NCBI GenBank assembly: GCA_026004675.1
Contig: BPJP01000012.1
Coordinates: 1 to 64,000 of the forward strand
Source: Gemmatales bacterium
GTDB taxonomy: Bacteria; Planctomycetota; Planctomycetia; Gemmatales; Gemmataceae
DNA length: 64,000 bases
Reading direction: 5' to 3'
The translations under genes and the position numbers were made by a program. Shown in pieces: positions 1-64,000 of this stretch. The stretch's first letter is position 1, and each line of letters starts with the position of its first letter. The notes under the pieces are model-generated. The model had not been told where the DNA came from. It ran no database searches and saw only the letters and a list, made by a program, of their open reading frames with translations.

Positions 1-941
1 GTCGACTCCCAACTGCCGATCCCAGAATAAAAGAATCGCTCCAACGGATCCTTCGCTGGGGGCTGCAAGGCGTCGCGGGTCGCCCGGCCGAAATTGAAAG
101 GAACGAGGCAACTGATACGTGAATCGAGAGCGGCTGTGACAGCTGCCGGATCAGCGCCGCCTGCCACCGCTCCCAACAGGATCAGTTTCGACTTGTCAAC
201 ATCGTCACGCTGAGCTAACAGATCGATTCCCCTCATCAGGTCCCAGACCATCCAGCCGATCAAACTTTCGCCCAGGACATGCAACTGCATGCCGACGTTA
301 TAACGGAAATAGTAATCCTGTCGGCTGACGCGAAACGTTTTGGGATAAGACGTTTTGTCGCGGAAGGGATGCTGTCGGCGTTCGCCGTGGCCCAATTGGT
401 CCATGATTAAAACGACACATCCCTGGCGTGCCCAGTTCATGCCCATATCCTGGAGTTCGGGATGCGTCTTCGGATTGTGATGACTATGGCAGATCAGAAT
501 ACCGGGCCGTTTGGTTTCTCCCTGGTCAAATCTTTTAGCCGGTTCATACAAATTGGCCGAGACCAGCAACCCCGGACGGCTTTCAAAGACCACATTCCTG
601 ATCCGGAACCCATCGCCTTCGATGGACCCGGTCACACGGGGATGGAGGGCATTTCTGGCGGGAAAAGAGCCGAGGGACTGTCGCAAGGCCGCGAGTCGGC
701 GATCGCGAAAAGCCTCCCAGTCGCTTCGCGATCGGATTTGCCGCCATATTTTCAAGTGCTGACGATTGGCCGCCCGCAGGCGGCGCAAGACATCCTCCGC
801 CAGCATCTCGCGCAAAGCTTTCGCTTTGGTTTCTTCTTCCACCACACGCGAAGAAAGCCGGCGAATGGTTTCGTCGTTTCCCCAAGCGCATGACGCAATC
901 AACAGAAAAGACAGCACGCAAACCGCTCGACGTCGCCTCAT
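1..941 (-). CDS. secreted alpha/beta-hydrolase (acetylxylan esterase-like), partial, nucleophile Ser missing
   Basis: The gene runs off the left edge; 313 N-terminal residues are visible. Residues 1-21 look like a signal peptide (Arg-rich start, hydrophobic core, SCAWG), so the protein is probably exported. The fold family is the acetylxylan esterase-like alpha/beta hydrolases common in planctomycetes: there is a GILICHSHHN strand-turn near residue 147 and a DQLGHGER motif near 181. Where the family has a G-x-S-x-G nucleophile elbow, this protein reads GAVAGG (257-262), so the Ser position is Val259. It may be a non-catalytic paralogue. The His/Asp part lies outside the window. The start is the ATG at 941, diverging from the propeller gene at 1212. 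Confidence 0.75.
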   Translation of the reverse strand, partial: MRRRRAVCVLSFLLIASCAWGNDETIRRLSSRVVEEETKAKALREMLAEDVLRRLRAANRQHLKIWRQIRSRSDWEAFRDRRLAALRQSLGSFPARNALHPRVTGSIEGDGFRIRNVVFESRPGLLVSANLYEPAKRFDQGETKRPGILICHSHHNPKTHPELQDMGMNWARQGCVVLIMDQLGHGERRQHPFRDKTSYPKTFRVSRQDYYFRYNVGMQLHVLGESLIGWMVWDLMRGIDLLAQRDDVDKSKLILLGAVAGGADPAAVTAALDSRISCLVPFNFGRATRDALQPPAKDPLERFFYSGIGSWES

Positions 942-1211
942 GGTAATCCTCGATATGTGATCCTCGATAGCTTTTCGGTGAAAGCAGGAAGCGTCCAGTT
1001 GTGGTGGCACAACCGCTGCGATGGGAAATACCGAAAATAGTGCCCCAAAGGGTTGTGTCGGCGGAAAACTTTGCCCCATCGACGAAAACCGCCTCGCGGG
1101 TCTTAAACAGACATGGTAAAGTGGAAATCGGTCCGCGCCAACGAATTGGCCAACAAGATGGTTGTCTGGTAGAAGCTCGATTGCCGCGTGCCCCTTGTTC
1201 GAGAAAGCGAC

Positions 1212-2679
1212 ATGAAACCCTATCGTTTGCCGTTGATCCTGGCGACTCTGGTGAGCAGCACGTCCTTGTTGCGAGCGACAGAGCGAGTCTACACGAATCC
1301 GTTGCCGCCATCAGCATTCGCTTTAAGCCGGTTGAACCTGAGAATGGCCTGGCGAGTGTATGTGCCGACGTTCGGCAAGAAAGACGGCATCTTCAGCGTT
1401 CAGTTCTTTGGCGATCATGTAGTGGTTCAAACGCGCAGCGGAGCCATCACCGCATTGGAACTAAAAACCGGTCGCGCCCTGTGGCGGACGCGCGTCGGCC
1501 AGATGTATCGCGTTACTCACCCGTTGGGTGCCAACAAGAAGTGGTACTTTGCGTTGAGAGGCACGAACCTGTATGCGTTGGACAAAGAAACAGGAGTGGC
1601 CGAGTGGGAATTCGACTTGCCGACTCTTCCCTCGGCAAGCGTAGCCGCCGATGAAGAGCGTTTTTTACATCGTTGGCGGTCTGGGTCGGTTGTACGGATT
1701 TCAGTTTCCCGGCAAGCCTGCGCCGCGAATTTATGCGACTTCGATCGATTACTCGACCCAACCCCTGCCGCAAAAACCAGAGGAAGGCTATTCTCCCTAT
1801 GACCGAGCACGCGGCTATGGCGGGAAAGTCTTCGAATCGATCGGCCCGCTGCACGACTTGATGGAACCACGAAAAGAAGCACCGCCGAAGCCGAAGCCGA
1901 CTTTGATTTGGGATTATCGCGCCAACGCTCGACTCGACCGTCCGCCAATCGTCACAGCGGACAACCTCGTGATCGCCGATAGCGGCGGGCGATTTTTTAT
2001 CACGTCCAAAACCGAAACAAGAGTGAATGCACAATTCGAAACCGACGCCCCGCTATCAGCTCCACTGGCTCAATACCGTTCCCTCGTCACGCCTGAGGGG
2101 CCAAATAAAAAAATGGTCATTGAAGAAATGGTCTATGTCGCGTCTCGCGACTATCACCTGTACGCTCTCAATGTTACGCGCGGCGAAATCGTCTGGCGTT
2201 TTACGGGCGGAGCGCCCATTCTCCAACAGCCCGTTGTCAACGACTGGGAGATTTACGTCGTTACGGAAGGAGCCGGCCTGTATCGGATCGATCGCAAAAA
2301 CGGCGACATCCTCTGGCGGAACCGCGAGGCACAGCGGTTCTTGTCCGCGAACAAGAAATTCGTGTACGCTGCCGACGTGCAAAACAACTTGCTTATTCTC
2401 AGTCGAGAAAGCGGTGCCATTCGCGCACGTTACGATGTCAGAGACTTCAACGTCCCCGTTGTCAATGAAGCCACCGATCGGTTCTTTTTGGCAGCCCATA
2501 ATGGCCTGCTGGTTTGCCTTCACGACCGCGAATACTCGACTCCGCTCATCATGAAAACGCCGCTCGCTGAGCCGAAACCGAAAAAAACCAGGCGAAATGC
2601 AGCCACCAGCGAAAAAAACCCAAATAAACAACGAACTCTGTTGCACTCGTTCGCCGTGATAATGTCCTTTGCCAGTTAA
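1212..2679 (+). CDS. PQQ-like beta-propeller repeat protein (one frameshift)
   Basis: A secreted propeller protein of about 488 residues. It begins MKPYRLPLIL with a signal peptide ending near RATERVY. Blades carry the usual strands: VVQTRSGAITALELKTGRALW, YALDKETGVAEWEF, YALNVTRGEIVWRF, YRIDRKNGDILW. These are the Trp-docking type repeats of quinoprotein-like propellers; no ligand can be inferred. The frame breaks at a run of six T (1661-1666). Removing one T joins the two halves in a continuous blade (AADEERFYIVGGLGR), so a sequencing over-call is likely. The orphan permease starts 26 bp downstream on the same strand and may be co-transcribed. Confidence 0.8.
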
Positions 2680-2705
2680 TGACTGCGTAAATACTGATAC
2701 GATCG

Positions 2706-4376
2706 GTGTCACTCTTTCGCGTTCTGGGCAGTTTGCTGCTATTTCTTTTGGCGTTGCCTTTGGCCGCACCATGGTTGGAATTGGCAGCGACTCCGCAAGG
2801 ATGGCTCGCGTGGCAGGAATTCGGCAGAATCCGATCCCTTGCGTTTAATACGCTGATTTTGTCGCTGGGTACGCTGTCGATCGTTCTTCCTTCGGGCACA
2901 CTTTTGGGCTTTCTTCTTTTTCGCACCGATCTGCCCGGCGCGCGATTCTACCAGCTACTTGCCTTTGTCACACTCTTTGTGCCTTTACCGTTATACACGG
3001 CGGCATGGCAATCAGCATTTGGCAGTGACGGCTTGTTCTTTTTCGATGCCAACACCGCCTGGACGCCATGGGTCGAAGGACTCTCCTCCGCCATTGGCAT
3101 CCACTCCCTGGCTTCCCTTCCTTGGGTCATCTTGATCACAGGAATGGGGTTTCTTCAAGTGGAAAGCGAACTGGAGGAAGATGCCCTCACCGCTGCCGGG
3201 ATGTGGCGTGTCTTTGTCTCCACGACTTTGTTGCGAGCACGCGGGCTGATTCTGGCCGCCGCCCTGTTCGTGTGGCTGCAGACGACGGAAGAAATCAGCG
3301 CTGCTTATTTCCTTGGTGTTCGAAGTTTTGCCGAGGAAGTGTACTACCAATTTCAGGCTTCTGATCAAACTGGTCTGGTCAGAAGTGTGGCGTTGTCTGT
3401 CCCGCAAGTCGTGTTGACCTTCTTGATCCTGGTAGCAGTCGGTTATTTGCTGCGCGGCTGGGACTCGCCCTTGATGTCGGGGCGGTTGAGCCTGGTGTTT
3501 CGATTGGGACGATGGCGCTGGCCATTGAGCGTCACGCTAGGCTGCTTTTCGTTGGTGTTGGCTGGTGTTCCTCTTTTGAGTTTGCTCAGGAAAGCTGGTT
3601 CAATCGGCTTTCCCCCCGTTTTTTCGCTCGCGACGGCGACGGATTATCTGCACGAGTCCGTCATCGCGAACTTTGGACTGATTTTAAGGAGTGTTTTGAC
3701 AGCGCTTTGCACGGGAGTTGCGACAGGGACATTGGCATTGAGCCTTTGTTGGTTGTCGTTGCATGCCCGCTGGCTGCGATCTATGCTCGCCCTGGTTATC
3801 GCAATGGGACTGGCCTTGCCGGCTCCCATCCTCGGTTTCGGCTTGAAATCCGGGATAGAGTGGCTGATTGGCATCGAAGAGTTTTTGGCCCATGCTGCGG
3901 GAATTCATCCGAGCGGCACCTTGCCCCTGGCTCGAATACTCTATTTCGGGCCGTCCTTTGTGCCGAATTGCTGGGCGTGGGCGGTCCGCTTTTTCCCTTA
4001 CGCTTGTCTGGTATGTTGGCCCGCGGTTCGCAAGTTCCCGCCGGAACTACACGACATCTGCGTCCTCGATGACATTCGGCCAGGGAAGGAGTTCGTCCAC
4101 CTTGTGTGGCCGGCCTTGACCCCGTTTTGGCTGGCTGCGTCGTTTCTCGTATTCGTCCTGGCTCTTTCTGAAATCGGGGCAAGCAAACTCGTTGCCACTC
4201 CCGGTGCCTACAGTTACGTACAGGAATTGTTTATGCGGCTGCATTATGGCGTGACCAACGAGTCCGCAGCGTTGGTGTTGGTTCTGTTGGCCATCGTCTT
4301 GCTGGCCTCCGGGATCGCCATAGGCACTGCCATGATCTGGCGGCGGCGAAACCCAATCGGTCGGCTGTCGCAATAA
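2706..4376 (+). CDS. ABC transporter permease, two fused transmembrane modules
   Basis: A 556-residue polytopic membrane protein with about twelve hydrophobic segments in two halves, as in FbpB/ThiP-type binding-protein-dependent permeases of the iron(III)/thiamine/spermidine class. The EAA-loop contact for the ATPase is clear in the first half (ELEEDALTAAGMWRVF, near residues 155-170) and degenerate in the second (ELHDICVLDDIRPGKEF). Translation starts at a GTG with an in-frame stop 18 bp upstream. No ATP-binding subunit or substrate-binding protein is nearby; the upstream neighbour is a propeller protein and the downstream one is EF-G. The substrate cannot be assigned. Confidence 0.75.
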   Translation: MSLFRVLGSLLLFLLALPLAAPWLELAATPQGWLAWQEFGRIRSLAFNTLILSLGTLSIVLPSGTLLGFLLFRTDLPGARFYQLLAFVTLFVPLPLYTAAWQSAFGSDGLFFFDANTAWTPWVEGLSSAIGIHSLASLPWVILITGMGFLQVESELEEDALTAAGMWRVFVSTTLLRARGLILAAALFVWLQTTEEISAAYFLGVRSFAEEVYYQFQASDQTGLVRSVALSVPQVVLTFLILVAVGYLLRGWDSPLMSGRLSLVFRLGRWRWPLSVTLGCFSLVLAGVPLLSLLRKAGSIGFPPVFSLATATDYLHESVIANFGLILRSVLTALCTGVATGTLALSLCWLSLHARWLRSMLALVIAMGLALPAPILGFGLKSGIEWLIGIEEFLAHAAGIHPSGTLPLARILYFGPSFVPNCWAWAVRFFPYACLVCWPAVRKFPPELHDICVLDDIRPGKEFVHLVWPALTPFWLAASFLVFVLALSEIGASKLVATPGAYSYVQELFMRLHYGVTNESAALVLVLLAIVLLASGIAIGTAMIWRRRNPIGRLSQ

Positions 4377-4724
4377 CGCCGACGCCGAAGTCCGCCGGAA
4401 ACCGGAAGCAGACATTAGCAATGTTAACAGGCCAAGCCGTTTAGGTGGCCGTTTGCCAGCGGCCTTTGTGCCGGGGGTCCATTTGTCGTGCATCATCCCC
4501 TGCGACGCAACCCGTAATTCGCGTACCAACCCATCTTGACCATTTTCAGATGATTTCATAAGTTTATGCTCTTCAACGGAGAAGGGAAGCGGCCTGTTTG
4601 GGAATCCCATCGCTGTGTCGATCTCACCACGCTGGATTCAGCCGAACCCCTAACCTGGGAAAATTTCTCTTTTTTGAAAGTGCACGACCAATCGCGCACG
4701 CGGAATGATTGCGGACTTGCTATT
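4377..4724 (+). other. intergenic region between the permease gene and the EF-G gene
   Basis: No gene is supported here. A small GC stem (GGCCG, 8-nt loop, CGGCC) lies near 4447-4464, followed by TTTG; it could be a weak terminator for the permease. A candidate sigma-70-type promoter lies at 4536-4564. The EF-G frame is open upstream to an ATG at 4566, but that extension has no similarity to EF-G and its composition is unremarkable. Confidence 0.5.
4536..4564 (+). promoter_or_regulatory. candidate promoter for the EF-G gene
   Basis: TTGACC (4536-4541), a 17-bp spacer and TAAGTT (4559-4564) resemble a sigma-70-type promoter. It would give a leader of roughly 150 nt before the EF-G ATG at 4725. 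The -10 is weak, and the call rests on sequence resemblance only. Confidence 0.35.
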
Positions 4725-6832
4725 ATGCTGGCGGAAAAACTGAGAAATATTGGCATCATCGCACACATCGACGCGGGGGAAAACAACGCTCACCGAACGC
4801 ATTCTCTATTTCGCCGGGTCGAAACACCGCGCGGGGGATGTGGATGAAGGCACCACCACCACGGATTACGACCCGCTGGAAGCCGAGAAAGGCATTACCA
4901 TCCAAAGTGCTGCCGTCAGCGTCCGCTGGCGCCATGCTCAAATCAATTTGATCGACACGCCAGGCCATGTGGATTTCACCGCCGAGGTTGAACGCAGCTT
5001 GCGCGTCCTCGACGGAGCAGTGGGCGTTTTCTGTGCAGTGGGTGGAGTAGAGGTACAAAGCGAAACCGTCTGGCGTCAAGCCGATCGGCACGATGTTCCC
5101 CGACTGGCGTTTGTCAACAAGCTCGACCGCACCGGTGCCGATTTCGCCGCTTGCGTGGAAGAGATGCGCTGCAAACTTCACATCCAGCCGGCAGTGTGTG
5201 CCATCCCCGCTGGCGAAGGCAGCGAGTTCGCCGGCGTCATCGACCTCGTGCGAATGAAATTCTGGAAACACGACGACACCGACCCGAAACACCTGCAGTT
5301 CTCTTTGACTGAAATTCCCGCTGCATACCGGCAAGAGGCGGAGAAATGGCGTTCGCAGTTATTGGAAACGGCGTCTTTGGCTTGTGACTCGCTGCTCCAT
5401 TCTCTGGTCGAGGGGAACGCCAGTCACCGAAGAAATGCTGCGTTCGGCTTTGCGTCAAGGAACCTTGGCGCGAATTGTGACCCCGGTGTTTTGTGGCTCG
5501 GCCAAAGAATTCCACGGCGTACGTCTCTTGTTGGATGCCGTCGTGGATTATCTCCCTTCGCCCCTCGACCGTCCGCCAGTCACGGGCTTCGTTCCTGCGA
5601 CCAAAGAAAAAGCCAGGCGTCGGCCGGAGGAAGCAACACCCCTGTCGGCTTTGGTTTTCAAGACGATCAGCGAGGCCCATGGCGACCTGGTCTTCGTTCG
5701 GGTTTATTCGGGCATACTCGAAGCTGGGACGACGGTACTCAATGCGACTACGGGCGAAAACGAACGCATCAGCCATATCTACCGGCTGATGGGATGCCGT
5801 CGCGAACGACTCGACCGTGCCGGGCCGGGAGAAATTGTGGCTGTCATGGGACTGCGACAAACCTGTACCGGCCAGACGCTCTGTGCCGCCGACGCACCAA
5901 TCTGTCTGGAGGAGATTCGCTTCCCCAAACCGGTGATCTCGCAATCGTTGCTGCCGGCAAAAAACACCGATGAAACCAAACTGGCCGAAGCTTTGGCCAG
6001 ACTGGTTCGTGATGATCCCACGCTCACCAAGCACGTCGACCGGGAAACCAATGAACTGATCCTTAGCGGTATGGGAGAACTGCACCTCGAAGTGGCCGTG
6101 CATAAACTGCAGCGTGATTTCCGCTTGCAAGTCGTGCCTGGCAAACCCATGGTGTCGTACCGACAAACGCTGTCGTCGGCCGTCGAATTGGAATATCGTC
6201 TTGTCAAGCAAACAGGCGGCCGGGGCAAGTATGCCGTCGTCGTCATGCGCTTCGAACCCGTGCCGCCGACCCTGACCGATGAGACCCTGTCGGACGTTTC
6301 TGGCATCCAACCTGATCCGGACGGTCTCTATTTTGTCGATAGCATTTTTGGTGGCGCTGTGCCCCGCGAATACATTCCCGCTGTCGAGCGGGGTTTTCGC
6401 GAGGCTTGCCGAAAGGGAGTCCGCTTTGGCTTTCCGTGCGTTGATATCAAAGCCACGTTGCTGGACGGCAAGGCCCACGTGGTCGATAGTTCGGCTCAGG
6501 CCTTCCAGCTTGCGGCCGAGGAATGCTTCAAACAGGCCCAAGTCAAAGCAGGCATCACCTTGCTCGAACCGATCATGAATGTCGTGGTGCATGCTCCGGC
6601 GGAATTCCTCGGCGATTTGGCCCGCGATATCGGCAGTCGCCGCGGCGTCATCCGCGACACCTCCATCGACAAGGATCGCTGCGTCGTCGCGGCCCATATT
6701 CCCCTGGCGGAGCTGTTCGGCTACACCAGCGAACTGCGCAATTCGACGGGCGGTCGGGCTTCGTTCACCATGGAACCCAGCCATTACGCTCCCGTCAGCG
6801 AAGAACTCGCCAACGTCGTTCCCGCACGTTGA
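4725..6832 (+). CDS. fusA: elongation factor G (two frameshifts)
   Basis: A translational GTPase that drives translocation or ribosome recycling; about 701 residues after correction, the normal EF-G length. Visible GTPase motifs are AHIDAGKTT (G1, restored), EAEKGITIQSAAV (switch I), DTPGHVDF (G3) and NKLD (G4). Domains III-V follow, with GMGELHLEV, GGRGKYAVVV and a C-terminal FGYTSELRNSTGGRASFTMEPSHY. Two single-base insertions break the frame: a G run at 4775-4779 (GCGGGG needs one G fewer) and GGGG at 5412-5415. Both repairs restore family sequence exactly. The gene is not beside rpsL, rpsG or tuf, so it may be a paralogue of the main EF-G. The start ATG lies six codons before RNIGIIAH. 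Confidence 0.88.
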
Positions 6833-6990
6833 CGCACGCCATCCGCTGCCGAGTCCTACTCGTCAGCAGAAATCGAGCCAACTTCGTCGGCAGGCGGACG
6901 CCGTGGTCGCGTGACGAATCTGGAATCGCGGTGCCTTTTTCGCATAATGTCCCACGGATGTTCAAACTTCCGTTCACTGTGGGATGCGTC

Positions 6991-7815
6991 ATGACTGGCT
7001 TGTACGAGCAAATCCAAGTGGCCCGAAAAGCGATTGTGGGCCGGTGGCAGGGAGAACCGAAAATCGGCATCATTCTTGGCACGGGGCTGGGAGGACTTGC
7101 CAGGGAAATCGACGTCGAAGCGGCTATTCCATATGAGGAAATCCCTCATTTTTCCGAGGCGACCGTGGTCTCCCACGCCGGCCAGCTTTTGTGCGGCAAA
7201 CTCGCCGGCAAAACCGTCCTCGCTATGGAGGGACGATTCCACTATTACGAAGGCTATTCGCTCCAGTCGATCACATTCCCCGTCCGCATCATGAAAGCCA
7301 TGGGCTGCGAAATCCTCATCGCCAGCAATGCCTGCGGCGGATTGAATCCCCAATTCGAAAAAGGCCAGATCATGGTCATCGAAGATCACATCAATCTCAT
7401 GGGGGACAATCCGTTGATCGGCAAGAATGACGATCGACTCGGCCCGCGCTTTCCTGATATGTGTCGTCCCTATGATCCGGAACTGATCGCTTTGACACAA
7501 CGTTGCGCCTTGGAGGAAAAAATCCCTCTGCAAAAAGGCGTTTACGTCGCCGTCCCGGGACCCAATCTGGAAACTCGTGCGGAGTACCGTTTCTTGCGAT
7601 TGATCGGCGCTGATGTGGTCGGCATGTCCACTGTCCCGGAAGTCATCGTCGGTGTCCATTGCGGGTTGCGGAATCTCGGCCTGTCGGTCATCACCGACAT
7701 GTGCCTCCCCGATGCCTTGGAACCGGTCAAATTAGAAGACATTCTGCAAACGGCAGCCACCGCGGAAAAACAACTGCGAGCACTCGTCCGCCGAATCATT
7801 GGAGAATTGCCATGA
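6991..7815 (+). CDS. punA: purine nucleoside phosphorylase (trimeric class)
   Basis: It phosphorolyses purine nucleosides to base and ribose-1-phosphate in the cytoplasm (purine salvage). The 274 residues match the PNP class II family length. Motifs: ILGTGLGGLA (phosphate loop, near 23), VVSHAGQL, GRFHYYEGYS, NACGGLNPQF, GDNPLIG, and VGMSTVPEVIV with ITDMCLPD near the C terminus, where class II enzymes bind the base. The chosen ATG precedes TGLYEQIQ; another ATG eleven codons upstream (6958) is possible. The stop overlaps the next gene's start as ATGA, so the two are translationally coupled. Confidence 0.88.
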   Translation: MTGLYEQIQVARKAIVGRWQGEPKIGIILGTGLGGLAREIDVEAAIPYEEIPHFSEATVVSHAGQLLCGKLAGKTVLAMEGRFHYYEGYSLQSITFPVRIMKAMGCEILIASNACGGLNPQFEKGQIMVIEDHINLMGDNPLIGKNDDRLGPRFPDMCRPYDPELIALTQRCALEEKIPLQKGVYVAVPGPNLETRAEYRFLRLIGADVVGMSTVPEVIVGVHCGLRNLGLSVITDMCLPDALEPVKLEDILQTAATAEKQLRALVRRIIGELP

Positions 7816-8540
7816 GCAGCCAGCCAGCGGTAAATCAAAGGCAGCTGGTTTTGGCACTGGTCTTCGCTTCGCTCTTTCCAACATTCACGGCCTGGTTGTA
7901 CTTTTTGTACCTGGGAGGTGCAGCGAACAGCTGGACGCAGGCCGCCTACACGGCGGGCAAGTTGATTCAATTCGCCTTCCCGGTCGTTTTCTGTTGGGTC
8001 GCGCAGAAACAGCTTCCGGTCAATCTTTGTCGGCCACGATCAAGAGGAATCATACTGGGATCGATTTTCGGTCTTGGCGTCGCAGCCGGGATCATGATCC
8101 TCTACTTTGTCGGACTGCGTGGTTTTCTGGAACGCATCGGTACACCCGAAGCCGTCCGGCAAAAGGTGGTCGCTTTCGGTGCCGATTCGCCTAGCCGATT
8201 TTTCTTGTTGGCCGTTTTTCTCAGCGTTTTCCATTCATTTCTCGAAGAATATTACTGGCGCTGGTTTGTATTCGGTAAGTTGCGTTCGCTGGTCACGATC
8301 TGGCCGGCGGTCGTGATATCCAGCTTGGGATTCATGGCGCATCACGTTCTTGTGCTCTATGTCTACTTGCCGGGTCGTTTCGTTTCCGCAGTGTTGCCTT
8401 TTTCGCTTTGCATTGCTTTTGGCGGCGGATTTTGGGCCTGGCTCTACGAACACGAAAGAGATCTTTACGGCCCGTGGCTCAGTCACGCTCTTGTCGATGC
8501 CGCCATCATGACCGTCGGCTACCACCTGGTTTTTCCATGA
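7812..8540 (+). CDS. CPBP-family intramembrane metalloprotease (Abi/CAAX-like)
   Basis: A 242-residue polytopic membrane protein with six to eight hydrophobic segments. The three CPBP/Abi motifs are present: EEYYWRWFVFGKLR (the EExxxR motif, near residues 153-166), FMAHHVLVL with the conserved His, and SHALVDA with the last His. Family members are glutamate-type intramembrane proteases or are related to CAAX prenyl endopeptidases; the substrate is unknown. It overlaps the purine nucleoside phosphorylase gene by 4 bp. Nothing in the sequence links the two functions. Confidence 0.82.
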   Translation: MSSQPAVNQRQLVLALVFASLFPTFTAWLYFLYLGGAANSWTQAAYTAGKLIQFAFPVVFCWVAQKQLPVNLCRPRSRGIILGSIFGLGVAAGIMILYFVGLRGFLERIGTPEAVRQKVVAFGADSPSRFFLLAVFLSVFHSFLEEYYWRWFVFGKLRSLVTIWPAVVISSLGFMAHHVLVLYVYLPGRFVSAVLPFSLCIAFGGGFWAWLYEHERDLYGPWLSHALVDAAIMTVGYHLVFP

Positions 8541-8583
8541 ACCAGTAAAGCAGTCGGGTGCATGCAACGCAGGCACGTCAAAT

Positions 8584-8658
8584 CGCGAAAGGCTGATGAG
8601 CGAAAAGCCCCCAAACGAAGCAACCACGCCGCCGAGGCTGTATAGTCAGGCTTTCGCG
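8584..8658. repeat. inverted repeat upstream of ftsH
   Basis: The arms CGCGAAAGGCTGA (8584-8596) and TCAGGCTTTCGCG (8646-8658) are complementary except at one position and are separated by 49 bp. The right arm lies just before the extended -10 TGCTATGCT. It could be an RNA stem ending the nucleoside phosphorylase transcript or a protein site at the ftsH promoter; the sequence does not decide. Confidence 0.4.
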
Positions 8659-8709
8659 GTTTTGCTATGCTAAACAAGTATCGAATTTCAGCTAAAGGGA
8701 GCCAACCTG

Positions 8710-8739
8710 ATGCGCAAGTTTCTGGCACTTGTCCGCTGA
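8710..8739 (+). CDS. possible nine-residue leader peptide before ftsH
   Basis: ATG CGC AAG TTT CTG GCA CTT GTC CGC TGA encodes MRKFLALVR. It has a good purine-rich ribosome site (AAAGGGAG, 8-nt spacing) and lies downstream of the possible extended -10 at 8666-8671, 141 bp before the ftsH start. It could be a regulatory upstream frame or a remnant of a longer gene. There is no homology evidence. Confidence 0.25.
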   Translation: MRKFLALVR

Positions 8740-8880
8740 TTGCGTATGCCGGCTTCCGGACCTCGCCGGCTGGAACGTCGAGCGATCGTCGCTGCCTTGC
8801 TGCAGTCGAGACCGCGGCAAGGGAGATTCAGGCTGTTGACAGGAAGAAAAAATCGGAACGGCTGATCGCCAGGGATTCCT

Positions 8881-10854
8881 ATGCCTTCACGCCAATCTTC
8901 TTCGCAAGGTCGCAGAGCCAAACGCCGTCCCGGACCAGGAATGCCAGGCGGGATGGGACTATGGCTCATCTTGCTCATCCTGGTTATGGTCATGTTCTTC
9001 GTCATGAGAAATGACCGGGCGTCGATCCGTTACAGCGACTTTTTCCGACTGGTTCAGGACGACAACGTGGCCGAGGTCGTCTTTCAAGGCGAAGACCGCA
9101 TCAATGGCCGAATCAAAAGCCCGGACAAACTTCCGGACGATCTGAAGAAACAATTTCGTGGCCGCGACCGCTTTACCACCCTCGTGCCGCAGGTCTTGAA
9201 AGACCAGCAGAAAGAACTCGCCCAATTGCTGCAAAAGAACAAAGTTCCTTACACGCAGGAACCGGAGCACGGCGTCTGGATCATGAATTTGATCGTGATC
9301 CTGTTGCCGGTTCTCGTCATTCTGGGAATTTTCTTTCTGTTTATTTGGCCTCGACTGCGCGACCCGCTGGGTGGCTCGTTTTTGAGCAGTTATGTCAAAA
9401 GCCCGGCACGCCGCTACGACCGCAGCAAAACACGCATTACGTTCGACGACGTTGCCGACATGCAGCATGCGAAGGGGGAATTGCAGGAGATCGTGGACTT
9501 TTTGCGCAGTCCGGAAAAGTTCCAGCGTCTCGGCGCCCAGGTTCCCAAGGGAGTCCTGCTGGTCGGTCCCCCGGGAACGGGCAAAACCCTGCTCGCACGA
9601 GCGGTCGCTGGCGAAGCAGGCGTTCCATTCTTCAGTATCAACGGATCGGAATTCATCCAGATGTTCGTCGGCGTAGGCGCAAGCCGTGTCCGCGACATGT
9701 TCAAGACGGCCAAGGAAAATGCTCCCTGTCTCTTGTTTATCGACGAGATCGATGCTGTTGGCCGTATGCGTGGTGCCGGAGTGGGTGGCGGCTCGGACGA
9801 ACGCGAACAAACTCTCAACCAGATTCTCAGCGAAATGGACGGTTTTCAGCCGAACGAAATGGTCATCGTGCTGGCGGCAACCAACCGACCCGACGTTCTC
9901 GATTCGGCGTTGTTGCGGCCGGGGCGATTCGATCGTCACATCACTATTGACCGCCCAACCTGGCAGGGTCGGCTCGAGATTCTGAAGGTTCATACGCGCA
10001 ACAAGCCGCTTGCCGACGATGTCAACCTCGAACAGATCGCTCGCAAGATGATCGGCATGACGGGCGCAGACTTGCGGAACCTGGCAAACGAAGCTGCGTT
10101 GCTGGCCACCCGTGAAGGAAAAGACAAGATCGAACGGATCGACTTCGAGCGAGCCGCCGACCGTGTCTTGATCGGCCCGCGCCGCGAAGAAGTCTTGACG
10201 GTCGACGACAAACGACGAACGGCCTACCATGAAGCAGGGCATGCGCTGGCGGCCTGGTATGAGCCGGCTGCCGACAAACCTGTGAAAGTCTCGATCGTGC
10301 CGCGAGGTCAAGCACTGGGCGTCAATCTCAGCATCCCCGACGAAGAACGCTACGATCACGGCTTGGATTACTTCAAGGCTCGATTGGTAACGTTCATGGG
10401 AGGCCGGGCCGCGGATCGCCTGATCTACAAGCAACCTTACGCCGGCGCCGAGTCGGACATCAAACAGGCGACGAAACTCGCTCGCTACATGGTGACGCAC
10501 TGGGGTATGAGCGAACGTCTTGGTCCCATGGCGTTTCGCATCGGCGAAGAGCACGTGTTTTTGGGCAAGGAAATCCAGGAAGCCCGCGATTTCAGCGAAG
10601 GAAGCGCCGCCATTATCGACCAGGAAGTCCAGCGCTTCCTCCGTGAAGCCGACGAACGCGCTTACGAGATTCTGCAAACACACCGCCGAGAGCTGGACGC
10701 TCTGGCAGAAGAACTCGTGCAGCGCGAAGAAATGCAGCGCGACGAGATCGACGCGCTATTGAAAAAGCTGCAAGCGGCGGCTGCCGATGGCAAACCCGAT
10801 CAAGGTGATGCTTCCGTTTTGACACCGACAACATCGCCTTCCGCGAACGAATAG
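8881..10854 (+). CDS. ftsH: ATP-dependent zinc metalloprotease FtsH
   Basis: A membrane-anchored AAA+ protease that degrades misfolded membrane and regulatory proteins; 657 residues, usual length. It has a basic N terminus, a first membrane segment ([18 protein letters not shown], near 25-42), an extracytoplasmic FtsH_ext domain, a second membrane segment near 135-158, Walker A GPPGTGKT (near 228), Walker [11 protein letters not shown], arginine-finger region RPGRFDRHI, and the zinc site HEAGH (450-454) with Asp in GAESDI near 526 as third ligand. The N terminus is longer and more basic than in E. coli. The C-terminal tail after about 620 is low complexity. The downstream TPR gene converges, with 7 bp between stops. 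Confidence 0.96.
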
Positions 10855-10861
10855 GCTCACG

Positions 10862-11725
10862 CTAACGTCGTTTCGTCAACAAGTCGCGATGCACGCGCGC
10901 CACGTCCCACATGTAATGGTGCACTCCCCGGTTGGCTTCGTCGGCAGCGAGTGACAGGTATTTCAAGGCGTTGTCCCGATCCCCTTGCGACTCGTAGAAA
11001 AGTCCCAGGTAGAGACGGGCGTAAAACAACCGCCGACGCAACAGGTCTTTGGGAGGATTGCCTGCCTCAGCGGTCCGTATAACATCTTCCGGCTTCGCCC
11101 GACCTTTAAACAAGTCGTACACTTTCATCATCGGAATGCGTCGGTCGTTGCCGATTTTCAGCATCTGTTGCCGTGCTTTTTCGACGCCGACAAGCTGAGC
11201 ATTGCATAAGTAGTGCCAGACGGCATTTTCGACGTCATTGGTATCGACCTTTTCATAGCCGCGAAATTGCTGCCTCCCTTTGGCGAATTCCCTGGCGTAA
11301 TAATACGAAATGCCCCGCTTCCAGTGGCCTGGTTCCGCTGACGGTTTCCTCTTGATGTATTCGTCAAAATCGGCGATCGAACCGGCGATGTCGCCCACTT
11401 TGAAGCGCTCGCTGCCTCGGTGATTCCATGCTTCGACCGCATCTGCCGTCGTCGCGCCCAACTCGATCACTCTGGTAAAATCGGCGATCGCCTTTTTGTG
11501 CTCGTCGAGGTCTTCATGGACGATCCCGCGGAGCAAATAAGCCCGCTGGTTTTTGGGTTGGTTTCGGATAAGCCGGTCAAGCAGCTCCAATGCTTGTTTC
11601 GCCTTGCCACTTTTGATCAGTTGCACAGCTTGCTTGAGTTGTTCATCGGAGGTTTTGCCCGCACCTGAAACCTGGCCTGCCTGGTGGACCAGAAAAACGA
11701 AGCTCAAAAGCAGGGACGCAGTCAT
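10862..11725 (-). CDS. secreted tetratricopeptide-repeat protein
   Basis: 287 residues starting MTASLLLSFVFLV with a signal peptide cut near GQVSGAG. TPR-like helices follow (KQALELLDRLIRNQPKN, AYLLRGIVHEDLDEHKKAIA, DFTRVIELGATT, WNHRGSERFKVGDIAG), then a family-specific C-terminal half with further helix pairs up to YLSLAADEANRGVHH. Such proteins are periplasmic or lipid-attached scaffolds in planctomycetes, with no known activity. The frame is open 23 codons upstream to a TTG, but the hydrophobic start at the ATG fits better. Confidence 0.72.
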   Translation of the reverse strand: MTASLLLSFVFLVHQAGQVSGAGKTSDEQLKQAVQLIKSGKAKQALELLDRLIRNQPKNQRAYLLRGIVHEDLDEHKKAIADFTRVIELGATTADAVEAWNHRGSERFKVGDIAGSIADFDEYIKRKPSAEPGHWKRGISYYYAREFAKGRQQFRGYEKVDTNDVENAVWHYLCNAQLVGVEKARQQMLKIGNDRRIPMMKVYDLFKGRAKPEDVIRTAEAGNPPKDLLRRRLFYARLYLGLFYESQGDRDNALKYLSLAADEANRGVHHYMWDVARVHRDLLTKRR

Positions 11726-11803
11726 GATGGTGCTCTCTCGACCGGGAGAAGATAGAGACGGACGCGGGCCGTCAAGGCCCGCGGTTAAAGACAACCCCCT
11801 GTA

Positions 11804-13066
11804 TTATTCTCCGATGCAGTAGAGATGATCGAATGTGCGGATGAATATATTGCCGTCGGAGACGGCCGGTGTGGCGTTGCACTGTTCCCCCAGCGGATTC
11901 TGGGCGAGCAATTCGAATTTGTTGGGATTCGGTTTGAAAACGAGGGTCATGCCGTTCTGGCAGGTGACATACATTTTGCCGTCGACAAAAACGATCGACC
12001 CCCAGCAACCGGAGGCACCGGCAGTCCTCCAGACGAGTTTGCCGGTCGTGGCCTCGACGCAGTCGACGGTATTTTTGCGATCGGCATTGGCGCGGAAAAG
12101 GAACTTGCCGACCAGGATGCCTGTGCCGATGTTTTGCGGGTTTTCGGGTGTACGCCACAAGCGGTTGGTCTTGGTGATGTTGCCGGTGCCGCCCGGTTTG
12201 AAGCCGATGGCGGGACCGCGAAAACCTCCGATGGCGACAGCGAGATTTTCTTGCACAACTGGCGAGGAATACGCCAAATCGCCGCGTTGGCCGCTGATGC
12301 CTTCGCAGAACCAGAGGATTTTGCCGGTCTGAGGGTCGTAGCTGACAACGCGGGTCGGCATGGAGCAGACGACCTGCGTTTTGCCGTCGATCTTGGCGAC
12401 AACGGGCGTGGCCCAGGACCCCATATATTTGCCTTCGCTATTGCGTTCGCCGTTTCCTTGCTGCGGTTCGATGGTTTTCCAGATGGTCTTGCCGGTTTCC
12501 AGCTCGACGGCGATGACGAAGATTTCCTTGCCTGGGCCGCAGTATTGGATGACGCGATCGCCCAGAATCACCGGCGAAGAAGCGTAGCCCCAGATATGAC
12601 GAAAAATGCCCAGGTCTTTGCGTGCCCAAAGGGGTTTGCCTTCGAAGTCGTAACAGAAAAGCCCAGCGGAACCATGCCAGACGACGACGCGTTTGCCGTC
12701 CGCAGCGGGTGTCGATGCACAATACGGATTCGTGCGGTGAGTGGGCATTTCCTTGTATTCGACGGTGCGAACCCACAGCCTGGTGCCATTCTTGCGGTCG
12801 AAACAATAAAGGGATCGTTTCGTCCCCTTCTCATCCTCGGCGCAAGTGACAAAGACCCGCCCGTTGGAAACGATCGGACTGCTATTTCCCGGACGCGGGA
12901 GTTTCACCTTCCAGCGAACGTTCGTCTTGGCGTCCCACTTCAAGGGAACATTCTTTTCCTCTGCCACCCCGTTGCCATTGGGCCCACGAAAAGCAGGCCA
13001 GTCCCCGGCACTGCCCATCCCATTCAAAAATAGAAAACCGCTTATAAACAGGACTGCTCGTTTCAT
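11804..13066 (-). CDS. PQQ-like beta-propeller protein, secreted
   Basis: 420 residues with signal peptide MKRAVLFISGFLFLNGMGSAG and then the planctomycete propeller opening DWPAFRGPNGNGV. Blades include LYCFDRKNGTRLWVRTV, AVELETGKTIWKT, VSYDPQTGKILWFCEG and CVEATTGKLVWRT, ending HLYCIGE. The family resembles quinoprotein dehydrogenase propellers, but no PQQ-binding or catalytic residues can be claimed. An ATG 18 codons upstream exists, but the one chosen begins the signal peptide. It is on the same strand as the TPR gene, 78 bp away, and may be co-transcribed with it. Confidence 0.85.
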   Translation of the reverse strand: MKRAVLFISGFLFLNGMGSAGDWPAFRGPNGNGVAEEKNVPLKWDAKTNVRWKVKLPRPGNSSPIVSNGRVFVTCAEDEKGTKRSLYCFDRKNGTRLWVRTVEYKEMPTHRTNPYCASTPAADGKRVVVWHGSAGLFCYDFEGKPLWARKDLGIFRHIWGYASSPVILGDRVIQYCGPGKEIFVIAVELETGKTIWKTIEPQQGNGERNSEGKYMGSWATPVVAKIDGKTQVVCSMPTRVVSYDPQTGKILWFCEGISGQRGDLAYSSPVVQENLAVAIGGFRGPAIGFKPGGTGNITKTNRLWRTPENPQNIGTGILVGKFLFRANADRKNTVDCVEATTGKLVWRTAGASGCWGSIVFVDGKMYVTCQNGMTLVFKPNPNKFELLAQNPLGEQCNATPAVSDGNIFIRTFDHLYCIGE

Positions 13067-13263
13067 CGGACACCCTCGCATGGGAAGGCCTTGGGAAGTT
13101 TGTCGGTACGAATTGGCCAACAGAATCTTTGCCGCAACTCGTCACGGGCCATCATGTCGCTACTCATAGTGCCTTATTCGCAAGACGAAGCCAAGCCAAT
13201 TCCGTAATTTATTATCGCACGGACTCCCCGTGACATCGGGGATTCGAGTAAGGAGATGCAGAG

Positions 13264-13632
13264 GTGACCAGTCTGTTCGAACGACTCGGCGGGGACGATG
13301 CGATTCATCTGGCTGTGGACAAGTTTTATGATCACATCCTGGCGGATGAGCGCATCAAACATTTTTTCGTGGGCATCGACATGGTCAAGCAGCGCGGCCA
13401 CCAGCGGCGCTTCCTGAAGTATGCATTCGGCGGTTCTCCCAACTATCCCGGACGAAGCATGCGTGAAGCTCATCGCCGACTTGTCGAAGAAATGAATCTG
13501 TCTGACCAGCATTTCGACGCTGTCGCCGAAAATTTGACTTTGACGCTGAAGGAATTGAACGTCGCCAGCGATTTGATCGATGAAGTGCTGGCGATCGTGG
13601 AATCAACCCGCGACGACGTATTGAATCGCTGA
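13264..13632 (+). CDS. glbN: group 1 truncated haemoglobin
   Basis: 122 residues of the short 2-on-2 globin fold: SLFERLGGDDAIHLAVDKFYDHIL at the N terminus, the FGGSPNYPG loop after helix E, and the proximal-His segment MREAHRRL, followed by HFDAVAENL. Group 1 globins bind O2 or NO in the cytoplasm. The start is a GTG with a strong ribosome site (AAGGAG, 9-nt spacing). It lies 11 bp before a LutC-like gene, so the two are probably one transcript. Confidence 0.9.
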   Translation: MTSLFERLGGDDAIHLAVDKFYDHILADERIKHFFVGIDMVKQRGHQRRFLKYAFGGSPNYPGRSMREAHRRLVEEMNLSDQHFDAVAENLTLTLKELNVASDLIDEVLAIVESTRDDVLNR

Positions 13633-13643
13633 CAGGAATCGTC

Positions 13644-14342
13644 ATGGCCGACTCGCGTGAGTCCTTCTTGCAACGTGTGCGCAACGCGGTAGCGGCAGGC
13701 AATCGTCCGGGTGCTGCCGCTCCGCTACCTTCTCGCGGCTCGATCGGCTACCAGGGCGCCGGTGAAGATCTGCTGCACCGTTTCTGCATGCAATGCCAGG
13801 CGGCCGGCGGTATTCCGCACCCAGTCCGATCGGACGACGAAGCGATCGATTGCGTTCTCGCCATCGTGGCCGAGAAAAATGCCAGGAACATCCTGCTAGG
13901 CGAAGGTCCGCTTCTAAAGAGGCTGGACCTTGCACGTCGCCTGGAGGGAAACGGAGCCAGCGTCCATCGTGTTGCCGAGCTGCCAACGACAGTGGCTCGG
14001 GAGGCCATGTTCGCCGCTGACATCGGCATCTCTGGCGTCGATCGACTCGTCGCCGAGACCGGATCGCTGGTCGACGCGGCGAACCAACGTCAGCCGCGTG
14101 GGCTTTCTCTGCTTCCACCGGTCCATATCTGTGTTGCCGATGCCGGGCAACTTGTTCCCGACTTGTTCGATCTCTTCGAAGCCATCCCGCGCGACTCTGG
14201 GAAGCCAGTGATGCCTTCTTGTCTGACGCTGATTACCGGTCCCAGCAAGACGGGAGACATCGAATTGCGCCTGGTTACAGGGGTTCACGGTCCAGGTGAA
14301 GTTCATGTCGTGCTGATCTCTCGAGCCAAGTTCGCTGAATGA
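13644..14342 (+). CDS. lutC: LutC/YkgG-family LUD-domain protein
   Basis: 232 residues of the LUD family: VAETGSLVDAANQ near residue 133, LITGPSKTGDIELRL near 193 and GVHGPGEVHVVLI at the end match the LutC subunit of the lactate oxidation complex LutABC. LutA and LutB are not in the window, so the role here is uncertain; lone LutC-like proteins occur. It follows the truncated haemoglobin by 11 bp and precedes nuoD by 163 bp, placing it in a redox-related group. Confidence 0.8.
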   Translation: MADSRESFLQRVRNAVAAGNRPGAAAPLPSRGSIGYQGAGEDLLHRFCMQCQAAGGIPHPVRSDDEAIDCVLAIVAEKNARNILLGEGPLLKRLDLARRLEGNGASVHRVAELPTTVAREAMFAADIGISGVDRLVAETGSLVDAANQRQPRGLSLLPPVHICVADAGQLVPDLFDLFEAIPRDSGKPVMPSCLTLITGPSKTGDIELRLVTGVHGPGEVHVVLISRAKFAE

Positions 14343-14505
14343 GCGGTCCAAACGATCGGAGATTCCGACGAGCGGATTTGCGAATGTGTTTGAGAATTGC
14401 CCCGGTGCTTTTCTTCCTTTGTGAAAGCCATAAGATCAAAGGAGGATGATTGGCAACGATCGGCCCCCGGTTCATGCGAAGCGGGAAACACTTCCGGAGT
14501 CGTGC

Positions 14506-15726
14506 ATGCCCTTACAGACGATCGAAGCCGGCGCTCGTGAAGGAACGGATCAGGAATACCTGTGGACGCTCAATTTCGGTCCTCAGCATCCGGCCACGCA
14601 TACGACGTTGCGGCTGGTTTTGACCCTCGACGGCGAAACCGTCGTGAATGCTGTCCCCGACATCGGCTACCTGCATTCGGGATTCGAAAAGCTCGGCGAA
14701 GAACTGGACTTCAACCAATATGTAACGATTGTCGACCGCATGAACTACATTTCGCCGGTCGCCAACGAGATTGCCTGGCATCACGTGGTCGAAAAGTTGC
14801 TCGACATCGAGCTGACGCCGCGCTGCAAGTACATTCGCACGATTTTCGCCGAGTTGATGCGTATCCACGATCATCTGCTTTGTGTTGGGGCAGCGGCGCT
14901 CGATTTGGGAGCGTTCACGGCATTTCTTTATGCCTTTTATCAGCGCGAATTGATCTACGATATTTCGGAAGTAGCGGCGGGACAGCGTTTCCACCCGAGC
15001 TTTACCCGCGTCGGCGGGTTGATGTTCGACGTGACAGACGAATTCATCAGCAAAGTTCGCCATTTCGTTAAACAATTTCCCAAAACGCACGCAGACATTT
15101 GCCGCCTGTTGAATCGCAACCGCATCTTCGTAGAGCGGACCAAAGGCATCGGCGTGCTGACGAAAGAGGAAGCGATCAATCTCAGTTGCACCGGACCGAT
15201 CGCTCGCGCCAGTGGTGTTGTTCGAGACTTGCGCAAGGATGAACCGTATCTGGCATACGGCGATTTCGATTTCAAAGTCGTTTGTGCGACGGGTGGGGAC
15301 TGCTACGCCCGTTACCTGGTCCGCATGGAAGAGATGATGGAGAGCCTGAAGATCATCGATCAGGCGATCGAGAATTTGCCGCCTGGTCCCGTGAACGTCG
15401 ACCTGGAAGAGCGGATGACCCTCCCCGACAAACCGGCGACATACCGTAGCATCGAAGGCTTGATCCAGCATTTTGAGATGATCATGTGGAATCGTCGGTG
15501 GGAGTCGCCGATCGATGAAGTCTATGGTGCGATCGAGGCGCCGAATGGGGAACTGGGATTCTACATCGTGGCCGATGGTTCCGGTGTGGCTTATCGAGCC
15601 CGGACGCGTCCGCCGTCTTTCATCCACTTCTCGATCTTCCCGTATTTGGTAAAAGGTCACCAGATCAGCGACGTGGTCGCCATTCTTGGCAGCTTGAATA
15701 TCATTGCCGCTGAACTCGACCGTTGA
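14506..15726 (+). CDS. nuoD: NADH-quinone oxidoreductase subunit D
   Basis: The 49-kDa subunit of complex I, at the quinone-reduction site on the cytoplasmic arm; 406 residues. Family blocks are clear: LNFGPQHPATHTTLRL near residue 20, DIGYLHSGFEKL, NYISPVANEIAW, ELMRIHDHL, VGGLMFDV and the C-terminal PSFIHFSIFPYLVKGHQISDVVAILGS. I chose the ATG with GGAG six bases upstream; an earlier in-frame ATG (14446) has its AAAGGAGG touching the start codon, which is too close. It is the first gene of a partial nuo set; nuoA, nuoB and nuoC are absent here. nuoE follows 20 bp later. Confidence 0.95.
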   Translation: MPLQTIEAGAREGTDQEYLWTLNFGPQHPATHTTLRLVLTLDGETVVNAVPDIGYLHSGFEKLGEELDFNQYVTIVDRMNYISPVANEIAWHHVVEKLLDIELTPRCKYIRTIFAELMRIHDHLLCVGAAALDLGAFTAFLYAFYQRELIYDISEVAAGQRFHPSFTRVGGLMFDVTDEFISKVRHFVKQFPKTHADICRLLNRNRIFVERTKGIGVLTKEEAINLSCTGPIARASGVVRDLRKDEPYLAYGDFDFKVVCATGGDCYARYLVRMEEMMESLKIIDQAIENLPPGPVNVDLEERMTLPDKPATYRSIEGLIQHFEMIMWNRRWESPIDEVYGAIEAPNGELGFYIVADGSGVAYRARTRPPSFIHFSIFPYLVKGHQISDVVAILGSLNIIAAELDR

Positions 15727-15746
15727 GCGTTCCGTTGGAGCGAGGC

Positions 15747-16229
15747 ATGAGTGTGCTGAGCGAGGATATGAAGCAGAGGATTCTCTCGTACTTGCCGCGT
15801 TACCCGAGCAAGCAAGCGGTGACGCTGCCAGCTCTGCACATCGTGCAGGACGAATTACGTTATGTTCCGCTGGAAGCGATCCGCGAGATCGCCGATTTGC
15901 TCGATCTAAGCCCGGCAGAAGTTCATGACACGTTGACCTTTTATCGTTTTTTTCGGACGGATGAAAAGAACAAGCTCGGCCGAACGAGATTGTGGGTTTG
16001 TCAAGGCCTTGCCTGTCAGTTGCGTGGCTGCGACGCCACGCTGGCCAGGTTGTGCAACACGCTGAAGATCAAGCCGGGGCAAACCACCGCCGACGGCAAA
16101 ATCACGGTCGAAGCAGCCGAATGCATTGGCGTTTGCGAAGGCGCGCCGGCGGTGCTGATCAATGATGAGGCTCGTCCAAACGTCGCGGAAGAGAAAGTCG
16201 AACAGTTGATTGCGGAATTGACACAGTAG
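15747..16229 (+). CDS. nuoE: NADH-quinone oxidoreductase subunit E
   Basis: The 24-kDa subunit of complex I with a thioredoxin-like fold holding cluster N1a; 160 residues. The four [2Fe-2S] cysteines are visible in VCQGLACQLRGC and AAECIGVCEGAP. The N-terminal helical part (RYPSKQAVTLPALHIVQDEL) is typical. The ATG has GGAG upstream. It sits between nuoD and nuoF, as in most bacteria. Confidence 0.93.
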   Translation: MSVLSEDMKQRILSYLPRYPSKQAVTLPALHIVQDELRYVPLEAIREIADLLDLSPAEVHDTLTFYRFFRTDEKNKLGRTRLWVCQGLACQLRGCDATLARLCNTLKIKPGQTTADGKITVEAAECIGVCEGAPAVLINDEARPNVAEEKVEQLIAELTQ

Positions 16230-16267
16230 GTGACGGCCCCTTGCCGTGGTCTGACGTGGATGGTTCT

Positions 16268-17600
16268 ATGCCTGATTTCGAACCGGTCCTGTTGCGTCGC
16301 ATAGTGAAACACGCGGACGTTTCGTTGTCGGCGTATCGGGCCGACGGCGGCTACAAAGCCTTCGAGAAAGCTGTCGGGGACATGAGCCGAGAACAGGTCG
16401 TCGACGAAGTGAAGGCAGCTGGGTTGCGAGGCCGCGGCGGCGCCCGGCTTTCCCACCGGCGTCAAATGGACTTTTCTTCCCAAGGACCATCCCGGTCCTG
16501 TCTACTTGTGCGTCAATGCCGACGAAAGCGAGCCTTGCACCTTCAACAACCGCATTTTGATGGAGCAGGACCCGCACCAGGTGCTCGAAGGCGCGATGAT
16601 CGCGGCCTACGCTACACGGGCAAGCACGGCATACATCTACTTGCGTTATGAATATGGCCGTTGTTTTCGCGTGCTGCAAAAGGCCATCGACGAACTTTAC
16701 GAGGCCAACCTGCTCGGCAAAAACATCCTGGGCAAGGGCTTCGATCTCGATATCTACATCCATCGCGGCGCCGCTGCCTACATTTGCGGCGAAGAAACAG
16801 GTCTTATCGAAAGCATCGAAGGCAAACGCGCCTGGCCACGGGTCAAACCACCATTCCCCAGCCGTCGAAGGCGTTTTCCGCAAACCCACCGTCGTCAATA
16901 ATGTCGAAACTCTCGCTTGCGTCGTTCACATCATCGACCGCGGCGCTGAATGGTTCAAGTCGATCGGCGTTCCACCCGATCCGAAAAACCCGCGCGACGT
17001 GGGCAGTTATGGACCGAAGCTGTACAACGCTCGCCGGACACGTCAACAAGCCGGGTTGCGTCGAACTTCCCCTCGGCGTCACCGTCCGAGAATTGATCGA
17101 CAAGCACGGCGGCGGCGTGTGGAAGAATCGCAAGGCCAAGGGCTGCAATCCCGGCGGACTTTCCATGGGGCTGATGACGGAAGCCGAATTCGACACCCCG
17201 CTCGATTTCAACGGCCCGGCAAAAGTCGGCTGCCTGGGACTGGGAACCGCTGCCGTCACAGTCTTCGACGAAGAAACAAGTATTGTCGATGTCGTTTTTA
17301 ACATCTGCCGTTCTCTTCGCCCATGAATCCTGCGGCCAGTGCACGCCTTGCCGAGAAGGAACCGCCTGGATGTTCAAGATCATCGATCGCATTCGGCGGG
17401 GCAAAGGACGGCTGGAGGATCTGGACATCCTGCAGGAAGTCGGCAACGCGATCGGCCTGATGCCCGGCACGACGATTTGCGGCCTGGCCGATGGCGCCGG
17501 TTGGCCTGTGAAAAATGCCATCGCCAAATTTCGCGGCGAATTCGAGGAATATATCCGCAGCGGGAAGAAATCTGAATCGGCTGTCCTCGCTGCGCACTGA
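16268..17600 (+). CDS. nuoF: NADH-quinone oxidoreductase subunit F (four frameshifts)
   Basis: The 51-kDa NADH- and FMN-binding subunit of complex I. The corrected length is about 442 residues, normal. Fragments read LRGRGGAGFPTG (NADH loop, restored), CVNADESEPCTF, YICGEETGLIESIEG (FMN), KPTVVNNVETL and ESCGQCTPCREGT with the later Cys at TTICGLAD for the [4Fe-4S] cluster N3. Four one-base insertions disrupt it: CCC at 16443-16445, CCCC at 16856-16859, AA at 17026-17027, and one base near 17311-17316. Removing each restores family sequence, so this is best read as an intact gene with sequencing errors. Confidence 0.85.
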
Positions 17601-17632
17601 ACTTTCCGCCTCTCCTCCGGGAGGACGTCACC

Positions 17633-18037
17633 ATGCGCTCCCTTTACGTCTGTTTCGCTCTGTGGGTCCTGCCGATTCTCGCCGGGTGCGGTACCGAAAG
17701 CGTCGAATCAGGGCGGCGTCTTGGCTACACGATCAAAAATAGCCACGAGTTGAGTCAGATCGCCATCTATTACATTCAATACACCGCTCAAGTCGGACAA
17801 CCTCCCCAGAACTGGGAAGAATTGAAAACGTTTATCGGCGCTGACGGTGCCGGTATCGCTCGGCTGGTGGATGAAGGGAACATCGTTGTCGTTTGTGGCA
17901 AGAAGCCGTCCCTCCAAGCTATCATTGCCTATCAAAAAAACGCCAACGAAAACGGGGACGTTCTTGTTGTAAGGGGAAACCGGAGAGTTGAACTTGTCGC
18001 AAGGGAACAATTGAAGCAACAACTCGAGCGGTGGTGA
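17633..18037 (+). CDS. small lipoprotein between nuoF and nuoG
   Basis: 134 residues with a lipoprotein signal: MRSLYVCFALWVLPILAGC, lipobox LAGC with Cys at 19. The mature part is hydrophilic with one predicted alpha/beta stretch (HELSQIAIYYIQYTAQ, GNIVVVCGKK, GDVLVVRGNRRVEL). No family is recognised. It resembles the small planctomycete lipoproteins that hold a late-competence- or prepilin-like fold, but this is only an impression. It lies 32 bp after nuoF on the same strand, inside the nuo locus. Confidence 0.6.
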   Translation: MRSLYVCFALWVLPILAGCGTESVESGRRLGYTIKNSHELSQIAIYYIQYTAQVGQPPQNWEELKTFIGADGAGIARLVDEGNIVVVCGKKPSLQAIIAYQKNANENGDVLVVRGNRRVELVAREQLKQQLERW

Positions 18038-18116
18038 TTTCGCCCGGCATTTTCGCCCGAAGCGGATTCGAAACGCGAAACATTTCGTTCCCATCGGTGT
18101 TCGCGTGGAGGTGCCC

Positions 18117-19244
18117 ATGGCGATCGTTGTTCTTTGTGAATGCGGTGGTTCCTTCCAAGCCCCCGACACTCCCGATCGTGGAAAAGCGAAGTGCCCGAAA
18201 TGTGGCACGTCGATAGCCGTCTGGCAAACCTTATCGCTGACAAACGACTACCATGCTGCTGCGATTCCCAAATGGGTATGGGTTTCGGGCGTCAGTGTCT
18301 TGCTGATTGCTGTGACCGTTTTGATGGTTTCGTGGTTGGTGCTGTCATCGGCATCCAACCCGACGCGGGACGTTCCGCATCAGGTGCAGGAGGTTGCCGT
18401 CCTGCAACAGCGCACCTCGAATGAAGTTACGACAGGTCAGCAGCCTGCCAGGGAATCTTCTTCGGTTCCAACGGTTCAACCGCAATATGAGCCGATCGGT
18501 GCGCCACGACCGGTAGCCGATCCCCAGCCGCAACCGGCACCCGAAAAACGGCCAGCGCCGAAATTGTTGGCCGAGGCCATTCCCGAGCCACGTCTGCTCC
18601 AAGAGCCTGATCCCAAGCAACCCGACTCGCGCCCGCTGACGCTGGCGGCGTCCCAGCAACTCGACAATGCCTTGCTGCAATGGGCCATCCAAAAAGCGGA
18701 AGAAACAGTCAAAAAAGCCAACTTGCAGCCGATACGCCCCGTATTCAGCCGGATCGATTCCAAGGCATCGGCACCTTCCGTCGTCGAAGCACGCCTGGCG
18801 ATCGGTGTCGACTCCGGCGACGGGCTTGGCCAGCCGATGTGCCGCGTACTCCACAATTGGACAGTTGACTATGTCTGGGAGTCGGGCAAACCCGTGCGTA
18901 CCAGCCGTCCTTGCGTCGGCATGTTTCTCAAACTCGAAGAACCGGCGAAAATCGGCACCGAAATCCTGCCCGGCGGCACCTATTTGTTCCGTCAGAAAAA
19001 CGTGTGGACGGTCGTCTCGGCAGCGGGAGCAGTTGCGGCCCTGCGGGCACACTCCAAGGCGAAACCGACGCAAGGGAATCTGCTCGTTCGCGATCCCCTG
19101 TATAGCTCCGTCGCCGCCTGCGTGATTCTCGGCAAAGACGCCCGGACGTTGCACGAATCATTGAAAAGGCTCCGCGACGATGTCTTTCTCGGCACTGCCA
19201 AAAAGAACCTTCTCGAATCCGCCATCCGCGCGACGGCACCATGA
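18117..19244 (+). CDS. zinc-ribbon, single-pass membrane protein of unknown function
   Basis: 375 residues. Residues 6-35 form a zinc-ribbon-like motif with paired cysteines (CECGG and CPKCG). A membrane segment follows near 55-80 (VWVSGVSVLLIAVTVLMVSWL), then a Pro/Gln/Glu-rich linker (about 85-170) and a folded C-terminal domain (VEARLAIGVDSGDGLG through the end). The order suggests a cytoplasmic metal-binding head and an extracytoplasmic domain. The ATG has GGAGG five bases upstream. Its position between nuoF and nuoG is odd, but no functional link to complex I can be shown. Confidence 0.65.
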   Translation: MAIVVLCECGGSFQAPDTPDRGKAKCPKCGTSIAVWQTLSLTNDYHAAAIPKWVWVSGVSVLLIAVTVLMVSWLVLSSASNPTRDVPHQVQEVAVLQQRTSNEVTTGQQPARESSSVPTVQPQYEPIGAPRPVADPQPQPAPEKRPAPKLLAEAIPEPRLLQEPDPKQPDSRPLTLAASQQLDNALLQWAIQKAEETVKKANLQPIRPVFSRIDSKASAPSVVEARLAIGVDSGDGLGQPMCRVLHNWTVDYVWESGKPVRTSRPCVGMFLKLEEPAKIGTEILPGGTYLFRQKNVWTVVSAAGAVAALRAHSKAKPTQGNLLVRDPLYSSVAACVILGKDARTLHESLKRLRDDVFLGTAKKNLLESAIRATAP

Positions 19245-19445
19245 CTTTTCCCTTCGTTCTCCCGGCCGCGAAACGGGACAGACGCTCGAAGATAAATAGG
19301 ATTTGTATAACAGACCTTGCTCGGCGGCAGAGAGGTTCTGTCCCCGGCGTCCATTCGAGGGCGGCGCGAATGCCAGTCGGCCACGGCTTCGGCTAGCTGG
19401 CATCAAAGTATGTGACTTTGCCATTCAATCGAAAGAACAAGCGCG

Positions 19446-21090
19446 ATGGCCACGGCATATGTGAACGATCAACCGATCGAATTCGGCGATGAAAAGCTCA
19501 ACCTGATCCAACTGGCCCAGCGAGCAGGAGTCCATGTCCCGCACTATTGCTGGCATCCGGCGTTAAGCGTGGTAGCCAGTTGTCGAATGTGCCTGGTTGA
19601 AGTCGGCGAACGCAAAGCGGACGGCAGTAACCAGATGCTCGGCAAAGTCGTCCCCCGCTTGCCAGACGCCGGCGCGCGACGGCACGGTGGTTTATACCAA
19701 AAGCGAAAAGGCCGTCTATGCTCAGCAGCAAACCCTGGAATCGCTTTTGTTGAACCATCCGCTCGATTGCCCCGTTTGCGATAAGGCTGGAGAATGCTGG
19801 CTGCAGGATTACAGCTTCCATTATGGCCGCCCCTATAGCCGGATGATCGACGAAAAAAACCAACCCCCTAACAAACCCCATATCAGCGACAAAATCACCC
19901 TCTTCACCGATCGCTGCATCATGTGCTCGCGATGCGTTCGCTTCACCCGTGAAATCTCCGGGCAGGCCGAGCTGCACATCGTGGATCGCGGGTCACACGC
20001 CGAAATCGATATTTTCCCCGGAGTTCCTTTGAACAACAAACTGGCCGGCAATGTCGTCGATCTTTGCCCGGTCGGGGCTTTGTGCAGCAAGGATTTCCTT
20101 TACAAGCAACGCGTCTGGTATTTGAAAACCAATAACAGTGTCTGTGCCGATTGCAGCACCGGTTGCAGCATCCATGTCGACCATAACAAGGACATCGTGT
20201 ACAGGCTCCGACCCCGAGAAAATCCGCAGGCACAAGGCTATTTCATGTGTGACGACGGACGCTTCGGGTATCACTATATCAACGCCCATGATCGGTTGCG
20301 ACGCCCGACGGTTCGGCTCGACAAGGAACCGGTGTCTTTGCCGTGGCAAAATGTGGTCGGCAGCCTGCAAAACGAGCTTCTTGAATGTGCAGGAAAAAAT
20401 GGCGATGCCATCGCCGGCGTGTTGTCCCCGTTCATGACCTGCGAAGAAGCCTTCTTGCTCGCCAAATTCCTCAAAGGTCTGTCCGGACAAGTCCGGTTAG
20501 CTCTTGGGCCAGTGCCGATCGTCGGCGAGGACGACACGTATCCCAAGGACCGTCGGGGCAATCCGACTGGCGATGTGTTGTTCACCATCCGCAAGGAGAA
20601 ATGCCCCAATCGGAAAGGCGTCGAAGAGATCCTGCGTCATTTTCAAGGGGAGATCATTCCTTTCGATGACATTTTGCGGGCCGCTTCGGAGGAGAATCTG
20701 CAAGCTGTGTATATCGCCGGCGGCTACCCGCCGAGGGAATGGCGTTGGATCACAGAAGAACAAGGCGAGGCCTTGTCAAAGGTGCCACTTTTGGTCGTCC
20801 AGGATTTGTTTCCGTCAGCAGCCAGCCAGGTCGCCAGGTATGTTCTTCCGGGTGCGGCCTTCGCTGAAAAAGACGGCACCTATGTCAATCATGCCGGCCT
20901 GGCCCAGCATCTCGAACGTTGCGTCGCCCCGCCGCACGATTGCCGAAACGATGCCCAGATTTATTTCGATCTGCTCGACAGGCGCGGCTTGCCTCATGTT
21001 CCCACGATCCGCAAGGAACTCGCTGAAGAGATTCCATATTTTGCCGGATTGGGCGACGGAATCGGCGAGCACGGCGTTTTATTAGGGTGA
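19446..21090 (+). CDS. nuoG: NADH-quinone oxidoreductase subunit G, short form (one frameshift)
   Basis: The Fe-S electron-wire subunit of complex I. The N terminus has the [2Fe-2S] ferredoxin cysteines (HYCWHP, SCRMCLVEVG, PACQTP), then HPLDCPVCDKAGECWLQD (His-Cys N5), DRCIMCSRCVRFTREISG (N4) and VCADCSTGCSIHV with a later CDDGR (extra N7-type site). The protein is only about 547 residues, shorter than typical 680-900-residue forms: most of the molybdopterin-oxidoreductase-like domain is reduced. One extra C in the run at 19652-19656 breaks the frame; removing it restores KVVPACQTPARDG. nuoH follows directly. Confidence 0.88.
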
Positions 21091-21132
21091 ATTCGATTTT
21101 GGTATCAAGTGTTACCTGCTGGAAGTCGAACC

Positions 21133-22317
21133 ATGCACGAGTTTCATTGGACACACACGCTCATCACGGTGGTTGTCGTGCTTGCCGTCATCATGGGTGC
21201 GTGTGCCTATTTGATTCTGCTGGAGCGCAAGACAGCCGCCTTTATCCAGGACCGGCTCGGGCCAAACCGCGTAGGACCGCATGGGCTTTTGCAGCCCATC
21301 GCCGATGGCCTCAAGTTTCTTTTCAAGGAAGAGGTTATCCCACGTCGGGCGGATCGGTTGCTGTTCTTGATGGCCCCCGCAGTCGCGATGGGAACCGCTC
21401 TCTTCGCTTTTGCTGTCGTACCCTTCGGACCGACGAGCGTGCCACCTGACCCCCCTCCCCCCGACGCGACGATGCAACAAGTTCGACAGTACGAAATCGC
21501 CCTGGCCGAATACAAGGCGTCGTACCAGTTCGTGATCGCACCGGGTTTGGATATCGGCATTCTTTTCGTCTTTGCAATCGGCAGTTTGTCGGTTTACGGC
21601 GTGATTCTGGGGGGATGGGCATCCAACAACAAGTACAGTTTTATTGGCGGCCTGCGCTCGAGCGCCCAATTGATCAGTTACGAGATTCCTCTCGGGCTGT
21701 CCGTCTTGGGCGTTCTCTTGATGGCTGGGTCGCTCAACCTGGAAAGAATTCTCGACGTGCAAACACGCTATGGCTGGTTTATCCTGTACCAGCCGCTGGC
21801 TTTTCTCCTCTTTCTAGTCAGTGCTTTTGCCGAAACCAATCGTCTGCCATTCGACCTGGCGGAAGCGGAGCAGGAACTGGTTGGCGGCTTCCATACCGAG
21901 TACAGCGGGCTGAAGTTCGGCATGTTCTTCTTGGGTGAGTACACCCACATGATCACGACGAGCTTTCTCCTTTCGATCCTGTTTCTGGGAGGTTGGCATT
22001 GCCCGTTTCTGGCTGAACCGGCGCACACCGGAATGGTCGGAACGATCGTCAAGCTGATGGTGCTGGCTCTCAAAGTGTTTGGTTTCATCATGTTGTACAT
22101 GATTATTCGCTGGACGATTCCTCGGTTCCGTTTCGATCAGCTAATGGCTTTGGCCTGGAAAGTGTTGATACCGCTGGCCCTGGCCAATTTCGTTTGCGTC
22201 GTAATTGTTCAAGAATTTGGTTGGAGCTGGGTCTGGCTGACGCTGGCGTCGATCGCCCTGTTTTTCGGCGCGGGATACTTTGGAACGCGGTCCCAAACCA
22301 CGCCGCAGCCCGTTTGA
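21133..22317 (+). CDS. nuoH: NADH-quinone oxidoreductase subunit H
   Basis: The membrane subunit that forms the quinone chamber with NuoD and NuoB; 394 residues with about eight to nine membrane segments. Markers: ERKTAAFIQDRLGPNRVGPHGLLQPIADGLK is split here as ERKTAAFIQDRLGPNR and GLLQPIADGLKFLFKE; later AETNRLPFDLAEAEQELV and GFHTEYSGLKFGMFFLGEY. The first periplasmic loop contains a Pro-rich insert (VPPDPPPPDATMQQ) that is unusual for the family. It is the last nuo gene here; nuoI-N are not present downstream. Confidence 0.94.
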   Translation: MHEFHWTHTLITVVVVLAVIMGACAYLILLERKTAAFIQDRLGPNRVGPHGLLQPIADGLKFLFKEEVIPRRADRLLFLMAPAVAMGTALFAFAVVPFGPTSVPPDPPPPDATMQQVRQYEIALAEYKASYQFVIAPGLDIGILFVFAIGSLSVYGVILGGWASNNKYSFIGGLRSSAQLISYEIPLGLSVLGVLLMAGSLNLERILDVQTRYGWFILYQPLAFLLFLVSAFAETNRLPFDLAEAEQELVGGFHTEYSGLKFGMFFLGEYTHMITTSFLLSILFLGGWHCPFLAEPAHTGMVGTIVKLMVLALKVFGFIMLYMIIRWTIPRFRFDQLMALAWKVLIPLALANFVCVVIVQEFGWSWVWLTLASIALFFGAGYFGTRSQTTPQPV

Positions 22318-22445
22318 TCGGCTGGTCCATGTCGGTGAATAACGTGCACAAACGACTCGTTTGGCAGGAGGTGGAACCATTTGTGAAAGCGCCATAGTTT
22401 ACCGAACAACGATTATTCATGTTTGGAAATGGCGTGAATTTGTCG

Positions 22446-22475
22446 TTGACAAGGCTCGGTCAGCATGGGTATGAT
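22446..22475 (+). promoter_or_regulatory. strong candidate sigma-70-type promoter
   Basis: TTGACA (22446-22451), an 18-bp spacer, and TATGAT (22470-22475). This is the best promoter match in the window. Transcription would begin near 22482, immediately upstream of a structured segment that ends in an intrinsic terminator. Confidence 0.6.
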
Positions 22476-22481
22476 GCCGGT

Positions 22482-22580
22482 GCGAGGCACGGCAAGGAAC
22501 ACTAATGAAGGCCGTGTCTGGAATCCTGTCCCCATCAGTGAACGACAGGCAATCCATCTGAATGGCGGCTTGCCTTTTTT
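22482..22580 (+). ncRNA. candidate ~99-nt small RNA or terminator-attenuator leader
   Basis: Between the promoter and the T-run the transcript can form an 8-bp stem (GGCACGGC 22486-22493 with GCCGTGTC 22511-22518, one G-U pair) with a 17-nt loop, and a 6-bp stem CCTGTC (22525-22530) with GACAGG (22544-22549). The second stem shares bases 22547-22549 with the terminator stem, so the two are mutually exclusive, as in attenuators and riboswitches. No known RNA family motif was recognised (no SRP, 6S, tmRNA or RNase P signature). It could be free-standing or the leader of DUF4912. Confidence 0.4.
22547..22580 (+). terminator. intrinsic terminator
   Basis: Stem AGGCAA (22547-22552) with TTGCCT (22570-22575), an inner CCAT/ATGG helix capped by CTGA, and six T residues (22575-22580). 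It lies about 70 nt after the predicted transcription start at 22482. Confidence 0.55.
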
Positions 22581-22744
22581 CGTCCAAAAGGTGGGGTCGG
22601 ATTACCCGCCTGCCTTCCTTCCCGGCTCGGCACCGGGTCATCCAATAATCCGCTGGAAAGGGAATTCCGGAGGTTTGATCACCCCGTAGGGATGCGTGTC
22701 TTGTTTCGGTTTGCTTGGCAGCAGGCAGCCGGGAGTGAGTGCTA

Positions 22745-23893
22745 ATGACGAAGGACCAGTTACGGGGCTTGTCGAAGAAAAAGCTGGAAGAGTTGGCGCG
22801 AAAACACGGCGTCGATGGTTGGTATGACTTGCGGAAAGAAGAACTCGTCAACGCCCTCTTTCGCAAGACCGCTGGGAAAAAATCCTCGACGCCTCGTGCC
22901 TCGAAAACAACACAGTCGACCCGTAACACCCGGTCGCGGCGAGGCCAGGCAACGAGTGTTCGAACGCAAAAAGCAGCTGCGCGCAACTCCTCTAACGGCG
23001 GAGACGATCCGGTCGAACGAAGCAAATTCGAATTGGGTGTTCCGACCCGGGATCTGTCGGCGAAAGTGCCCAAAGATTTGCCCGGCGGCTACGGCAAAGA
23101 TCGCATCGTCGTCATGGTTCGCGACCCCTACTGGCTCCACGCCTACTGGGAGTTGACTCGCAAGGCAATCCAGCGAGCCGAAGCCGCCTTGGGACAGGAC
23201 TGGCACCTGGCCAAGCCGATTCTCCGCGTTCTGAAAATTGCCAACAAAGAAACCACTGCCACCGCTGAAGCCATCGTTCGCGATATCCAAATCCATGGCG
23301 GGTGCAACAACTGGTATATCGACGTAAGCGATCCGCCCAGTTCGTTTCGGGTCGATATCGGTTATCTGGCACCAAACGGCAGATTCTATGTTCTGGCTCG
23401 TTCCAATGTGGTCTCGACGCCGCGCGCTGGCGTCAGCGATCTTATCGATGAAAACTGGGCTGACTTCGACCACAAAAAGGCCGACCGCATTTATGCCATG
23501 TCCGGCGGTTTTGATCCGACTGCCAGCAGCCTCGAATTGAAGGAGTTGTTCGAAGAGCGGTTGCGCCGCCCGCTCGGTTCACCCGCGGTAACCAGCTTCG
23601 GATCGGGTGCTTATCCTCCCGGCAAGGAGCGCAAATTCTGGTTCCACCTCGATGCGGAACTGATCGTCTATGGTGCGACGGAGCCGAACGCTCGAGTCAC
23701 GCTTCAAGGTGAGCCGATTAAACTTCGCCCCGACGGCACCTTTACCATGCGCTACAGCCTGCCCGACAGTCGGCAGATCATCCCGGCTGTTTCGACCTCG
23801 GCTGACGGCGTCGAAGAACGGACGATCGTGCTTGCCGTCGAAAGAAATACAAAACAACTCGAGCCACTGGTTCACGATCTGAATAACGAATAA
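22745..23893 (+). CDS. Rho-N-like plus DUF4912 domain protein
   Basis: 382 residues. The N terminus (DQLRGLSKKKLEELARKHG, near 3-21, up to about 38) resembles the Rho termination factor N-terminal / SAP-like helical domain. A Ser/Thr/Arg-rich basic linker follows (about 45-95). The central block DRIVVMVRDPYWLHAYWEL with later GCNNWYIDV and GYLAPNGRFYVLARSNVV is the DUF4912 signature. The C terminus (ELIVYGATEPNARVTLQG, PDGTFTMRYSLPD) is a beta-sandwich-like module. DUF4912 has no proven function. The RNA-binding-type N-terminal domain next to a possible attenuator is notable but may be coincidence. Confidence 0.78.
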   Translation: MTKDQLRGLSKKKLEELARKHGVDGWYDLRKEELVNALFRKTAGKKSSTPRASKTTQSTRNTRSRRGQATSVRTQKAAARNSSNGGDDPVERSKFELGVPTRDLSAKVPKDLPGGYGKDRIVVMVRDPYWLHAYWELTRKAIQRAEAALGQDWHLAKPILRVLKIANKETTATAEAIVRDIQIHGGCNNWYIDVSDPPSSFRVDIGYLAPNGRFYVLARSNVVSTPRAGVSDLIDENWADFDHKKADRIYAMSGGFDPTASSLELKELFEERLRRPLGSPAVTSFGSGAYPPGKERKFWFHLDAELIVYGATEPNARVTLQGEPIKLRPDGTFTMRYSLPDSRQIIPAVSTSADGVEERTIVLAVERNTKQLEPLVHDLNNE

Positions 23894-23971
23894 AGCGCAG
23901 ATCAGCACCGTTCCGTCGGCACGTGGGTCTGTCGCCTTGGCAAACTTGTGTCTTCCATCCAGCCACGCCGC

Positions 23972-25027
23972 ATGAATCGCCGCGACTTTTTGCATCCCCG
24001 ACATTGGACGCAATCGGCCGGCCAGGTTCTTGGCGCGCTCGACCTCCTCTCTTCTCCTCCTGCTCTACGCCGCCACGAAAACGTCTGCTTTTTGCGTGCC
24101 GAACGGCGGGCCATGGCAACATCCTTTCAGATCTTTCTGCCGACCCGATATCAACTCGGCCTCAAGGCATGCGAAGCAGCTTTCGATCTGATCGATCGAA
24201 TCGAAAAACAGCTCACCGTTTTTCGTGACGACAGCGAAGTCAGCCGACTCAACCAGCGAGCCGGCCGTGAAGAAGTTCCCGTAAGCAACAGTTTGTTTCA
24301 GTTGCTCACCCTGGCGCAAACCCTGTCAGCGGAAACAATGGGCGCCTTCGACATCACGACCGGCGCTTTGACGAAGGCATGGGGTTTTTATCGCCGGGCC
24401 GGCAAGGTTCCGCCACCTGAAGAGCGGCAGTCGGCCCTGAGCCGAACCGGCATGTCCTTCGTTCGCCTCGATCCGGCGAAGCGGACCGTGCGTTTCGAGC
24501 GTTCTGGTTTGGAGCTGAATTTCGGCAGCATCGGCAAAGGATATGCCTTGGACAAAGCCGCCAGATTGCTTCGCCAGCATTGGAAAATCTCGTCGGGTTT
24601 GTTGCACGGAGGCCGTAGCAGCGTGTACGCTATCGGAAATGGCCCAGGCGACCAGCGTGGCTGGGAAGTCGGCATCCAGCACCCATGGCGCCCTGGCGAG
24701 CGGTTGGCGGTCGTGCGATTGAGGCAACGAGCCTTGGCGACTTCGTCCGCAACCTATCAACACGTGGAATTCCAGGGCCGAAAACTCGGGCACCTTCTCG
24801 ACCCTCGAACGGGCTGGCCCGCGGAAGGCATGCAGAGTGCCAGTGCGCTGGCGCCGACGGCTGCCGAAGCCGATGCGCTTGCTACCGCCTTTTTTATCCT
24901 TGGCGTGGACGAAACGAAAAAATATTGTGAACAGCATCCGGCAATCGGTGCCGTCTTGCTCCCCGAAGGCGAAACCCGACCCATTTTCGTTGGCAACATC
25001 GAATCCTTCAAACGACGTATATCATGA
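23972..25027 (+). CDS. apbE: FAD:protein FMN transferase (ApbE family)
   Basis: It transfers FMN from FAD to Thr/Ser of exported or membrane proteins. 351 residues; the N terminus MNRRDFLHPRHW has a twin-arginine-like RR but a weak hydrophobic core. Family motifs: SVFRDDSEVSRLN-type stretch (FRDDSEVSRLNQRAG), FDITTGALTKAWGF, LNFGSIGKGYALD, the RTGW-containing LLDPRTGWPAEG, and a DALATAFFILG Mg-site segment. It ends with ATGA overlapping the DoxX-like gene, so the two are coupled. No obvious flavinylation target motif was found in the immediate neighbours. Confidence 0.87.
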   Translation: MNRRDFLHPRHWTQSAGQVLGALDLLSSPPALRRHENVCFLRAERRAMATSFQIFLPTRYQLGLKACEAAFDLIDRIEKQLTVFRDDSEVSRLNQRAGREEVPVSNSLFQLLTLAQTLSAETMGAFDITTGALTKAWGFYRRAGKVPPPEERQSALSRTGMSFVRLDPAKRTVRFERSGLELNFGSIGKGYALDKAARLLRQHWKISSGLLHGGRSSVYAIGNGPGDQRGWEVGIQHPWRPGERLAVVRLRQRALATSSATYQHVEFQGRKLGHLLDPRTGWPAEGMQSASALAPTAAEADALATAFFILGVDETKKYCEQHPAIGAVLLPEGETRPIFVGNIESFKRRIS

Positions 25028-26340
25028 ATCCTGCCACTCGCTTTTTTCTCGTGCTCTTGCAGATCGCTATCGGCTGGCACTTTCTCTACGAAGGGTTGAC
25101 AAAGATCAACGACGACTCCTGGTCGAGCCAGCCGTTCTTGCGCAACGCCAAAGGGTCGGTCGCTTTGGTGATTCGCTGGCTCAGTGGCGACCCCACGGTC
25201 GTCAAAACCGAATCCGGTCTTGTCGAAGTGGATGATACGGACGCATTCCTGGCTCGCTTTCAATTGAAGCCATTCGACCCCAATGAAGAGCCGCACCAAC
25301 GCCGGTGGGACCGTTATCTTCCCGAACCGGTTGAGAAAGAGTGGGACGCTTACTTCCAAACATTCGTCAAACATTATGCATTGGATGACGCCACGCCCAT
25401 GGATGATGGGGCACCCCCCACGACGCCCGATGGGGACGCCGAGCCGCAGGTTCCTGCCACGCAAAAAGTCCTTGCCGAACGCAAACTGAAGATTCTAAAA
25501 CAGGAGCTAGCCCAATGGCTCGATCATGGAACCATCGAAATAACACGGCCATATATCGACGACAAACAAAAGACCTTGACGGCTACCGTGCCGCAACGGC
25601 TGGCCGAATACCAATCGCTATTGGCGGCTATCAAGGAGGAAAAAGCTGTTGAGGACACGATTGGCGTGCGATCCGAGGCCAGGCTGAAACGACTCGAAGA
25701 AGAAGCGGCCGACATCCGAAAGCAACTCGAAGAAGAACTTGAAGGCTGGACCAACAAAATGAAGCGAGGGCTGCGTGAAGTCCTGAACTACTATCAGCAC
25801 CGCATGTCCTTGCCTCCCGAACCGTCCTCTGCCCAGCCGGAATGGACGTATTTGCCTTGGATCGACCATTCGGTGAAATGGGGACTGACCGCTGTCGGTG
25901 GTCTGTTATTTGTGGGTTTGTTTACGCGGACGGCTTGCGTCGCTGGAGCCGCCTTTTTGTTGCTTTTCTACTTGCCGCACCCGCCGTTTCCTGGATTGCC
26001 GCCTCCGCCCAAAGCTGAGGGGAGCTACTTGTTCATCAACAAGAACATCATCGAGATGCTGGCCCTGTTGGCGCTAGCGTGCTCGCAACCGGGTTCGCGC
26101 TACGGCATCGACGCCTTGCTGAAATCTTTTGTTCGCAGAAAACCAAGGGAGGCAGAAGAACTTTCTCCAGAACCAGGCCCGACCGTCACTGTTCGGCCTG
26201 CGGAGGCGCCGAGCGAACATGTACAAGTTCCGGACGCGACAACGGAGCCACAATCCCTCGACCAGTCGGCAGCCGCTGCCGAGCAGGCCGAAAACAACGC
26301 TGAAACGGAATCGACCACTTCTTCACAGAGGAGCGACTAA
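25024..26340 (+). CDS. DoxX-like membrane protein with large extracytoplasmic insertion
   Basis: 438 residues against about 130-180 for usual DoxX proteins. Residues 7-27 (FFLVLLQIAIGWHFLYEGLTK) match the first DoxX helix. About 250 residues of hydrophilic sequence follow, with a charged helical, likely coiled-coil part (near 150-265). The remaining DoxX helices come at about 278-320 (LTAVGGLLFVGLFTR) and 340-358 (NKNIIEMLALLALA). The last 70 residues are low-complexity and acidic. It overlaps apbE by 4 bp and ends 3 bp before the Gfo/Idh/MocA gene, which suggests one operon. The function is unknown; related DoxX/DoxD proteins act in quinone or thiosulfate redox systems. Confidence 0.72.
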   Translation: MNPATRFFLVLLQIAIGWHFLYEGLTKINDDSWSSQPFLRNAKGSVALVIRWLSGDPTVVKTESGLVEVDDTDAFLARFQLKPFDPNEEPHQRRWDRYLPEPVEKEWDAYFQTFVKHYALDDATPMDDGAPPTTPDGDAEPQVPATQKVLAERKLKILKQELAQWLDHGTIEITRPYIDDKQKTLTATVPQRLAEYQSLLAAIKEEKAVEDTIGVRSEARLKRLEEEAADIRKQLEEELEGWTNKMKRGLREVLNYYQHRMSLPPEPSSAQPEWTYLPWIDHSVKWGLTAVGGLLFVGLFTRTACVAGAAFLLLFYLPHPPFPGLPPPPKAEGSYLFINKNIIEMLALLALACSQPGSRYGIDALLKSFVRRKPREAEELSPEPGPTVTVRPAEAPSEHVQVPDATTEPQSLDQSAAAAEQAENNAETESTTSSQRSD

Positions 26341-26343
26341 GCG

Positions 26344-28008
26344 ATGGCACTCGACATGACTCCTGAAGAAAAAGAGATTGGCAAAGCGAATTTCGACCAC
26401 GTGAGCGAGCAATTGTCTCGACGTGGTTTCATGAAAACGGTGGCGGCTGGTGCTGCTGTCGTTCCCGTGAGCGCGGCTGCCTATTTCGGCTACCAATACG
26501 AGACGATGCAAAAACGCCCCGTCAAAGCGGCCATTATCGGTACGGGTGACGAGGGGGGCGTATTGGTTGGGGAACACAATCCCGAATACCTCGAATTCAT
26601 TGCCTGTGCCGACATTCGGCCAACGCAACGCAAGCGCATTTTCGAGGGCGACTCCAAACCGACGAGCCCGCGCAAAGGTTTCAACCGCATCTACGGCAAA
26701 GACGCCGCCAGCCGGATCAAAGTCTATGTCGATTACAAAGAAATGCTGGCCAGCGAGCCGGAGATCGAAGCCGTCGTCATCGCCTTGCCTTTGCATTTGC
26801 ACGCTCCGGTAGCCATCGACTGCCTCAACGCCAAAAAGCATGTCTTGTGCGAAAAGCTCATGGCCTGGAATATCAACCAATGCAAAGAGATGATCAAAGC
26901 AGCCGAGCGAAATGACCGCATCTTGACCATCGGCCACCAGAGGCACTACAGTCTCCTTTATGCTCAAGCCGTCGAGGTGATCAAGAGCGGCGTTCTTGGC
27001 GACATCAAACACATCCGCGCCTTGTGGCATCGCAATAACACCTGGCCTCGTGTCGACAAGAAAGGCCGAATCATCCCCGGCGAATTGCGTGACAGCTGGA
27101 GAAAATCCATTCCTGAAGAAGACGCCAAAGCTCTGGCCAACGAATTGGAAAAATGGGATTACAAGAGCATGGAGGAATTGGTTCGCTGGCGGCTCTACCA
27201 GCGAACCGGCGGCGGTCTTATGGCGGAACTCGGCTCGCACCAGCTCGACGCCTGCAGCATCTTTCTCGGCAAAGTCCATCCTTTGGCCGTCACCGGCGTC
27301 GGCGGCAAATATTTCTACACCGATGACCGCGAAATCGAAGACCACGTCTTTTGTACCTTTGAGTTCCCCGGACCCGATTATTACGTCAAAGACAAGAACG
27401 GCAACAACACCGCCAAGGTCAAAAACAAGGATGACATCGTGGTCGTCACCTATTCGTCGATCAACACCAATTCCTTCGAGAATTACGGCGAATGCGTCAT
27501 GGGAACGCGGGGCACCTTGATCGTGGAAAGCGAGCAGACGGCTATGCTTTGGACCGAGCGCGATCCCAACAAGAAAGACTCGGGACCAGCGCGGTCGACA
27601 GCGGCCACAGTCGTCACCTTGAACAAGAACCAACCGATTCTCGATTCATCGTCGACGACCGGCCCGGCGGAAGTGGCTGCGAGCGGTCAAACCGCACCTG
27701 GCCGGACCACCGGCCCTGTTAGCCGGGGCTATCGCGAGGAAATGGAACATTTCGCCTACTGCATTCGCCGTCATCAGGAAGCGCAATCCGACGAAGAGCG
27801 TCGCCGCTGGCGTCGTGAACCGCGTTGCAACGGCTATGTAGCCATGGCGGATGCCATCATCGCTTTGACGGCCAACCAGGCCATGCGAAAACAGCAACGC
27901 ATCGTTTTCCAGGACAGCTGGTTCGATCCCACGTCGAGCGAAGTTCCCGACGGCGACATGATCCCGACCAACGCCAAGGGAAAGAGGCTTGATTTGGCTT
28001 CGAGCTGA
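26344..28008 (+). CDS. Tat-exported Gfo/Idh/MocA family oxidoreductase
   Basis: 554 residues. A twin-arginine signal (SRRGFMK, 25-31, then AAGAAVVPVSAAAYFG) indicates folded export. The Rossmann domain follows: KAAIIGTGDEGGVL near residue 60, FIACADI, then ALPLHLHAPVAIDCL and KHVLCEKLMAWN, which corresponds to the EKP-type catalytic Lys segment of the family. The C-terminal GFO_IDH_MocA domain includes GGGLMAELGSHQLDACSIF. Such proteins oxidise or reduce sugars with NAD(P), but the substrate is unknown. The insertion-rich C terminus (480-554) is typical of planctomycete members. It follows the DoxX-like gene by 3 bp. Confidence 0.85.
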   Translation: MALDMTPEEKEIGKANFDHVSEQLSRRGFMKTVAAGAAVVPVSAAAYFGYQYETMQKRPVKAAIIGTGDEGGVLVGEHNPEYLEFIACADIRPTQRKRIFEGDSKPTSPRKGFNRIYGKDAASRIKVYVDYKEMLASEPEIEAVVIALPLHLHAPVAIDCLNAKKHVLCEKLMAWNINQCKEMIKAAERNDRILTIGHQRHYSLLYAQAVEVIKSGVLGDIKHIRALWHRNNTWPRVDKKGRIIPGELRDSWRKSIPEEDAKALANELEKWDYKSMEELVRWRLYQRTGGGLMAELGSHQLDACSIFLGKVHPLAVTGVGGKYFYTDDREIEDHVFCTFEFPGPDYYVKDKNGNNTAKVKNKDDIVVVTYSSINTNSFENYGECVMGTRGTLIVESEQTAMLWTERDPNKKDSGPARSTAATVVTLNKNQPILDSSSTTGPAEVAASGQTAPGRTTGPVSRGYREEMEHFAYCIRRHQEAQSDEERRRWRREPRCNGYVAMADAIIALTANQAMRKQQRIVFQDSWFDPTSSEVPDGDMIPTNAKGKRLDLASS

Positions 28009-28020
28009 GAAATAACGGGA

Positions 28021-28431
28021 CTAGAAAATGCCGAGTTGAAGCCGGGCCGCTTCCGACATGCGGTCCGGCGTCCACACCGGGTCCCAAACCAATTCGACTT
28101 TTACCGCTGCGACCCCTTGGATGGCCCTGACTTTGTTCTCGACTTCGCCAGGCAAACTCCCTGCCACCGGGCACATCGGCGAAGTCAACGTCATGCGAAT
28201 CTCGACCGAACCGTCTCCACGCACGTCCACTCCGTAGATCAACCCCATTTCGTAGATATTGATCGGCACCTCTGGATCATAGCAGGTGCGCAAAACGTCG
28301 ATGATCTTCGCCTGCAAATCCTGGATTTTGGCGGCTTGTGCGATTTGTTCCTCGACCGACGCCGGCGATTCACAAGAAGCCGCCGACGAAGGGGATTGTT
28401 GCTGATTCGTGTTGTGTGCCTGCTCGTTCAT
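28021..28431 (-). CDS. sufT: SufT/PaaD-like MIP18 (DUF59) protein
   Basis: 136 residues: a low-complexity N terminus and then the DUF59 domain (VLRTCYDPEVPINIYEMGL, VEIRMTLTSPMCPVAGSLP, VELVWDPVWTPDRMSEAARL). The conserved DPEIP-type and TSPMCP motifs are present. Such proteins help transfer Fe-S clusters. Its ATG overlaps the end of sufU (ATGA), so it is the last gene of the suf operon. It converges with the Gfo/Idh/MocA gene with 12 bp between. Confidence 0.88.
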   Translation of the reverse strand: MNEQAHNTNQQQSPSSAASCESPASVEEQIAQAAKIQDLQAKIIDVLRTCYDPEVPINIYEMGLIYGVDVRGDGSVEIRMTLTSPMCPVAGSLPGEVENKVRAIQGVAAVKVELVWDPVWTPDRMSEAARLQLGIF

Positions 28432-28871
28432 TCGGTGGATACCGTTTCTTCCTTTCCTTGTAGTGCCGAGTGCAACGTATGCCAGGCCAGCGTGGCACAT
28501 TTCACTCGTACAGGGAACTCGCGTACGCCAGCGAAAACCGCCAGTTTGCCCAAGCCCGTCGTATCGATTTGCGGGCTGGTCAGCAGTGCATGGAACTTTT
28601 GAAACATATCCTCAGCTTCGGCCCTGGTTTTCCCTTTGACACTTTCCGTCATCATGGAGGCGGAGGCTGTCGAAATCGCACAACCGCTTCCTTCGAAGGC
28701 GACGTCCTTGACGATGTCGCCTTCCATCTGCAAATAGACGGTGAAGCGATCGCCGCACAGTGGATTGTAACCTTCCACACGACGAACATCCCCTTCGAGT
28801 CGACGAAAGTTTCGCGGCTTCTTGTGGTGATCAAGGATAACTTCCTGGTAGAGTTCGCGCAAATCAGACAT
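28428..28871 (-). CDS. sufU: Fe-S cluster assembly protein SufU
   Basis: 147 residues of the IscU/SufU fold. It receives sulfur from SufS, with a zinc site or transient cluster. The three ligand cysteines are in NPLCGDRF, FEGSGCAISTAS and VKCATLAWHTL, with the conserved Asp in the first motif. The insertion before the last Cys (SPQIDTTGLGKLAVFAG) is the SufU type rather than IscU. It overlaps the sufS stop by 8 bp and the sufT start by 4 bp. Confidence 0.93.
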   Translation of the reverse strand: MSDLRELYQEVILDHHKKPRNFRRLEGDVRRVEGYNPLCGDRFTVYLQMEGDIVKDVAFEGSGCAISTASASMMTESVKGKTRAEAEDMFQKFHALLTSPQIDTTGLGKLAVFAGVREFPVRVKCATLAWHTLHSALQGKEETVSTE

Positions 28872-30141
28872 TCGCTATTCCAAAAACTTGGCGGACCACT
28901 TCGAGGCCGCGTACCAGTGCGTCGATATCTTCCGTGTTATTGTACAAACCGAGAGACATCCGAACCGTAGCCGGAATCCCATAACGATCCATAACAGGCT
29001 GGCAGCAGTGGTGCCCGGTGCGAACGGCGATTCCCTGTTGGTCAAGGATCGTGCCGACATCGTGCGGATGAACATCATCGAGCACGAAAGAAATGACGGC
29101 CGCCTTTTTGGCCGCATTGCCGATGATTTTCACGTTTCCAACTGTTTGCAGCCTGCTGTGGGCGTAACTCAAAAGCTCCTGTTCGTGGCGTCGGATCGAT
29201 TCCATGCCGATGGAATTGAGATAATCGACCGCGGCACCAAGCCCGATAGCTCCGGCGATGTGGGGCGTACCTGCTTCGAATTTATAGGGCAACGTGTTGT
29301 ATGTGGTCTTTTCGAATGTGACCGATCGAATCATGTCGCCTCCCCCTTGATAAGGAGGCATCGCTTCGAGCCATTCCGCTTTTCCATACAGGACGCCGAT
29401 GCCGGTCGGTCCATACATTTTGTGTCCGGAAAAGACGCAGAAATCGCAGTCCAGCGATTGCACGTCGATGGGCATATGCGGCACCGACTGAGCGGCGTCG
29501 AGAACGACGCGGGCACCTTCGCGATGGGCCGAGCGAATGATCCGCTCGACCGGATTGACGGTGCCGAGCGAATTGGATACGTGGACAATGGCGACGATCT
29601 TTGTTCGGGGCGACAACATTCGTTCGAACGCATCGATCTGCAATTCGCCGGCGTCGTCGATCGGAATGACGCGGAGGTTGGCACCGGTTTGCTCGCAAAG
29701 GATCTGCCAGGGGACGATGTTGGAATGGTGCTCCATGTGCGAAACGATGATGTCGTCGCCTGGCTGGAGTCGGGTTCGTCCGAAGGACTGGGCGACCAGA
29801 TTGATCGCTTCGGTAGCGCCGCGGACGAAGATGATTTCGCGGGCTTCCGCTGCTCCGATGAATCTCTGCAATTTGCCGCGGGCGTCTTCGTACAGGCGGG
29901 TCGCCTGCTCACTCAGCCAATGGACGCCGCGATGCACGTTGGCATTGAACTCGGTGTAATAGCGTTCGATCGTTTCCAAAACGGTGCGGGGTTTTTGCGA
30001 AGTGGCGGCGCTGTCGAGGTAGACCAGGGGATTGCCGTTGACGGTCTTCGCCAGGATCGGGAAATCGCGGCGGTAGACCTCGACAGGGAACGAGGCATCG
30101 GTTTCCCGTGCGTTGGCAAGCGGCGAAATCGGCACGTTCAT
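28864..30141 (-). CDS. sufS: cysteine desulfurase SufS
   Basis: 425 residues, class V aminotransferase fold, PLP-dependent release of sulfur from cysteine. Motifs: PLVYLDSAATSQKP, FVRGATEAINLVAQS, SHMEHHSNIVPW, DAAQSVPHM, the PLP lysine in FSGHKMYGPTGIG, and the catalytic Cys in RTGHHCCQPVM, so a persulfide can form. The ATG overlaps the sufD stop (4 bp). Sulfur would pass to the downstream SufU and then the SufBCD scaffold. Confidence 0.96.
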   Translation of the reverse strand: MNVPISPLANARETDASFPVEVYRRDFPILAKTVNGNPLVYLDSAATSQKPRTVLETIERYYTEFNANVHRGVHWLSEQATRLYEDARGKLQRFIGAAEAREIIFVRGATEAINLVAQSFGRTRLQPGDDIIVSHMEHHSNIVPWQILCEQTGANLRVIPIDDAGELQIDAFERMLSPRTKIVAIVHVSNSLGTVNPVERIIRSAHREGARVVLDAAQSVPHMPIDVQSLDCDFCVFSGHKMYGPTGIGVLYGKAEWLEAMPPYQGGGDMIRSVTFEKTTYNTLPYKFEAGTPHIAGAIGLGAAVDYLNSIGMESIRRHEQELLSYAHSRLQTVGNVKIIGNAAKKAAVISFVLDDVHPHDVGTILDQQGIAVRTGHHCCQPVMDRYGIPATVRMSLGLYNNTEDIDALVRGLEVVRQVFGIANV

Positions 30142-31475
30142 GTCGTCCTCCCGCCGGTGGGCTGATGGCGATGCAAAAACAAGGCTTCGAGTTGGCGACG
30201 CACGAGGTCGACGCGCACGCGCTGGATGATGTCGTTGGCAAAAGCGTAAGTCAGCAGGCTACGTGCTTCCTCTTTGCCAATGCCGCGTGTGCGAAGATAA
30301 AAAAGCGCGTCGGCATCGAGTTGGCCGATGGTGGCGCCGTGCGTGCACTTGACATCGTCCGCGAATATTTCCAGCTGGGGTTGCGAATGGATGACTGCAT
30401 CATCGGACAACAGCAGTGTCATGTTCGTCTGTTTGGCGTCTGTTTTCTGGGCATTGGGATGCACATGGATGCGGCCGTTGAAGACGCCATGACCATGACC
30501 ATCGAGGATGCCCTTGTATAATTCGTGGCTCGAACAGTGCGGCCTGGCGTGCTCGATGCGCGTGTGGTTATCGATCAATTGATGGCCGCTGGCGAAGTAC
30601 AAACCGTTCAGGGTGCACGAACACCCTTCGTCGTCAAGGACGGAGTTGATCTCGTTGCGCGCCAGAACCGAGCCGAAGGCAAAAGCATGAGACGAAAAGG
30701 TGCTGTCGCGGCTTTGCTGTACTTGCAGCGTATGGACGTGAAATGCTTCCTTGCTTTCATCCTGAATTTTGTAATAGTCGATCGAGGCGTTTGGCCCGCA
30801 AACGACTTCCGCCACGGCGTTGGTCAAATAGACATCGTTCGGCCGGCCGAGAAAGACTTCGACGATCGTCGCCTGACTGCTTTCTTCCGCGACGATCAAC
30901 GTGCGCGGGTGGGTCACGGTCGGCTCGCCGCTCGACTGCGACCAGTAAACAAGGAAAATCGGTTTGGTTACCGTCGTGTTTTTGGGGATATAGACGAAAG
31001 CGCCGTCGCCAATAAAAGCAGTATTCAGAGCCGTGAAAGGGTGCGTCTCAAAACTGGCGTAGCGGCCCAAATGGCGTTCGACGAATTCTTGCTTTTCCGA
31101 AAGCGCCAGTAACAAGGGCTGAACGCAGGCGTTTTCAGGCAGCCCGGCGGAATTCAGCGGGCGGGCACAACGACCGTTGAGCAGCAGAACCGCATCCGGC
31201 GGAGCAATGCCCATTGGCTGCAAACGCTCGGCGACCTCCGACTCGCGTTGGCTGATCCCATTCGGGCTAAGCTGGAACGGGATTTTCGTCAACGGCCCCA
31301 GAGGCGTGAACCGCCATTCTTCCTCGCTCGGCGACGGAAACCCCAATTCCTCGAAGCGGGACAGGGCCGATCGGCGCAGGTCGTGCAATCCCTTCGATCC
31401 GAAGCGGGAAAGAAACGCTTCCTGTCGCTCGAAGTCATTAAGAAAAGCGGCTTTTCCTTCATTCAGGTCGATCAT
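30138..31475 (-). CDS. sufD: Fe-S cluster assembly protein SufD
   Basis: 445 residues of the SufBD fold, partner of SufB and SufC on the cluster scaffold. Typical stretches: [19 protein letters not shown] near 44, [40 protein letters not shown], and the C-terminal [17 protein letters not shown] / [19 protein letters not shown] / [19 protein letters not shown] motifs. The start overlaps the sufC stop by 4 bp, as translational coupling for a stoichiometric complex would predict. Confidence 0.94.
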
Positions 31476-32221
31476 TGGTGTCCGTTCTCAATCCAACCGT
31501 AACCTTCCTTTTCCAGCTTCAACGCCAGTTCCTTGCCTCCCGACTTGACGATCCGTCCGCCGGCCAGGACATGCACTTTGTCGGGTACGATGAAATTCAA
31601 CAATCGCTGGTAGTGGGTAATGACCAGCATGGCTCGATTGGGGTCGCGCAACGAGTTGACGCCGTCCGCGACGATTTTCAAGGCGTCGATATCCAGACCG
31701 GAGTCGGTTTCATCGAGAATCGCCAGCTTCGGTTCCAGGACCGCCATTTGAAAGATTTCGTTGCGTTTTTTCTCTCCGCCAGAAAAACCTTCATTGACCG
31801 GGCGTTTCAGAAGTTCTTCATCCATGCGGAGCAATTTCATTTTTTCCCGAACCAGCTCGAGGAACTCCATGGCGTCGAGTTCGGGTTCGCCACGGTGCTT
31901 GCGAATGGCGTTGAGAGCCGCTTTGAGGAAATAGGTGTTGCTGACTCCGGGGATTTCGACAGGATACTGGAAGGCCAAAAAGACGCCTTCGCGTGCCCGT
32001 TCCTCGGGTTCCATTTCAAGCAGATTCTTGCCGTTGTACAAGACATCGCCTTCGGTGACTTCGTAGATGTCGCGGCCGGCCAGAACTCCAGCGAGGGTGC
32101 TCTTGCCCGAACCGTTCGGGCCCATGATCGCGTGGACTTCTCCCGCCTTGACTTTCAGGCTCACGCCGTTGAGGATCGGTTTGTCCTCGACTTTGGCATG
32201 CAAATTGAAGATCGTTAACAT
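31472..32221 (-). CDS. sufC: Fe-S assembly ATPase SufC
   Basis: 249 residues, ABC-type ATPase of the SufBCD complex. Walker A is GPNGSGKST (near 36-44), the Q-loop is [13 protein letters not shown], the ABC signature is [10 protein letters not shown], and Walker B is [15 protein letters not shown]. It uses ATP to remodel SufB-SufD during cluster assembly. The ATG preceding LTIFNLHA was chosen; upstream codons are poor. A 166-bp gap separates it from sufB, where a second signal or RNA structure is possible, though no clear promoter was found. Confidence 0.95.
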
Positions 32222-32387
32222 TGCTTTCCAGTTCGGGTTAATCGTTCCTTCAGACTGCTGATACCGTTTTCGACCCGGTTGCCGCGTATCGCGAACCGTA
32301 CCGGGCAAAGGGAGGCAATGCGCTGCCTCGATTCACGATGGCCTTTCCATTCGTCGTAAGCGCTGTCGGCGAAGTTGCCGGCCTGGA

Positions 32388-33836
32388 TCAACCGACACTC
32401 CCCTCGAGACTGACGCCGAGCAGCTTTTGGGCTTCGACAGCGAATTCCATGGGCAACTCGCGGAAGACTTCCTTGCAGAAGCCGTTCACGATCAGGCCGA
32501 TGGCGTCCTCGACGGAAATGCCTCGCTGTCGGCAGTAAAAAATCTGGTCTTCACCGATTTTCGACGTGGTCGCCTCGTGCTCGACCTTAGCCGACGCGTT
32601 GCGGACCTCCAAATAGGGGAAGGTATGAGCGCCGCACTTGTCGCCCAAAAGCAGCGAGTCGCATTGCGAATAATTCCGGGCGTTTGCCGCGCCTTTCATG
32701 ATCTTGACCAGCCCTCGATACGTGTTTTGCCCATGGCCTGCAGAAATCCCTTTCGACACGATCGTGCTGCGCGTGTTTTTCCCGATATGGATCATCTTGG
32801 TGCCGGTGTCGGCTTGCTGGTAATTGGTTGTCAGGGCGACCGAGTAGAACTCGCCGATCGATTCATCTCCTTGAAGAATGCAGCTGGGATATTTCCAGGT
32901 GATCGCCGAACCGGTTTCCACCTGCGTCCAGGAGATTTTGGATCGACGTCCCCGACAAGCGCCGCGCTTGGTGACGAAATTGTAGATTCCCCCCCGGCCT
33001 TCTTTGTCTCCCGGATACCAGTTCTGGACGGTGGAATATTTGATCTGGGCGTTATCTCCAGCCGCGATCAGTTCGACGACCGCGGCGTGCAACTGGTTCT
33101 CGTCCCGCATGGGCGCGGTGCATCCTTCGAGGTAGCTGACGTAGGAGTCTTCCTCGGCGATGATCAAGGTTCTCTCGAATTGTCCCGTGTTGGCGGCGTT
33201 GATACGGAAATACGTCGATAGTTCCATTGGGCAGCGTACGCCGCGAGGGATGTAGCAGAACGAACCATCGCTGAAGACAGCCGAGTTCAAAGCCGCGTAA
33301 AAGTTGTCGGTAGGCGGAACGACCGAGCCGAGGTATTGCTGGACGAGGTCGGGATGTTTTTGGACAGCCTCAGAGAAGGAACAAAAGATGATGCCCATCT
33401 CCGCCAATTTGTCCTTGAAAGTCGTGGCTACGGAGACGCTGTCGAAGACGGCATCGACAGCCACGCCGGACAGCCGCTTCTGCTCCTCTAGCGAAATCCC
33501 CAGTTTTTCGTAGGTGGCGAGCAATTCCGGATCGACTTCTGTCAAACTGTTCAGGCGTTTTTTCGGTTTGGGAGCCGAGTAGTAACTGATGGCATTGAAA
33601 TCGACAGGCGGATAATGAACATTAGCCCACTTAGGCTCCTTCATCTTGGTCCAATGGCGATAAGCTTTCAAGCGCCATTCAAGCAGGAATTTCGGTTCGT
33701 TCTTCTTTTCCGAAATGGCGCGGATGACGTCTTCGTTCAAGCCAGGAGGCAAGGTATCGGCTTCGATCTCGGTGACGAAACCGTGGCGATATTCGCGGTT
33801 GGCGAATTCCTGAATGGTGCTCGTAGCAGTTGACAT
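32388..33836 (-). CDS. sufB: Fe-S cluster assembly protein SufB
   Basis: 482 residues, the main scaffold on which the cluster is formed. Markers: [19 protein letters not shown] near 34, [71 protein letters not shown] and the end region [22 protein letters not shown] with [19 protein letters not shown]. The conserved Cys in SQCDSLLLG is present. It lies 30 bp after the Rrf2 gene, so the regulator and suf genes are almost certainly one transcript. Confidence 0.96.
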
Positions 33837-33866
33837 AATTCCTCGTTCCACTCCTTAGCCGACAGA

Positions 33867-34376
33867 TCAATTTGTCAATTTCAGCGACAAGAGCGGCGCG
33901 GTTTGGCTGTTGAGGATTTCGCTCAAACGGGTGCGCAAAACCTCGGCGAGATCGTCTTCATTCTGGATCAAATCGGCCAAGGTAATTTGATCGAGCAATT
34001 GTCCGATCCAATGTTCGAGCGTCAGCCAAAGAGTCCTTAAGGTACAGCCGCTCAAATGAACGCATTCCCCGTCGGTTTCTGAACCGGCGTGGCGTTCACA
34101 AAACGATGGTGCACCATAAAGTGGTTCTCCCAATGCCTTTAGGACTCTGCTCAAGCCGATCTCAGCCGCCGGGGCAGCCAGACGATAGCCTCCCGAACGT
34201 CCACGGACGCTATCGATCAAGCCAGCGTGGCGCAGGATCGCCAGCAGTTTGCCGACATATGCTGCCGACAAGCCTTCGCTGGCTGCAATTTCAGGGATGG
34301 TGAGCGATTCCCCATTTGCTCGGGCGATTTGCAGCAGACACCGAAGGCCATATTCCTCTTGGGATGTAATCTTCAT
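33867..34376 (-). CDS. Rrf2-family transcriptional regulator of the suf operon
   Basis: 169 residues, winged-helix DNA-binding domain at the N terminus (KITSQEEYGLRCLLQIAR, then IPEIAASEGLSAAYVGKLL and the wing GRSGGYRLA). Three cysteines, C-x11-C-x5-C (FCERH, ECVHLSGC), sit where IscR holds its [2Fe-2S] cluster, although IscR spacing is shorter at the first gap. The protein likely senses Fe-S status and controls sufBCDSUT, whose first gene follows by 30 bp. A promoter with an inverted repeat lies upstream at 34406-34433. Confidence 0.9.
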   Translation of the reverse strand: MKITSQEEYGLRCLLQIARANGESLTIPEIAASEGLSAAYVGKLLAILRHAGLIDSVRGRSGGYRLAAPAAEIGLSRVLKALGEPLYGAPSFCERHAGSETDGECVHLSGCTLRTLWLTLEHWIGQLLDQITLADLIQNEDDLAEVLRTRLSEILNSQTAPLLSLKLTN

Positions 34377-34405
34377 AGAGCACCATCATGTCACGTCCCA
34401 TCCTC

Positions 34406-34433
34406 ATTCTATTAATCTTGACTTTTTCGTCAA
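34406..34433 (-). promoter_or_regulatory. candidate suf operon promoter with overlapping operator
   Basis: On the minus strand: TTGACG (34433-34428), a 16-bp spacer, TAGAAT (34411-34406). Transcription would start about 23 bases before the Rrf2 ATG. The -35 overlaps an inverted repeat, TTGAC-TTTTTC-GTCAA (34418-34433), whose arms extend further with one bulge. This is well placed for repression by the Rrf2 regulator it drives. Binding has not been shown. Confidence 0.5.
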
Positions 34434-34491
34434 TGATTGGTGACGCGAGAATCTCGAAAAATGAGGGGATTTTTGCCGCTATCCGTTTCTT

Positions 34492-36477
34492 TCAGCGGCG
34501 GTTGGGATTTAAGCGTTCAGCATGGCGATGCTCAGAGGAGGCAAGGGTGGAATGCCCTGGATGGCAGCCTATACAAAAGACACCTTCTTGGGGAGGTATG
34601 GAACTGTAATGGTCGCCAGCGTAGGCGTAGAAAGTAGCGCTTTGTCCTTCCGAATCGGCGGCAGGCGTTTGCCAGCGGACAATGCGGCCATCGGCACCGA
34701 CTCCAGCGAGCACTAGCGGAATCCCCGCTGGAAGCCAACCGCCGAAGGCTCCCTCCTTGACGGGCTGTTCGATGATTTCCCGCCAGATGCCAGGAATACG
34801 CGGACGAACGGGATCGTCGAAACGATCGCGGAACGATGCGTAAAAGCGAATTTTCTCGATGCTTCCCACTGGCGGACGATCGAAGATCGGATGTTCACCC
34901 TTATCCGTCCACTGGCCGGGAACCTGCCGAACCTCGTTGGCATAAATGTCGGCATTGAAGACCTGGCCGAGCGGTCCCTGGTAAACTTCACCATCGGTCA
35001 TCTTCAATCTGTTCGGTGCGTCCCGTATCGGTCTGGCTTTGGGTACGTTGCTCCAGTCATCGATAGCCCGAACGTAAACCGCCACAGGCTCGGAGTCGAC
35101 GTAGTCCGGATCATCGAACAACAGGCGCAGATTGGCGTTTTCGGCAGAGGAAAACGTTTCGGCGCCTTTCGACCAGTCATCGTCGGCGAGGTAAAGGGCA
35201 TAGTCACCCGGGCGAACGATGTTCTGGTTCTTGACCGGGGCGGCACTCAGCAGCACGAAGTGATCTGGACATGGGCCTGGTGTCACCACACTGAGACGCC
35301 TCCCCTCGGAGTCTCGCCGTGGCCCGTAATACAGATTGTTGCTGCGTTGCCGTGGCAACTTTTTTCCTGCCGGGAGCGCACTTGGCACATTCTCGATCAA
35401 GCCTGGCGGCGCCTGCATGACCTCATAAACAAGCTGGTTGTCGGATTGGTTCCCTTCATGCGAGGCCGTGGAACACGTCATGAAAGCAATCCGGCCATTG
35501 AAAAGAGGCCGAGGCCGCCAGACCGGAACCCGAGCCTTGACCAAGGCACCAAACTGGGAGCCAATCGTTTGGCGAAAGGCAGCCATCCAGATATCCGGTG
35601 GCTTAGTGACCGAGGCACCATCCACTTCCGTGACGGGCACGACGCTGCGTTCGTCGGCGGCAATCACGGTCGGATTTCGGCTCCACAAGCTGAAGGCAAG
35701 ATAGTTGCTGGCCATCAGACAGGGCCAGCGGTCGTTGTTTCGATTGGCTGTTATTGGTTTTTTTTGGCTACCGTCGCCGTTCATGATCCACAGCGTTGTC
35801 GCCCGCCTCGAATGGTTTCTGCCGAGATCGGGAATCCGGCTAGAGACAAAGGCGATCGCGTGGCCGCTGGTGTTGAGATAAACCGGATCGACGTCATCGT
35901 AGTCGATTCGCCGGCGTTCATCGGGAGGCAGCAGAGACTGGCCGTCTGGCCCGAAGCGCATTGGCGGCAAAGCGGTGCAGCCGGCGTCCTCCGGGCCGCC
36001 AGTGAGTTGTTGCAGACCAGAACCGTCGATGCCGATTTCGTAAAGGCGAAAATGACCGTGGTCATCTCCCCCCTTTCGGCCCGCGAAAAGGATTCTCCGT
36101 CCGTCGGGCGAAACACACGGGCTCATGACGTCGATGAGCGTCTGGCCGTCCGGCAACTTTTTACCCCAGGTAAGTTCGATAACGTTGCCGTCTTCTGTCA
36201 GCAGTCGCAATCTGCCTTCCCGTGCGGCCCAAAGTCTTGTGCCGGGATAGGTGTAACCTGTTGCTTCAGGCGCCGCAGCCAACAGGCTGCACGGCTCGGT
36301 TCGCGACGTGAAAACGACGGGGACCGGCGGCAAGTGATAGACAAAGGCCCGCAGGCGCGGATCGCCCGAATCGCGTTTCGCAACCAACCACCAGACGCTA
36401 AGACCGAGAGCGATGCCGAAAAGCCCTGAAAGAACTACGGGCCAGCGATTCTTTCGTACGAATGAGAAACACATCAA
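34492..36477 (-). CDS. HzsA-related beta-propeller protein with C-terminal CxxCH
   Basis: 661 residues. The N terminus is basic followed by a membrane segment (PVVLSGLFGIALGLSVWWLVA, 13-33). A TolB/WD40-like propeller follows, with repeats such as SPCVSPDGRRILFAGRK, FRLYEIGIDGSGLQQLTGG and LWIMNGDGSQKKPIT. The overall layout matches the planctomycete HzsA-related family, named for the alpha subunit of hydrazine synthase. The end has CIGCH (635-639), a c-type haem attachment motif. Only one such motif is visible, and nothing shows hydrazine chemistry. It is the third gene of a minus-strand set with a lipoprotein (4-bp overlap) and a DUF1559 protein. Confidence 0.72.
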   Translation of the reverse strand: MMCFSFVRKNRWPVVLSGLFGIALGLSVWWLVAKRDSGDPRLRAFVYHLPPVPVVFTSRTEPCSLLAAAPEATGYTYPGTRLWAAREGRLRLLTEDGNVIELTWGKKLPDGQTLIDVMSPCVSPDGRRILFAGRKGGDDHGHFRLYEIGIDGSGLQQLTGGPEDAGCTALPPMRFGPDGQSLLPPDERRRIDYDDVDPVYLNTSGHAIAFVSSRIPDLGRNHSRRATTLWIMNGDGSQKKPITANRNNDRWPCLMASNYLAFSLWSRNPTVIAADERSVVPVTEVDGASVTKPPDIWMAAFRQTIGSQFGALVKARVPVWRPRPLFNGRIAFMTCSTASHEGNQSDNQLVYEVMQAPPGLIENVPSALPAGKKLPRQRSNNLYYGPRRDSEGRRLSVVTPGPCPDHFVLLSAAPVKNQNIVRPGDYALYLADDDWSKGAETFSSAENANLRLLFDDPDYVDSEPVAVYVRAIDDWSNVPKARPIRDAPNRLKMTDGEVYQGPLGQVFNADIYANEVRQVPGQWTDKGEHPIFDRPPVGSIEKIRFYASFRDRFDDPVRPRIPGIWREIIEQPVKEGAFGGWLPAGIPLVLAGVGADGRIVRWQTPAADSEGQSATFYAYAGDHYSSIPPQEGVFCIGCHPGHSTLASSEHRHAERLNPNRR

Positions 36478-36836
36478 GGAACTTCAAGGTCCAATTCCTG
36501 ATTGGCCGTGAACTCATACACCTTCGTCCCGCCTTTTCCCGGCGGTGGAGGAGCTTGCGTCGTTCCGTCCATGACATGGACAATCGAGCGATATTTTCCG
36601 GGAGGCAATCTCACCTCATATTGGCTGGTCTTGTGGTCGAAGGTAGCGGCAAAGGATTTTCCCTGCGGTTCCGCCGCAAACATCACAGTGACATAAGTCG
36701 ATCCGTCGACTTGGATCGGCTTGCCGTCGCGCAATAGTTTGCCTTTTATCGTCACTTCTCCCTTGCCGCAACCCGGCAAGAACAGCGCAACAACGCACAG
36801 AAAAGTCGTGCTAATAAGGGAATGTCTCACTTTCAT
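36474..36836 (-). CDS. carboxypeptidase-regulatory-like lipoprotein
   Basis: 120 residues. The signal MKVRHSLISTTFLCVVALFLPGC has a lipobox-like FLPGC. The mature part is a small beta-sandwich of the carboxypeptidase regulatory-like type found near DUF1559 genes in planctomycetes (KGKLLRDGKPIQVDGS, YEVRLPPGKYRSIV). It is probably surface- or periplasm-attached. It follows the DUF1559 gene by 13 bp and overlaps the HzsA-related gene by 4 bp. Confidence 0.75.
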   Translation of the reverse strand: MKVRHSLISTTFLCVVALFLPGCGKGEVTIKGKLLRDGKPIQVDGSTYVTVMFAAEPQGKSFAATFDHKTSQYEVRLPPGKYRSIVHVMDGTTQAPPPPGKGGTKVYEFTANQELDLEVP

Positions 36837-36849
36837 GCCTCCGCGCTTG

Positions 36850-37887
36850 TCAGGGTAGAACATAGGCGAAGCCGTCGTCGCGGGCGTTCATGAACCACCA
36901 CGTTTGTTGACTGACATCGTTGCTGATGAAACGAACGCTGCCGTCGCAGAAAGCGGAGTTGACACCAGCAGGATGCCGACTTCGTGCGGTCGCCTGTTGA
37001 AACGGGCACGGCTGCCAGGCCCCCATTCCGTCCTGCGGCGCATTGATACATCCCTGACAATCGTCGGCGTTTGGATTGTTGTTATTTGGACCGGTGCAAT
37101 CCCAAGTCCAACCAGCAGAAGTGACGCTGGCGCCAGGAAAGCCGGCTGCCCACGTTCCGCGTGGATCGGCCGCACTCAGATGAGCGCCAATTCGCAGTTC
37201 GTTTAGCAAAATGGTATGAGCCGCCCCATCTTGATTGGTCAAGTCGATCAGGCGGGCACCCCAGTTGATGCACATGACGCCGCCAGCAGGCGTGCTGTTC
37301 GGAATACCGACCCAGGATTGTGTGTAGTTACTGGTCGGGCTTCTGCCGTCCCTTGTACTGGTCCAGCCGAGGCTGTCGGGCTGGTGAATGCCACCGGCGT
37401 TGCAGCCGTAGTTACCCCTTGCCCAACCCGGACCGGCAGCTCCGTTCCAGGGAGAACCGTGATTCTGGTCCGAGGGGCATTCGAAGATCTTAATCCTTTG
37501 GCTTCGAACACTCCGCCAGGCGGAACTCCCTGTGCTCATGTAGCTTTCGACGCTGGAGGCAATCGGCTTGTACAGGTTTTCCTGTTCGATGTACGGGAGG
37601 ATGATGACGGCCCAATTCGGTCCGAAATTCTGATTGGCGTAGCGAGGGTCGACGCCGCTTCGCATCCAGACAGCAACGGGGAACTGACCGTGCTGATCGT
37701 GATAGTTCTGACAACCTGTGGACAATTGCTTGAGATTGTTGGCACAAACGATACGGTTGGACGCTTCGCGTACTTTTTGCACCGCCGGCAGCAGCAACGC
37801 GATCAAGACGCCAATAATGGCGATGACCACCAATAATTCGATCAGCGTAAACGCAGACCGGGCACGGATAAGGGGATGATGGTTCAT
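36850..37887 (-). CDS. DUF1559 prepilin-type protein
   Basis: 345 residues. The N terminus has a type IV pilin-like signal (ARSAFTLIELLVVIAIIGVL with cleavage before Phe), followed by LPAVQKVREAS and the DUF1559 opening CANNLKQLSTGCQNYHDQ. The C terminus carries the typical HPAGVNSAFCDGSVRF block. These pseudopilin-like proteins occur in large numbers in planctomycetes; the function is unproven. It is first in the set with the lipoprotein and HzsA-related genes. A 483-bp divergent region separates it from the FHA gene. Confidence 0.9.
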   Translation of the reverse strand: MNHHPLIRARSAFTLIELLVVIAIIGVLIALLLPAVQKVREASNRIVCANNLKQLSTGCQNYHDQHGQFPVAVWMRSGVDPRYANQNFGPNWAVIILPYIEQENLYKPIASSVESYMSTGSSAWRSVRSQRIKIFECPSDQNHGSPWNGAAGPGWARGNYGCNAGGIHQPDSLGWTSTRDGRSPTSNYTQSWVGIPNSTPAGGVMCINWGARLIDLTNQDGAAHTILLNELRIGAHLSAADPRGTWAAGFPGASVTSAGWTWDCTGPNNNNPNADDCQGCINAPQDGMGAWQPCPFQQATARSRHPAGVNSAFCDGSVRFISNDVSQQTWWFMNARDDGFAYVLP

Positions 37888-38130
37888 GACACTACCCTTC
37901 CGATCGGAACGGAGATAAGACGATGACGGCTCTCGAAAAATCTAACCGAGTATAACTTCTAGAAATGGCGCAGACCAGTTAATTTATTTCGCGGGCGATC
38001 GCTCGATCGTTGGCTGGTCGGTGCGGTATCGGGGATGCCTGCCTGGGACTGTCCGGGGAGTTTCAGTGCGCGCGAAACAGCGGCAGGCATTGTCAAGGAA
38101 ATTTTTAGCTGTTTTGTGCAGCTTATCTCC

Positions 38131-38234
38131 ACCGTCAACTGACGGTGTATGCGAACCGAGGGGACCGTCAGCAAACGGTGTTATCGGCGAACAGTGGGGC
38201 GGCAGCGCGTTGAGAAGGACCGTCAACTGACGGT
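38131..38234. repeat. three copies of palindrome ACCGTCA-N2-TGACGGT
   Basis: Copy 1 at 38131-38146 and copy 3 at 38219-38234 are identical (ACCGTCAACTGACGGT). Copy 2 at 38164-38179 (ACCGTCAGCAAACGGT) is degenerate in its right arm. Starts are 33 and 55 bp apart, close to three and five helical turns. Each can form a 6-bp stem with a 4-nt loop; copy 3 is followed by GTTTTG. They could be operator sites, REP-like elements or hairpins in the leader. Confidence 0.75.
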
Positions 38235-38269
38235 GTTTTGTTGCTGGCGGTCGTGTCAGCGAGAAAAAC

Positions 38270-38290
38270 TGGGCGATTTGTGGTCGCCCA
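38270..38290 (+). repeat. perfect 7-bp hairpin in the leader
   Basis: TGGGCGA (38270-38276), a 7-nt loop, TCGCCCA (38284-38290). It lies 80 bp before the likely start of the FHA protein. It might act as an RNA structure in the leader; there is no T-run directly after it, so it is not a classical terminator. Confidence 0.5.
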
Positions 38291-38370
38291 TTCGGCCGTT
38301 TAAGAAGATACGTCTTTCAAAATTTCAGCGAATTGTGTCCAATCGGCATTTGCTGCTGTGCGCGGAGAGC

Positions 38371-41300
38371 ATGGCGAATGGATTCACGCAAATGTTGCAG
38401 GTTGCCAGGATGGCCGAAACCGACCTCCATTCTGCATGTTCGTCGGACTCCACTGCCGTCGTTCGCTTGGAATTAAGGCAAGCTGGGGCCGGTCCTTTCA
38501 CGTACACCATTTCCCCCGGTGGGTTCCTGATCGGGAGTGTCGTCGGCTGCGATTTGCGTTTGCCTGGACGCGATCTGCCACCCGTGATCTGCCTGATAAG
38601 CTGGGCGGACGGGGAAGTCCGGCTGCGGCAGCTGACTAGTTCCTATCCGGTGTTATTGAATGGTCGTCCCACCAAGGAAGCCCGACTGGCCGACGGCGAC
38701 CGAATCGCCTTCGGCGATTGCCAGGGACAGGTCTTTGTGCCGCCGTTGCCGGTCGGCGGTTTCGTCACAGAAAGGCTGTCGCTGCGTGAGCGGGAACTCA
38801 ACCAACAGTTGGAAGACGTCTCTCGCCAGCGTCAAGCGCTGGAAGAGCAAGCCGCTCGATTACAGAAGCAACAAGAAGAAGTGGAGGCGTTTCGTCAGGA
38901 ATTGGCGGATTTGCGGCAGGAACTATTCGAACGATATCGGGAGCGGCGTGATCGTCTGGCGGGGTTTCAAGAAGCTATCAATCGGGCGGCTTTGAAGCTC
39001 CAGGAACGGAAAAGGCTCTTCGACGAGGAAGAAAAGAGACGCAAGCAGGTCGATGCAACGAAGGCGGAGGACTCGGCGGAAAAAGTCGATCCAATAACTC
39101 GTTTAGACGCCCGTTTGGAAGAACTGGAAAAGCGGGAACGTCGGGTTGCGGAGCAATTGGAGTTGTTGGAGATCAGTCGGGAAGAATGCCGGGCACGGGA
39201 ATGCCAGATCGCCGAAGAGCGGCAAACGCTTGAAGAACAACAGGCGGAGTATCGGGCTGACCTGGTCCGCTTGGATCGCGCTCGCGGGGAGTTGGAGAAG
39301 CGCGAACAACAGCTGCAGCTGCGTCTTGGCGAGGTGGAACGTCGAGAACAAGACCTGGAAGCCCAGAAACGAGACGTCGAGGAGCAGGAAAAGCAATTAC
39401 ACGAATGGCACGGCCGACTGTGTGCCCAGGCGGACGAGTTGGCCCAGCGCGAGCAGGAGTTGCGGCAGGCACGGGCTCGCTGCGAAGAGCAGGAACGCCA
39501 GCTTGCCGACCGTTTGCATGCGTTCGAAGGGCAACAGGCGGCCGTGGCCCAGCTGCACAACCGCTTGCAACAAGCTCAACAGGACTTGCAGCGCGAAGAG
39601 CAGGAACTGGCCGACCAGCGCCGCCGACAAGACGAAGCGGAGGCCGAGCTCCGTGCCAAAATTGATGAATGCCGGGAGCTGCGCCGCGAACTGGAATTGC
39701 AAAAGAGCCAACTCGAAGAGGAACGCAAGGAACTGGAAAGACGGGCAGAAGAAATCGCCAGGATCGTCGCCAACCAACGGCAGACGGAAGAGAAACTGGC
39801 CGCGGAAGAACAACGTTTGCAGCGTCGGGCACAGGAACTGGACGCGATCGCCGCCCGGCAATCCGAGGAAGCCAGCCTGCAAGAAATCCGGTCCGCGCAA
39901 CTTGTCGAGATGCAACAGCGGCTGGCGAGCGAACGGCAAGCCCTGCGCGAACGAGAAGCCGCGTTGGCGCATTCGGAGCAGGCGCGGGCAGCGCTGCAAG
40001 AGCAATTGCGCCGTCGTTCGGAGGACCTGGCAGAAAGACAGAAGCAGCTATCCGAACAGGCGCGCAAACAGGCGGAAGAACTCGAAGCCTTTGAAAGGCA
40101 ACGGGCCGCCATCGCTGAGGAACAGAAATTGGCCGAGCAACGTCTTTCGGAACTGCAACGGCAAATCGAAACCAAAACAAAAGAAGTCGAGGCGTTGCAA
40201 GAAGGCCTCGCTCGTCGCGAAGAAGAAGTCTGTCGCCATGTCGAAAGGCTGAAAGAAGCAGGCCAGAAGATCGCTCGCGCCCGCAAGTTCCTCGCCCAGG
40301 AACGGTATCAATGGGAGTCGGAACGCCGTGAGCAGGAAGATCGACTGGCCCAAGCACGAAGCGAACTGGAAGCGCTGCGTCACGAGGTGCTCGAATTGCA
40401 GGAAACTTTGCCCGAACTGGAACTGACAACCCAAACAGCTGCGGACAAACTAGCTGCCGCTCGCGAACGCCTTAGCGAACACCTTGAAGAATTGCATGCC
40501 TACGCCCGCCAGCGACAGGAAGACTTGGAGAATCTTCGCGGACAGGTGCAGGAGGAAGCAAGTCGATTACAGCAACAAGCGGCGACACTTCTCAAGGCCC
40601 GTGATGAATACCGGCTGGCGGTGGCCGGTTTCCGGCAACAGGTTATCGCCTGGCAGGGCCAGGTCAGTGATCTAAAGCGTTCGCTGGCAGCGGACGAATC
40701 ACGCATCGCCGCCACCACGGCTCGACTGGCCGAAAAGGAGCAGGAACTCGAAGTCCAACAACGCGAAGTTGCGGAAAAACGAAGCGAAGTCGATCGCCAT
40801 TTGAACGACATGCGCGAGTGGTATCGGCAAAAACTGCGCGAACTGGCCAGGGAGTACGAGCCGGAAGTCGGTTCGGCAACCGAACCGCAGGCCAACTCCG
40901 CAATCCTCCCGATGACGGAGATCGAGCCTGGCGACAAACGTCTCGGCGAGTTGTTGCAATCGCATGGTTTGATCGACGAGAGGTCTCTGACGGCGCTCCT
41001 TGTCGAAGCAAGCCGGCAACGGCGCAGCCTGCGTCAGGTTCTGCTGGCCAGTGGTCATGTCACTTTATATCAACTTGCCCTGATCGAAGCCGGCAATTTG
41101 GACGGGCTGATGCTGGGGCCGGTTCGCGTCGTAGATCGGCTACGCGTCACGTCGAAAGAAACGGTCTATCGGGTCTTCGATCCTCGCCGACCGGCTGACA
41201 AGGGGCATGTTCTGTTACGGCACTTGGCCGAAGCGGAAGCGGCAGACGCAAACCGAGCCGAAGAATTTCGCCGATGTTTCTCTTTGGCCGCTTCCGTGCA

Positions 41301-41877
41301 ACATCCGCATGTGGCCGCGACCTACGAAGTGTTGGAGATTACCGGCCGGCCAGCTGTGTTGCAGGAATGGCTTACTGGCTTGCCCGCCACGGAATGGGCG
41401 GACCGAGCTTCGGCTCCAGGCGTGTGCTATCGGCTGTTGACGCAAGCAGCCCTTGGGCTGCAAGCTCTTCATCAAAGTGGTCAACGTTACGGCCGACTTC
41501 ACCCTGCCGCTTTGCATCTCAACGGCGATGGCATCTTGAAACTGTCCTGTTTCGGCGATCCCACCTGGCTATTGCCAGATGAATTGCGCGGCGCGGAGCA
41601 GTCAACCGCCGACGAGCTTCGGGCACTCGGCATTCTCGCCAGGGAATGGTTGAACTCGGCTTCCCGCTCGCGCCCACGAACCAAGGCGCCGTCGGCGTTG
41701 GTCGAGTTGATCGAAAAGCTTGCCGACGAGGAAAACGGCATCTCCTCGGCGAGCGACCTTTTGGACGCTCTCGACAACATCAGCGCCTTGGTGCCGGCCA
41801 ATGCGGATGCCTGGGAGCGGCTGCTAGAGTTCATTTGCGACCATTCCGACAAGACTCAACTTCGGCAAACAGCATGA
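38371..41877 (+). CDS. FHA domain / long coiled-coil / pseudokinase protein
   Basis: About 1168 residues from the ATG at 38371 (other in-frame ATGs at 38392 and 38410). Residues 14-123 look like an FHA phosphothreonine-reader domain (PGGFLIGSVVGCDLRLPGR, LNGRPTKEARLADGDRIAFG). Residues about 135-830 form a nearly uninterrupted Glu/Gln/Arg-rich coiled coil. Residues 856-908 (RLGELLQSHGLIDERSLTAL, VTLYQLALIEAG) resemble the N-terminal domain of type II secretion ATPases. Residues 912-1143 resemble a Ser/Thr kinase, but HRD has become LHP (RLHPAALHLN) and DFG has become CFG; no VAIK-type Lys is seen. It is probably a scaffold or phospho-signal reader, not an active kinase. Confidence 0.8.
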   Translation: MANGFTQMLQVARMAETDLHSACSSDSTAVVRLELRQAGAGPFTYTISPGGFLIGSVVGCDLRLPGRDLPPVICLISWADGEVRLRQLTSSYPVLLNGRPTKEARLADGDRIAFGDCQGQVFVPPLPVGGFVTERLSLRERELNQQLEDVSRQRQALEEQAARLQKQQEEVEAFRQELADLRQELFERYRERRDRLAGFQEAINRAALKLQERKRLFDEEEKRRKQVDATKAEDSAEKVDPITRLDARLEELEKRERRVAEQLELLEISREECRARECQIAEERQTLEEQQAEYRADLVRLDRARGELEKREQQLQLRLGEVERREQDLEAQKRDVEEQEKQLHEWHGRLCAQADELAQREQELRQARARCEEQERQLADRLHAFEGQQAAVAQLHNRLQQAQQDLQREEQELADQRRRQDEAEAELRAKIDECRELRRELELQKSQLEEERKELERRAEEIARIVANQRQTEEKLAAEEQRLQRRAQELDAIAARQSEEASLQEIRSAQLVEMQQRLASERQALREREAALAHSEQARAALQEQLRRRSEDLAERQKQLSEQARKQAEELEAFERQRAAIAEEQKLAEQRLSELQRQIETKTKEVEALQEGLARREEEVCRHVERLKEAGQKIARARKFLAQERYQWESERREQEDRLAQARSELEALRHEVLELQETLPELELTTQTAADKLAAARERLSEHLEELHAYARQRQEDLENLRGQVQEEASRLQQQAATLLKARDEYRLAVAGFRQQVIAWQGQVSDLKRSLAADESRIAATTARLAEKEQELEVQQREVAEKRSEVDRHLNDMREWYRQKLRELAREYEPEVGSATEPQANSAILPMTEIEPGDKRLGELLQSHGLIDERSLTALLVEASRQRRSLRQVLLASGHVTLYQLALIEAGNLDGLMLGPVRVVDRLRVTSKETVYRVFDPRRPADKGHVLLRHLAEAEAADANRAEEFRRCFSLAASVQHPHVAATYEVLEITGRPAVLQEWLTGLPATEWADRASAPGVCYRLLTQAALGLQALHQSGQRYGRLHPAALHLNGDGILKLSCFGDPTWLLPDELRGAEQSTADELRALGILAREWLNSASRSRPRTKAPSALVELIEKLADEENGISSASDLLDALDNISALVPANADAWERLLEFICDHSDKTQLRQTA

Positions 41878-42059
41878 CCTGCCTGCTGCTCGCCGGCGGA
41901 GCAATGCCTTCTGGAGCCGAAAGGCTTCGGAGATTTGCAGACGCCGTTTTCGTCCCGTACAATCGAAAGCCATGAAGTCGCGGCGACACGGCCCTGGCCG
42001 CATCCGCTCCTTTGCGACGACGCCTTGGGGACATTTTCGACTTTTGCCTGCGAGGGATG

Positions 42060-42839
42060 ATGAGCGTACTGCAACAGTTTCGACTGGATGGCAAACGAGC
42101 ATTGATCACGGGGGGAAGCCGGGGACTTGGCCGGGCGATGGCTGGCGCCCTGGCGGAAGCTGGCGCGGACTTGATTCTGGTTGGCCGCGACCAGGGATCG
42201 CTCGATCAGGCGGCGGGTGAGCTTCAAGCGTTCGGCCGACGGGTCGATGTCATTCGCGCCGACGTTGGTCAGCCGGCGGAAGCTGAGAAAATGTGCCGCA
42301 AGGCGCTTGCCGATTTGGGCCCGATCCACATCTTGATCAACAATGTCGGCGGCCGCCGAATCAACATTCCCACCGAAGAAATGCCCCTGGAAGAGTGGCA
42401 ACGCATTCTCGACCTCAACCTGACGAGCACATTCATCTGTTGCAAACTGGTCGGCGGCGAAATGGTCAAACGCCGGGCCGGCAGGATTATCAATACCGCG
42501 TCGATTTCCGGCTTGATTGTCAACAAGGGCATCTATGGCCGATCCTATGAAACCTCCAAAGCGGCCTTGATCCATTTCACCAAAGCTTTGGCCGTCGATT
42601 GGGCTCCTTATAACGTCACCGTCAATTCGATTGCCGCCGGCGGTTTCATGACCGAACCGAACCGGCGCTGGTTTCAGGAAATGCCCGAGTTGAAGAAAAC
42701 TTTCGAAAGCATGGTGCCGATGGGCCGACTCGGAGAACCCGAAGAAATCGCCGGTCTGGCACTCTATCTCGCCAGCGATGCCTCGAGCTATATGACCGGG
42801 GCTGCCGTTGTCATCGACGGCGGCTACACACTTTGGTAA
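42060..42839 (+). CDS. short-chain dehydrogenase/reductase
   Basis: 259 residues of the classical SDR family: cofactor loop TGGSRGLG (near 17), NNVGG, catalytic Ser in NTASISGL and YETSK (Tyr-x-x-x-Lys), and the C-terminal MTGAAVVIDGGYT. It uses NAD(P)H; the substrate cannot be assigned, though the gluconate 5-dehydrogenase type is a close pattern. Start chosen at MSVLQQF; the preceding codon is also ATG (42057). It follows the FHA protein by 182 bp, a stretch without other genes. Confidence 0.85.
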   Translation: MSVLQQFRLDGKRALITGGSRGLGRAMAGALAEAGADLILVGRDQGSLDQAAGELQAFGRRVDVIRADVGQPAEAEKMCRKALADLGPIHILINNVGGRRINIPTEEMPLEEWQRILDLNLTSTFICCKLVGGEMVKRRAGRIINTASISGLIVNKGIYGRSYETSKAALIHFTKALAVDWAPYNVTVNSIAAGGFMTEPNRRWFQEMPELKKTFESMVPMGRLGEPEEIAGLALYLASDASSYMTGAAVVIDGGYTLW

Positions 42840-42863
42840 CAGCTTGCCTTCGCAATGGCTCTG

Positions 42864-43577
42864 TCAGCGGAGCAGCTGGGCCCACCAGAACGGAATCAAC
42901 GCCAGCAAGGTTCGTGGAATGTCGGATAACGACACTTTGCTCCGACCTTTTAGACGCGGTCGATGCCTGACGCCGTGCTGAACGACGGGCAGACCGAGTT
43001 TCCTGGCGCGAGCGAACATCTCAGTGTTCACGAAAAACCCGGTCGATTGAGGTAAAATCTGTTGCAGCGTGTTTCGGCGGAATACCTTGAGAGCACAATC
43101 GACGTCGCAAACCCGGGTTCCCAGAAGAAGCCGAGCAAGCCAGTTGTAACCGCGCGACAAGAAACAGCGTAAGCGGCTGTCCTGGCGGCCAACCCGATAA
43201 CCGGCGACAATGGGAAAGCGGTCGGCCAGGGCGATCAAGTTGCTCAGGTCGTCGAGATAGAACTGGCAATCCGCGTCAGTGAAAGCGACCAGATCGAAAC
43301 GAGCGGCTTGGAAGCCGGTGCGCAACGCGGCGCCGTAGCCTCGATTTTCCGGATGGCGCAAAAGGCGAACGTTTCGGTGCTGCTGCCGCAGGCGTTCGAC
43401 GATGTCCGCTGTTTTATCCCGACTGCCGTCGTCAACGACGATGATTTCGAATTCGTCCGCGAGCCGGCCCAAAGCATCGTCTGCTTCCCTTATGGCCTGC
43501 TCGATGACCTCGGCTTCGTTGTATGCTGGGATAATCAGCGAAAGCCGGCGGGGTTTGGCGCGTTTCGTCGTTTCCAT
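42864..43577 (-). CDS. family 2 glycosyltransferase (polyprenol-phosphate sugar-transferase-like)
   Basis: 237 residues. GT-A fold: LSLIIPAYNEAEVIEQAI near 14, FEIIVVDDGSRDKTADI, HPENRGYGAALRTGF and the DxD-like FTDADCQF motif. The shape is that of dolichol/undecaprenyl-phosphate glucose or mannose synthases (DPM1-like) without the C-terminal membrane segments. The start is uncertain: in-frame ATGs also exist at 43610 and 43640. It lies 24 bp beyond the convergent SDR stop. Confidence 0.82.
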   Translation of the reverse strand: METTKRAKPRRLSLIIPAYNEAEVIEQAIREADDALGRLADEFEIIVVDDGSRDKTADIVERLRQQHRNVRLLRHPENRGYGAALRTGFQAARFDLVAFTDADCQFYLDDLSNLIALADRFPIVAGYRVGRQDSRLRCFLSRGYNWLARLLLGTRVCDVDCALKVFRRNTLQQILPQSTGFFVNTEMFARARKLGLPVVQHGVRHRPRLKGRSKVSLSDIPRTLLALIPFWWAQLLR

Positions 43578-43753
43578 GACAGGATCGCTCTTTGCGAGAA
43601 ATCGCTTCATGCCGATGTGCCTTCGTAAATGGGCAGGCAATTGCAGTCAAGACGAATCGCAGGCAGCTGCACGAAAGCCGAGACGAATCGAGAGGGACTT
43701 GTCAAGATAGGTCGGTAATTTCGTTCTATAATCCAGTTGCAGGCCAAATCGCC

Positions 43754-43781
43754 TTGACAGGTCACTCGGCCAGATTACGCT
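43754..43781 (+). promoter_or_regulatory. possible promoter before the small protein and lpxB
   Basis: TTGACA (43754-43759), a 16-bp spacer and TACGCT (43776-43781). The -35 is perfect and the -10 is poor. It lies 34 bp before the ATG of the small gene at 43815, which precedes lpxB by 30 bp. Confidence 0.35.
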
Positions 43782-43814
43782 AGAAACATGGTGTTCAGTG
43801 GCGAGGCTTATCCG

Positions 43815-44114
43815 ATGAGTCAGAACGTGCAACAGGAACGACGCAAACGCAACATTCCCGTAGCCGTGGACCGCCGAAAGGGCAAAGGGAAATCCGGCCC
43901 CGAACGGCGTCGCCAGGTCGATCCCACTACTTGCGAACGCGATTACACGGAGGATGAAATCGCCTTCATGAAGGCGATGGACCAGTATAAACGCGACAAT
44001 CGCCGACCGTTTCCGACCTGGAGCGAGGTACTCGAAGTGCTGAAGGCTTTGGGGTATCGCAAAGTTGCGGCACCAACGGCTCTGCCGGGTCAGTCTGTCC
44101 CGCCAAAAGGCTAG
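43815..44114 (+). CDS. small conserved-looking protein upstream of lpxB
   Basis: 99 residues: a strongly basic N-terminal half ([21 protein letters not shown], about 8-28) and an acidic helical C-terminal part ([20 protein letters not shown], then [19 protein letters not shown]). The last segment looks like the small helix-turn seen at the end of several planctomycete hypothetical proteins. No function can be named. It lies 30 bp before lpxB, probably in the same transcript. An in-frame ATG nine codons upstream (43788) is an alternative start. Confidence 0.65.
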
Positions 44115-44144
44115 GGGAATACAACAGCCTGCGACAGGGAAGTC

Positions 44145-45302
44145 ATGAAAATCTTTCTCAGCGCCGGTGAGCCGAGCGGCGATATTCACGGTGCCAACCT
44201 TGTTCGTCAGCTACGTCGGCTTCACCCCGAGGCGGAATTTGTCGGCTTCGGGGGAGAGCGGATGGAACGCGCCGGTTGCCAGCTTCTTTATCCCCTTTGC
44301 AACCTCGCCGTGATGTGGTTCGCGCGGGTGCTCGCCAATGCCCCCGTCTTTCTTCGATTGCTTTCTCAAACCGATCGGTTTTTCCGCCACCAGCGGCCGG
44401 ACGCCGTGGTGCTCATCGATTACCCAGGGTTCAACTGGATCGTGGCCCGGCGAGCACGTTTTCACGGCATTCCAGTTTTTTATTTCGTGCCGCCGCAACT
44501 CTGGGGCTGGGCGGGATGGCGAGTCAAGAAAATGAAACGCTGGGTGGACCATGTACTGTGTACGCTGCCGTTCGAACAAGACTGGTACTTTGATCGTGGC
44601 GTGCAGGCCCATTATGTAGGCCATCCGTATTTCGACGAGTTGAGCCAGCAACCGTTGGACCGGGAGTTTTTGAATAGGGAGCGGGCAAGAGGCGAGCGTC
44701 TGATCGGGCTATTGCCCGGCTCGCGCACGCAGGAAGTCGACAAGAACCTGTCAACGCTGCTTCGCGCTGCGGCTGCCATTCACGAAAAGCATTCTGACGT
44801 GCGCTTCTCCTTCGCCTGCTACCGAATTGACCACTGTCGCCGAATCGCAGACAGACTCAGAGGCTGCTCTCTCCCGATCGAGCTGCACCACGGAAAGACG
44901 GCGGAAATCATCGCCCATGCGCATGCCTGTATCGCTGTCTCCGGCTCCGTGGGGCTGGAACTTCTTTATCGCCTCAAGCCGACAGTAGTGGTATACCGCA
45001 TCGGTCGGCTCGACCTGAAACTGTGCAATTTGTTCAAAACAAGTCGATTCATCAGCCTCGTCAATTTGCTCGCCGACGAGGAAATTTTTCCCGAATTCCT
45101 GACCGATCGTTGCGAGGCAATGCGGGTGGCAGAACATATCAACAGATGGCTGTCGGATCCTGCCGCCTATCAAGAACAATGTGCGCAACTTCGCCGCTTG
45201 CGCGACCGGGTGGCAGTGCCTGGCGCCTGTGCTCGAGCAGCCCGGTTTATTCTGCAAACGCTTGGCCATCGCGAAGCCGACATCGAACCAGCCGCCGCCT
45301 GA
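44145..45302 (+). CDS. lpxB: lipid-A-disaccharide synthase LpxB
   Basis: 385 residues, GT19. It joins UDP-2,3-diacylglucosamine with lipid X to make the lipid A disaccharide. Motifs: FLSAGEPSGDIHGANL at the N terminus, FVGFGGERMERAG, VLIDYPGFNW, FVPPQLWGWAGWRVKKM, GLLPGSRTQEV and the C-terminal AVSGSVGLELLYRLKPTVVVYR. Its presence implies lipid A and therefore a diderm cell envelope. Other lpx genes are not in the window. Confidence 0.94.
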   Translation: MKIFLSAGEPSGDIHGANLVRQLRRLHPEAEFVGFGGERMERAGCQLLYPLCNLAVMWFARVLANAPVFLRLLSQTDRFFRHQRPDAVVLIDYPGFNWIVARRARFHGIPVFYFVPPQLWGWAGWRVKKMKRWVDHVLCTLPFEQDWYFDRGVQAHYVGHPYFDELSQQPLDREFLNRERARGERLIGLLPGSRTQEVDKNLSTLLRAAAAIHEKHSDVRFSFACYRIDHCRRIADRLRGCSLPIELHHGKTAEIIAHAHACIAVSGSVGLELLYRLKPTVVVYRIGRLDLKLCNLFKTSRFISLVNLLADEEIFPEFLTDRCEAMRVAEHINRWLSDPAAYQEQCAQLRRLRDRVAVPGACARAARFILQTLGHREADIEPAAA

Positions 45303-45312
45303 TCTCGAACGG

Positions 45313-47118
45313 TCATTCGTCGGCTTTGAGCAACACCACCCAATCCCGGGTCGGCTCATGCGGAGGCGAGCCAAGTTGAACGATGCTTCCACCCTTGACG
45401 CTCTCGACCGAACCTTTGGAAAAGTCACCGCCTCGGCGAGGATCGAACCACCTGACACGGAATTTCTTGCGGAAACCATCGAGTTTCAGAGAGTCCGTAC
45501 CGCCAGAGGGCAAATAGATGGCGTAAACTTCGCCTGGCTTGGCCAGGCAAAGGTTTTTCGCATGAACAAGCAACTCTGGATGCGGTTCCATTTCCGCAAA
45601 CGGAAGGTGGTTTTGGAAAAAGGTCAACGCATGTCGTGTTTGTTCCCACATGCGATGTCGGCTACGCCAGTCTTCACAATTCAAATCGTTATGAGGATTC
45701 TTATACCCGAAGTACCATTCCACTCCCGAACCGCCTGACATGAGCGCACCCCACAAGGCAGTTTTTCGGGCGAGATCCTGATTGCCGTCTTTCTTCTGGT
45801 CGGGATCGACGCCATAGGCAGCTGTCCCCGGCTCATCGACGAAAACAATCCACGGGCGTCCCGCTCGCGCTGACTGTTTGACCCAGTATTCGACGACCGA
45901 GGGAATGCGGTGCCAGTCGTCGCTGAACTGCAACGAGGCGCCATCGAAGCGAGGATAGCCCAGAAGCGGCTTGTACACTTTCTCCTTCTGATTGGGAAAC
46001 GTATGCACGAGGATGGGATTTTGGTAGGGATCGAGCTTTTTAAAGAAGTCGCAGAATTGTTTGATTTGGGCGGTGGTATTCGTGTTTTCTTCGCCCAGAT
46101 TCCAGAAAACGCCGTGATGATGAGCGAAGCGGGCGATCAACTCGCGGTAATACAGCTTTCGAGTGGGTCCCAGTTCGCCGGCGTCGAGAAGCTGGTCGTT
46201 CTCGGTTTCTTGCGTGACCACGTGGAGACAGATACCGAGTCGGTCCATGTGATCAAAAACGATGTTCCATTGATCGAGTTTCGAGCAATCGAAACGATCG
46301 CGGACGTCCGGCTCGATCCAAGGCCAAACGTCGTTGCCGTCCCCGGCGACATTCATGGTGAGGAAATAGACGCTGTTCATACCGGTCGAGGCGAGATAGT
46401 TGAGCGCTCCGACGATGACCTTTCCCTTGCCCCCCTTCCAGGTGGGATCGCCTTTCCGCCAGTCTTTTTGGTGTGGCGAATAGTGGTGGAGACGGTCGCC
46501 GACTTTTGCTTTGCTTTTGAGTCTGTAAGTGTTGTCGAAATCGACATAGGCCAGGAAGTTTTCGGGGCTGTCAGCCCCTCCTTTAAGAAAGTAGGCGCCG
46601 TTTCCCGAATAGCGGAGGTAGCGTTTACCCGCGTACTGCAATCTGCCTCGGTCGCGTGGGTCGCGGGAGTGTGCCGGAGCCGGTGCCACTTTGATCTCGC
46701 CTGTTTGTCCATCAGGAAAAAGAGGTCTGCCAGCCTTGGGTGCCAAAGACAATGCAATATCTTTCCCGCTGCGAAAACTGACCGTGTAACGCCAGACGCC
46801 CGGGCGATCGGGCATGAAATGAACTCTCCATTGGTTCCCATTTGTCGCGCCGGTTTCGGCGGCGCGCCCATCGGCAGCGAAATAGCCGGGTATCGTCACA
46901 CTGCGGTCCCCGTGGCGAAACGTCACCATAAGCCGGTAATCCCGAAACGGGTTCGGGTGCGTTTTCTCTCCCGCTTCCGGCCCGTTCCATGTCAGCGTAA
47001 GCACTCGCCAGACCTGTGCTTCGCCAGTTACTTGCTGGCCGACGACATTCCTTCCCGGCAAGGCACAGACTGCAAGCACACTTCCCCACAGCATCAATCT
47101 GGCTTGGAACCGGATCAT
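45313..47118 (-). CDS. secreted DUF5060-type putative glycoside hydrolase
   Basis: 601 residues with a signal peptide (LMLWGSVLAVCALPGRNVVGQ). An N-terminal beta-sandwich of the DUF5060 type (TWNGPEAGEKTHPNPFRDY, VHFMPDRPGVWRYTVSF) is followed by a TIM-barrel domain (YLRYSGNGAYFLKGGADSPE, NVAGDGNDVWPWIEPD, GVFWNLGEENT near 345, likely acid/base Glu; WIVFVDEPG). It resembles apiosidase-like and GH5-like planctomycete enzymes acting on plant or algal polysaccharide. Its specificity is unknown. Start at the first Met, or at Met9 (MLWGSVL). It converges with lpxB. Confidence 0.75.
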   Translation of the reverse strand: MIRFQARLMLWGSVLAVCALPGRNVVGQQVTGEAQVWRVLTLTWNGPEAGEKTHPNPFRDYRLMVTFRHGDRSVTIPGYFAADGRAAETGATNGNQWRVHFMPDRPGVWRYTVSFRSGKDIALSLAPKAGRPLFPDGQTGEIKVAPAPAHSRDPRDRGRLQYAGKRYLRYSGNGAYFLKGGADSPENFLAYVDFDNTYRLKSKAKVGDRLHHYSPHQKDWRKGDPTWKGGKGKVIVGALNYLASTGMNSVYFLTMNVAGDGNDVWPWIEPDVRDRFDCSKLDQWNIVFDHMDRLGICLHVVTQETENDQLLDAGELGPTRKLYYRELIARFAHHHGVFWNLGEENTNTTAQIKQFCDFFKKLDPYQNPILVHTFPNQKEKVYKPLLGYPRFDGASLQFSDDWHRIPSVVEYWVKQSARAGRPWIVFVDEPGTAAYGVDPDQKKDGNQDLARKTALWGALMSGGSGVEWYFGYKNPHNDLNCEDWRSRHRMWEQTRHALTFFQNHLPFAEMEPHPELLVHAKNLCLAKPGEVYAIYLPSGGTDSLKLDGFRKKFRVRWFDPRRGGDFSKGSVESVKGGSIVQLGSPPHEPTRDWVVLLKADE

Positions 47119-47319
47119 ATCATGATTCTCCCGAAATGGATGCCGCGCCCCTTGGCGCGATGGCGATGCGATCGGCGTCTACTTTTACGACTTTTCGGGT
47201 CGAGAGCAAGGGAATGCAGTGGCTCCTCCCAAGTCGTTTGATGGACAGGAAAACCTGGCAGCAAAAAAGCAGAGAAGGGAATTTTCAGAACGATCAAAGA
47301 CGTGTTTGAAGGTTCCGAT

Positions 47320-47404
47320 TGCCGAAGAGAGGACTCGAACCTCCACGGGGTTAACCCCCACCAGGTCCTGAACCTGGCGCGTCTGCCAATTCCGCCACTT
47401 CGGC
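47320..47404 (-). tRNA. tRNA-Leu (anticodon CAG)
   Basis: A class II tRNA on the minus strand. The 7-bp acceptor pairs GCCGAAG with CTTCGGC, the D-arm contains AATTGGCAGACGC, the anticodon arm is CCAGG-TTCAGGA-CCTGG with CAG in the middle, the long variable arm is GGGGGTTAACCCC and the T-arm has GGTTCGAGTCC. The 3-prime CCA is not encoded. A promoter lies about 25 bp upstream. Confidence 0.95.
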
Positions 47405-47426
47405 TTGATCCTTGATCTCTGTGTTG

Positions 47427-47457
47427 ATTGTACAAAGCGGCTATGGGGGTTCGTCAA
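47427..47457 (-). promoter_or_regulatory. candidate promoter for tRNA-Leu
   Basis: On the minus strand: TTGACG (47457-47452), a 19-bp spacer, TACAAT (47432-47427), 22 bp before the tRNA. The spacer is one or two bases longer than optimal and contains a CCCCC run; the window shows many over-called runs, so the true spacing may be 18. Confidence 0.45.
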
Positions 47458-47510
47458 GTGCCTGGTTTGGAGAAAGCGATAGCTGTGTCTGGTTGGATGA
47501 GTCGATTGGC

Positions 47511-47840
47511 TTAGCGGTAGTCTTCGCGAATCGGTGTAAAGATGTCAAGGGCTTGTACGGGTTCGTCGAGGGAGACGACTTTATGGCGAACATTTCCGGG
47601 AATGCGGTAGAGGTCGCCCTGGTGGAGGATTTTTTCTTCGTCGCCGATGGTGAAGACGGCCTTGCCTTTTAGCAGCATGCCGACTTGTTCGTGGGGATGC
47701 GAATGTTCTTCGACGACGGAGTGGGGTTCCATCTCGACAACGGAAAGCATCATTTTATCGCACGAACAAGTACGGATGCGGACGCCGGGGAAAATCGTAT
47801 GCTGCGAACAATCATCGTGTGTGGGAAAGTACAGGCTCAC
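47511..47840 (-). CDS. cupin-domain protein
   Basis: 109 residues. A single cupin barrel: the first motif is EEHSHPHEQVGMLLKGKAVFTIG (split here as HSHPHEQVG and KGKAVFTIG), the second is GDLYRIPGNVRHKV. The His/His/Glu metal ligands are present in the first motif and the last His in the second. Such proteins are often sugar isomerases or dioxygenase-like; none can be chosen. A 257-bp gap to dedA has nothing convincing. Confidence 0.85.
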   Translation of the reverse strand: MSLYFPTHDDCSQHTIFPGVRIRTCSCDKMMLSVVEMEPHSVVEEHSHPHEQVGMLLKGKAVFTIGDEEKILHQGDLYRIPGNVRHKVVSLDEPVQALDIFTPIREDYR

Positions 47841-48097
47841 GGTTTTTCCTCTCTACCAGGCAGTAAGATGAAGGAATGCCAGCTCGCAAGTGGTCGGCTG
47901 GTCCACAGGCGAACTGCTTCCAGGCTAGTCGAACGGTTTCGAGAGGGCAAGGCTGACGCGAGGTCGAGACGAAAACGTGGTTGCCGTGCCTTACGAGAAA
48001 GAGGTCCAGGCGAACTGGCCCCGTTTGTCCTTTCACGACTCGAAGCCGTGATCCATAATAGTTTTTCGAATAGCCAGAAAAGTCGCGAGGAAACGGC

Positions 48098-48971
48098 ATG
48101 GAAGATTCGGCACTATATGCCTACGTGGTCATTTTTTTGTTGATCATAGCGACCGGGCTGGGCGCACCGATACCGGAGGAGTTGCCGATCGTGGCAGCGG
48201 GGGTCATGGTGGGCCACGCGTCGGCCGATCCCGACCTGCCGATGTTCGATGGACCGACAGGAGCGACGTTGCGCTGGTGGATCATGCTGCCTTTGTGCAT
48301 TGTCGCCGTCGTCATTGGCGACACATTCTTGTATTTGATGGGACGGTTCTTTGGGCAGCGACTTCTGGAAAAAAAGTGGGTCAGGAAATTGTTGCCTGAC
48401 GAAAAGAAAAAACGCATCGAAGAGAATTTCAAACAGTACGGCGTATTGGTGCTCTTGTTTGCCCGATTCTTGCCGACCATACGCAGCCCGATCTTCATCA
48501 TGGCCGGTGTGTCCAGGATGCCGTATTCCCCGTTTCGTTCTGGCGGACGGCATCTACGCGGTTCCGGGCGTCACGCTGCTTTTCACCTTGTCGTTCTGGT
48601 TCGGTGACCAATTTCGGGAATTCATCGTGAGCATAGAGCGAGAAATCGACGCCGTTCGCCCCGCGTTGATTCTGCTCGGCATTCTGCTAGTAGCGGCATA
48701 TTTGCTGTATCATTTTTTGCGCCACCCGGTAGCCACCGGCGATCCGAAAGAGGAGATGCCTCTTGTGGGTGAAATTGCTGTCAAGTTGCATGAGTCGTCT
48801 GCCAGTTTGCGCGCCGCGAAGAGAGATTCTCTCGATCAGAAGGAAGCAGAAAGCGAGCGAAGCGACAACGACGGTTCAAAGCAACTCGACGCCGCTGCCG
48901 ACAGCAAACTGGGCGACGATTCATCCACAGCAATCCCAACGCCGAAGAAATCCCCCGAACAATTGGATTGA
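48098..48971 (+). CDS. DedA-family membrane protein (one frameshift)
   Basis: About 290 residues after correction; DedA proteins are lipid scramblase or flippase candidates. Signatures: GLGAPIPEELPIVAAGVM, GDTFLYLMGRFFG and RFLPTIRSPIFIMAGVSRMP, the conserved R-F-x(3)-R-x(4)-G block. An extra C in the CCCC run at 48528-48531 shifts the frame; removing it gives PYSRFVLADGIYAVPGVTLLF. The final 60 residues are a charged, low-complexity tail (KRDSLDQKEAESERSDNDG) that extends beyond usual DedA length. Confidence 0.82.
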
Positions 48972-48979
48972 TCGATGTC

Positions 48980-49522
48980 ATGGCGGAGCCGATGCTACCC
49001 GAACCGGCAATGCTTGTGGTGGCTGTTTTCAGCCGATATGACGAAGCGCTTGCATGGTCGAGGCACAGGCTGAGCACGGAATTCGGGCCGATTGCCCTGG
49101 CTGGAGAACCGTTCGCTTTTACGCAGACCGATTATTACCAGGGAACGATGGGGCCGAATTTGCAAAAACAACTTCTGGCTTTCGAGGAACTGGTGCCGCC
49201 CGACCACCTCGCAAACATCAAATTGCGTACCAATGATTTGGAAAAGGAATTCGCCGCCAGCGCCGAGTTTCCGGAGGACCGACCGCTTAATCTCGATCCC
49301 GGCATCCTGACCCTCGGCAAATTCATGCTGGCGACTACGAAAAACCAGGCACATCGAATCTATTTGTCGCAAGGAATCTATGCTGAAGTGACTTTGCGTT
49401 TTCAGGCGAAGTCATTCGCACCTTGGCCCTGGACTTATGCTGATTACCGGGAGCCTTACGTCATCGGGTTTCTCAACGAAGTTCGTGAATACTATCGCCG
49501 GAAGATTCGCCCGCGCGGTTGA
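48980..49522 (+). CDS. DUF4416 family protein
   Basis: 180 residues matching the DUF4416 pattern: LVVAVFSRYDEALAWSRHRL, FTQTDYYQGTMGPNLQKQLL, NLDPGILTLGKFMLATTKN, YLSQGIYAEVTLRFQ and the C-terminal WTYADYREPYVIGFLNEVR. The function is unknown, although in some genomes it is called GTP-binding. Start at the ATG that leads EPMLPEP; a TTG lies four codons upstream. It overlaps nothing and follows dedA by 8 bp, so the two may be co-transcribed. Confidence 0.85.
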   Translation: MAEPMLPEPAMLVVAVFSRYDEALAWSRHRLSTEFGPIALAGEPFAFTQTDYYQGTMGPNLQKQLLAFEELVPPDHLANIKLRTNDLEKEFAASAEFPEDRPLNLDPGILTLGKFMLATTKNQAHRIYLSQGIYAEVTLRFQAKSFAPWPWTYADYREPYVIGFLNEVREYYRRKIRPRG

Positions 49523-49672
49523 CTTGGAGAGCCAGGCAGGCCGATTTCATTGGCTCATACCTGGTCGTCGCTCAGCCACTTGCTAACCGATCATTTGATG
49601 AATAACTCGCTTGTTCGAGCGATCAATAAGATAGGTGTAAAACGACCCGCATGAATGTTTTTCGAGGCAACG

Positions 49673-50946
49673 ATGAAAACCACGTGACTTGTTCTTGATA
49701 GCAGCGGTCTTCGCCTGGTGGTCGGCATCGGCATTGGCGGGAGATTGGCCTCAATGGCGCGGACCGGATCGCACCGATGTTTCCAAAGAAACCGGTTTAC
49801 TCAAAACCTGGCCGAAAAATGGACCTAAGTTGCTTTGGACTTATCAAGAGGCGGGCGTTGGTTATTCCGGCCCGGCCATCGTCGGCGACGTGATGTACAC
49901 CATGGGTGCGGACGACACGTCTGAATACGTTTTCGCTCTCGACTTGAAAACGCGGAAAAGATTGTGGAGCACAAAAATTGGACCGCGCTTCCGCAATGGC
50001 TATGGAGATGGCCCACGTTCCACGCCGACGGTTGCTGGCGACTTGGTTTTCGCTTTGGGGGGCCAGGGGAATCTCGTCTGTGTCAAAAAAGCGGACGGCG
50101 CGATCGTTTGGCAAAAGAGCATGCAGCGCGATCTGGGCGGGCGAATGATGTCCGGCTGGGGGTTATTCCGAATCGGTACTCGTCGACGGCGATCATTTGA
50201 TCTGTTCGCCCGGCGGTAAAGCGGGGACGCTGGCCTGCCTGGACAAGGAAACCGGTTCGGTCGTCTGGCGCAGCCAGGGTCTGACCGACTACGCCACGTA
50301 TTCCTCGGTTATTCCCGTCGAAATCAACGGCATTCGCCAGTATGTGCAGACAACGTATAGCCCCAAACGAGTCGGTGGCGTGGCAGGCGTTTCTGCGAAA
50401 GATGGTTCGCTCCTTTGGTATTACCCGCGCCCTGGCTACCAGACAGCGGTCATCCCGACACCGATTTCCTGGGATCATTTCGTTTTCGTCTCCGCGGGCT
50501 ACAACGCCGGCTGCGACCTGATCAAAGTAAAGGCCCAGGGCGACAAGTTCGACGCCGAACAGGTCTACCAGAATCGCAACATGATCAATCATCATGGCGG
50601 CATGGTTCGTGTCGGCGATCACATCTATGGGTATTCCGATCGCGGCGGCTGGACCTGCCTCGATGCCAGGACGGGCAACGTCGTCTGGTCGGATCGAGGC
50701 ATTGGCAAAGGATCGGTCACTTGCGCCGATGGCATGCTTTACTGCTATGCGGAACGCGACGGGACGGTCGCCTTGGTACCGGCTACTCCCGATGGCTGGA
50801 AAGTTGCTGGTCTGTTTACCATCCCGTCCCAGTCGAAACTGCGACGCAGGGCACGAAGCATCTGGACCCATCCGGTTGTCGCGAACGGCAAACTCTACTT
50901 GCGCGACTTCGAATTGATCTATTGCTACGATGTGAAAGCACCCTGA
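49673..50946 (+). CDS. PQQ-like beta-propeller protein, secreted (two frameshifts)
   Basis: About 423 residues after correction. Signal peptide (FLIAAVFAWWSASALAG) then DWPQWRGPDRTDVS, the family opening. Blades: FALDLKTRKRLWSTK, CVKKADGAIVWQKS, CLDKETGSVVWRSQG, CLDARTGNVVWSDRG. The ATG at 49673 has GAGG upstream but is out of frame with the protein; one extra base lies at 49674-49688. A second extra base lies in GGGGG at 50158-50162; removing it gives SGWGYSESVLVDGDHLICSPGG. The stop overlaps the convergent radical SAM gene by 22 bp. Confidence 0.82.
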
Positions 50947-52310
50947 CCGGGAGCAGCCAGCCGCGTTGGCTGCGGTGCGGCCGATTCGATGCTGCGGTTC
51001 AAATCGTGTTGCAATTCCTTCAGCCGGCGGACCCGATCTGCACCCAGCAAGACATAGGGGAACACGGTTTTGTTGTGCCACAACGGCTCGTCGAGATCGA
51101 CCAGACCACGACACGCTTCGCCGTCCGGCGTCTTGGGGATGGGAGAAAACTCGGCCAGCATGACCCGAATTCCCAACTCGTTCGCGAAGCGCATCGAGGC
51201 TTCCACTTGCTGCTGATCGGAATGGGGGTGTGCTGCGATCAGGTAGGCGGTAATGTTTCGTCGGTCGGCGCCTGCTGACACCAGGTTATCGATCGCACGA
51301 ACGAGTTCGTGCGAGTAGACCTTGCCCTCCCGTCTTGCGCTGCCATTCGTAGGCGTTGCTTTCAAAGCCCAGGAAAAAAGTGCGAAAACCCGCTGTCACA
51401 AGCCGCTCGGCCAGTTCCTTCGTTATGAACCGCGCATTCATGGCATTGGGCGTATGGAACGTCACTTGGAAACCGCGCTTGATGACGGCATCGAGAAACG
51501 GCAGCAAAATGCGGTGCGGCTGATATAGCAACGCGTCGTCGTAAAAGGCCACGTGCCGCGCCCCTAATCGGCACAGAAACTCCAATTCGCGAAGTCCTCG
51601 CTCGATCGGGAAACCTGCGAACTGCGGATCGACTTGTGGCACCGAACAGTACGTACAGCGAAATGGGCACCCTTTGGTCAGTTTCAAAAACACCCACTTC
51701 AAGTTGTTCATACTCCTCCCAGACGGGCAAGCCGTCGGTATCCGGTTCGACATCCAAAAGTCGCCAAACGTTGTCAAGTTCGTTGCCGCGCACGATCGCG
51801 AATCGGCCAGTGCCGTTTGATCTTTGGTCAAGACATTGTTGAACCAGCTTGTAGGCATGCTCGGTGCACAACGTCGTATAAACGCCGCCAAGGATCGCTT
51901 TCGCTTGAGGGCAAAACGTCCAGATATCCTCGAGAACTTCGCGAACGCCCGGATACCAATACGTCATGCTGGTTTGGACGAAGACCGCATCAAAAGGGGA
52001 ATGTCTGCTTAGGAAGTCCTGAAAGTCTTTCCGAGGCAAGCCGTAACGTCGATAGTTTCTGGGAACGAAAATCGAAAAAAGCTGGTTTGTCGACTATTCG
52101 CGCCGGAAAGCTGCCCCGACCCCAGCAATCGCGGCGAAGGCGCTGCTCCCGGGGATCGGCTCGACTCCGATCGAGATAATCGAAAAGCTTGAACTCCGCA
52201 TGCCGGCGAAGATAGCCGGCGACGCGCAGCATACCATACGGCTTCAACCAGAAGTCGTAAGCGGAAAAATCGTAAATCGGCGGATTGACCAGCAAGATTT
52301 TTATCGGCAT
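50925..52310 (-). CDS. B12-binding-type radical SAM protein (three frameshifts)
   Basis: About 460 residues after correction. The N terminus is a B12-binding-like module (IKILLVNPPIYDF, PYGMLRVAGYL), followed by a Rossmann stretch (FVQTSMTYWYPGVREVL, AILGGVYTTLC). The radical SAM core begins LTKGCPFRCTYCSVP (CxxxCxxC), then YDDALLYQ, VTFHTPNAMNARFI and GFRTFFLGFES. It is a Fe-S, SAM-dependent enzyme; its substrate is unknown. Extra bases: six A at 52075-52080, five A at 51686-51690, CCC at 51325-51327. Each removal restores continuous sequence. Confidence 0.8.
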
Positions 52311-52404
52311 GATTTGAACCTACCCCGAAACCTGGCTCGATACAAGCTCCATCGACGCCCTCGCGAACGAAAGCAGGCTGCCGGAATTTGGAACTGAAAC
52401 AAAC

Positions 52405-53043
52405 GTGGCGATCTTCCCTTCCAATGATGATGCTTCCCCACCGACACGATCGATATTCTTCGTCGGGTTCTGGTTTGAAATGTCCCTGGGTCTGGCGGCT
52501 ATCGGTGCCGGTTGGCTGTTCGGGTATCCGACACTCAAGCTCATTCGCTGGCAAATGGACGCCGTCGGCTGGGGATTGTTGGCTTGCGCGCCGATGCTCC
52601 TCGTCTTTTGCGTGACGGTCGCCTGGCCGATCGGACCTTTTGCCGGACTCGAACGGATTTCCCAGGAAATCATTCGGCCATTATTCGAATCGTGCACGCT
52701 TTGGCAGTCTGGCCTTGTTGTCGCTCGCAGCCGGTTGGGGGTGAAGAGTTGCTCTTCCGTGGTTTGCTGCAGCAGGTTTTCGTCGACTGGCTGGGTTGTC
52801 GTGCCGGCGTTTTTGATCAGCAATCTTCTTTTCGGGCTGCTGCATCCGCTGACGTTTACCTACTTTGTCCTGGCCACGATCATGGGCTATTTTCTCAGTT
52901 ACGTTGTCTTTTTGACCGATAATCTGTTGCCAGTGATCCTGGCACATGGCATTTACGATTTCGTGGCCTTAATCTACGTCGTGAAGTTCATGCCCGCGCG
53001 ACCCGTCGCTGAAGAATTTGGCGGAGAAGTCTGCAGCGATTGA
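52405..53043 (+). CDS. CPBP-family intramembrane metalloprotease (three frameshifts)
   Basis: 212 residues. The annotated frame looks open, but the middle reads wrongly. Removing one G at 52711-52712, one G of GGGGG (52737-52741) and one T of TTTTT (52810-52814) restores the family centre GWGEELLFRGLLQQVF, the EExxxR site, followed by ISNLLFGLLHPLTF (second motif) and ILAHGIYDF (third). It has five or six membrane segments. Starts at GTG 52405; a later ATG at 52480 is possible. The three shifts cancel, which hides the error. Confidence 0.75.
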   Translation: MAIFPSNDDASPPTRSIFFVGFWFEMSLGLAAIGAGWLFGYPTLKLIRWQMDAVGWGLLACAPMLLVFCVTVAWPIGPFAGLERISQEIIRPLFESCTLWQSGLVVARSRLGVKSCSSVVCCSRFSSTGWVVVPAFLISNLLFGLLHPLTFTYFVLATIMGYFLSYVVFLTDNLLPVILAHGIYDFVALIYVVKFMPARPVAEEFGGEVCSD

Positions 53044-53116
53044 ACTGAGCTTTTCATATCCCTCGCTCATTGCTATAGCCCGATCATCGAAAGTTGTTTT
53101 GTTGTGCGAGGATGCC

Positions 53117-53548
53117 ATGAACAGGAAATCGGCATGGTTGTGGATAGGGTTGTTGGCCGGTTGCAGTACGGCACCGGTAGCTGATTTTCTGGATTACGTG
53201 GCTCCTGGTCGATTGGGACCGGAGAAGACAGTGCCCTATGGGGGGGTGTGCCGTCCAATTCCGGTCGGAGGAGTGGTTGCTCCATCTGGCATTCCGTCGG
53301 CGCCGCCGCCACCGAGTGGGGCGATGCCGATGCCGCCCGATCCCTTCGCGCCGGTTGGCCCGAACGATCCCCTCTTGGGGCCAGCAACCGATTCGCCAAG
53401 GCTGGCACCGCAGCCCACTCCGCCGCCGCCCAGCACCCCCAGTCCGCCGGCGACGAACCCTGCGCCGCCTCCGCCACCAGCGACGGCACCGCTACCACCG
53501 CCGCCGGCGCCGCCGACGGGATCGAGCCTGAAAACGCCTGTTCCCTGA
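53117..53548 (+). CDS. proline-rich lipoprotein
   Basis: 143 residues. The signal MNRKSAWLWIGLLAGC ends with lipobox LAGC. After about residue 60 it is almost entirely Pro-rich (PPPSTPSPPATNPAPPPP type), an extended, unfolded stretch that could span the periplasm or reach the cell surface. The function is unknown. The preceding CPBP gene ends 73 bp upstream. It converges with the propeller gene (21-bp gap). Confidence 0.65.
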   Translation: MNRKSAWLWIGLLAGCSTAPVADFLDYVAPGRLGPEKTVPYGGVCRPIPVGGVVAPSGIPSAPPPPSGAMPMPPDPFAPVGPNDPLLGPATDSPRLAPQPTPPPPSTPSPPATNPAPPPPPATAPLPPPPAPPTGSSLKTPVP

Positions 53549-53569
53549 CCTGTGCCGGCTGTGCCGCAT

Positions 53570-54784
53570 TTATCGACCAATGCAGAACAGGTGGCCGCGG
53601 GTGCGAATGAAAAGCCGACCGTGGGCCAATGCAGGCGTCGCCACGATTTCTTCTCCCAGATCGTTTCTCGCCAGCAATTCGAATTTAGGGCCAGCGCGGA
53701 TGACTTTGATTTCACCAGCCAGGTTCGTAAAGTAGATTTTCCCATCGGCGGCAATCAGCGATGCCTGATAGCGGCCTCCCATTCGTTCGCGCCATACTTG
53801 TTTGCCGGTGTCGGCTTCGAAACACGTGGCGAAGCCGGCGTCTTCGATCGTGTAGTAGTATTTGCCGTAGCACAAGGCTGACGGGATGTTCGGCGCGCCG
53901 CGCGTTTCTTTCCAGATCACATCTTTCTCGGTAACCCGTTCGCTCAGACGAATGGCCACGTTTTGGCCCTTGCGGCCGGATACCGCGAAAACTTTGCCCT
54001 CATGAACCACAGGAGTGGGAATGCACTGCATCTGTACCCCGCCGACCGACCACAGTTCCTTGCCCGTCTTCGCATCGTAGCCCTGAATCTTGAACGACGC
54101 GCTGGTAATGATCTGCGTTTTTCCAGCGACGCCGGCCGCGACGGGGCTGCTCCAGTTGGCGGAAGTATCGCGTGCTGTTCTCCAAAGGTTTTGGCCGGTT
54201 CTGGTATCGACGGCAAGCAGGTACGATGGTCCCCAGTGGTCGACAAGCACAACAAGCATGTCACCGATCAAAAGCGGCGACGCGGCCATGCCCCAGCGAT
54301 TGCGGAAGGGGCCGTATTCGTTGGCCAACGAGCGAATCCAAACCGGTCGCCCCTCGAAATCGAGACAAATCAAGTCGCCTGAACCGAAAAGCGTGTACAA
54401 TCTTTCGCCATCCGTGGCAGGTGTCGGCACAGCCATCCCGCCCGCTGGAAAATACCACACCGGAATGCTGGACCCGAAAAATTGCGAATGCCACAGCAGC
54501 CGGCCATTGTCACGGTGGAAACAATAAACATGCAAACGGTTGTCTTGTCGACCATCCGATGCGGTGATAAAGACCCGTTCACCCCAGACCACAGGCGTAC
54601 TCACGCCAGCGCCTCGGAGCGGAATCTTCCAGCGAACCTTGTTGTTCGCAGACCATTCGATCGGAGGGTTCTTTTCATTAGAGACGCCGGTCCCGAATGG
54701 TCCACGCCATCCAGGCCATTCGTCCGCTGGTGAAGGGAGCGCGTGCAGTGCCAAAAAAACGACGGCTGCGATGTGGGGTTTCAT
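53570..54784 (-). CDS. PQQ-like beta-propeller protein, secreted
   Basis: 404 residues with signal peptide MKPHIAAVVFLALHALPSPA and family opening EWPGWRGPFGTGVSNE. Blades: VYCFHRDNGRLLWHS, LICLDFEGRPVWIRS, AVDTRTGQNLWRT, GYDAKTGKELWSVGG, CFEADTGKQVWRERM; it ends LFCIGR like the paralogue at 11804-13066. It is the fourth such gene of the window. No cofactor can be inferred. A 206-bp gap to the divergent esterase gene may hold promoters. Confidence 0.86.
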   Translation of the reverse strand: MKPHIAAVVFLALHALPSPADEWPGWRGPFGTGVSNEKNPPIEWSANNKVRWKIPLRGAGVSTPVVWGERVFITASDGRQDNRLHVYCFHRDNGRLLWHSQFFGSSIPVWYFPAGGMAVPTPATDGERLYTLFGSGDLICLDFEGRPVWIRSLANEYGPFRNRWGMAASPLLIGDMLVVLVDHWGPSYLLAVDTRTGQNLWRTARDTSANWSSPVAAGVAGKTQIITSASFKIQGYDAKTGKELWSVGGVQMQCIPTPVVHEGKVFAVSGRKGQNVAIRLSERVTEKDVIWKETRGAPNIPSALCYGKYYYTIEDAGFATCFEADTGKQVWRERMGGRYQASLIAADGKIYFTNLAGEIKVIRAGPKFELLARNDLGEEIVATPALAHGRLFIRTRGHLFCIGR

Positions 54785-54990
54785 GTCCTTCCTCGCGTTC
54801 GCTGTCCATTCTGCTTGCGACCGATCATACCATAAGGCAAGACGCGGCGGGCGAAAATCACGTACTTCTGGGAACCATATGCCGTTTTCGAAACCACCTG
54901 TTTCGTTACCATTTGGCGCTTCGCTTTGCCGCCCAGGCTCCGTATCCTATGCATAGATTCTTCACCAACCGCACAAAATGAGGTGACACC

Positions 54991-55821
54991 ATGCGACTGC
55001 TCCCGTTTGTACTTGGCAGCCTTGTTGCATCGGCTTTCTGCTCTTTGGCGACGGCCGAGGAAAAAACCTTTCCAGTCGAGGCACACAAAGACATCACCTA
55101 TTACGAGGGCAAAGATGCCGACAAAGAACGGCACAAACTCGATGTTTACGTTCCCAAAGGATGCAAAAGTTGCCCGGTACTCTTTTTCATTCACGGCGGC
55201 GGATGGCGCAAGGGAAGCAAAGACCGTTTCGAAGCCTTCGGACATAATTTCGCCAAGAAAGGCATCGTCGTCGTCAATACGAACTATAGGCTGACGCCTG
55301 TGGTCAAACATCCGGGTCATATACAGGATGTCGCCAAGGCTTTTGCCTGGACAGTAAAGAATATCAGCAAATACGGTGGCGACCCCGATGCCATTTTCGT
55401 CAGCGGCCATTCTGCTGGTGGACATCTGGCTGCCCTCCTGGCCACCAACGAAAAATTCCTCAAGGCGGAACAGCTAAGCCTGAAGCATATTCGCGGCGCC
55501 ATACCCATCAGCGGCGTTTACGAGATTCCCGAACGGCTGGCAGTGGTCTTCGGCGACGAAGCCTCCCGCAAAGAGGCGTCGCCAATCCGTTTCGTCAGCG
55601 AACGGACGCCGCCGTTCTTGTTCCTGTATGCAGCAAAAGACATCCCCAATTGCGACACGCTGTCCAAGAAAATGACCGAACTCATCAAGGAGAAGAAAGG
55701 GACCGCACAGTGGCTGATGATCCCCGATCGCGATCATGGCAGCATTGTTCGTAATATCCCTAATGACGGCGATCCCACGAGCAAAGCAATGCTTGACTTT
55801 ATTCATAAGCATGCAAAATAA
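54991..55821 (+). CDS. secreted alpha/beta-hydrolase, BD-FAE/carboxylesterase type
   Basis: 276 residues with a signal peptide (LLPFVLGSLVASAFCSLATA). Oxyanion-hole motif FIHGGGWRKG near residue 68; nucleophile elbow GHSAGGHLAALLA near 139; C-terminal DRDHGSIVR supplies the His. This is the esterase family of bifunctional feruloyl/acetyl esterases and kynurenine formamidase-like enzymes. It probably deacylates a carbohydrate or aromatic ester outside the cytoplasm. The catalytic set is complete, unlike the esterase at the left edge. The ATG has GAGGTG upstream. Confidence 0.87.
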   Translation: MRLLPFVLGSLVASAFCSLATAEEKTFPVEAHKDITYYEGKDADKERHKLDVYVPKGCKSCPVLFFIHGGGWRKGSKDRFEAFGHNFAKKGIVVVNTNYRLTPVVKHPGHIQDVAKAFAWTVKNISKYGGDPDAIFVSGHSAGGHLAALLATNEKFLKAEQLSLKHIRGAIPISGVYEIPERLAVVFGDEASRKEASPIRFVSERTPPFLFLYAAKDIPNCDTLSKKMTELIKEKKGTAQWLMIPDRDHGSIVRNIPNDGDPTSKAMLDFIHKHAK

Positions 55822-55889
55822 CGAAAGAGTGGATACCATACCGATCAAGCCGGGACTGGTTCGGATGCCCCCGGCATGGAGGATAGACG

Positions 55890-56675
55890 ATGTCGGCGGA
55901 ATTCCTGACCAAACTGTTCGGATTGGATGGGCAGAGTGCGATCGTCATTGGCGGGACGGGCGTCTTGGGAGGCGCTATGTGCGACGGCCTGGCGGCTGCC
56001 GGCGCTTTTGTCATCGTGGCCGGTCGTTCGCGAGAACGCGGCGAAAAACGAGTGCAAAAAATCCGCGAAGCCGGCGGAAAAGCCGACTTCATCGAAGTCG
56101 ATGCCACTTCGCGCGACTCCTTGCTGTCGTTGCGCGACCAGACCGTCAAAATGTGCACCAACATCGACATGCTCATCAACTGCATGGGGGTCAATTCCGC
56201 TATCCCGTATGAAGAGATTCCCGACGACGACTGGCATCGCGTCATCGACGGAAACCTGACGGCGACGCATCTTGCTTGCCAGATTTTTGCTCCACAAATG
56301 GCCCAACAACCGAACGGAGGCTCGATTCTCAATATCGGCAGTGTGACGGCCCATTTGCCATTGTCTCGGGTATTTGCTTACTCGGCATCCAAAGCAGCAG
56401 TCGTCAATCTGACCAAGAATCTGGCTCGCGAATACGCCACGAAAAACGTCCGGGTCAATGTGCTTTGTCCGGGGTTCTTTCCTGCGGAGCAGAACCGAGC
56501 TATCCTCGACAAGGAGCGTGTGGAAAACATCATGCGGCAAACGCCCATGGCGCGTTTCGGCGAACCGGAAGAGTTGGTCGGCGCGGTTCTGCTGCTCTTG
56601 TCGCGCGAGGCTGGCCGTTTCATCACGGGTTCCGCGGTTTACGTGGACGGTGGGTTTACAGCGATGAGGTTCTGA
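55890..56675 (+). CDS. short-chain dehydrogenase/reductase
   Basis: 261 residues. Cofactor loop IGGTGVLGGAMC near 20, DMLINCMGVNSAIP, catalytic Ser in NIGSVTAHLPLSRV and YSASK, ending FITGSAVYVDGGFT. The N-terminal EFLTKLFGLDGQSAIV and the overall pattern resemble D-mannonate oxidoreductase-type SDRs of sugar-acid breakdown, but this is uncertain. It lies 68 bp after the esterase and 35 bp before the HEAT-repeat gene. Confidence 0.85.
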   Translation: MSAEFLTKLFGLDGQSAIVIGGTGVLGGAMCDGLAAAGAFVIVAGRSRERGEKRVQKIREAGGKADFIEVDATSRDSLLSLRDQTVKMCTNIDMLINCMGVNSAIPYEEIPDDDWHRVIDGNLTATHLACQIFAPQMAQQPNGGSILNIGSVTAHLPLSRVFAYSASKAAVVNLTKNLAREYATKNVRVNVLCPGFFPAEQNRAILDKERVENIMRQTPMARFGEPEELVGAVLLLLSREAGRFITGSAVYVDGGFTAMRF

Positions 56676-56710
56676 AGTCGACGTCCGAGGGTCTCGATGG
56701 CCAGGGAACC

Positions 56711-58339
56711 ATGGCCGATGCAACGACGAAAAAGATTCTGGACCTGTTAGCGCCGACGCGAGAAGGAGAAGTGCGCTGCGCTGCAGTGCGCGTGTTGGCT
56801 GAGATCGGTGCACGAGACAAAACCGTCGATCGTGCATTATGTGAATGTATCGACGACGCCGACGAGCAGGTTCGACTGGCGGCCCTTCGGGCAGCAGGAA
56901 AGCTGAGGATCGAAGCGGCGTTGCCGAAATTGCTGCAACGTGTCACCGATGGTGGCCCCGAGTCGGAAGCGGCGGCGCGCTCGGCAGCAGCGTTCGGTGC
57001 CAAAGGAACCAAGGCCCTGCGCGAACTGATGCCGAAAACCTCTCCGGGGTTGCGCCGTCGAATCGTTGCGGCCCTGGGGTCGGCCGACTCGACCAGTGGC
57101 GAAACCGCCGCCATCGACGCTCTGCTCGATTCCGATCCCGGCGTCGTCGACGCCGCCACTCGTTCGCTCATCGGCAAAGTTCCATCGCTGACCGCACAGC
57201 ATCGTCGCGCTTTAGTCGACCGCATCCTGGAGTTGCTGAAGAACAAGAAGAAACAAGAGCCGCTGTCGATCGTCTCCGAGACCGCCTTGATGCGTTTGTT
57301 GGCAGGGCTCAAGGATCCTCGTGGCGAGGAAGTTTGCTGGGAACGAATTGCTCCGGAGCAGCCGACCGACATTCGCGCCGCAGCCCTGCACGTACTGGGA
57401 ACGCTGTCCCCGCCTGGCTCCGCCGAGCGCATTCGCAAATTGCTCGTCTGTGCCGCCGACCGCGATTTTCGTGTGGCGGCGCCGGCCTTGATGATCTTGA
57501 AAAACGCGAAGGTCAACGCGCGTTCGGCCAAGGACTGGTTGCCTTTGCTCGACGCTCCTGACCCGGCAGCGCGGCGCTTTGCGATCGACAAATTAAGTCA
57601 GGTCGATTCCGCCGAAGTGGCCCAGGCACTCGTCAAGCAGCTCGGCCGACATGACCGATCGCTGAGGCAGGAGACCATCGCTCATCTCGCCGATCTGAAG
57701 TACGGTCAGGAAGCTTTAGTAGCGTCATTGCTGGAAGCGGATCATGCCGATCTCGCCTGGGGAATTGCCCGAGCCCAGATGTCGATCGCGCCCAGGCTTT
57801 CTCCCTCCTTGTTGGAAAAAATCCGGACCGAGGCATGCAACCGACTGGAAGCAGGCGATCGCCGGGGAGAAGCGTTGATCGCCTTGCTGCGCGAGGCGGA
57901 CGCTCGCAGCTTGCGCGACTTTCTCGAGGAAAAAGCCCGTGCTTATCGCAAGCAGAAAAAATACGAGAAAGCGTTGGCGTATCTCCGTGTGTTGACGCGG
58001 GATCCCGGTTGCACCGACGATATTCGTTTTGAACAAGCCGCTTGTTCGCTAAAACTGTCTGCCCACGACCTGGCCGTCGACAGTCGGCAAGCGGATCCCT
58101 GCCTGCGCCAGTTTGCCGGCCTGCTCCATCGGCACGAAACGCATCCTTTGGCCTATATCGAAAAAGCCAAATGGCTCGACCCCGACGACCTGTTCTACCT
58201 GGGGTTTCACTTCAGCGAACAAAAATCCCCGGAGCGCGAATTCGGCGCCGATGTCCTGCGACTATTGCTCAAGCGATCGCCGAAATCGAAAATCGGTAAA
58301 GACGCCAAAGCCAAACTACGCCGGGAAGGCCTCGCTTGA
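56711..58339 (+). CDS. HEAT-repeat and TPR-like protein
   Basis: 542 residues of alpha-solenoid. The first part carries HEAT-like repeats ([77 protein letters not shown]); the last 150 residues resemble TPR helices ([20 protein letters not shown]) and end KLRREGLA. No signal peptide, so it is likely cytoplasmic. HEAT proteins serve as protein-binding scaffolds; the partner is unknown. AGGGA lies five bases before the ATG. Confidence 0.72.
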
Positions 58340-58598
58340 CGTCGGCTGTTCGTCCAACGAAGTCGCTATCGAAATACTCCGCTGCTCGACCCCGTCTATA
58401 CCGTTCAGCCCACCGGTTTCCACGACGTCGCGGTCGTTGACCGCGACGGCAATCGTGCTACTGCTGTTGTCCAATCCGGTTGGTTCGACCTTCGACAGCT
58501 CGACGGCGAATTTCGAACCAGAGTCGTCATTGCATCGTTGCATCTCGCAGGCTTTTGGGGCACAATGGCGGTGGTCACCGAAAACCGTGAGGGAAGTC

Positions 58599-60047
58599 AT
58601 GAACCAGGAGCAGAATCTGCTATTGCAAACGCGGCGGCATTTTTTTCAGGAGTGTGCCGTTGGGCTGGGGGCGATCGCCTTGACGTCGCTTTTTAATGGC
58701 GGCAAACTGCGCGGTGCATCCTCTCCCCTTATCAACCCGCTGGCCCCCAAACCGACGCACTTCGCTCCGAAAGCCAAGCATGTCATTTACTTGTTCATGG
58801 CCGGCGGACCGAGCCAGCTCGAGACCTTCGAATACAAACCGGAATTGCAAAAGCTGCATGGTCAGCCGATCCCCGAATCGTTCATCAAAGGCAAACGTTT
58901 TGCCTTTATGGCTTCCTTCACGAAAGAGCGACCCAAACTGCTCGGTACGAAGCGAAAGTTCGGACGATATGGGGAGCGCGGCACCTATGTTTCAGAAGTC
59001 TTTCCCCATATAGCCTCGATCGTCGATGATATCGCGATTGTGCGATCGATGCAGACCAATGTCTTTAACCACGGGCCGGCGAAAGTGTTCATGAATACCG
59101 GTTCGCCCCAATTCGGCCGCCCCAGTATGGGAGCCTGGTTGACCTATGGCATCGGCAGTGAGGCCAGCGATTTGCCTGGCTTCGTCGTTCTTCAATCAGG
59201 ACCGCGCGGCCCGCGAGGCGGCGCGGCCTGCTGGGCGTCTGGATTCCTTCCTTCGACTTACCAGGGAGTGCCATTCCGCACCACGGGCGAGCCGATCCTG
59301 AACTTGACCAACCCAAAGGGAATTACCAGCCGACGACAACGGCAGGCCCTCGATACGCTACGCGAGCTGAATACCGTCCGCCTTGCGGATACGGGCGATC
59401 CGGAAATCGCGACGCGCATTTCGTCCTACGAAATGGCCTACCGGATGCAAACCAGCGCTCCGGAGCTTATTGACATCTCCCGCGAAGACAAGAAGACCCT
59501 TGAACTTTACGGCGCGAAACCGGGGCATGTGTCCTTCGCTAACAACTGTCTATTGGCTCGCCGACTCGTCGAGCGGGGTGTTCGCTTTGTGCAATTGTAT
59601 CACACCGACTGGGACCACCACGGCTCGGGCGGGATCGATCTTGATGGCGGTCTCGACAAGGTCGCCAAAGAGGTCGATCAACCCGCGGCTGCTTTGGTCA
59701 AAGACCTCAAATCGCGTGGCCTGCTCGACGAGACCCTGGTGATCTGGGGTGGGGAATTCGGCCGAACTCCCATGGGTGAAATCCGCGCCAAAGTAGGACG
59801 AAACCACCACATCGATGCCTTTACTGTCTGGCTTGCCGGCGGAGGCATCAAGCCTGGCATCGACCTCGGCGTGACGGATGAGTTCGGCTTCGCCGCCGTC
59901 GAAGACAAGGTGCATGTACACGATTTGCACGCTACCATTCTTCATTTGCTTGGCCTCGATCACGAAAAGCTGACTTTCCGCTTCCAGGGGCGCGACTTCC
60001 GCCTGACTGACGTGCACGGCAAAGTGGTTGAAAAACTTCTGGCCTGA
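58599..60047 (+). CDS. DUF1501 domain secreted protein
   Basis: 482 residues, sulfatase/alkaline-phosphatase-like fold. The N terminus has a twin-arginine-like [17 protein letters not shown]. Motifs: [20 protein letters not shown] near 61, [50 protein letters not shown] and a C-terminal [20 protein letters not shown]1501 genes usually lie beside a DUF1549/DUF1553 cytochrome-like gene; here none is adjacent. The 259-bp gap before it is open in several frames but has no supported gene. Confidence 0.88.
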
Positions 60048-60257
60048 TGAAAGCGCTCGGGTTCGGTGCAAGTCGAATGATCATCTTGCCCGGATTCGTT
60101 CTGGCCCTCGATTATCAAGTATCAAGGTGGCATCCTGGCTTGCGCGTTCGAGTTTGACCTCAGCCCGACGAAACTCTATCGGAACGCGTTTACCTTGGCA
60201 CGCCCAACCGCAAAACAGGTCTCTGTGCTCGAGAATGGAGCGACATCGAGCGGTGCC

Positions 60258-60285
60258 TTGCAAGAAGGCGCGGCAGGACTACAAT
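60258..60285 (+). promoter_or_regulatory. candidate promoter for the MoxR gene
   Basis: TTGCAA (60258-60263), a 16-bp spacer and TACAAT (60280-60285). It lies 51 bp before the MoxR ATG at 60337, a fitting distance. The gap between DUF1501 and MoxR (289 bp) otherwise shows nothing clear. Confidence 0.5.
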
Positions 60286-60336
60286 AATATTTCCCCCCTT
60301 TCGGCAATCCCCAAATACGAGGAGTCGATCCCACCC

Positions 60337-61374
60337 ATGTCCGAACAGCAAGCCGCCGCCGATTCGCAGGCAGTCAAGGAACTCGCCGCCGCTTACGAAA
60401 AAATGACCGATGAAATCAGCAAAGTCATTGTCGGTCAAAAAAAGGTTGTCGAGCAACTGTTGATGGCTCTCTTCAGCAGAGGGCACTGTTTGCTGATCGG
60501 CGTACCTGGATTGGCCAAGACTCTCTTGGTCAGCACGGTGGCACAAATCCTGCATCTATCGTTCAAGCGAATCCAGTTTACGCCGGACCTGATGCCCGCC
60601 GACATCACCGGCACGGATATTTTGCAGGATGATCCGGAAACGGGCCGGCGCCGTTTTACCTTTTTGCCCGGTCCGATTTTCGCCAACATCATTCTTGCCG
60701 ACGAGATCAACCGGACGCCGCCGAAAACGCAGGCGGCATTGCTCGAAGCCATGCAAGAACGCCATGTGACAGCCGGCGCACAAACTTATCGCCTCCCCGA
60801 ACCATTCTTCGTTCTGGCCACGCAAAACCCCATCGAACAGGAAGGAACCTATCCCCTACCCGAAGCCCAACTCGACCGTTTCATGTTCAATATCCTTGTC
60901 GGCTATCCGAGTCGCCAGGAGGAATTGGCGATCATGAAGCAAACGACAAGCACGCGATCGGTCGAGTTGCAGCCGGTCCTGAGCGGGGAACAAATCGAGC
61001 GCCTGCAACGAATTGTGCGGCAGGTGGTGGTTGCCGACCATGTTTTCGATTACGCCTGCGACCTGGTTCGGTCGACTCGTCCCAAGGAGCCAACGGCGCC
61101 GAAATTCGTGCCCGAGCTGTTGTCGTGGGGAGCGGGTCCGCGTGCCAGCCAATACTTGATTCTGGGTGGCAAGGCGCGAGCCATTCTGCACGGCCGGTTG
61201 CATGTCACCACCAAGGACATCCGCGAAGTCGCTCATCCGGTGCTCCGCCATCGCATCGTCACCACCTTCAATGCGGATGCCGAGGGCATCACCAGCGACG
61301 ACATTATCGACCGCCTGCTGGAGACGATTCCGTTGCCGCAGGAAGAAAAGGCGGCCAACGTTCGCAGTGCCTGA
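60337..61374 (+). CDS. MoxR-type AAA+ ATPase
   Basis: 345 residues. Walker A GVPGLAKT (near 53-60), Walker [16 protein letters not shown], sensor-1 [22 protein letters not shown]. MoxR ATPases act as chaperones that mature metal-cofactor enzymes or envelope complexes, usually beside DUF58 and VWA genes; here the downstream gene is a convergent DUF3467 gene instead. The ATG was chosen at EQQAAAD; the frame upstream is open but contains the promoter, so it is not coding. Confidence 0.88.
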
Positions 61375-61731
61375 TTACAGACCGCCGTCACCAGGAGGTT
61401 TGGGCTGCGCGTGCGCCCTGGCCCGCTTTTGGACATCCAGCTCCAACGGACCGAACGCTTCTTCATATCGGCGGACGAAAAAGTGCAACGCATTGAGCAG
61501 ACGCTTCGCCGTGTAAAAATTCATCACCACCCGATGGGTCAGCTTGACGGGAATTTGCTGGGTCGGCGTCACTTGCGTGTTCAGGCCAAAGTCGAGGATC
61601 AATTCCTCAGGCAAAGACGTGACGTGACAGAAATTGGTGTACACTGTCGACAGCGAACTGGTATCCATGCTGAAGGGACTGGACTGCGACCCTGTCTGGC
61701 TGGTTGCCGCCGGTTTCGTTTCGTCGGCCAT
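61375..61731 (-). CDS. DUF3467 protein
   Basis: 118 residues matching DUF3467: TVYTNFCHVTSLPEELILDFG, VKLTHRVVMNFYTAKRLLNAL and a C-terminal charged helix. These small proteins are common in planctomycetes and other bacteria without a known role. It converges tail to tail with the MoxR gene, which ends directly next to it; there is no terminator-like sequence between. Confidence 0.84.
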   Translation of the reverse strand: MADETKPAATSQTGSQSSPFSMDTSSLSTVYTNFCHVTSLPEELILDFGLNTQVTPTQQIPVKLTHRVVMNFYTAKRLLNALHFFVRRYEEAFGPLELDVQKRARAHAQPKPPGDGGL

Positions 61732-61852
61732 GGTTTGCTCCTCTCGTAATGAAAACTGTCGACCTTGTAGATTTTTTATAAGCTTCGTCGGTGATGGCGA
61801 GACTCGCTGGCCCCCCCTGTGACGTTACCGATCGTCAGCAGCTGGCCTGCAT

Positions 61853-62311
61853 TTAAGGACTAGGAATACCGCGAACCTTCAAGAATCCCGAAATCGCGAC
61901 AACGACTGTTGCCGCGGCGACGAGAACCAGAAGCCACATCTTGCGGTTTTCACGCAGTTTATCGAACATCGACGACCTTCCTACCATTACGGAACCGAGG
62001 AAGATCACCCCTAGTCCGAGCAGAATCTTGATCCCCATCATGGCGTGATACAAGCTGTCGCCTTTGTGCTTGGGAATCATCACAAAAATATAATTATACA
62101 ACCCGCTTATCAGCAAAAGCGAGACACCCGCGTGGACGAATATCTTCCAGGTCCGCAACACGTCGCCGCGAAGTTGCTCATGGGCTTGGGGGTCGAGCTT
62201 GTCCGCTTGCGGCATCAATACGAACCGCATGAAAACAGTGCCGCCTAAGAGCACGATGGCACTGCCGACGTGAAGCCAGCGAAAGACGGTATCGACAAGC
62301 AAAGCACCCAT
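61853..62311 (-). CDS. CopD-like/DUF4149-like integral membrane protein
   Basis: 152 residues with four to five membrane segments (FRWLHVGSAIVLLGGTVFMRF, WKIFVHAGVSLLLISGLYNYI, AMMGIKILLGLGVIFLGSVM, MWLLVLVAAATVVVAISGF). The His-containing first helix and the second His resemble the CopD/YqgC-type copper-resistance fold. No other copper genes are nearby, so the role is only suggested. The ATG is right at the end of a short 110-bp gap to the next minus-strand gene. Confidence 0.72.
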   Translation of the reverse strand: MGALLVDTVFRWLHVGSAIVLLGGTVFMRFVLMPQADKLDPQAHEQLRGDVLRTWKIFVHAGVSLLLISGLYNYIFVMIPKHKGDSLYHAMMGIKILLGLGVIFLGSVMVGRSSMFDKLRENRKMWLLVLVAAATVVVAISGFLKVRGIPSP

Positions 62312-62421
62312 ACAACCACCTTCTTGCGTCAGGAATCGTCAAAGGAACCGGCCATTGTTGTATTGTTTTGATGTTTTATTGGCCGGAATTGCTTGGTCAG
62401 GAGTGGATTCTGTGCGGACGG

Positions 62422-62781
62422 TCAGCAGATGTGAAAGCCGCCGCGTCGCAAGTAAAAAACGAGTTCGCGCAGAAATTGTTTGCCCTCGCCGCTGAACCAT
62501 TCCAGGGGGTTGTCGGGCAGACCGGAAATTTCAACGTTTTCTTCACGTTCCACGTCCGGAATGTCGTTGAGTGCTTGTTCGATGGCGCTGGCAAGATTGC
62601 TGGCATCGTAATCGGTGACCCACTGCGAGTTTTTCAGTTTATAAACGCTTACCGCTTTTTCCGCAGAATCACAGGCATCGGATGGAATCCAGCCGTACCG
62701 TTGCGCCAACTGCAAGGCGAAATTCCAGTCCCAGTCGTCGACGCGGTAGTCATCCTGGGGTCGGTGAAAAACGTAAGGCAT
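62422..62781 (-). CDS. small protein of unknown function
   Basis: 119 residues, acidic, with Trp/Tyr-rich N terminus (YRVDDWDWNFALQLAQRYGW), a middle region NSQWVTDYDASNLASAIEQ and an end ELVFYLRRGGFHIC. No signal peptide or membrane segment. It is followed 26 bp away by the DinB gene on the same strand. I recognise no family. Confidence 0.6.
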   Translation of the reverse strand: MPYVFHRPQDDYRVDDWDWNFALQLAQRYGWIPSDACDSAEKAVSVYKLKNSQWVTDYDASNLASAIEQALNDIPDVEREENVEISGLPDNPLEWFSGEGKQFLRELVFYLRRGGFHIC

Positions 62782-62807
62782 GGCGACGCCTCTTCGTCAA
62801 ACAGCGA

Positions 62808-63269
62808 TCACGCGGTCAACTTGGCTAGTTTATGGTTGATGAAGGCGCGGTGGGCGATTTCGTGTTCGATGAGATGAAACAAGACCCCGCCAACTGTTTG
62901 TTCGCCCTGTTTGCCATAGAGGCACTTCTCTTTGAGCACTGCCTCGTCGTTGGCTTTCAAAAAGGCGATGACAGCGGCATGCGCCTCGTCAAAGGCTTTC
63001 TCCAAGGCGTCGAGATCGGGTGCTGGTTCAGGAGGTCTATCTTCAAGTGGGAGGGGATGTGGCCGTTTCTTGATCCATGCCAACATCCAATCTTCCGCCC
63101 AGGCCAGGTGCACGAGGTTCTGCATCACCGACCACGTGCCAGGATAAACCGGATCGTGCAATTTGGCGTCCGGCAGCTGCCGACAGCGTTCCAAGATGCT
63201 GGCCCGAGCTTGAGTCATTTCGTCAAGCATCTTGAGGATGTCTGCTCGCGATTCCAGAGTCGGATACAT
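62808..63269 (-). CDS. DinB-family protein
   Basis: 153 residues, four-helix bundle. The metal-binding histidines are at NLVHLAWAED and the later LFHLIEHEIAHRA, typical for DinB/YfiT-type proteins, which are often thiol-dependent enzymes. Start chosen at MYPTLESR; the reading frame extends 39 codons upstream into the histidine-kinase gene, which is unlikely to be used. It lies between a small unknown and a sensor kinase, on the same strand. Confidence 0.82.
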   Translation of the reverse strand: MYPTLESRADILKMLDEMTQARASILERCRQLPDAKLHDPVYPGTWSVMQNLVHLAWAEDWMLAWIKKRPHPLPLEDRPPEPAPDLDALEKAFDEAHAAVIAFLKANDEAVLKEKCLYGKQGEQTVGGVLFHLIEHEIAHRAFINHKLAKLTA

Positions 63270-63309
63270 AACGAACGTCTCCGAAGAGAATTCAGATAAG
63301 CACAGCGGG

Positions 63310-64000
63310 TTACGATGCGACAAGGTCTTCGGGCGAGTCCAACGCGCCAGGTTGGATCGTCTCTTGCGAGGCGCCGGCGTCGGCACGCAAAGGGCTTTTC
63401 AGGGGCAAGCGAAAGATGAATTTGCTCCCTTTGCCGACACTGCTTTCGACCGTGATGTCGCCGCCGTGTTCGCGGAGGATCTTGCGACTGACGGCCAAAC
63501 CCAGCCCCGTTCCTTTGGAGCCTTTGGTGCTGATGAAAGGCTTGAAGATTTCCTCGATCTTGTTCGCCGGTATGCCCGTGCCGTTGTCGAGTACTTCGAC
63601 ACGGACCCACCCTGGTTCATTATCGAACATGGTGGAAACCCGAACTTGGGGTTGTTTCTGTTCTTCTACGGCATCGAGCGCGTTGCTCACGACATTCAGC
63701 AGGGCCTTGTGCAGTCCTTCGGGATCGAGCGGTACAAGGGGCAAGTCTGGAGCCAAACGCGTTTCCAAAGCCGCGTTCATCTCGCGAGCTCGGCCGCGAA
63801 CGACATCGACGATCTCGGAGACCAGCGCATTCAGATCGGTATCTTCGATCGCCGGTTCGCGCTCTTTCGAAAAGCTGAGCATGTCCATAACCAGGTTGTA
63901 AATTTTGCCCTGGCTCTTGTCGAAGATCGTCCAGCCTCGTTCGAGAAGTTCGTCGTCTTTGTCATTCAATCCCATGCGGATGATTTCCGCGCCGCTGCGC
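63310..64000 (-). CDS. sensor histidine kinase, C-terminal part
   Basis: The gene is cut by the right edge; the last 229 codons are visible. The end of the dimerisation helices (GLNDKDDELLERGWTIFDKSQ) is followed by the ATP-binding domain: N-box ALLNVVSNALDAV, G1 DNGTGIPANKIEEIF, F-box PFISTKGSKGTGLGL, and G2 HGGDITVESSVGKGSKFIF. The phosphorylated His itself is outside. It signals to an unseen response regulator. The final 25 residues are low complexity. Confidence 0.9.
   Translation of the reverse strand, partial: RSGAEIIRMGLNDKDDELLERGWTIFDKSQGKIYNLVMDMLSFSKEREPAIEDTDLNALVSEIVDVVRGRAREMNAALETRLAPDLPLVPLDPEGLHKALLNVVSNALDAVEEQKQPQVRVSTMFDNEPGWVRVEVLDNGTGIPANKIEEIFKPFISTKGSKGTGLGLAVSRKILREHGGDITVESSVGKGSKFIFRLPLKSPLRADAGASQETIQPGALDSPEDLVAS

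Follow-up and report, generated by a model that had tools for sequence, protein, structure and literature searches.

The window (the whole 64,000 nt stretch analysed here) carries on its forward strand a gene for a protein in which an FHA-fold domain, a coiled coil of ~700 residues, a helical leader and a kinase-fold domain follow one another from the N- to the C-terminus. GGAG is found a short way before the ATG of the 1168 aa ORF. The parts of the gene, with the evidence that delimits them, are:

38371–41877, + strand: whole gene, 1168 aa plus stop (ORF and homologues).
38446–38742, + strand: FHA-fold domain, residues 26–124, without the canonical phosphothreonine-contacting Arg, Ser and Asn (Pfam, model, mapping to FhaA).
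38776–40860, + strand: coiled coil, residues 136–830, about 700 residues (heptad periodicity, indels, linkers of homologues).
40411–40845, + strand: distal coil, residues 681–825, beginning at an invariant Pro681 (homologue alignment).
40939–41091, + strand: four-helix leader, residues 857–907, of the type that precedes active kinases of the same genome (matches in the genome, model).
41092–41805, + strand: pseudokinase, about residues 908–1145 (alignment, model, PDB matches).
41863–41874, + strand: conserved C-terminal tail RQTA, consensus R/K-x-S/T-A or KKAG (homologue alignment).

That the ORF exists and has its parts in this order is confirmed by the ORF call, by Pfam and by AlphaFold models made from 47-row alignments, which gave an FHA-like beta sandwich (pLDDT 88.6) and, for the C-terminal part, a leader of four helices ahead of a two-lobed kinase fold (pLDDT 93.1, pTM 0.88). 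Both folds named in the first-pass annotation were thus recovered, and both were found again when the models were compared with the PDB by Foldseek. No transmembrane helix is predicted in the protein (Kyte-Doolittle, 19-residue windows; highest mean 1.24); nine homologues have such a window above 1.6 and possibly carry a membrane segment. Matches to SMC and Rad50 were set aside as reflecting coil composition.

When the homologous loci were compared, none of the genes next to it in the window proved to be a conserved neighbour. A DUF1559/N_methyl pilin-like protein, of a family reported as heavily expanded in planctomycetes (PMC8567305), is encoded upstream on the other strand (36850–37887), and a small protein of 108 aa with no Pfam match is encoded before lpxB (43788–44114). 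The gene adjoins mutL and an NtrC-type response regulator only in early-branching members (L069–L075, L179, L180), and in five loci, examined gene by gene, all three are on the same strand. No function was read from this arrangement.

A profile of the C-terminal part (E ≤ 1e-30) matched 81 of the 95 sampled genomes of the family to which the window belongs (f1) and five of the seven of a second family of the same planctomycete order (f2), with a single match in each of the 86 matching genomes, and gave no match at that threshold in the 296 other genomes of the class. Searching the contigs of the genomes with the single protein as query found no relative; with the alignment as query, 58 loci were found. 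Loci that a profile of this kind retrieved come, where they are named, from Gemmata, Zavarzinella formosa, Limnoglobus roseus and Fimbriiglobus among others, for which reason f1 is taken as Gemmataceae. The domain order was checked in 47 members whose sequences were read completely or almost completely (41 f1 proteins, plus four from f2 and two more from f1), and it is likely to hold in the remaining matches.

The N-terminal head is an FHA domain by fold. It scores 27.0 bits against Pfam PF00498 (cut-off 20.7), and the FHA domain of FhaA ranks first among the PDB matches of its model. The beta sandwich of a canonical FHA domain is present; the phosphate-contacting Arg, Ser and Asn, mapped from FhaA, occur in none of the 47 aligned members. 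The Arg of the GR motif is replaced by G, S, T, A or E and the Ser of SRRH by P, A or T in all 47 rows, and the Asn of STNGT is likewise missing throughout, the final NG asparagine being retained in 46. The cytoplasmic domain of YscD is itself an FHA fold without the canonical phosphothreonine residues, and the YscD-type profile (Yop-YscD_cpl) is matched by 46 of the 47 members, compared with 27 for the FHA profile. The protein of the window nevertheless differs from YscD in scoring below the curated cut-off (23.8 vs. 33.2) and in having no secretion context. Judged by these residues, it does not qualify as a canonical reader of phosphothreonine, as the domain had first been called.

Between the heads, hydrophobic residues recur with a period of 3.5, and the heptad power (3.15) far exceeds the maximum of 300 shuffles (1.14). 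A coiled coil keeps its register through steps of 4, 7 and 11 residues, and indel lengths between homologues peak at just these values (pairwise alignments, in which the pairs are not independent). Heptad periodicity and register-keeping indels together bear out the very long coiled coil proposed from the sequence, and its length is calculated as ~100 nm if it is one continuous helix (0.15 nm per residue). Of 41 homologues, 37 have a linker of 678–938 aa between the heads, and four fall outside this range with 332 (L069), 331 (L070), 420 (L075) and 1202 (L068) residues; genus g25 has a short linker of about 330 aa. Pro681, present in 36 of 36 rows, is the sole proline conserved along the coil. 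The distal coil that starts there contains the near-invariant motifs WQ (761–762) and HL..W-Y-R-K (810–821), including W761, Q762, W817 and K821.

The leader had been compared with the N domain of type II secretion ATPases. Neither T2SSE_N nor MshEN appears among the families listed at E ≤ 1 for any of the 47 members, so that the resemblance has no profile support. The segment instead has some 30 matches elsewhere in its own genome, most of which extend to a kinase N-lobe, and a similar leader precedes kinases with an intact HRDxKPxN motif (L002, L004, L005 and L008). A secretion role was consequently dropped.

The C-terminal half is the best conserved part of the protein. Its model matches kinases in the PDB at E about 1e-13, mycobacterial kinases first and the pseudokinase of MviN in 23rd and 25th place, although the Pfam Pkinase score (13.3 bits) is under the cut-off of 31.7. 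With the motif register set by alignment with StkP, the bilobal fold of an active Ser/Thr kinase is present and its β3 Lys, HRD Asp and DFG Asp are absent: in the protein of the window the β3 Lys is Arg950, HRD reads YGR (1040–1042), DFG reads CFG (1060–1062), and the activation segment is short. The glycine loop is lost. Arginine replaces the β3 Lys in 46 of 47 rows; no row has Asp at the HRD position, where most members have Arg or His (the site reads HG[RH] in most relatives), and the DFG Asp is Gly in 44 rows and Asp in one. The first-pass annotation was thus right in calling a pseudokinase, which holds across the family, and in the change of DFG to CFG, but it placed the HRD site at LHP, which is not the segment that aligns. 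HRD and DFG are missing as well from homologues in two of the order's families, so that a local sequence error is rejected as the cause; orthologues with intact motifs, which the first-pass annotation had named as a refutation, were not what the alignment showed. The replacement residues are themselves conserved (R950 as above; E930 and G1041, 47 of 47; W1066, 45 of 47), unlike what plain decay would leave, and this pattern in the alignment argues for selection on a putative non-catalytic role.

Tails of the form [RK]x[SAT][AG] end 35 of 41 homologues, compared with 3 of 301 other ORFs of the same loci (8 of 307 before homologues were removed, in a set that may hold some non-genes). The tail often has S or T after the basic residue, but phosphorylation was not adopted as a general rule because seven tails are KKAG or RKAG and offer neither. 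In the divergent genus g30 the homologue (L185:5964–8099) keeps the FHA domain, the kinase C-lobe and a tail (RISA); the kinase N-lobe and the leader are not detectable in it, and the long coil is absent.

Among the papers searched there was no publication on this FHA-coil-pseudokinase protein, and within the searches made the earlier statement that no named family has this domain order still holds. Similar orders do exist in two further families of the class. Three genomes carry divergent proteins (f5; L167–L169) whose parts are arranged in the same way, which have neither HRD nor DFG and whose C-terminus ends in AA; two of them share 35 and 37% identity with the third, and against the profile built for the family of the window all three score E 1e-15 to 1e-28. 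In L167 and L169 the f5 gene has a cysC-like (APS kinase) gene upstream of it, and in L169 a 1235 aa protein with a leader and a kinase match is encoded beside it on the opposite strand (887–4591). In two other genomes (f4; L172, L173) an FHA fold, a coiled region and a C-terminal kinase are likewise joined, but the kinase motifs are intact and the proteins group with active kinases. The kinase-domain tree supports each group. One shared origin for the pseudokinases of f5 and those of the order would be compatible with it, but fast-evolving rows may attract one another in such a tree. The active Ser/Thr kinases of the same genome share with the window's protein a leader followed by a kinase fold, and differ in the motifs that they keep.

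The nearest working parallel is the FHA domain of FhaA with the pseudokinase MviN (Rv3910) of M. tuberculosis (PDB 3OUN), where an FHA fold works in partnership with a degenerate kinase. Those are two separate proteins, linked by a phosphothreonine on the tail of the pseudokinase (PMC12599244), whereas here the two folds lie on one polypeptide, are separated by the coil, and the FHA fold has no phosphate contacts. That review lists seven bacterial families composed of or rich in pseudokinases (ActPs1–3, GLW, DLHK, CP1 and DYD); compared by eye, the HGR, GxGEP and LRHL motifs found here differ from those it lists for MviN/ActPs3, GLW, DLHK and CP1.

Taken together, the shape and conservation of the protein suggest a cytoplasmic, non-catalytic, two-headed coiled-coil tether, to which we give a probability of about 0.5. 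It would form a parallel dimer whose rod measures roughly 100 nm, and either end may dock a protein partner of its own through surfaces needing neither phosphate nor catalysis. The coil after Pro681 and the C-terminal tail could serve as further docking sites, and the rod would then fix the spacing between two partners or structures. Against this reading, the short linker of g25 and the coil-less L185 indicate that length is not required everywhere, and the genes flanking the window's copy are not kept beside it in other genomes. A scaffold or tether without catalysis, as first proposed, remains the best reading. The part of that proposal in which it senses phosphorylation is unsupported, because none of the aligned homologues retains the canonical contacting residues. 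As an explanation in its own right, a scaffold that uses its FHA domain to read phosphothreonine on the target of a kinase is most improbable: the similarity of the fold to a known phosphothreonine binder and the frequent S or T of the tail would suit it, but not the loss of all three contacts or the larger number of members that match the YscD-type profile. It is also a long shot that the whole order has a dedicated tether, made from a disused phospho-signalling pair (dead reader and dead kinase), that keeps a distance of about 100 nm between two cell structures in bacteria known for heavily folded internal membranes.

Other readings give more weight to one end or to the rod. The protein could be an allosteric regulator of partner kinases, its leader and pseudokinase pairing with an active leader-bearing kinase while the coil and FHA domain position the complex. 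This is unlikely, though it would explain why active kinases of that genome carry the same leader and agrees with the presence of PknI, PknA, PknB and the MviN pseudokinase among the closest solved folds; back-to-back dimers are described for the MviN pseudokinase (PMC12599244). Gemmataceae proteomes hold about 100 to 150 Ser/Thr kinases (PMC11032199), so possible partners would be many. L185, however, has dispensed with the leader and with the N-lobe, the site of MviN-type dimerisation, and kept the rest. The same protein speaks against nucleotide binding as a shared role, although one genus may have switched function. A switch in which metal-free ATP binding, as in ULK4, reshapes the C-terminal head is very unlikely also because the glycine loop is lost; in its favour are Arg950 on β3, the Arg or His at the HRD Asp, the appearance of ULK4 among the sequence matches, and metal-independent ATP binding with pocket arginines, described in PMC12599244. 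An intermediate-filament-like cytoskeletal protein, with rods assembling side by side and the folded ends as caps, is quite unlikely: the very long coil, its preserved register and its narrow length range in most members would fit, but linker length ranges between 331 and 1202 aa across genera, and folded heads at both ends differ from simple filament proteins.

As a single-copy, order-wide protein in which both signalling domains have lost their catalytic or phosphate-binding residues, the tether would be a clean case of signalling parts turned structural. FHA-fold domains of this type should not be annotated as phosphothreonine readers. The order includes Gemmata-like bacteria, which are known for invaginated membranes (PMC8567305), and this makes the long conserved rod a testable candidate for organising them.
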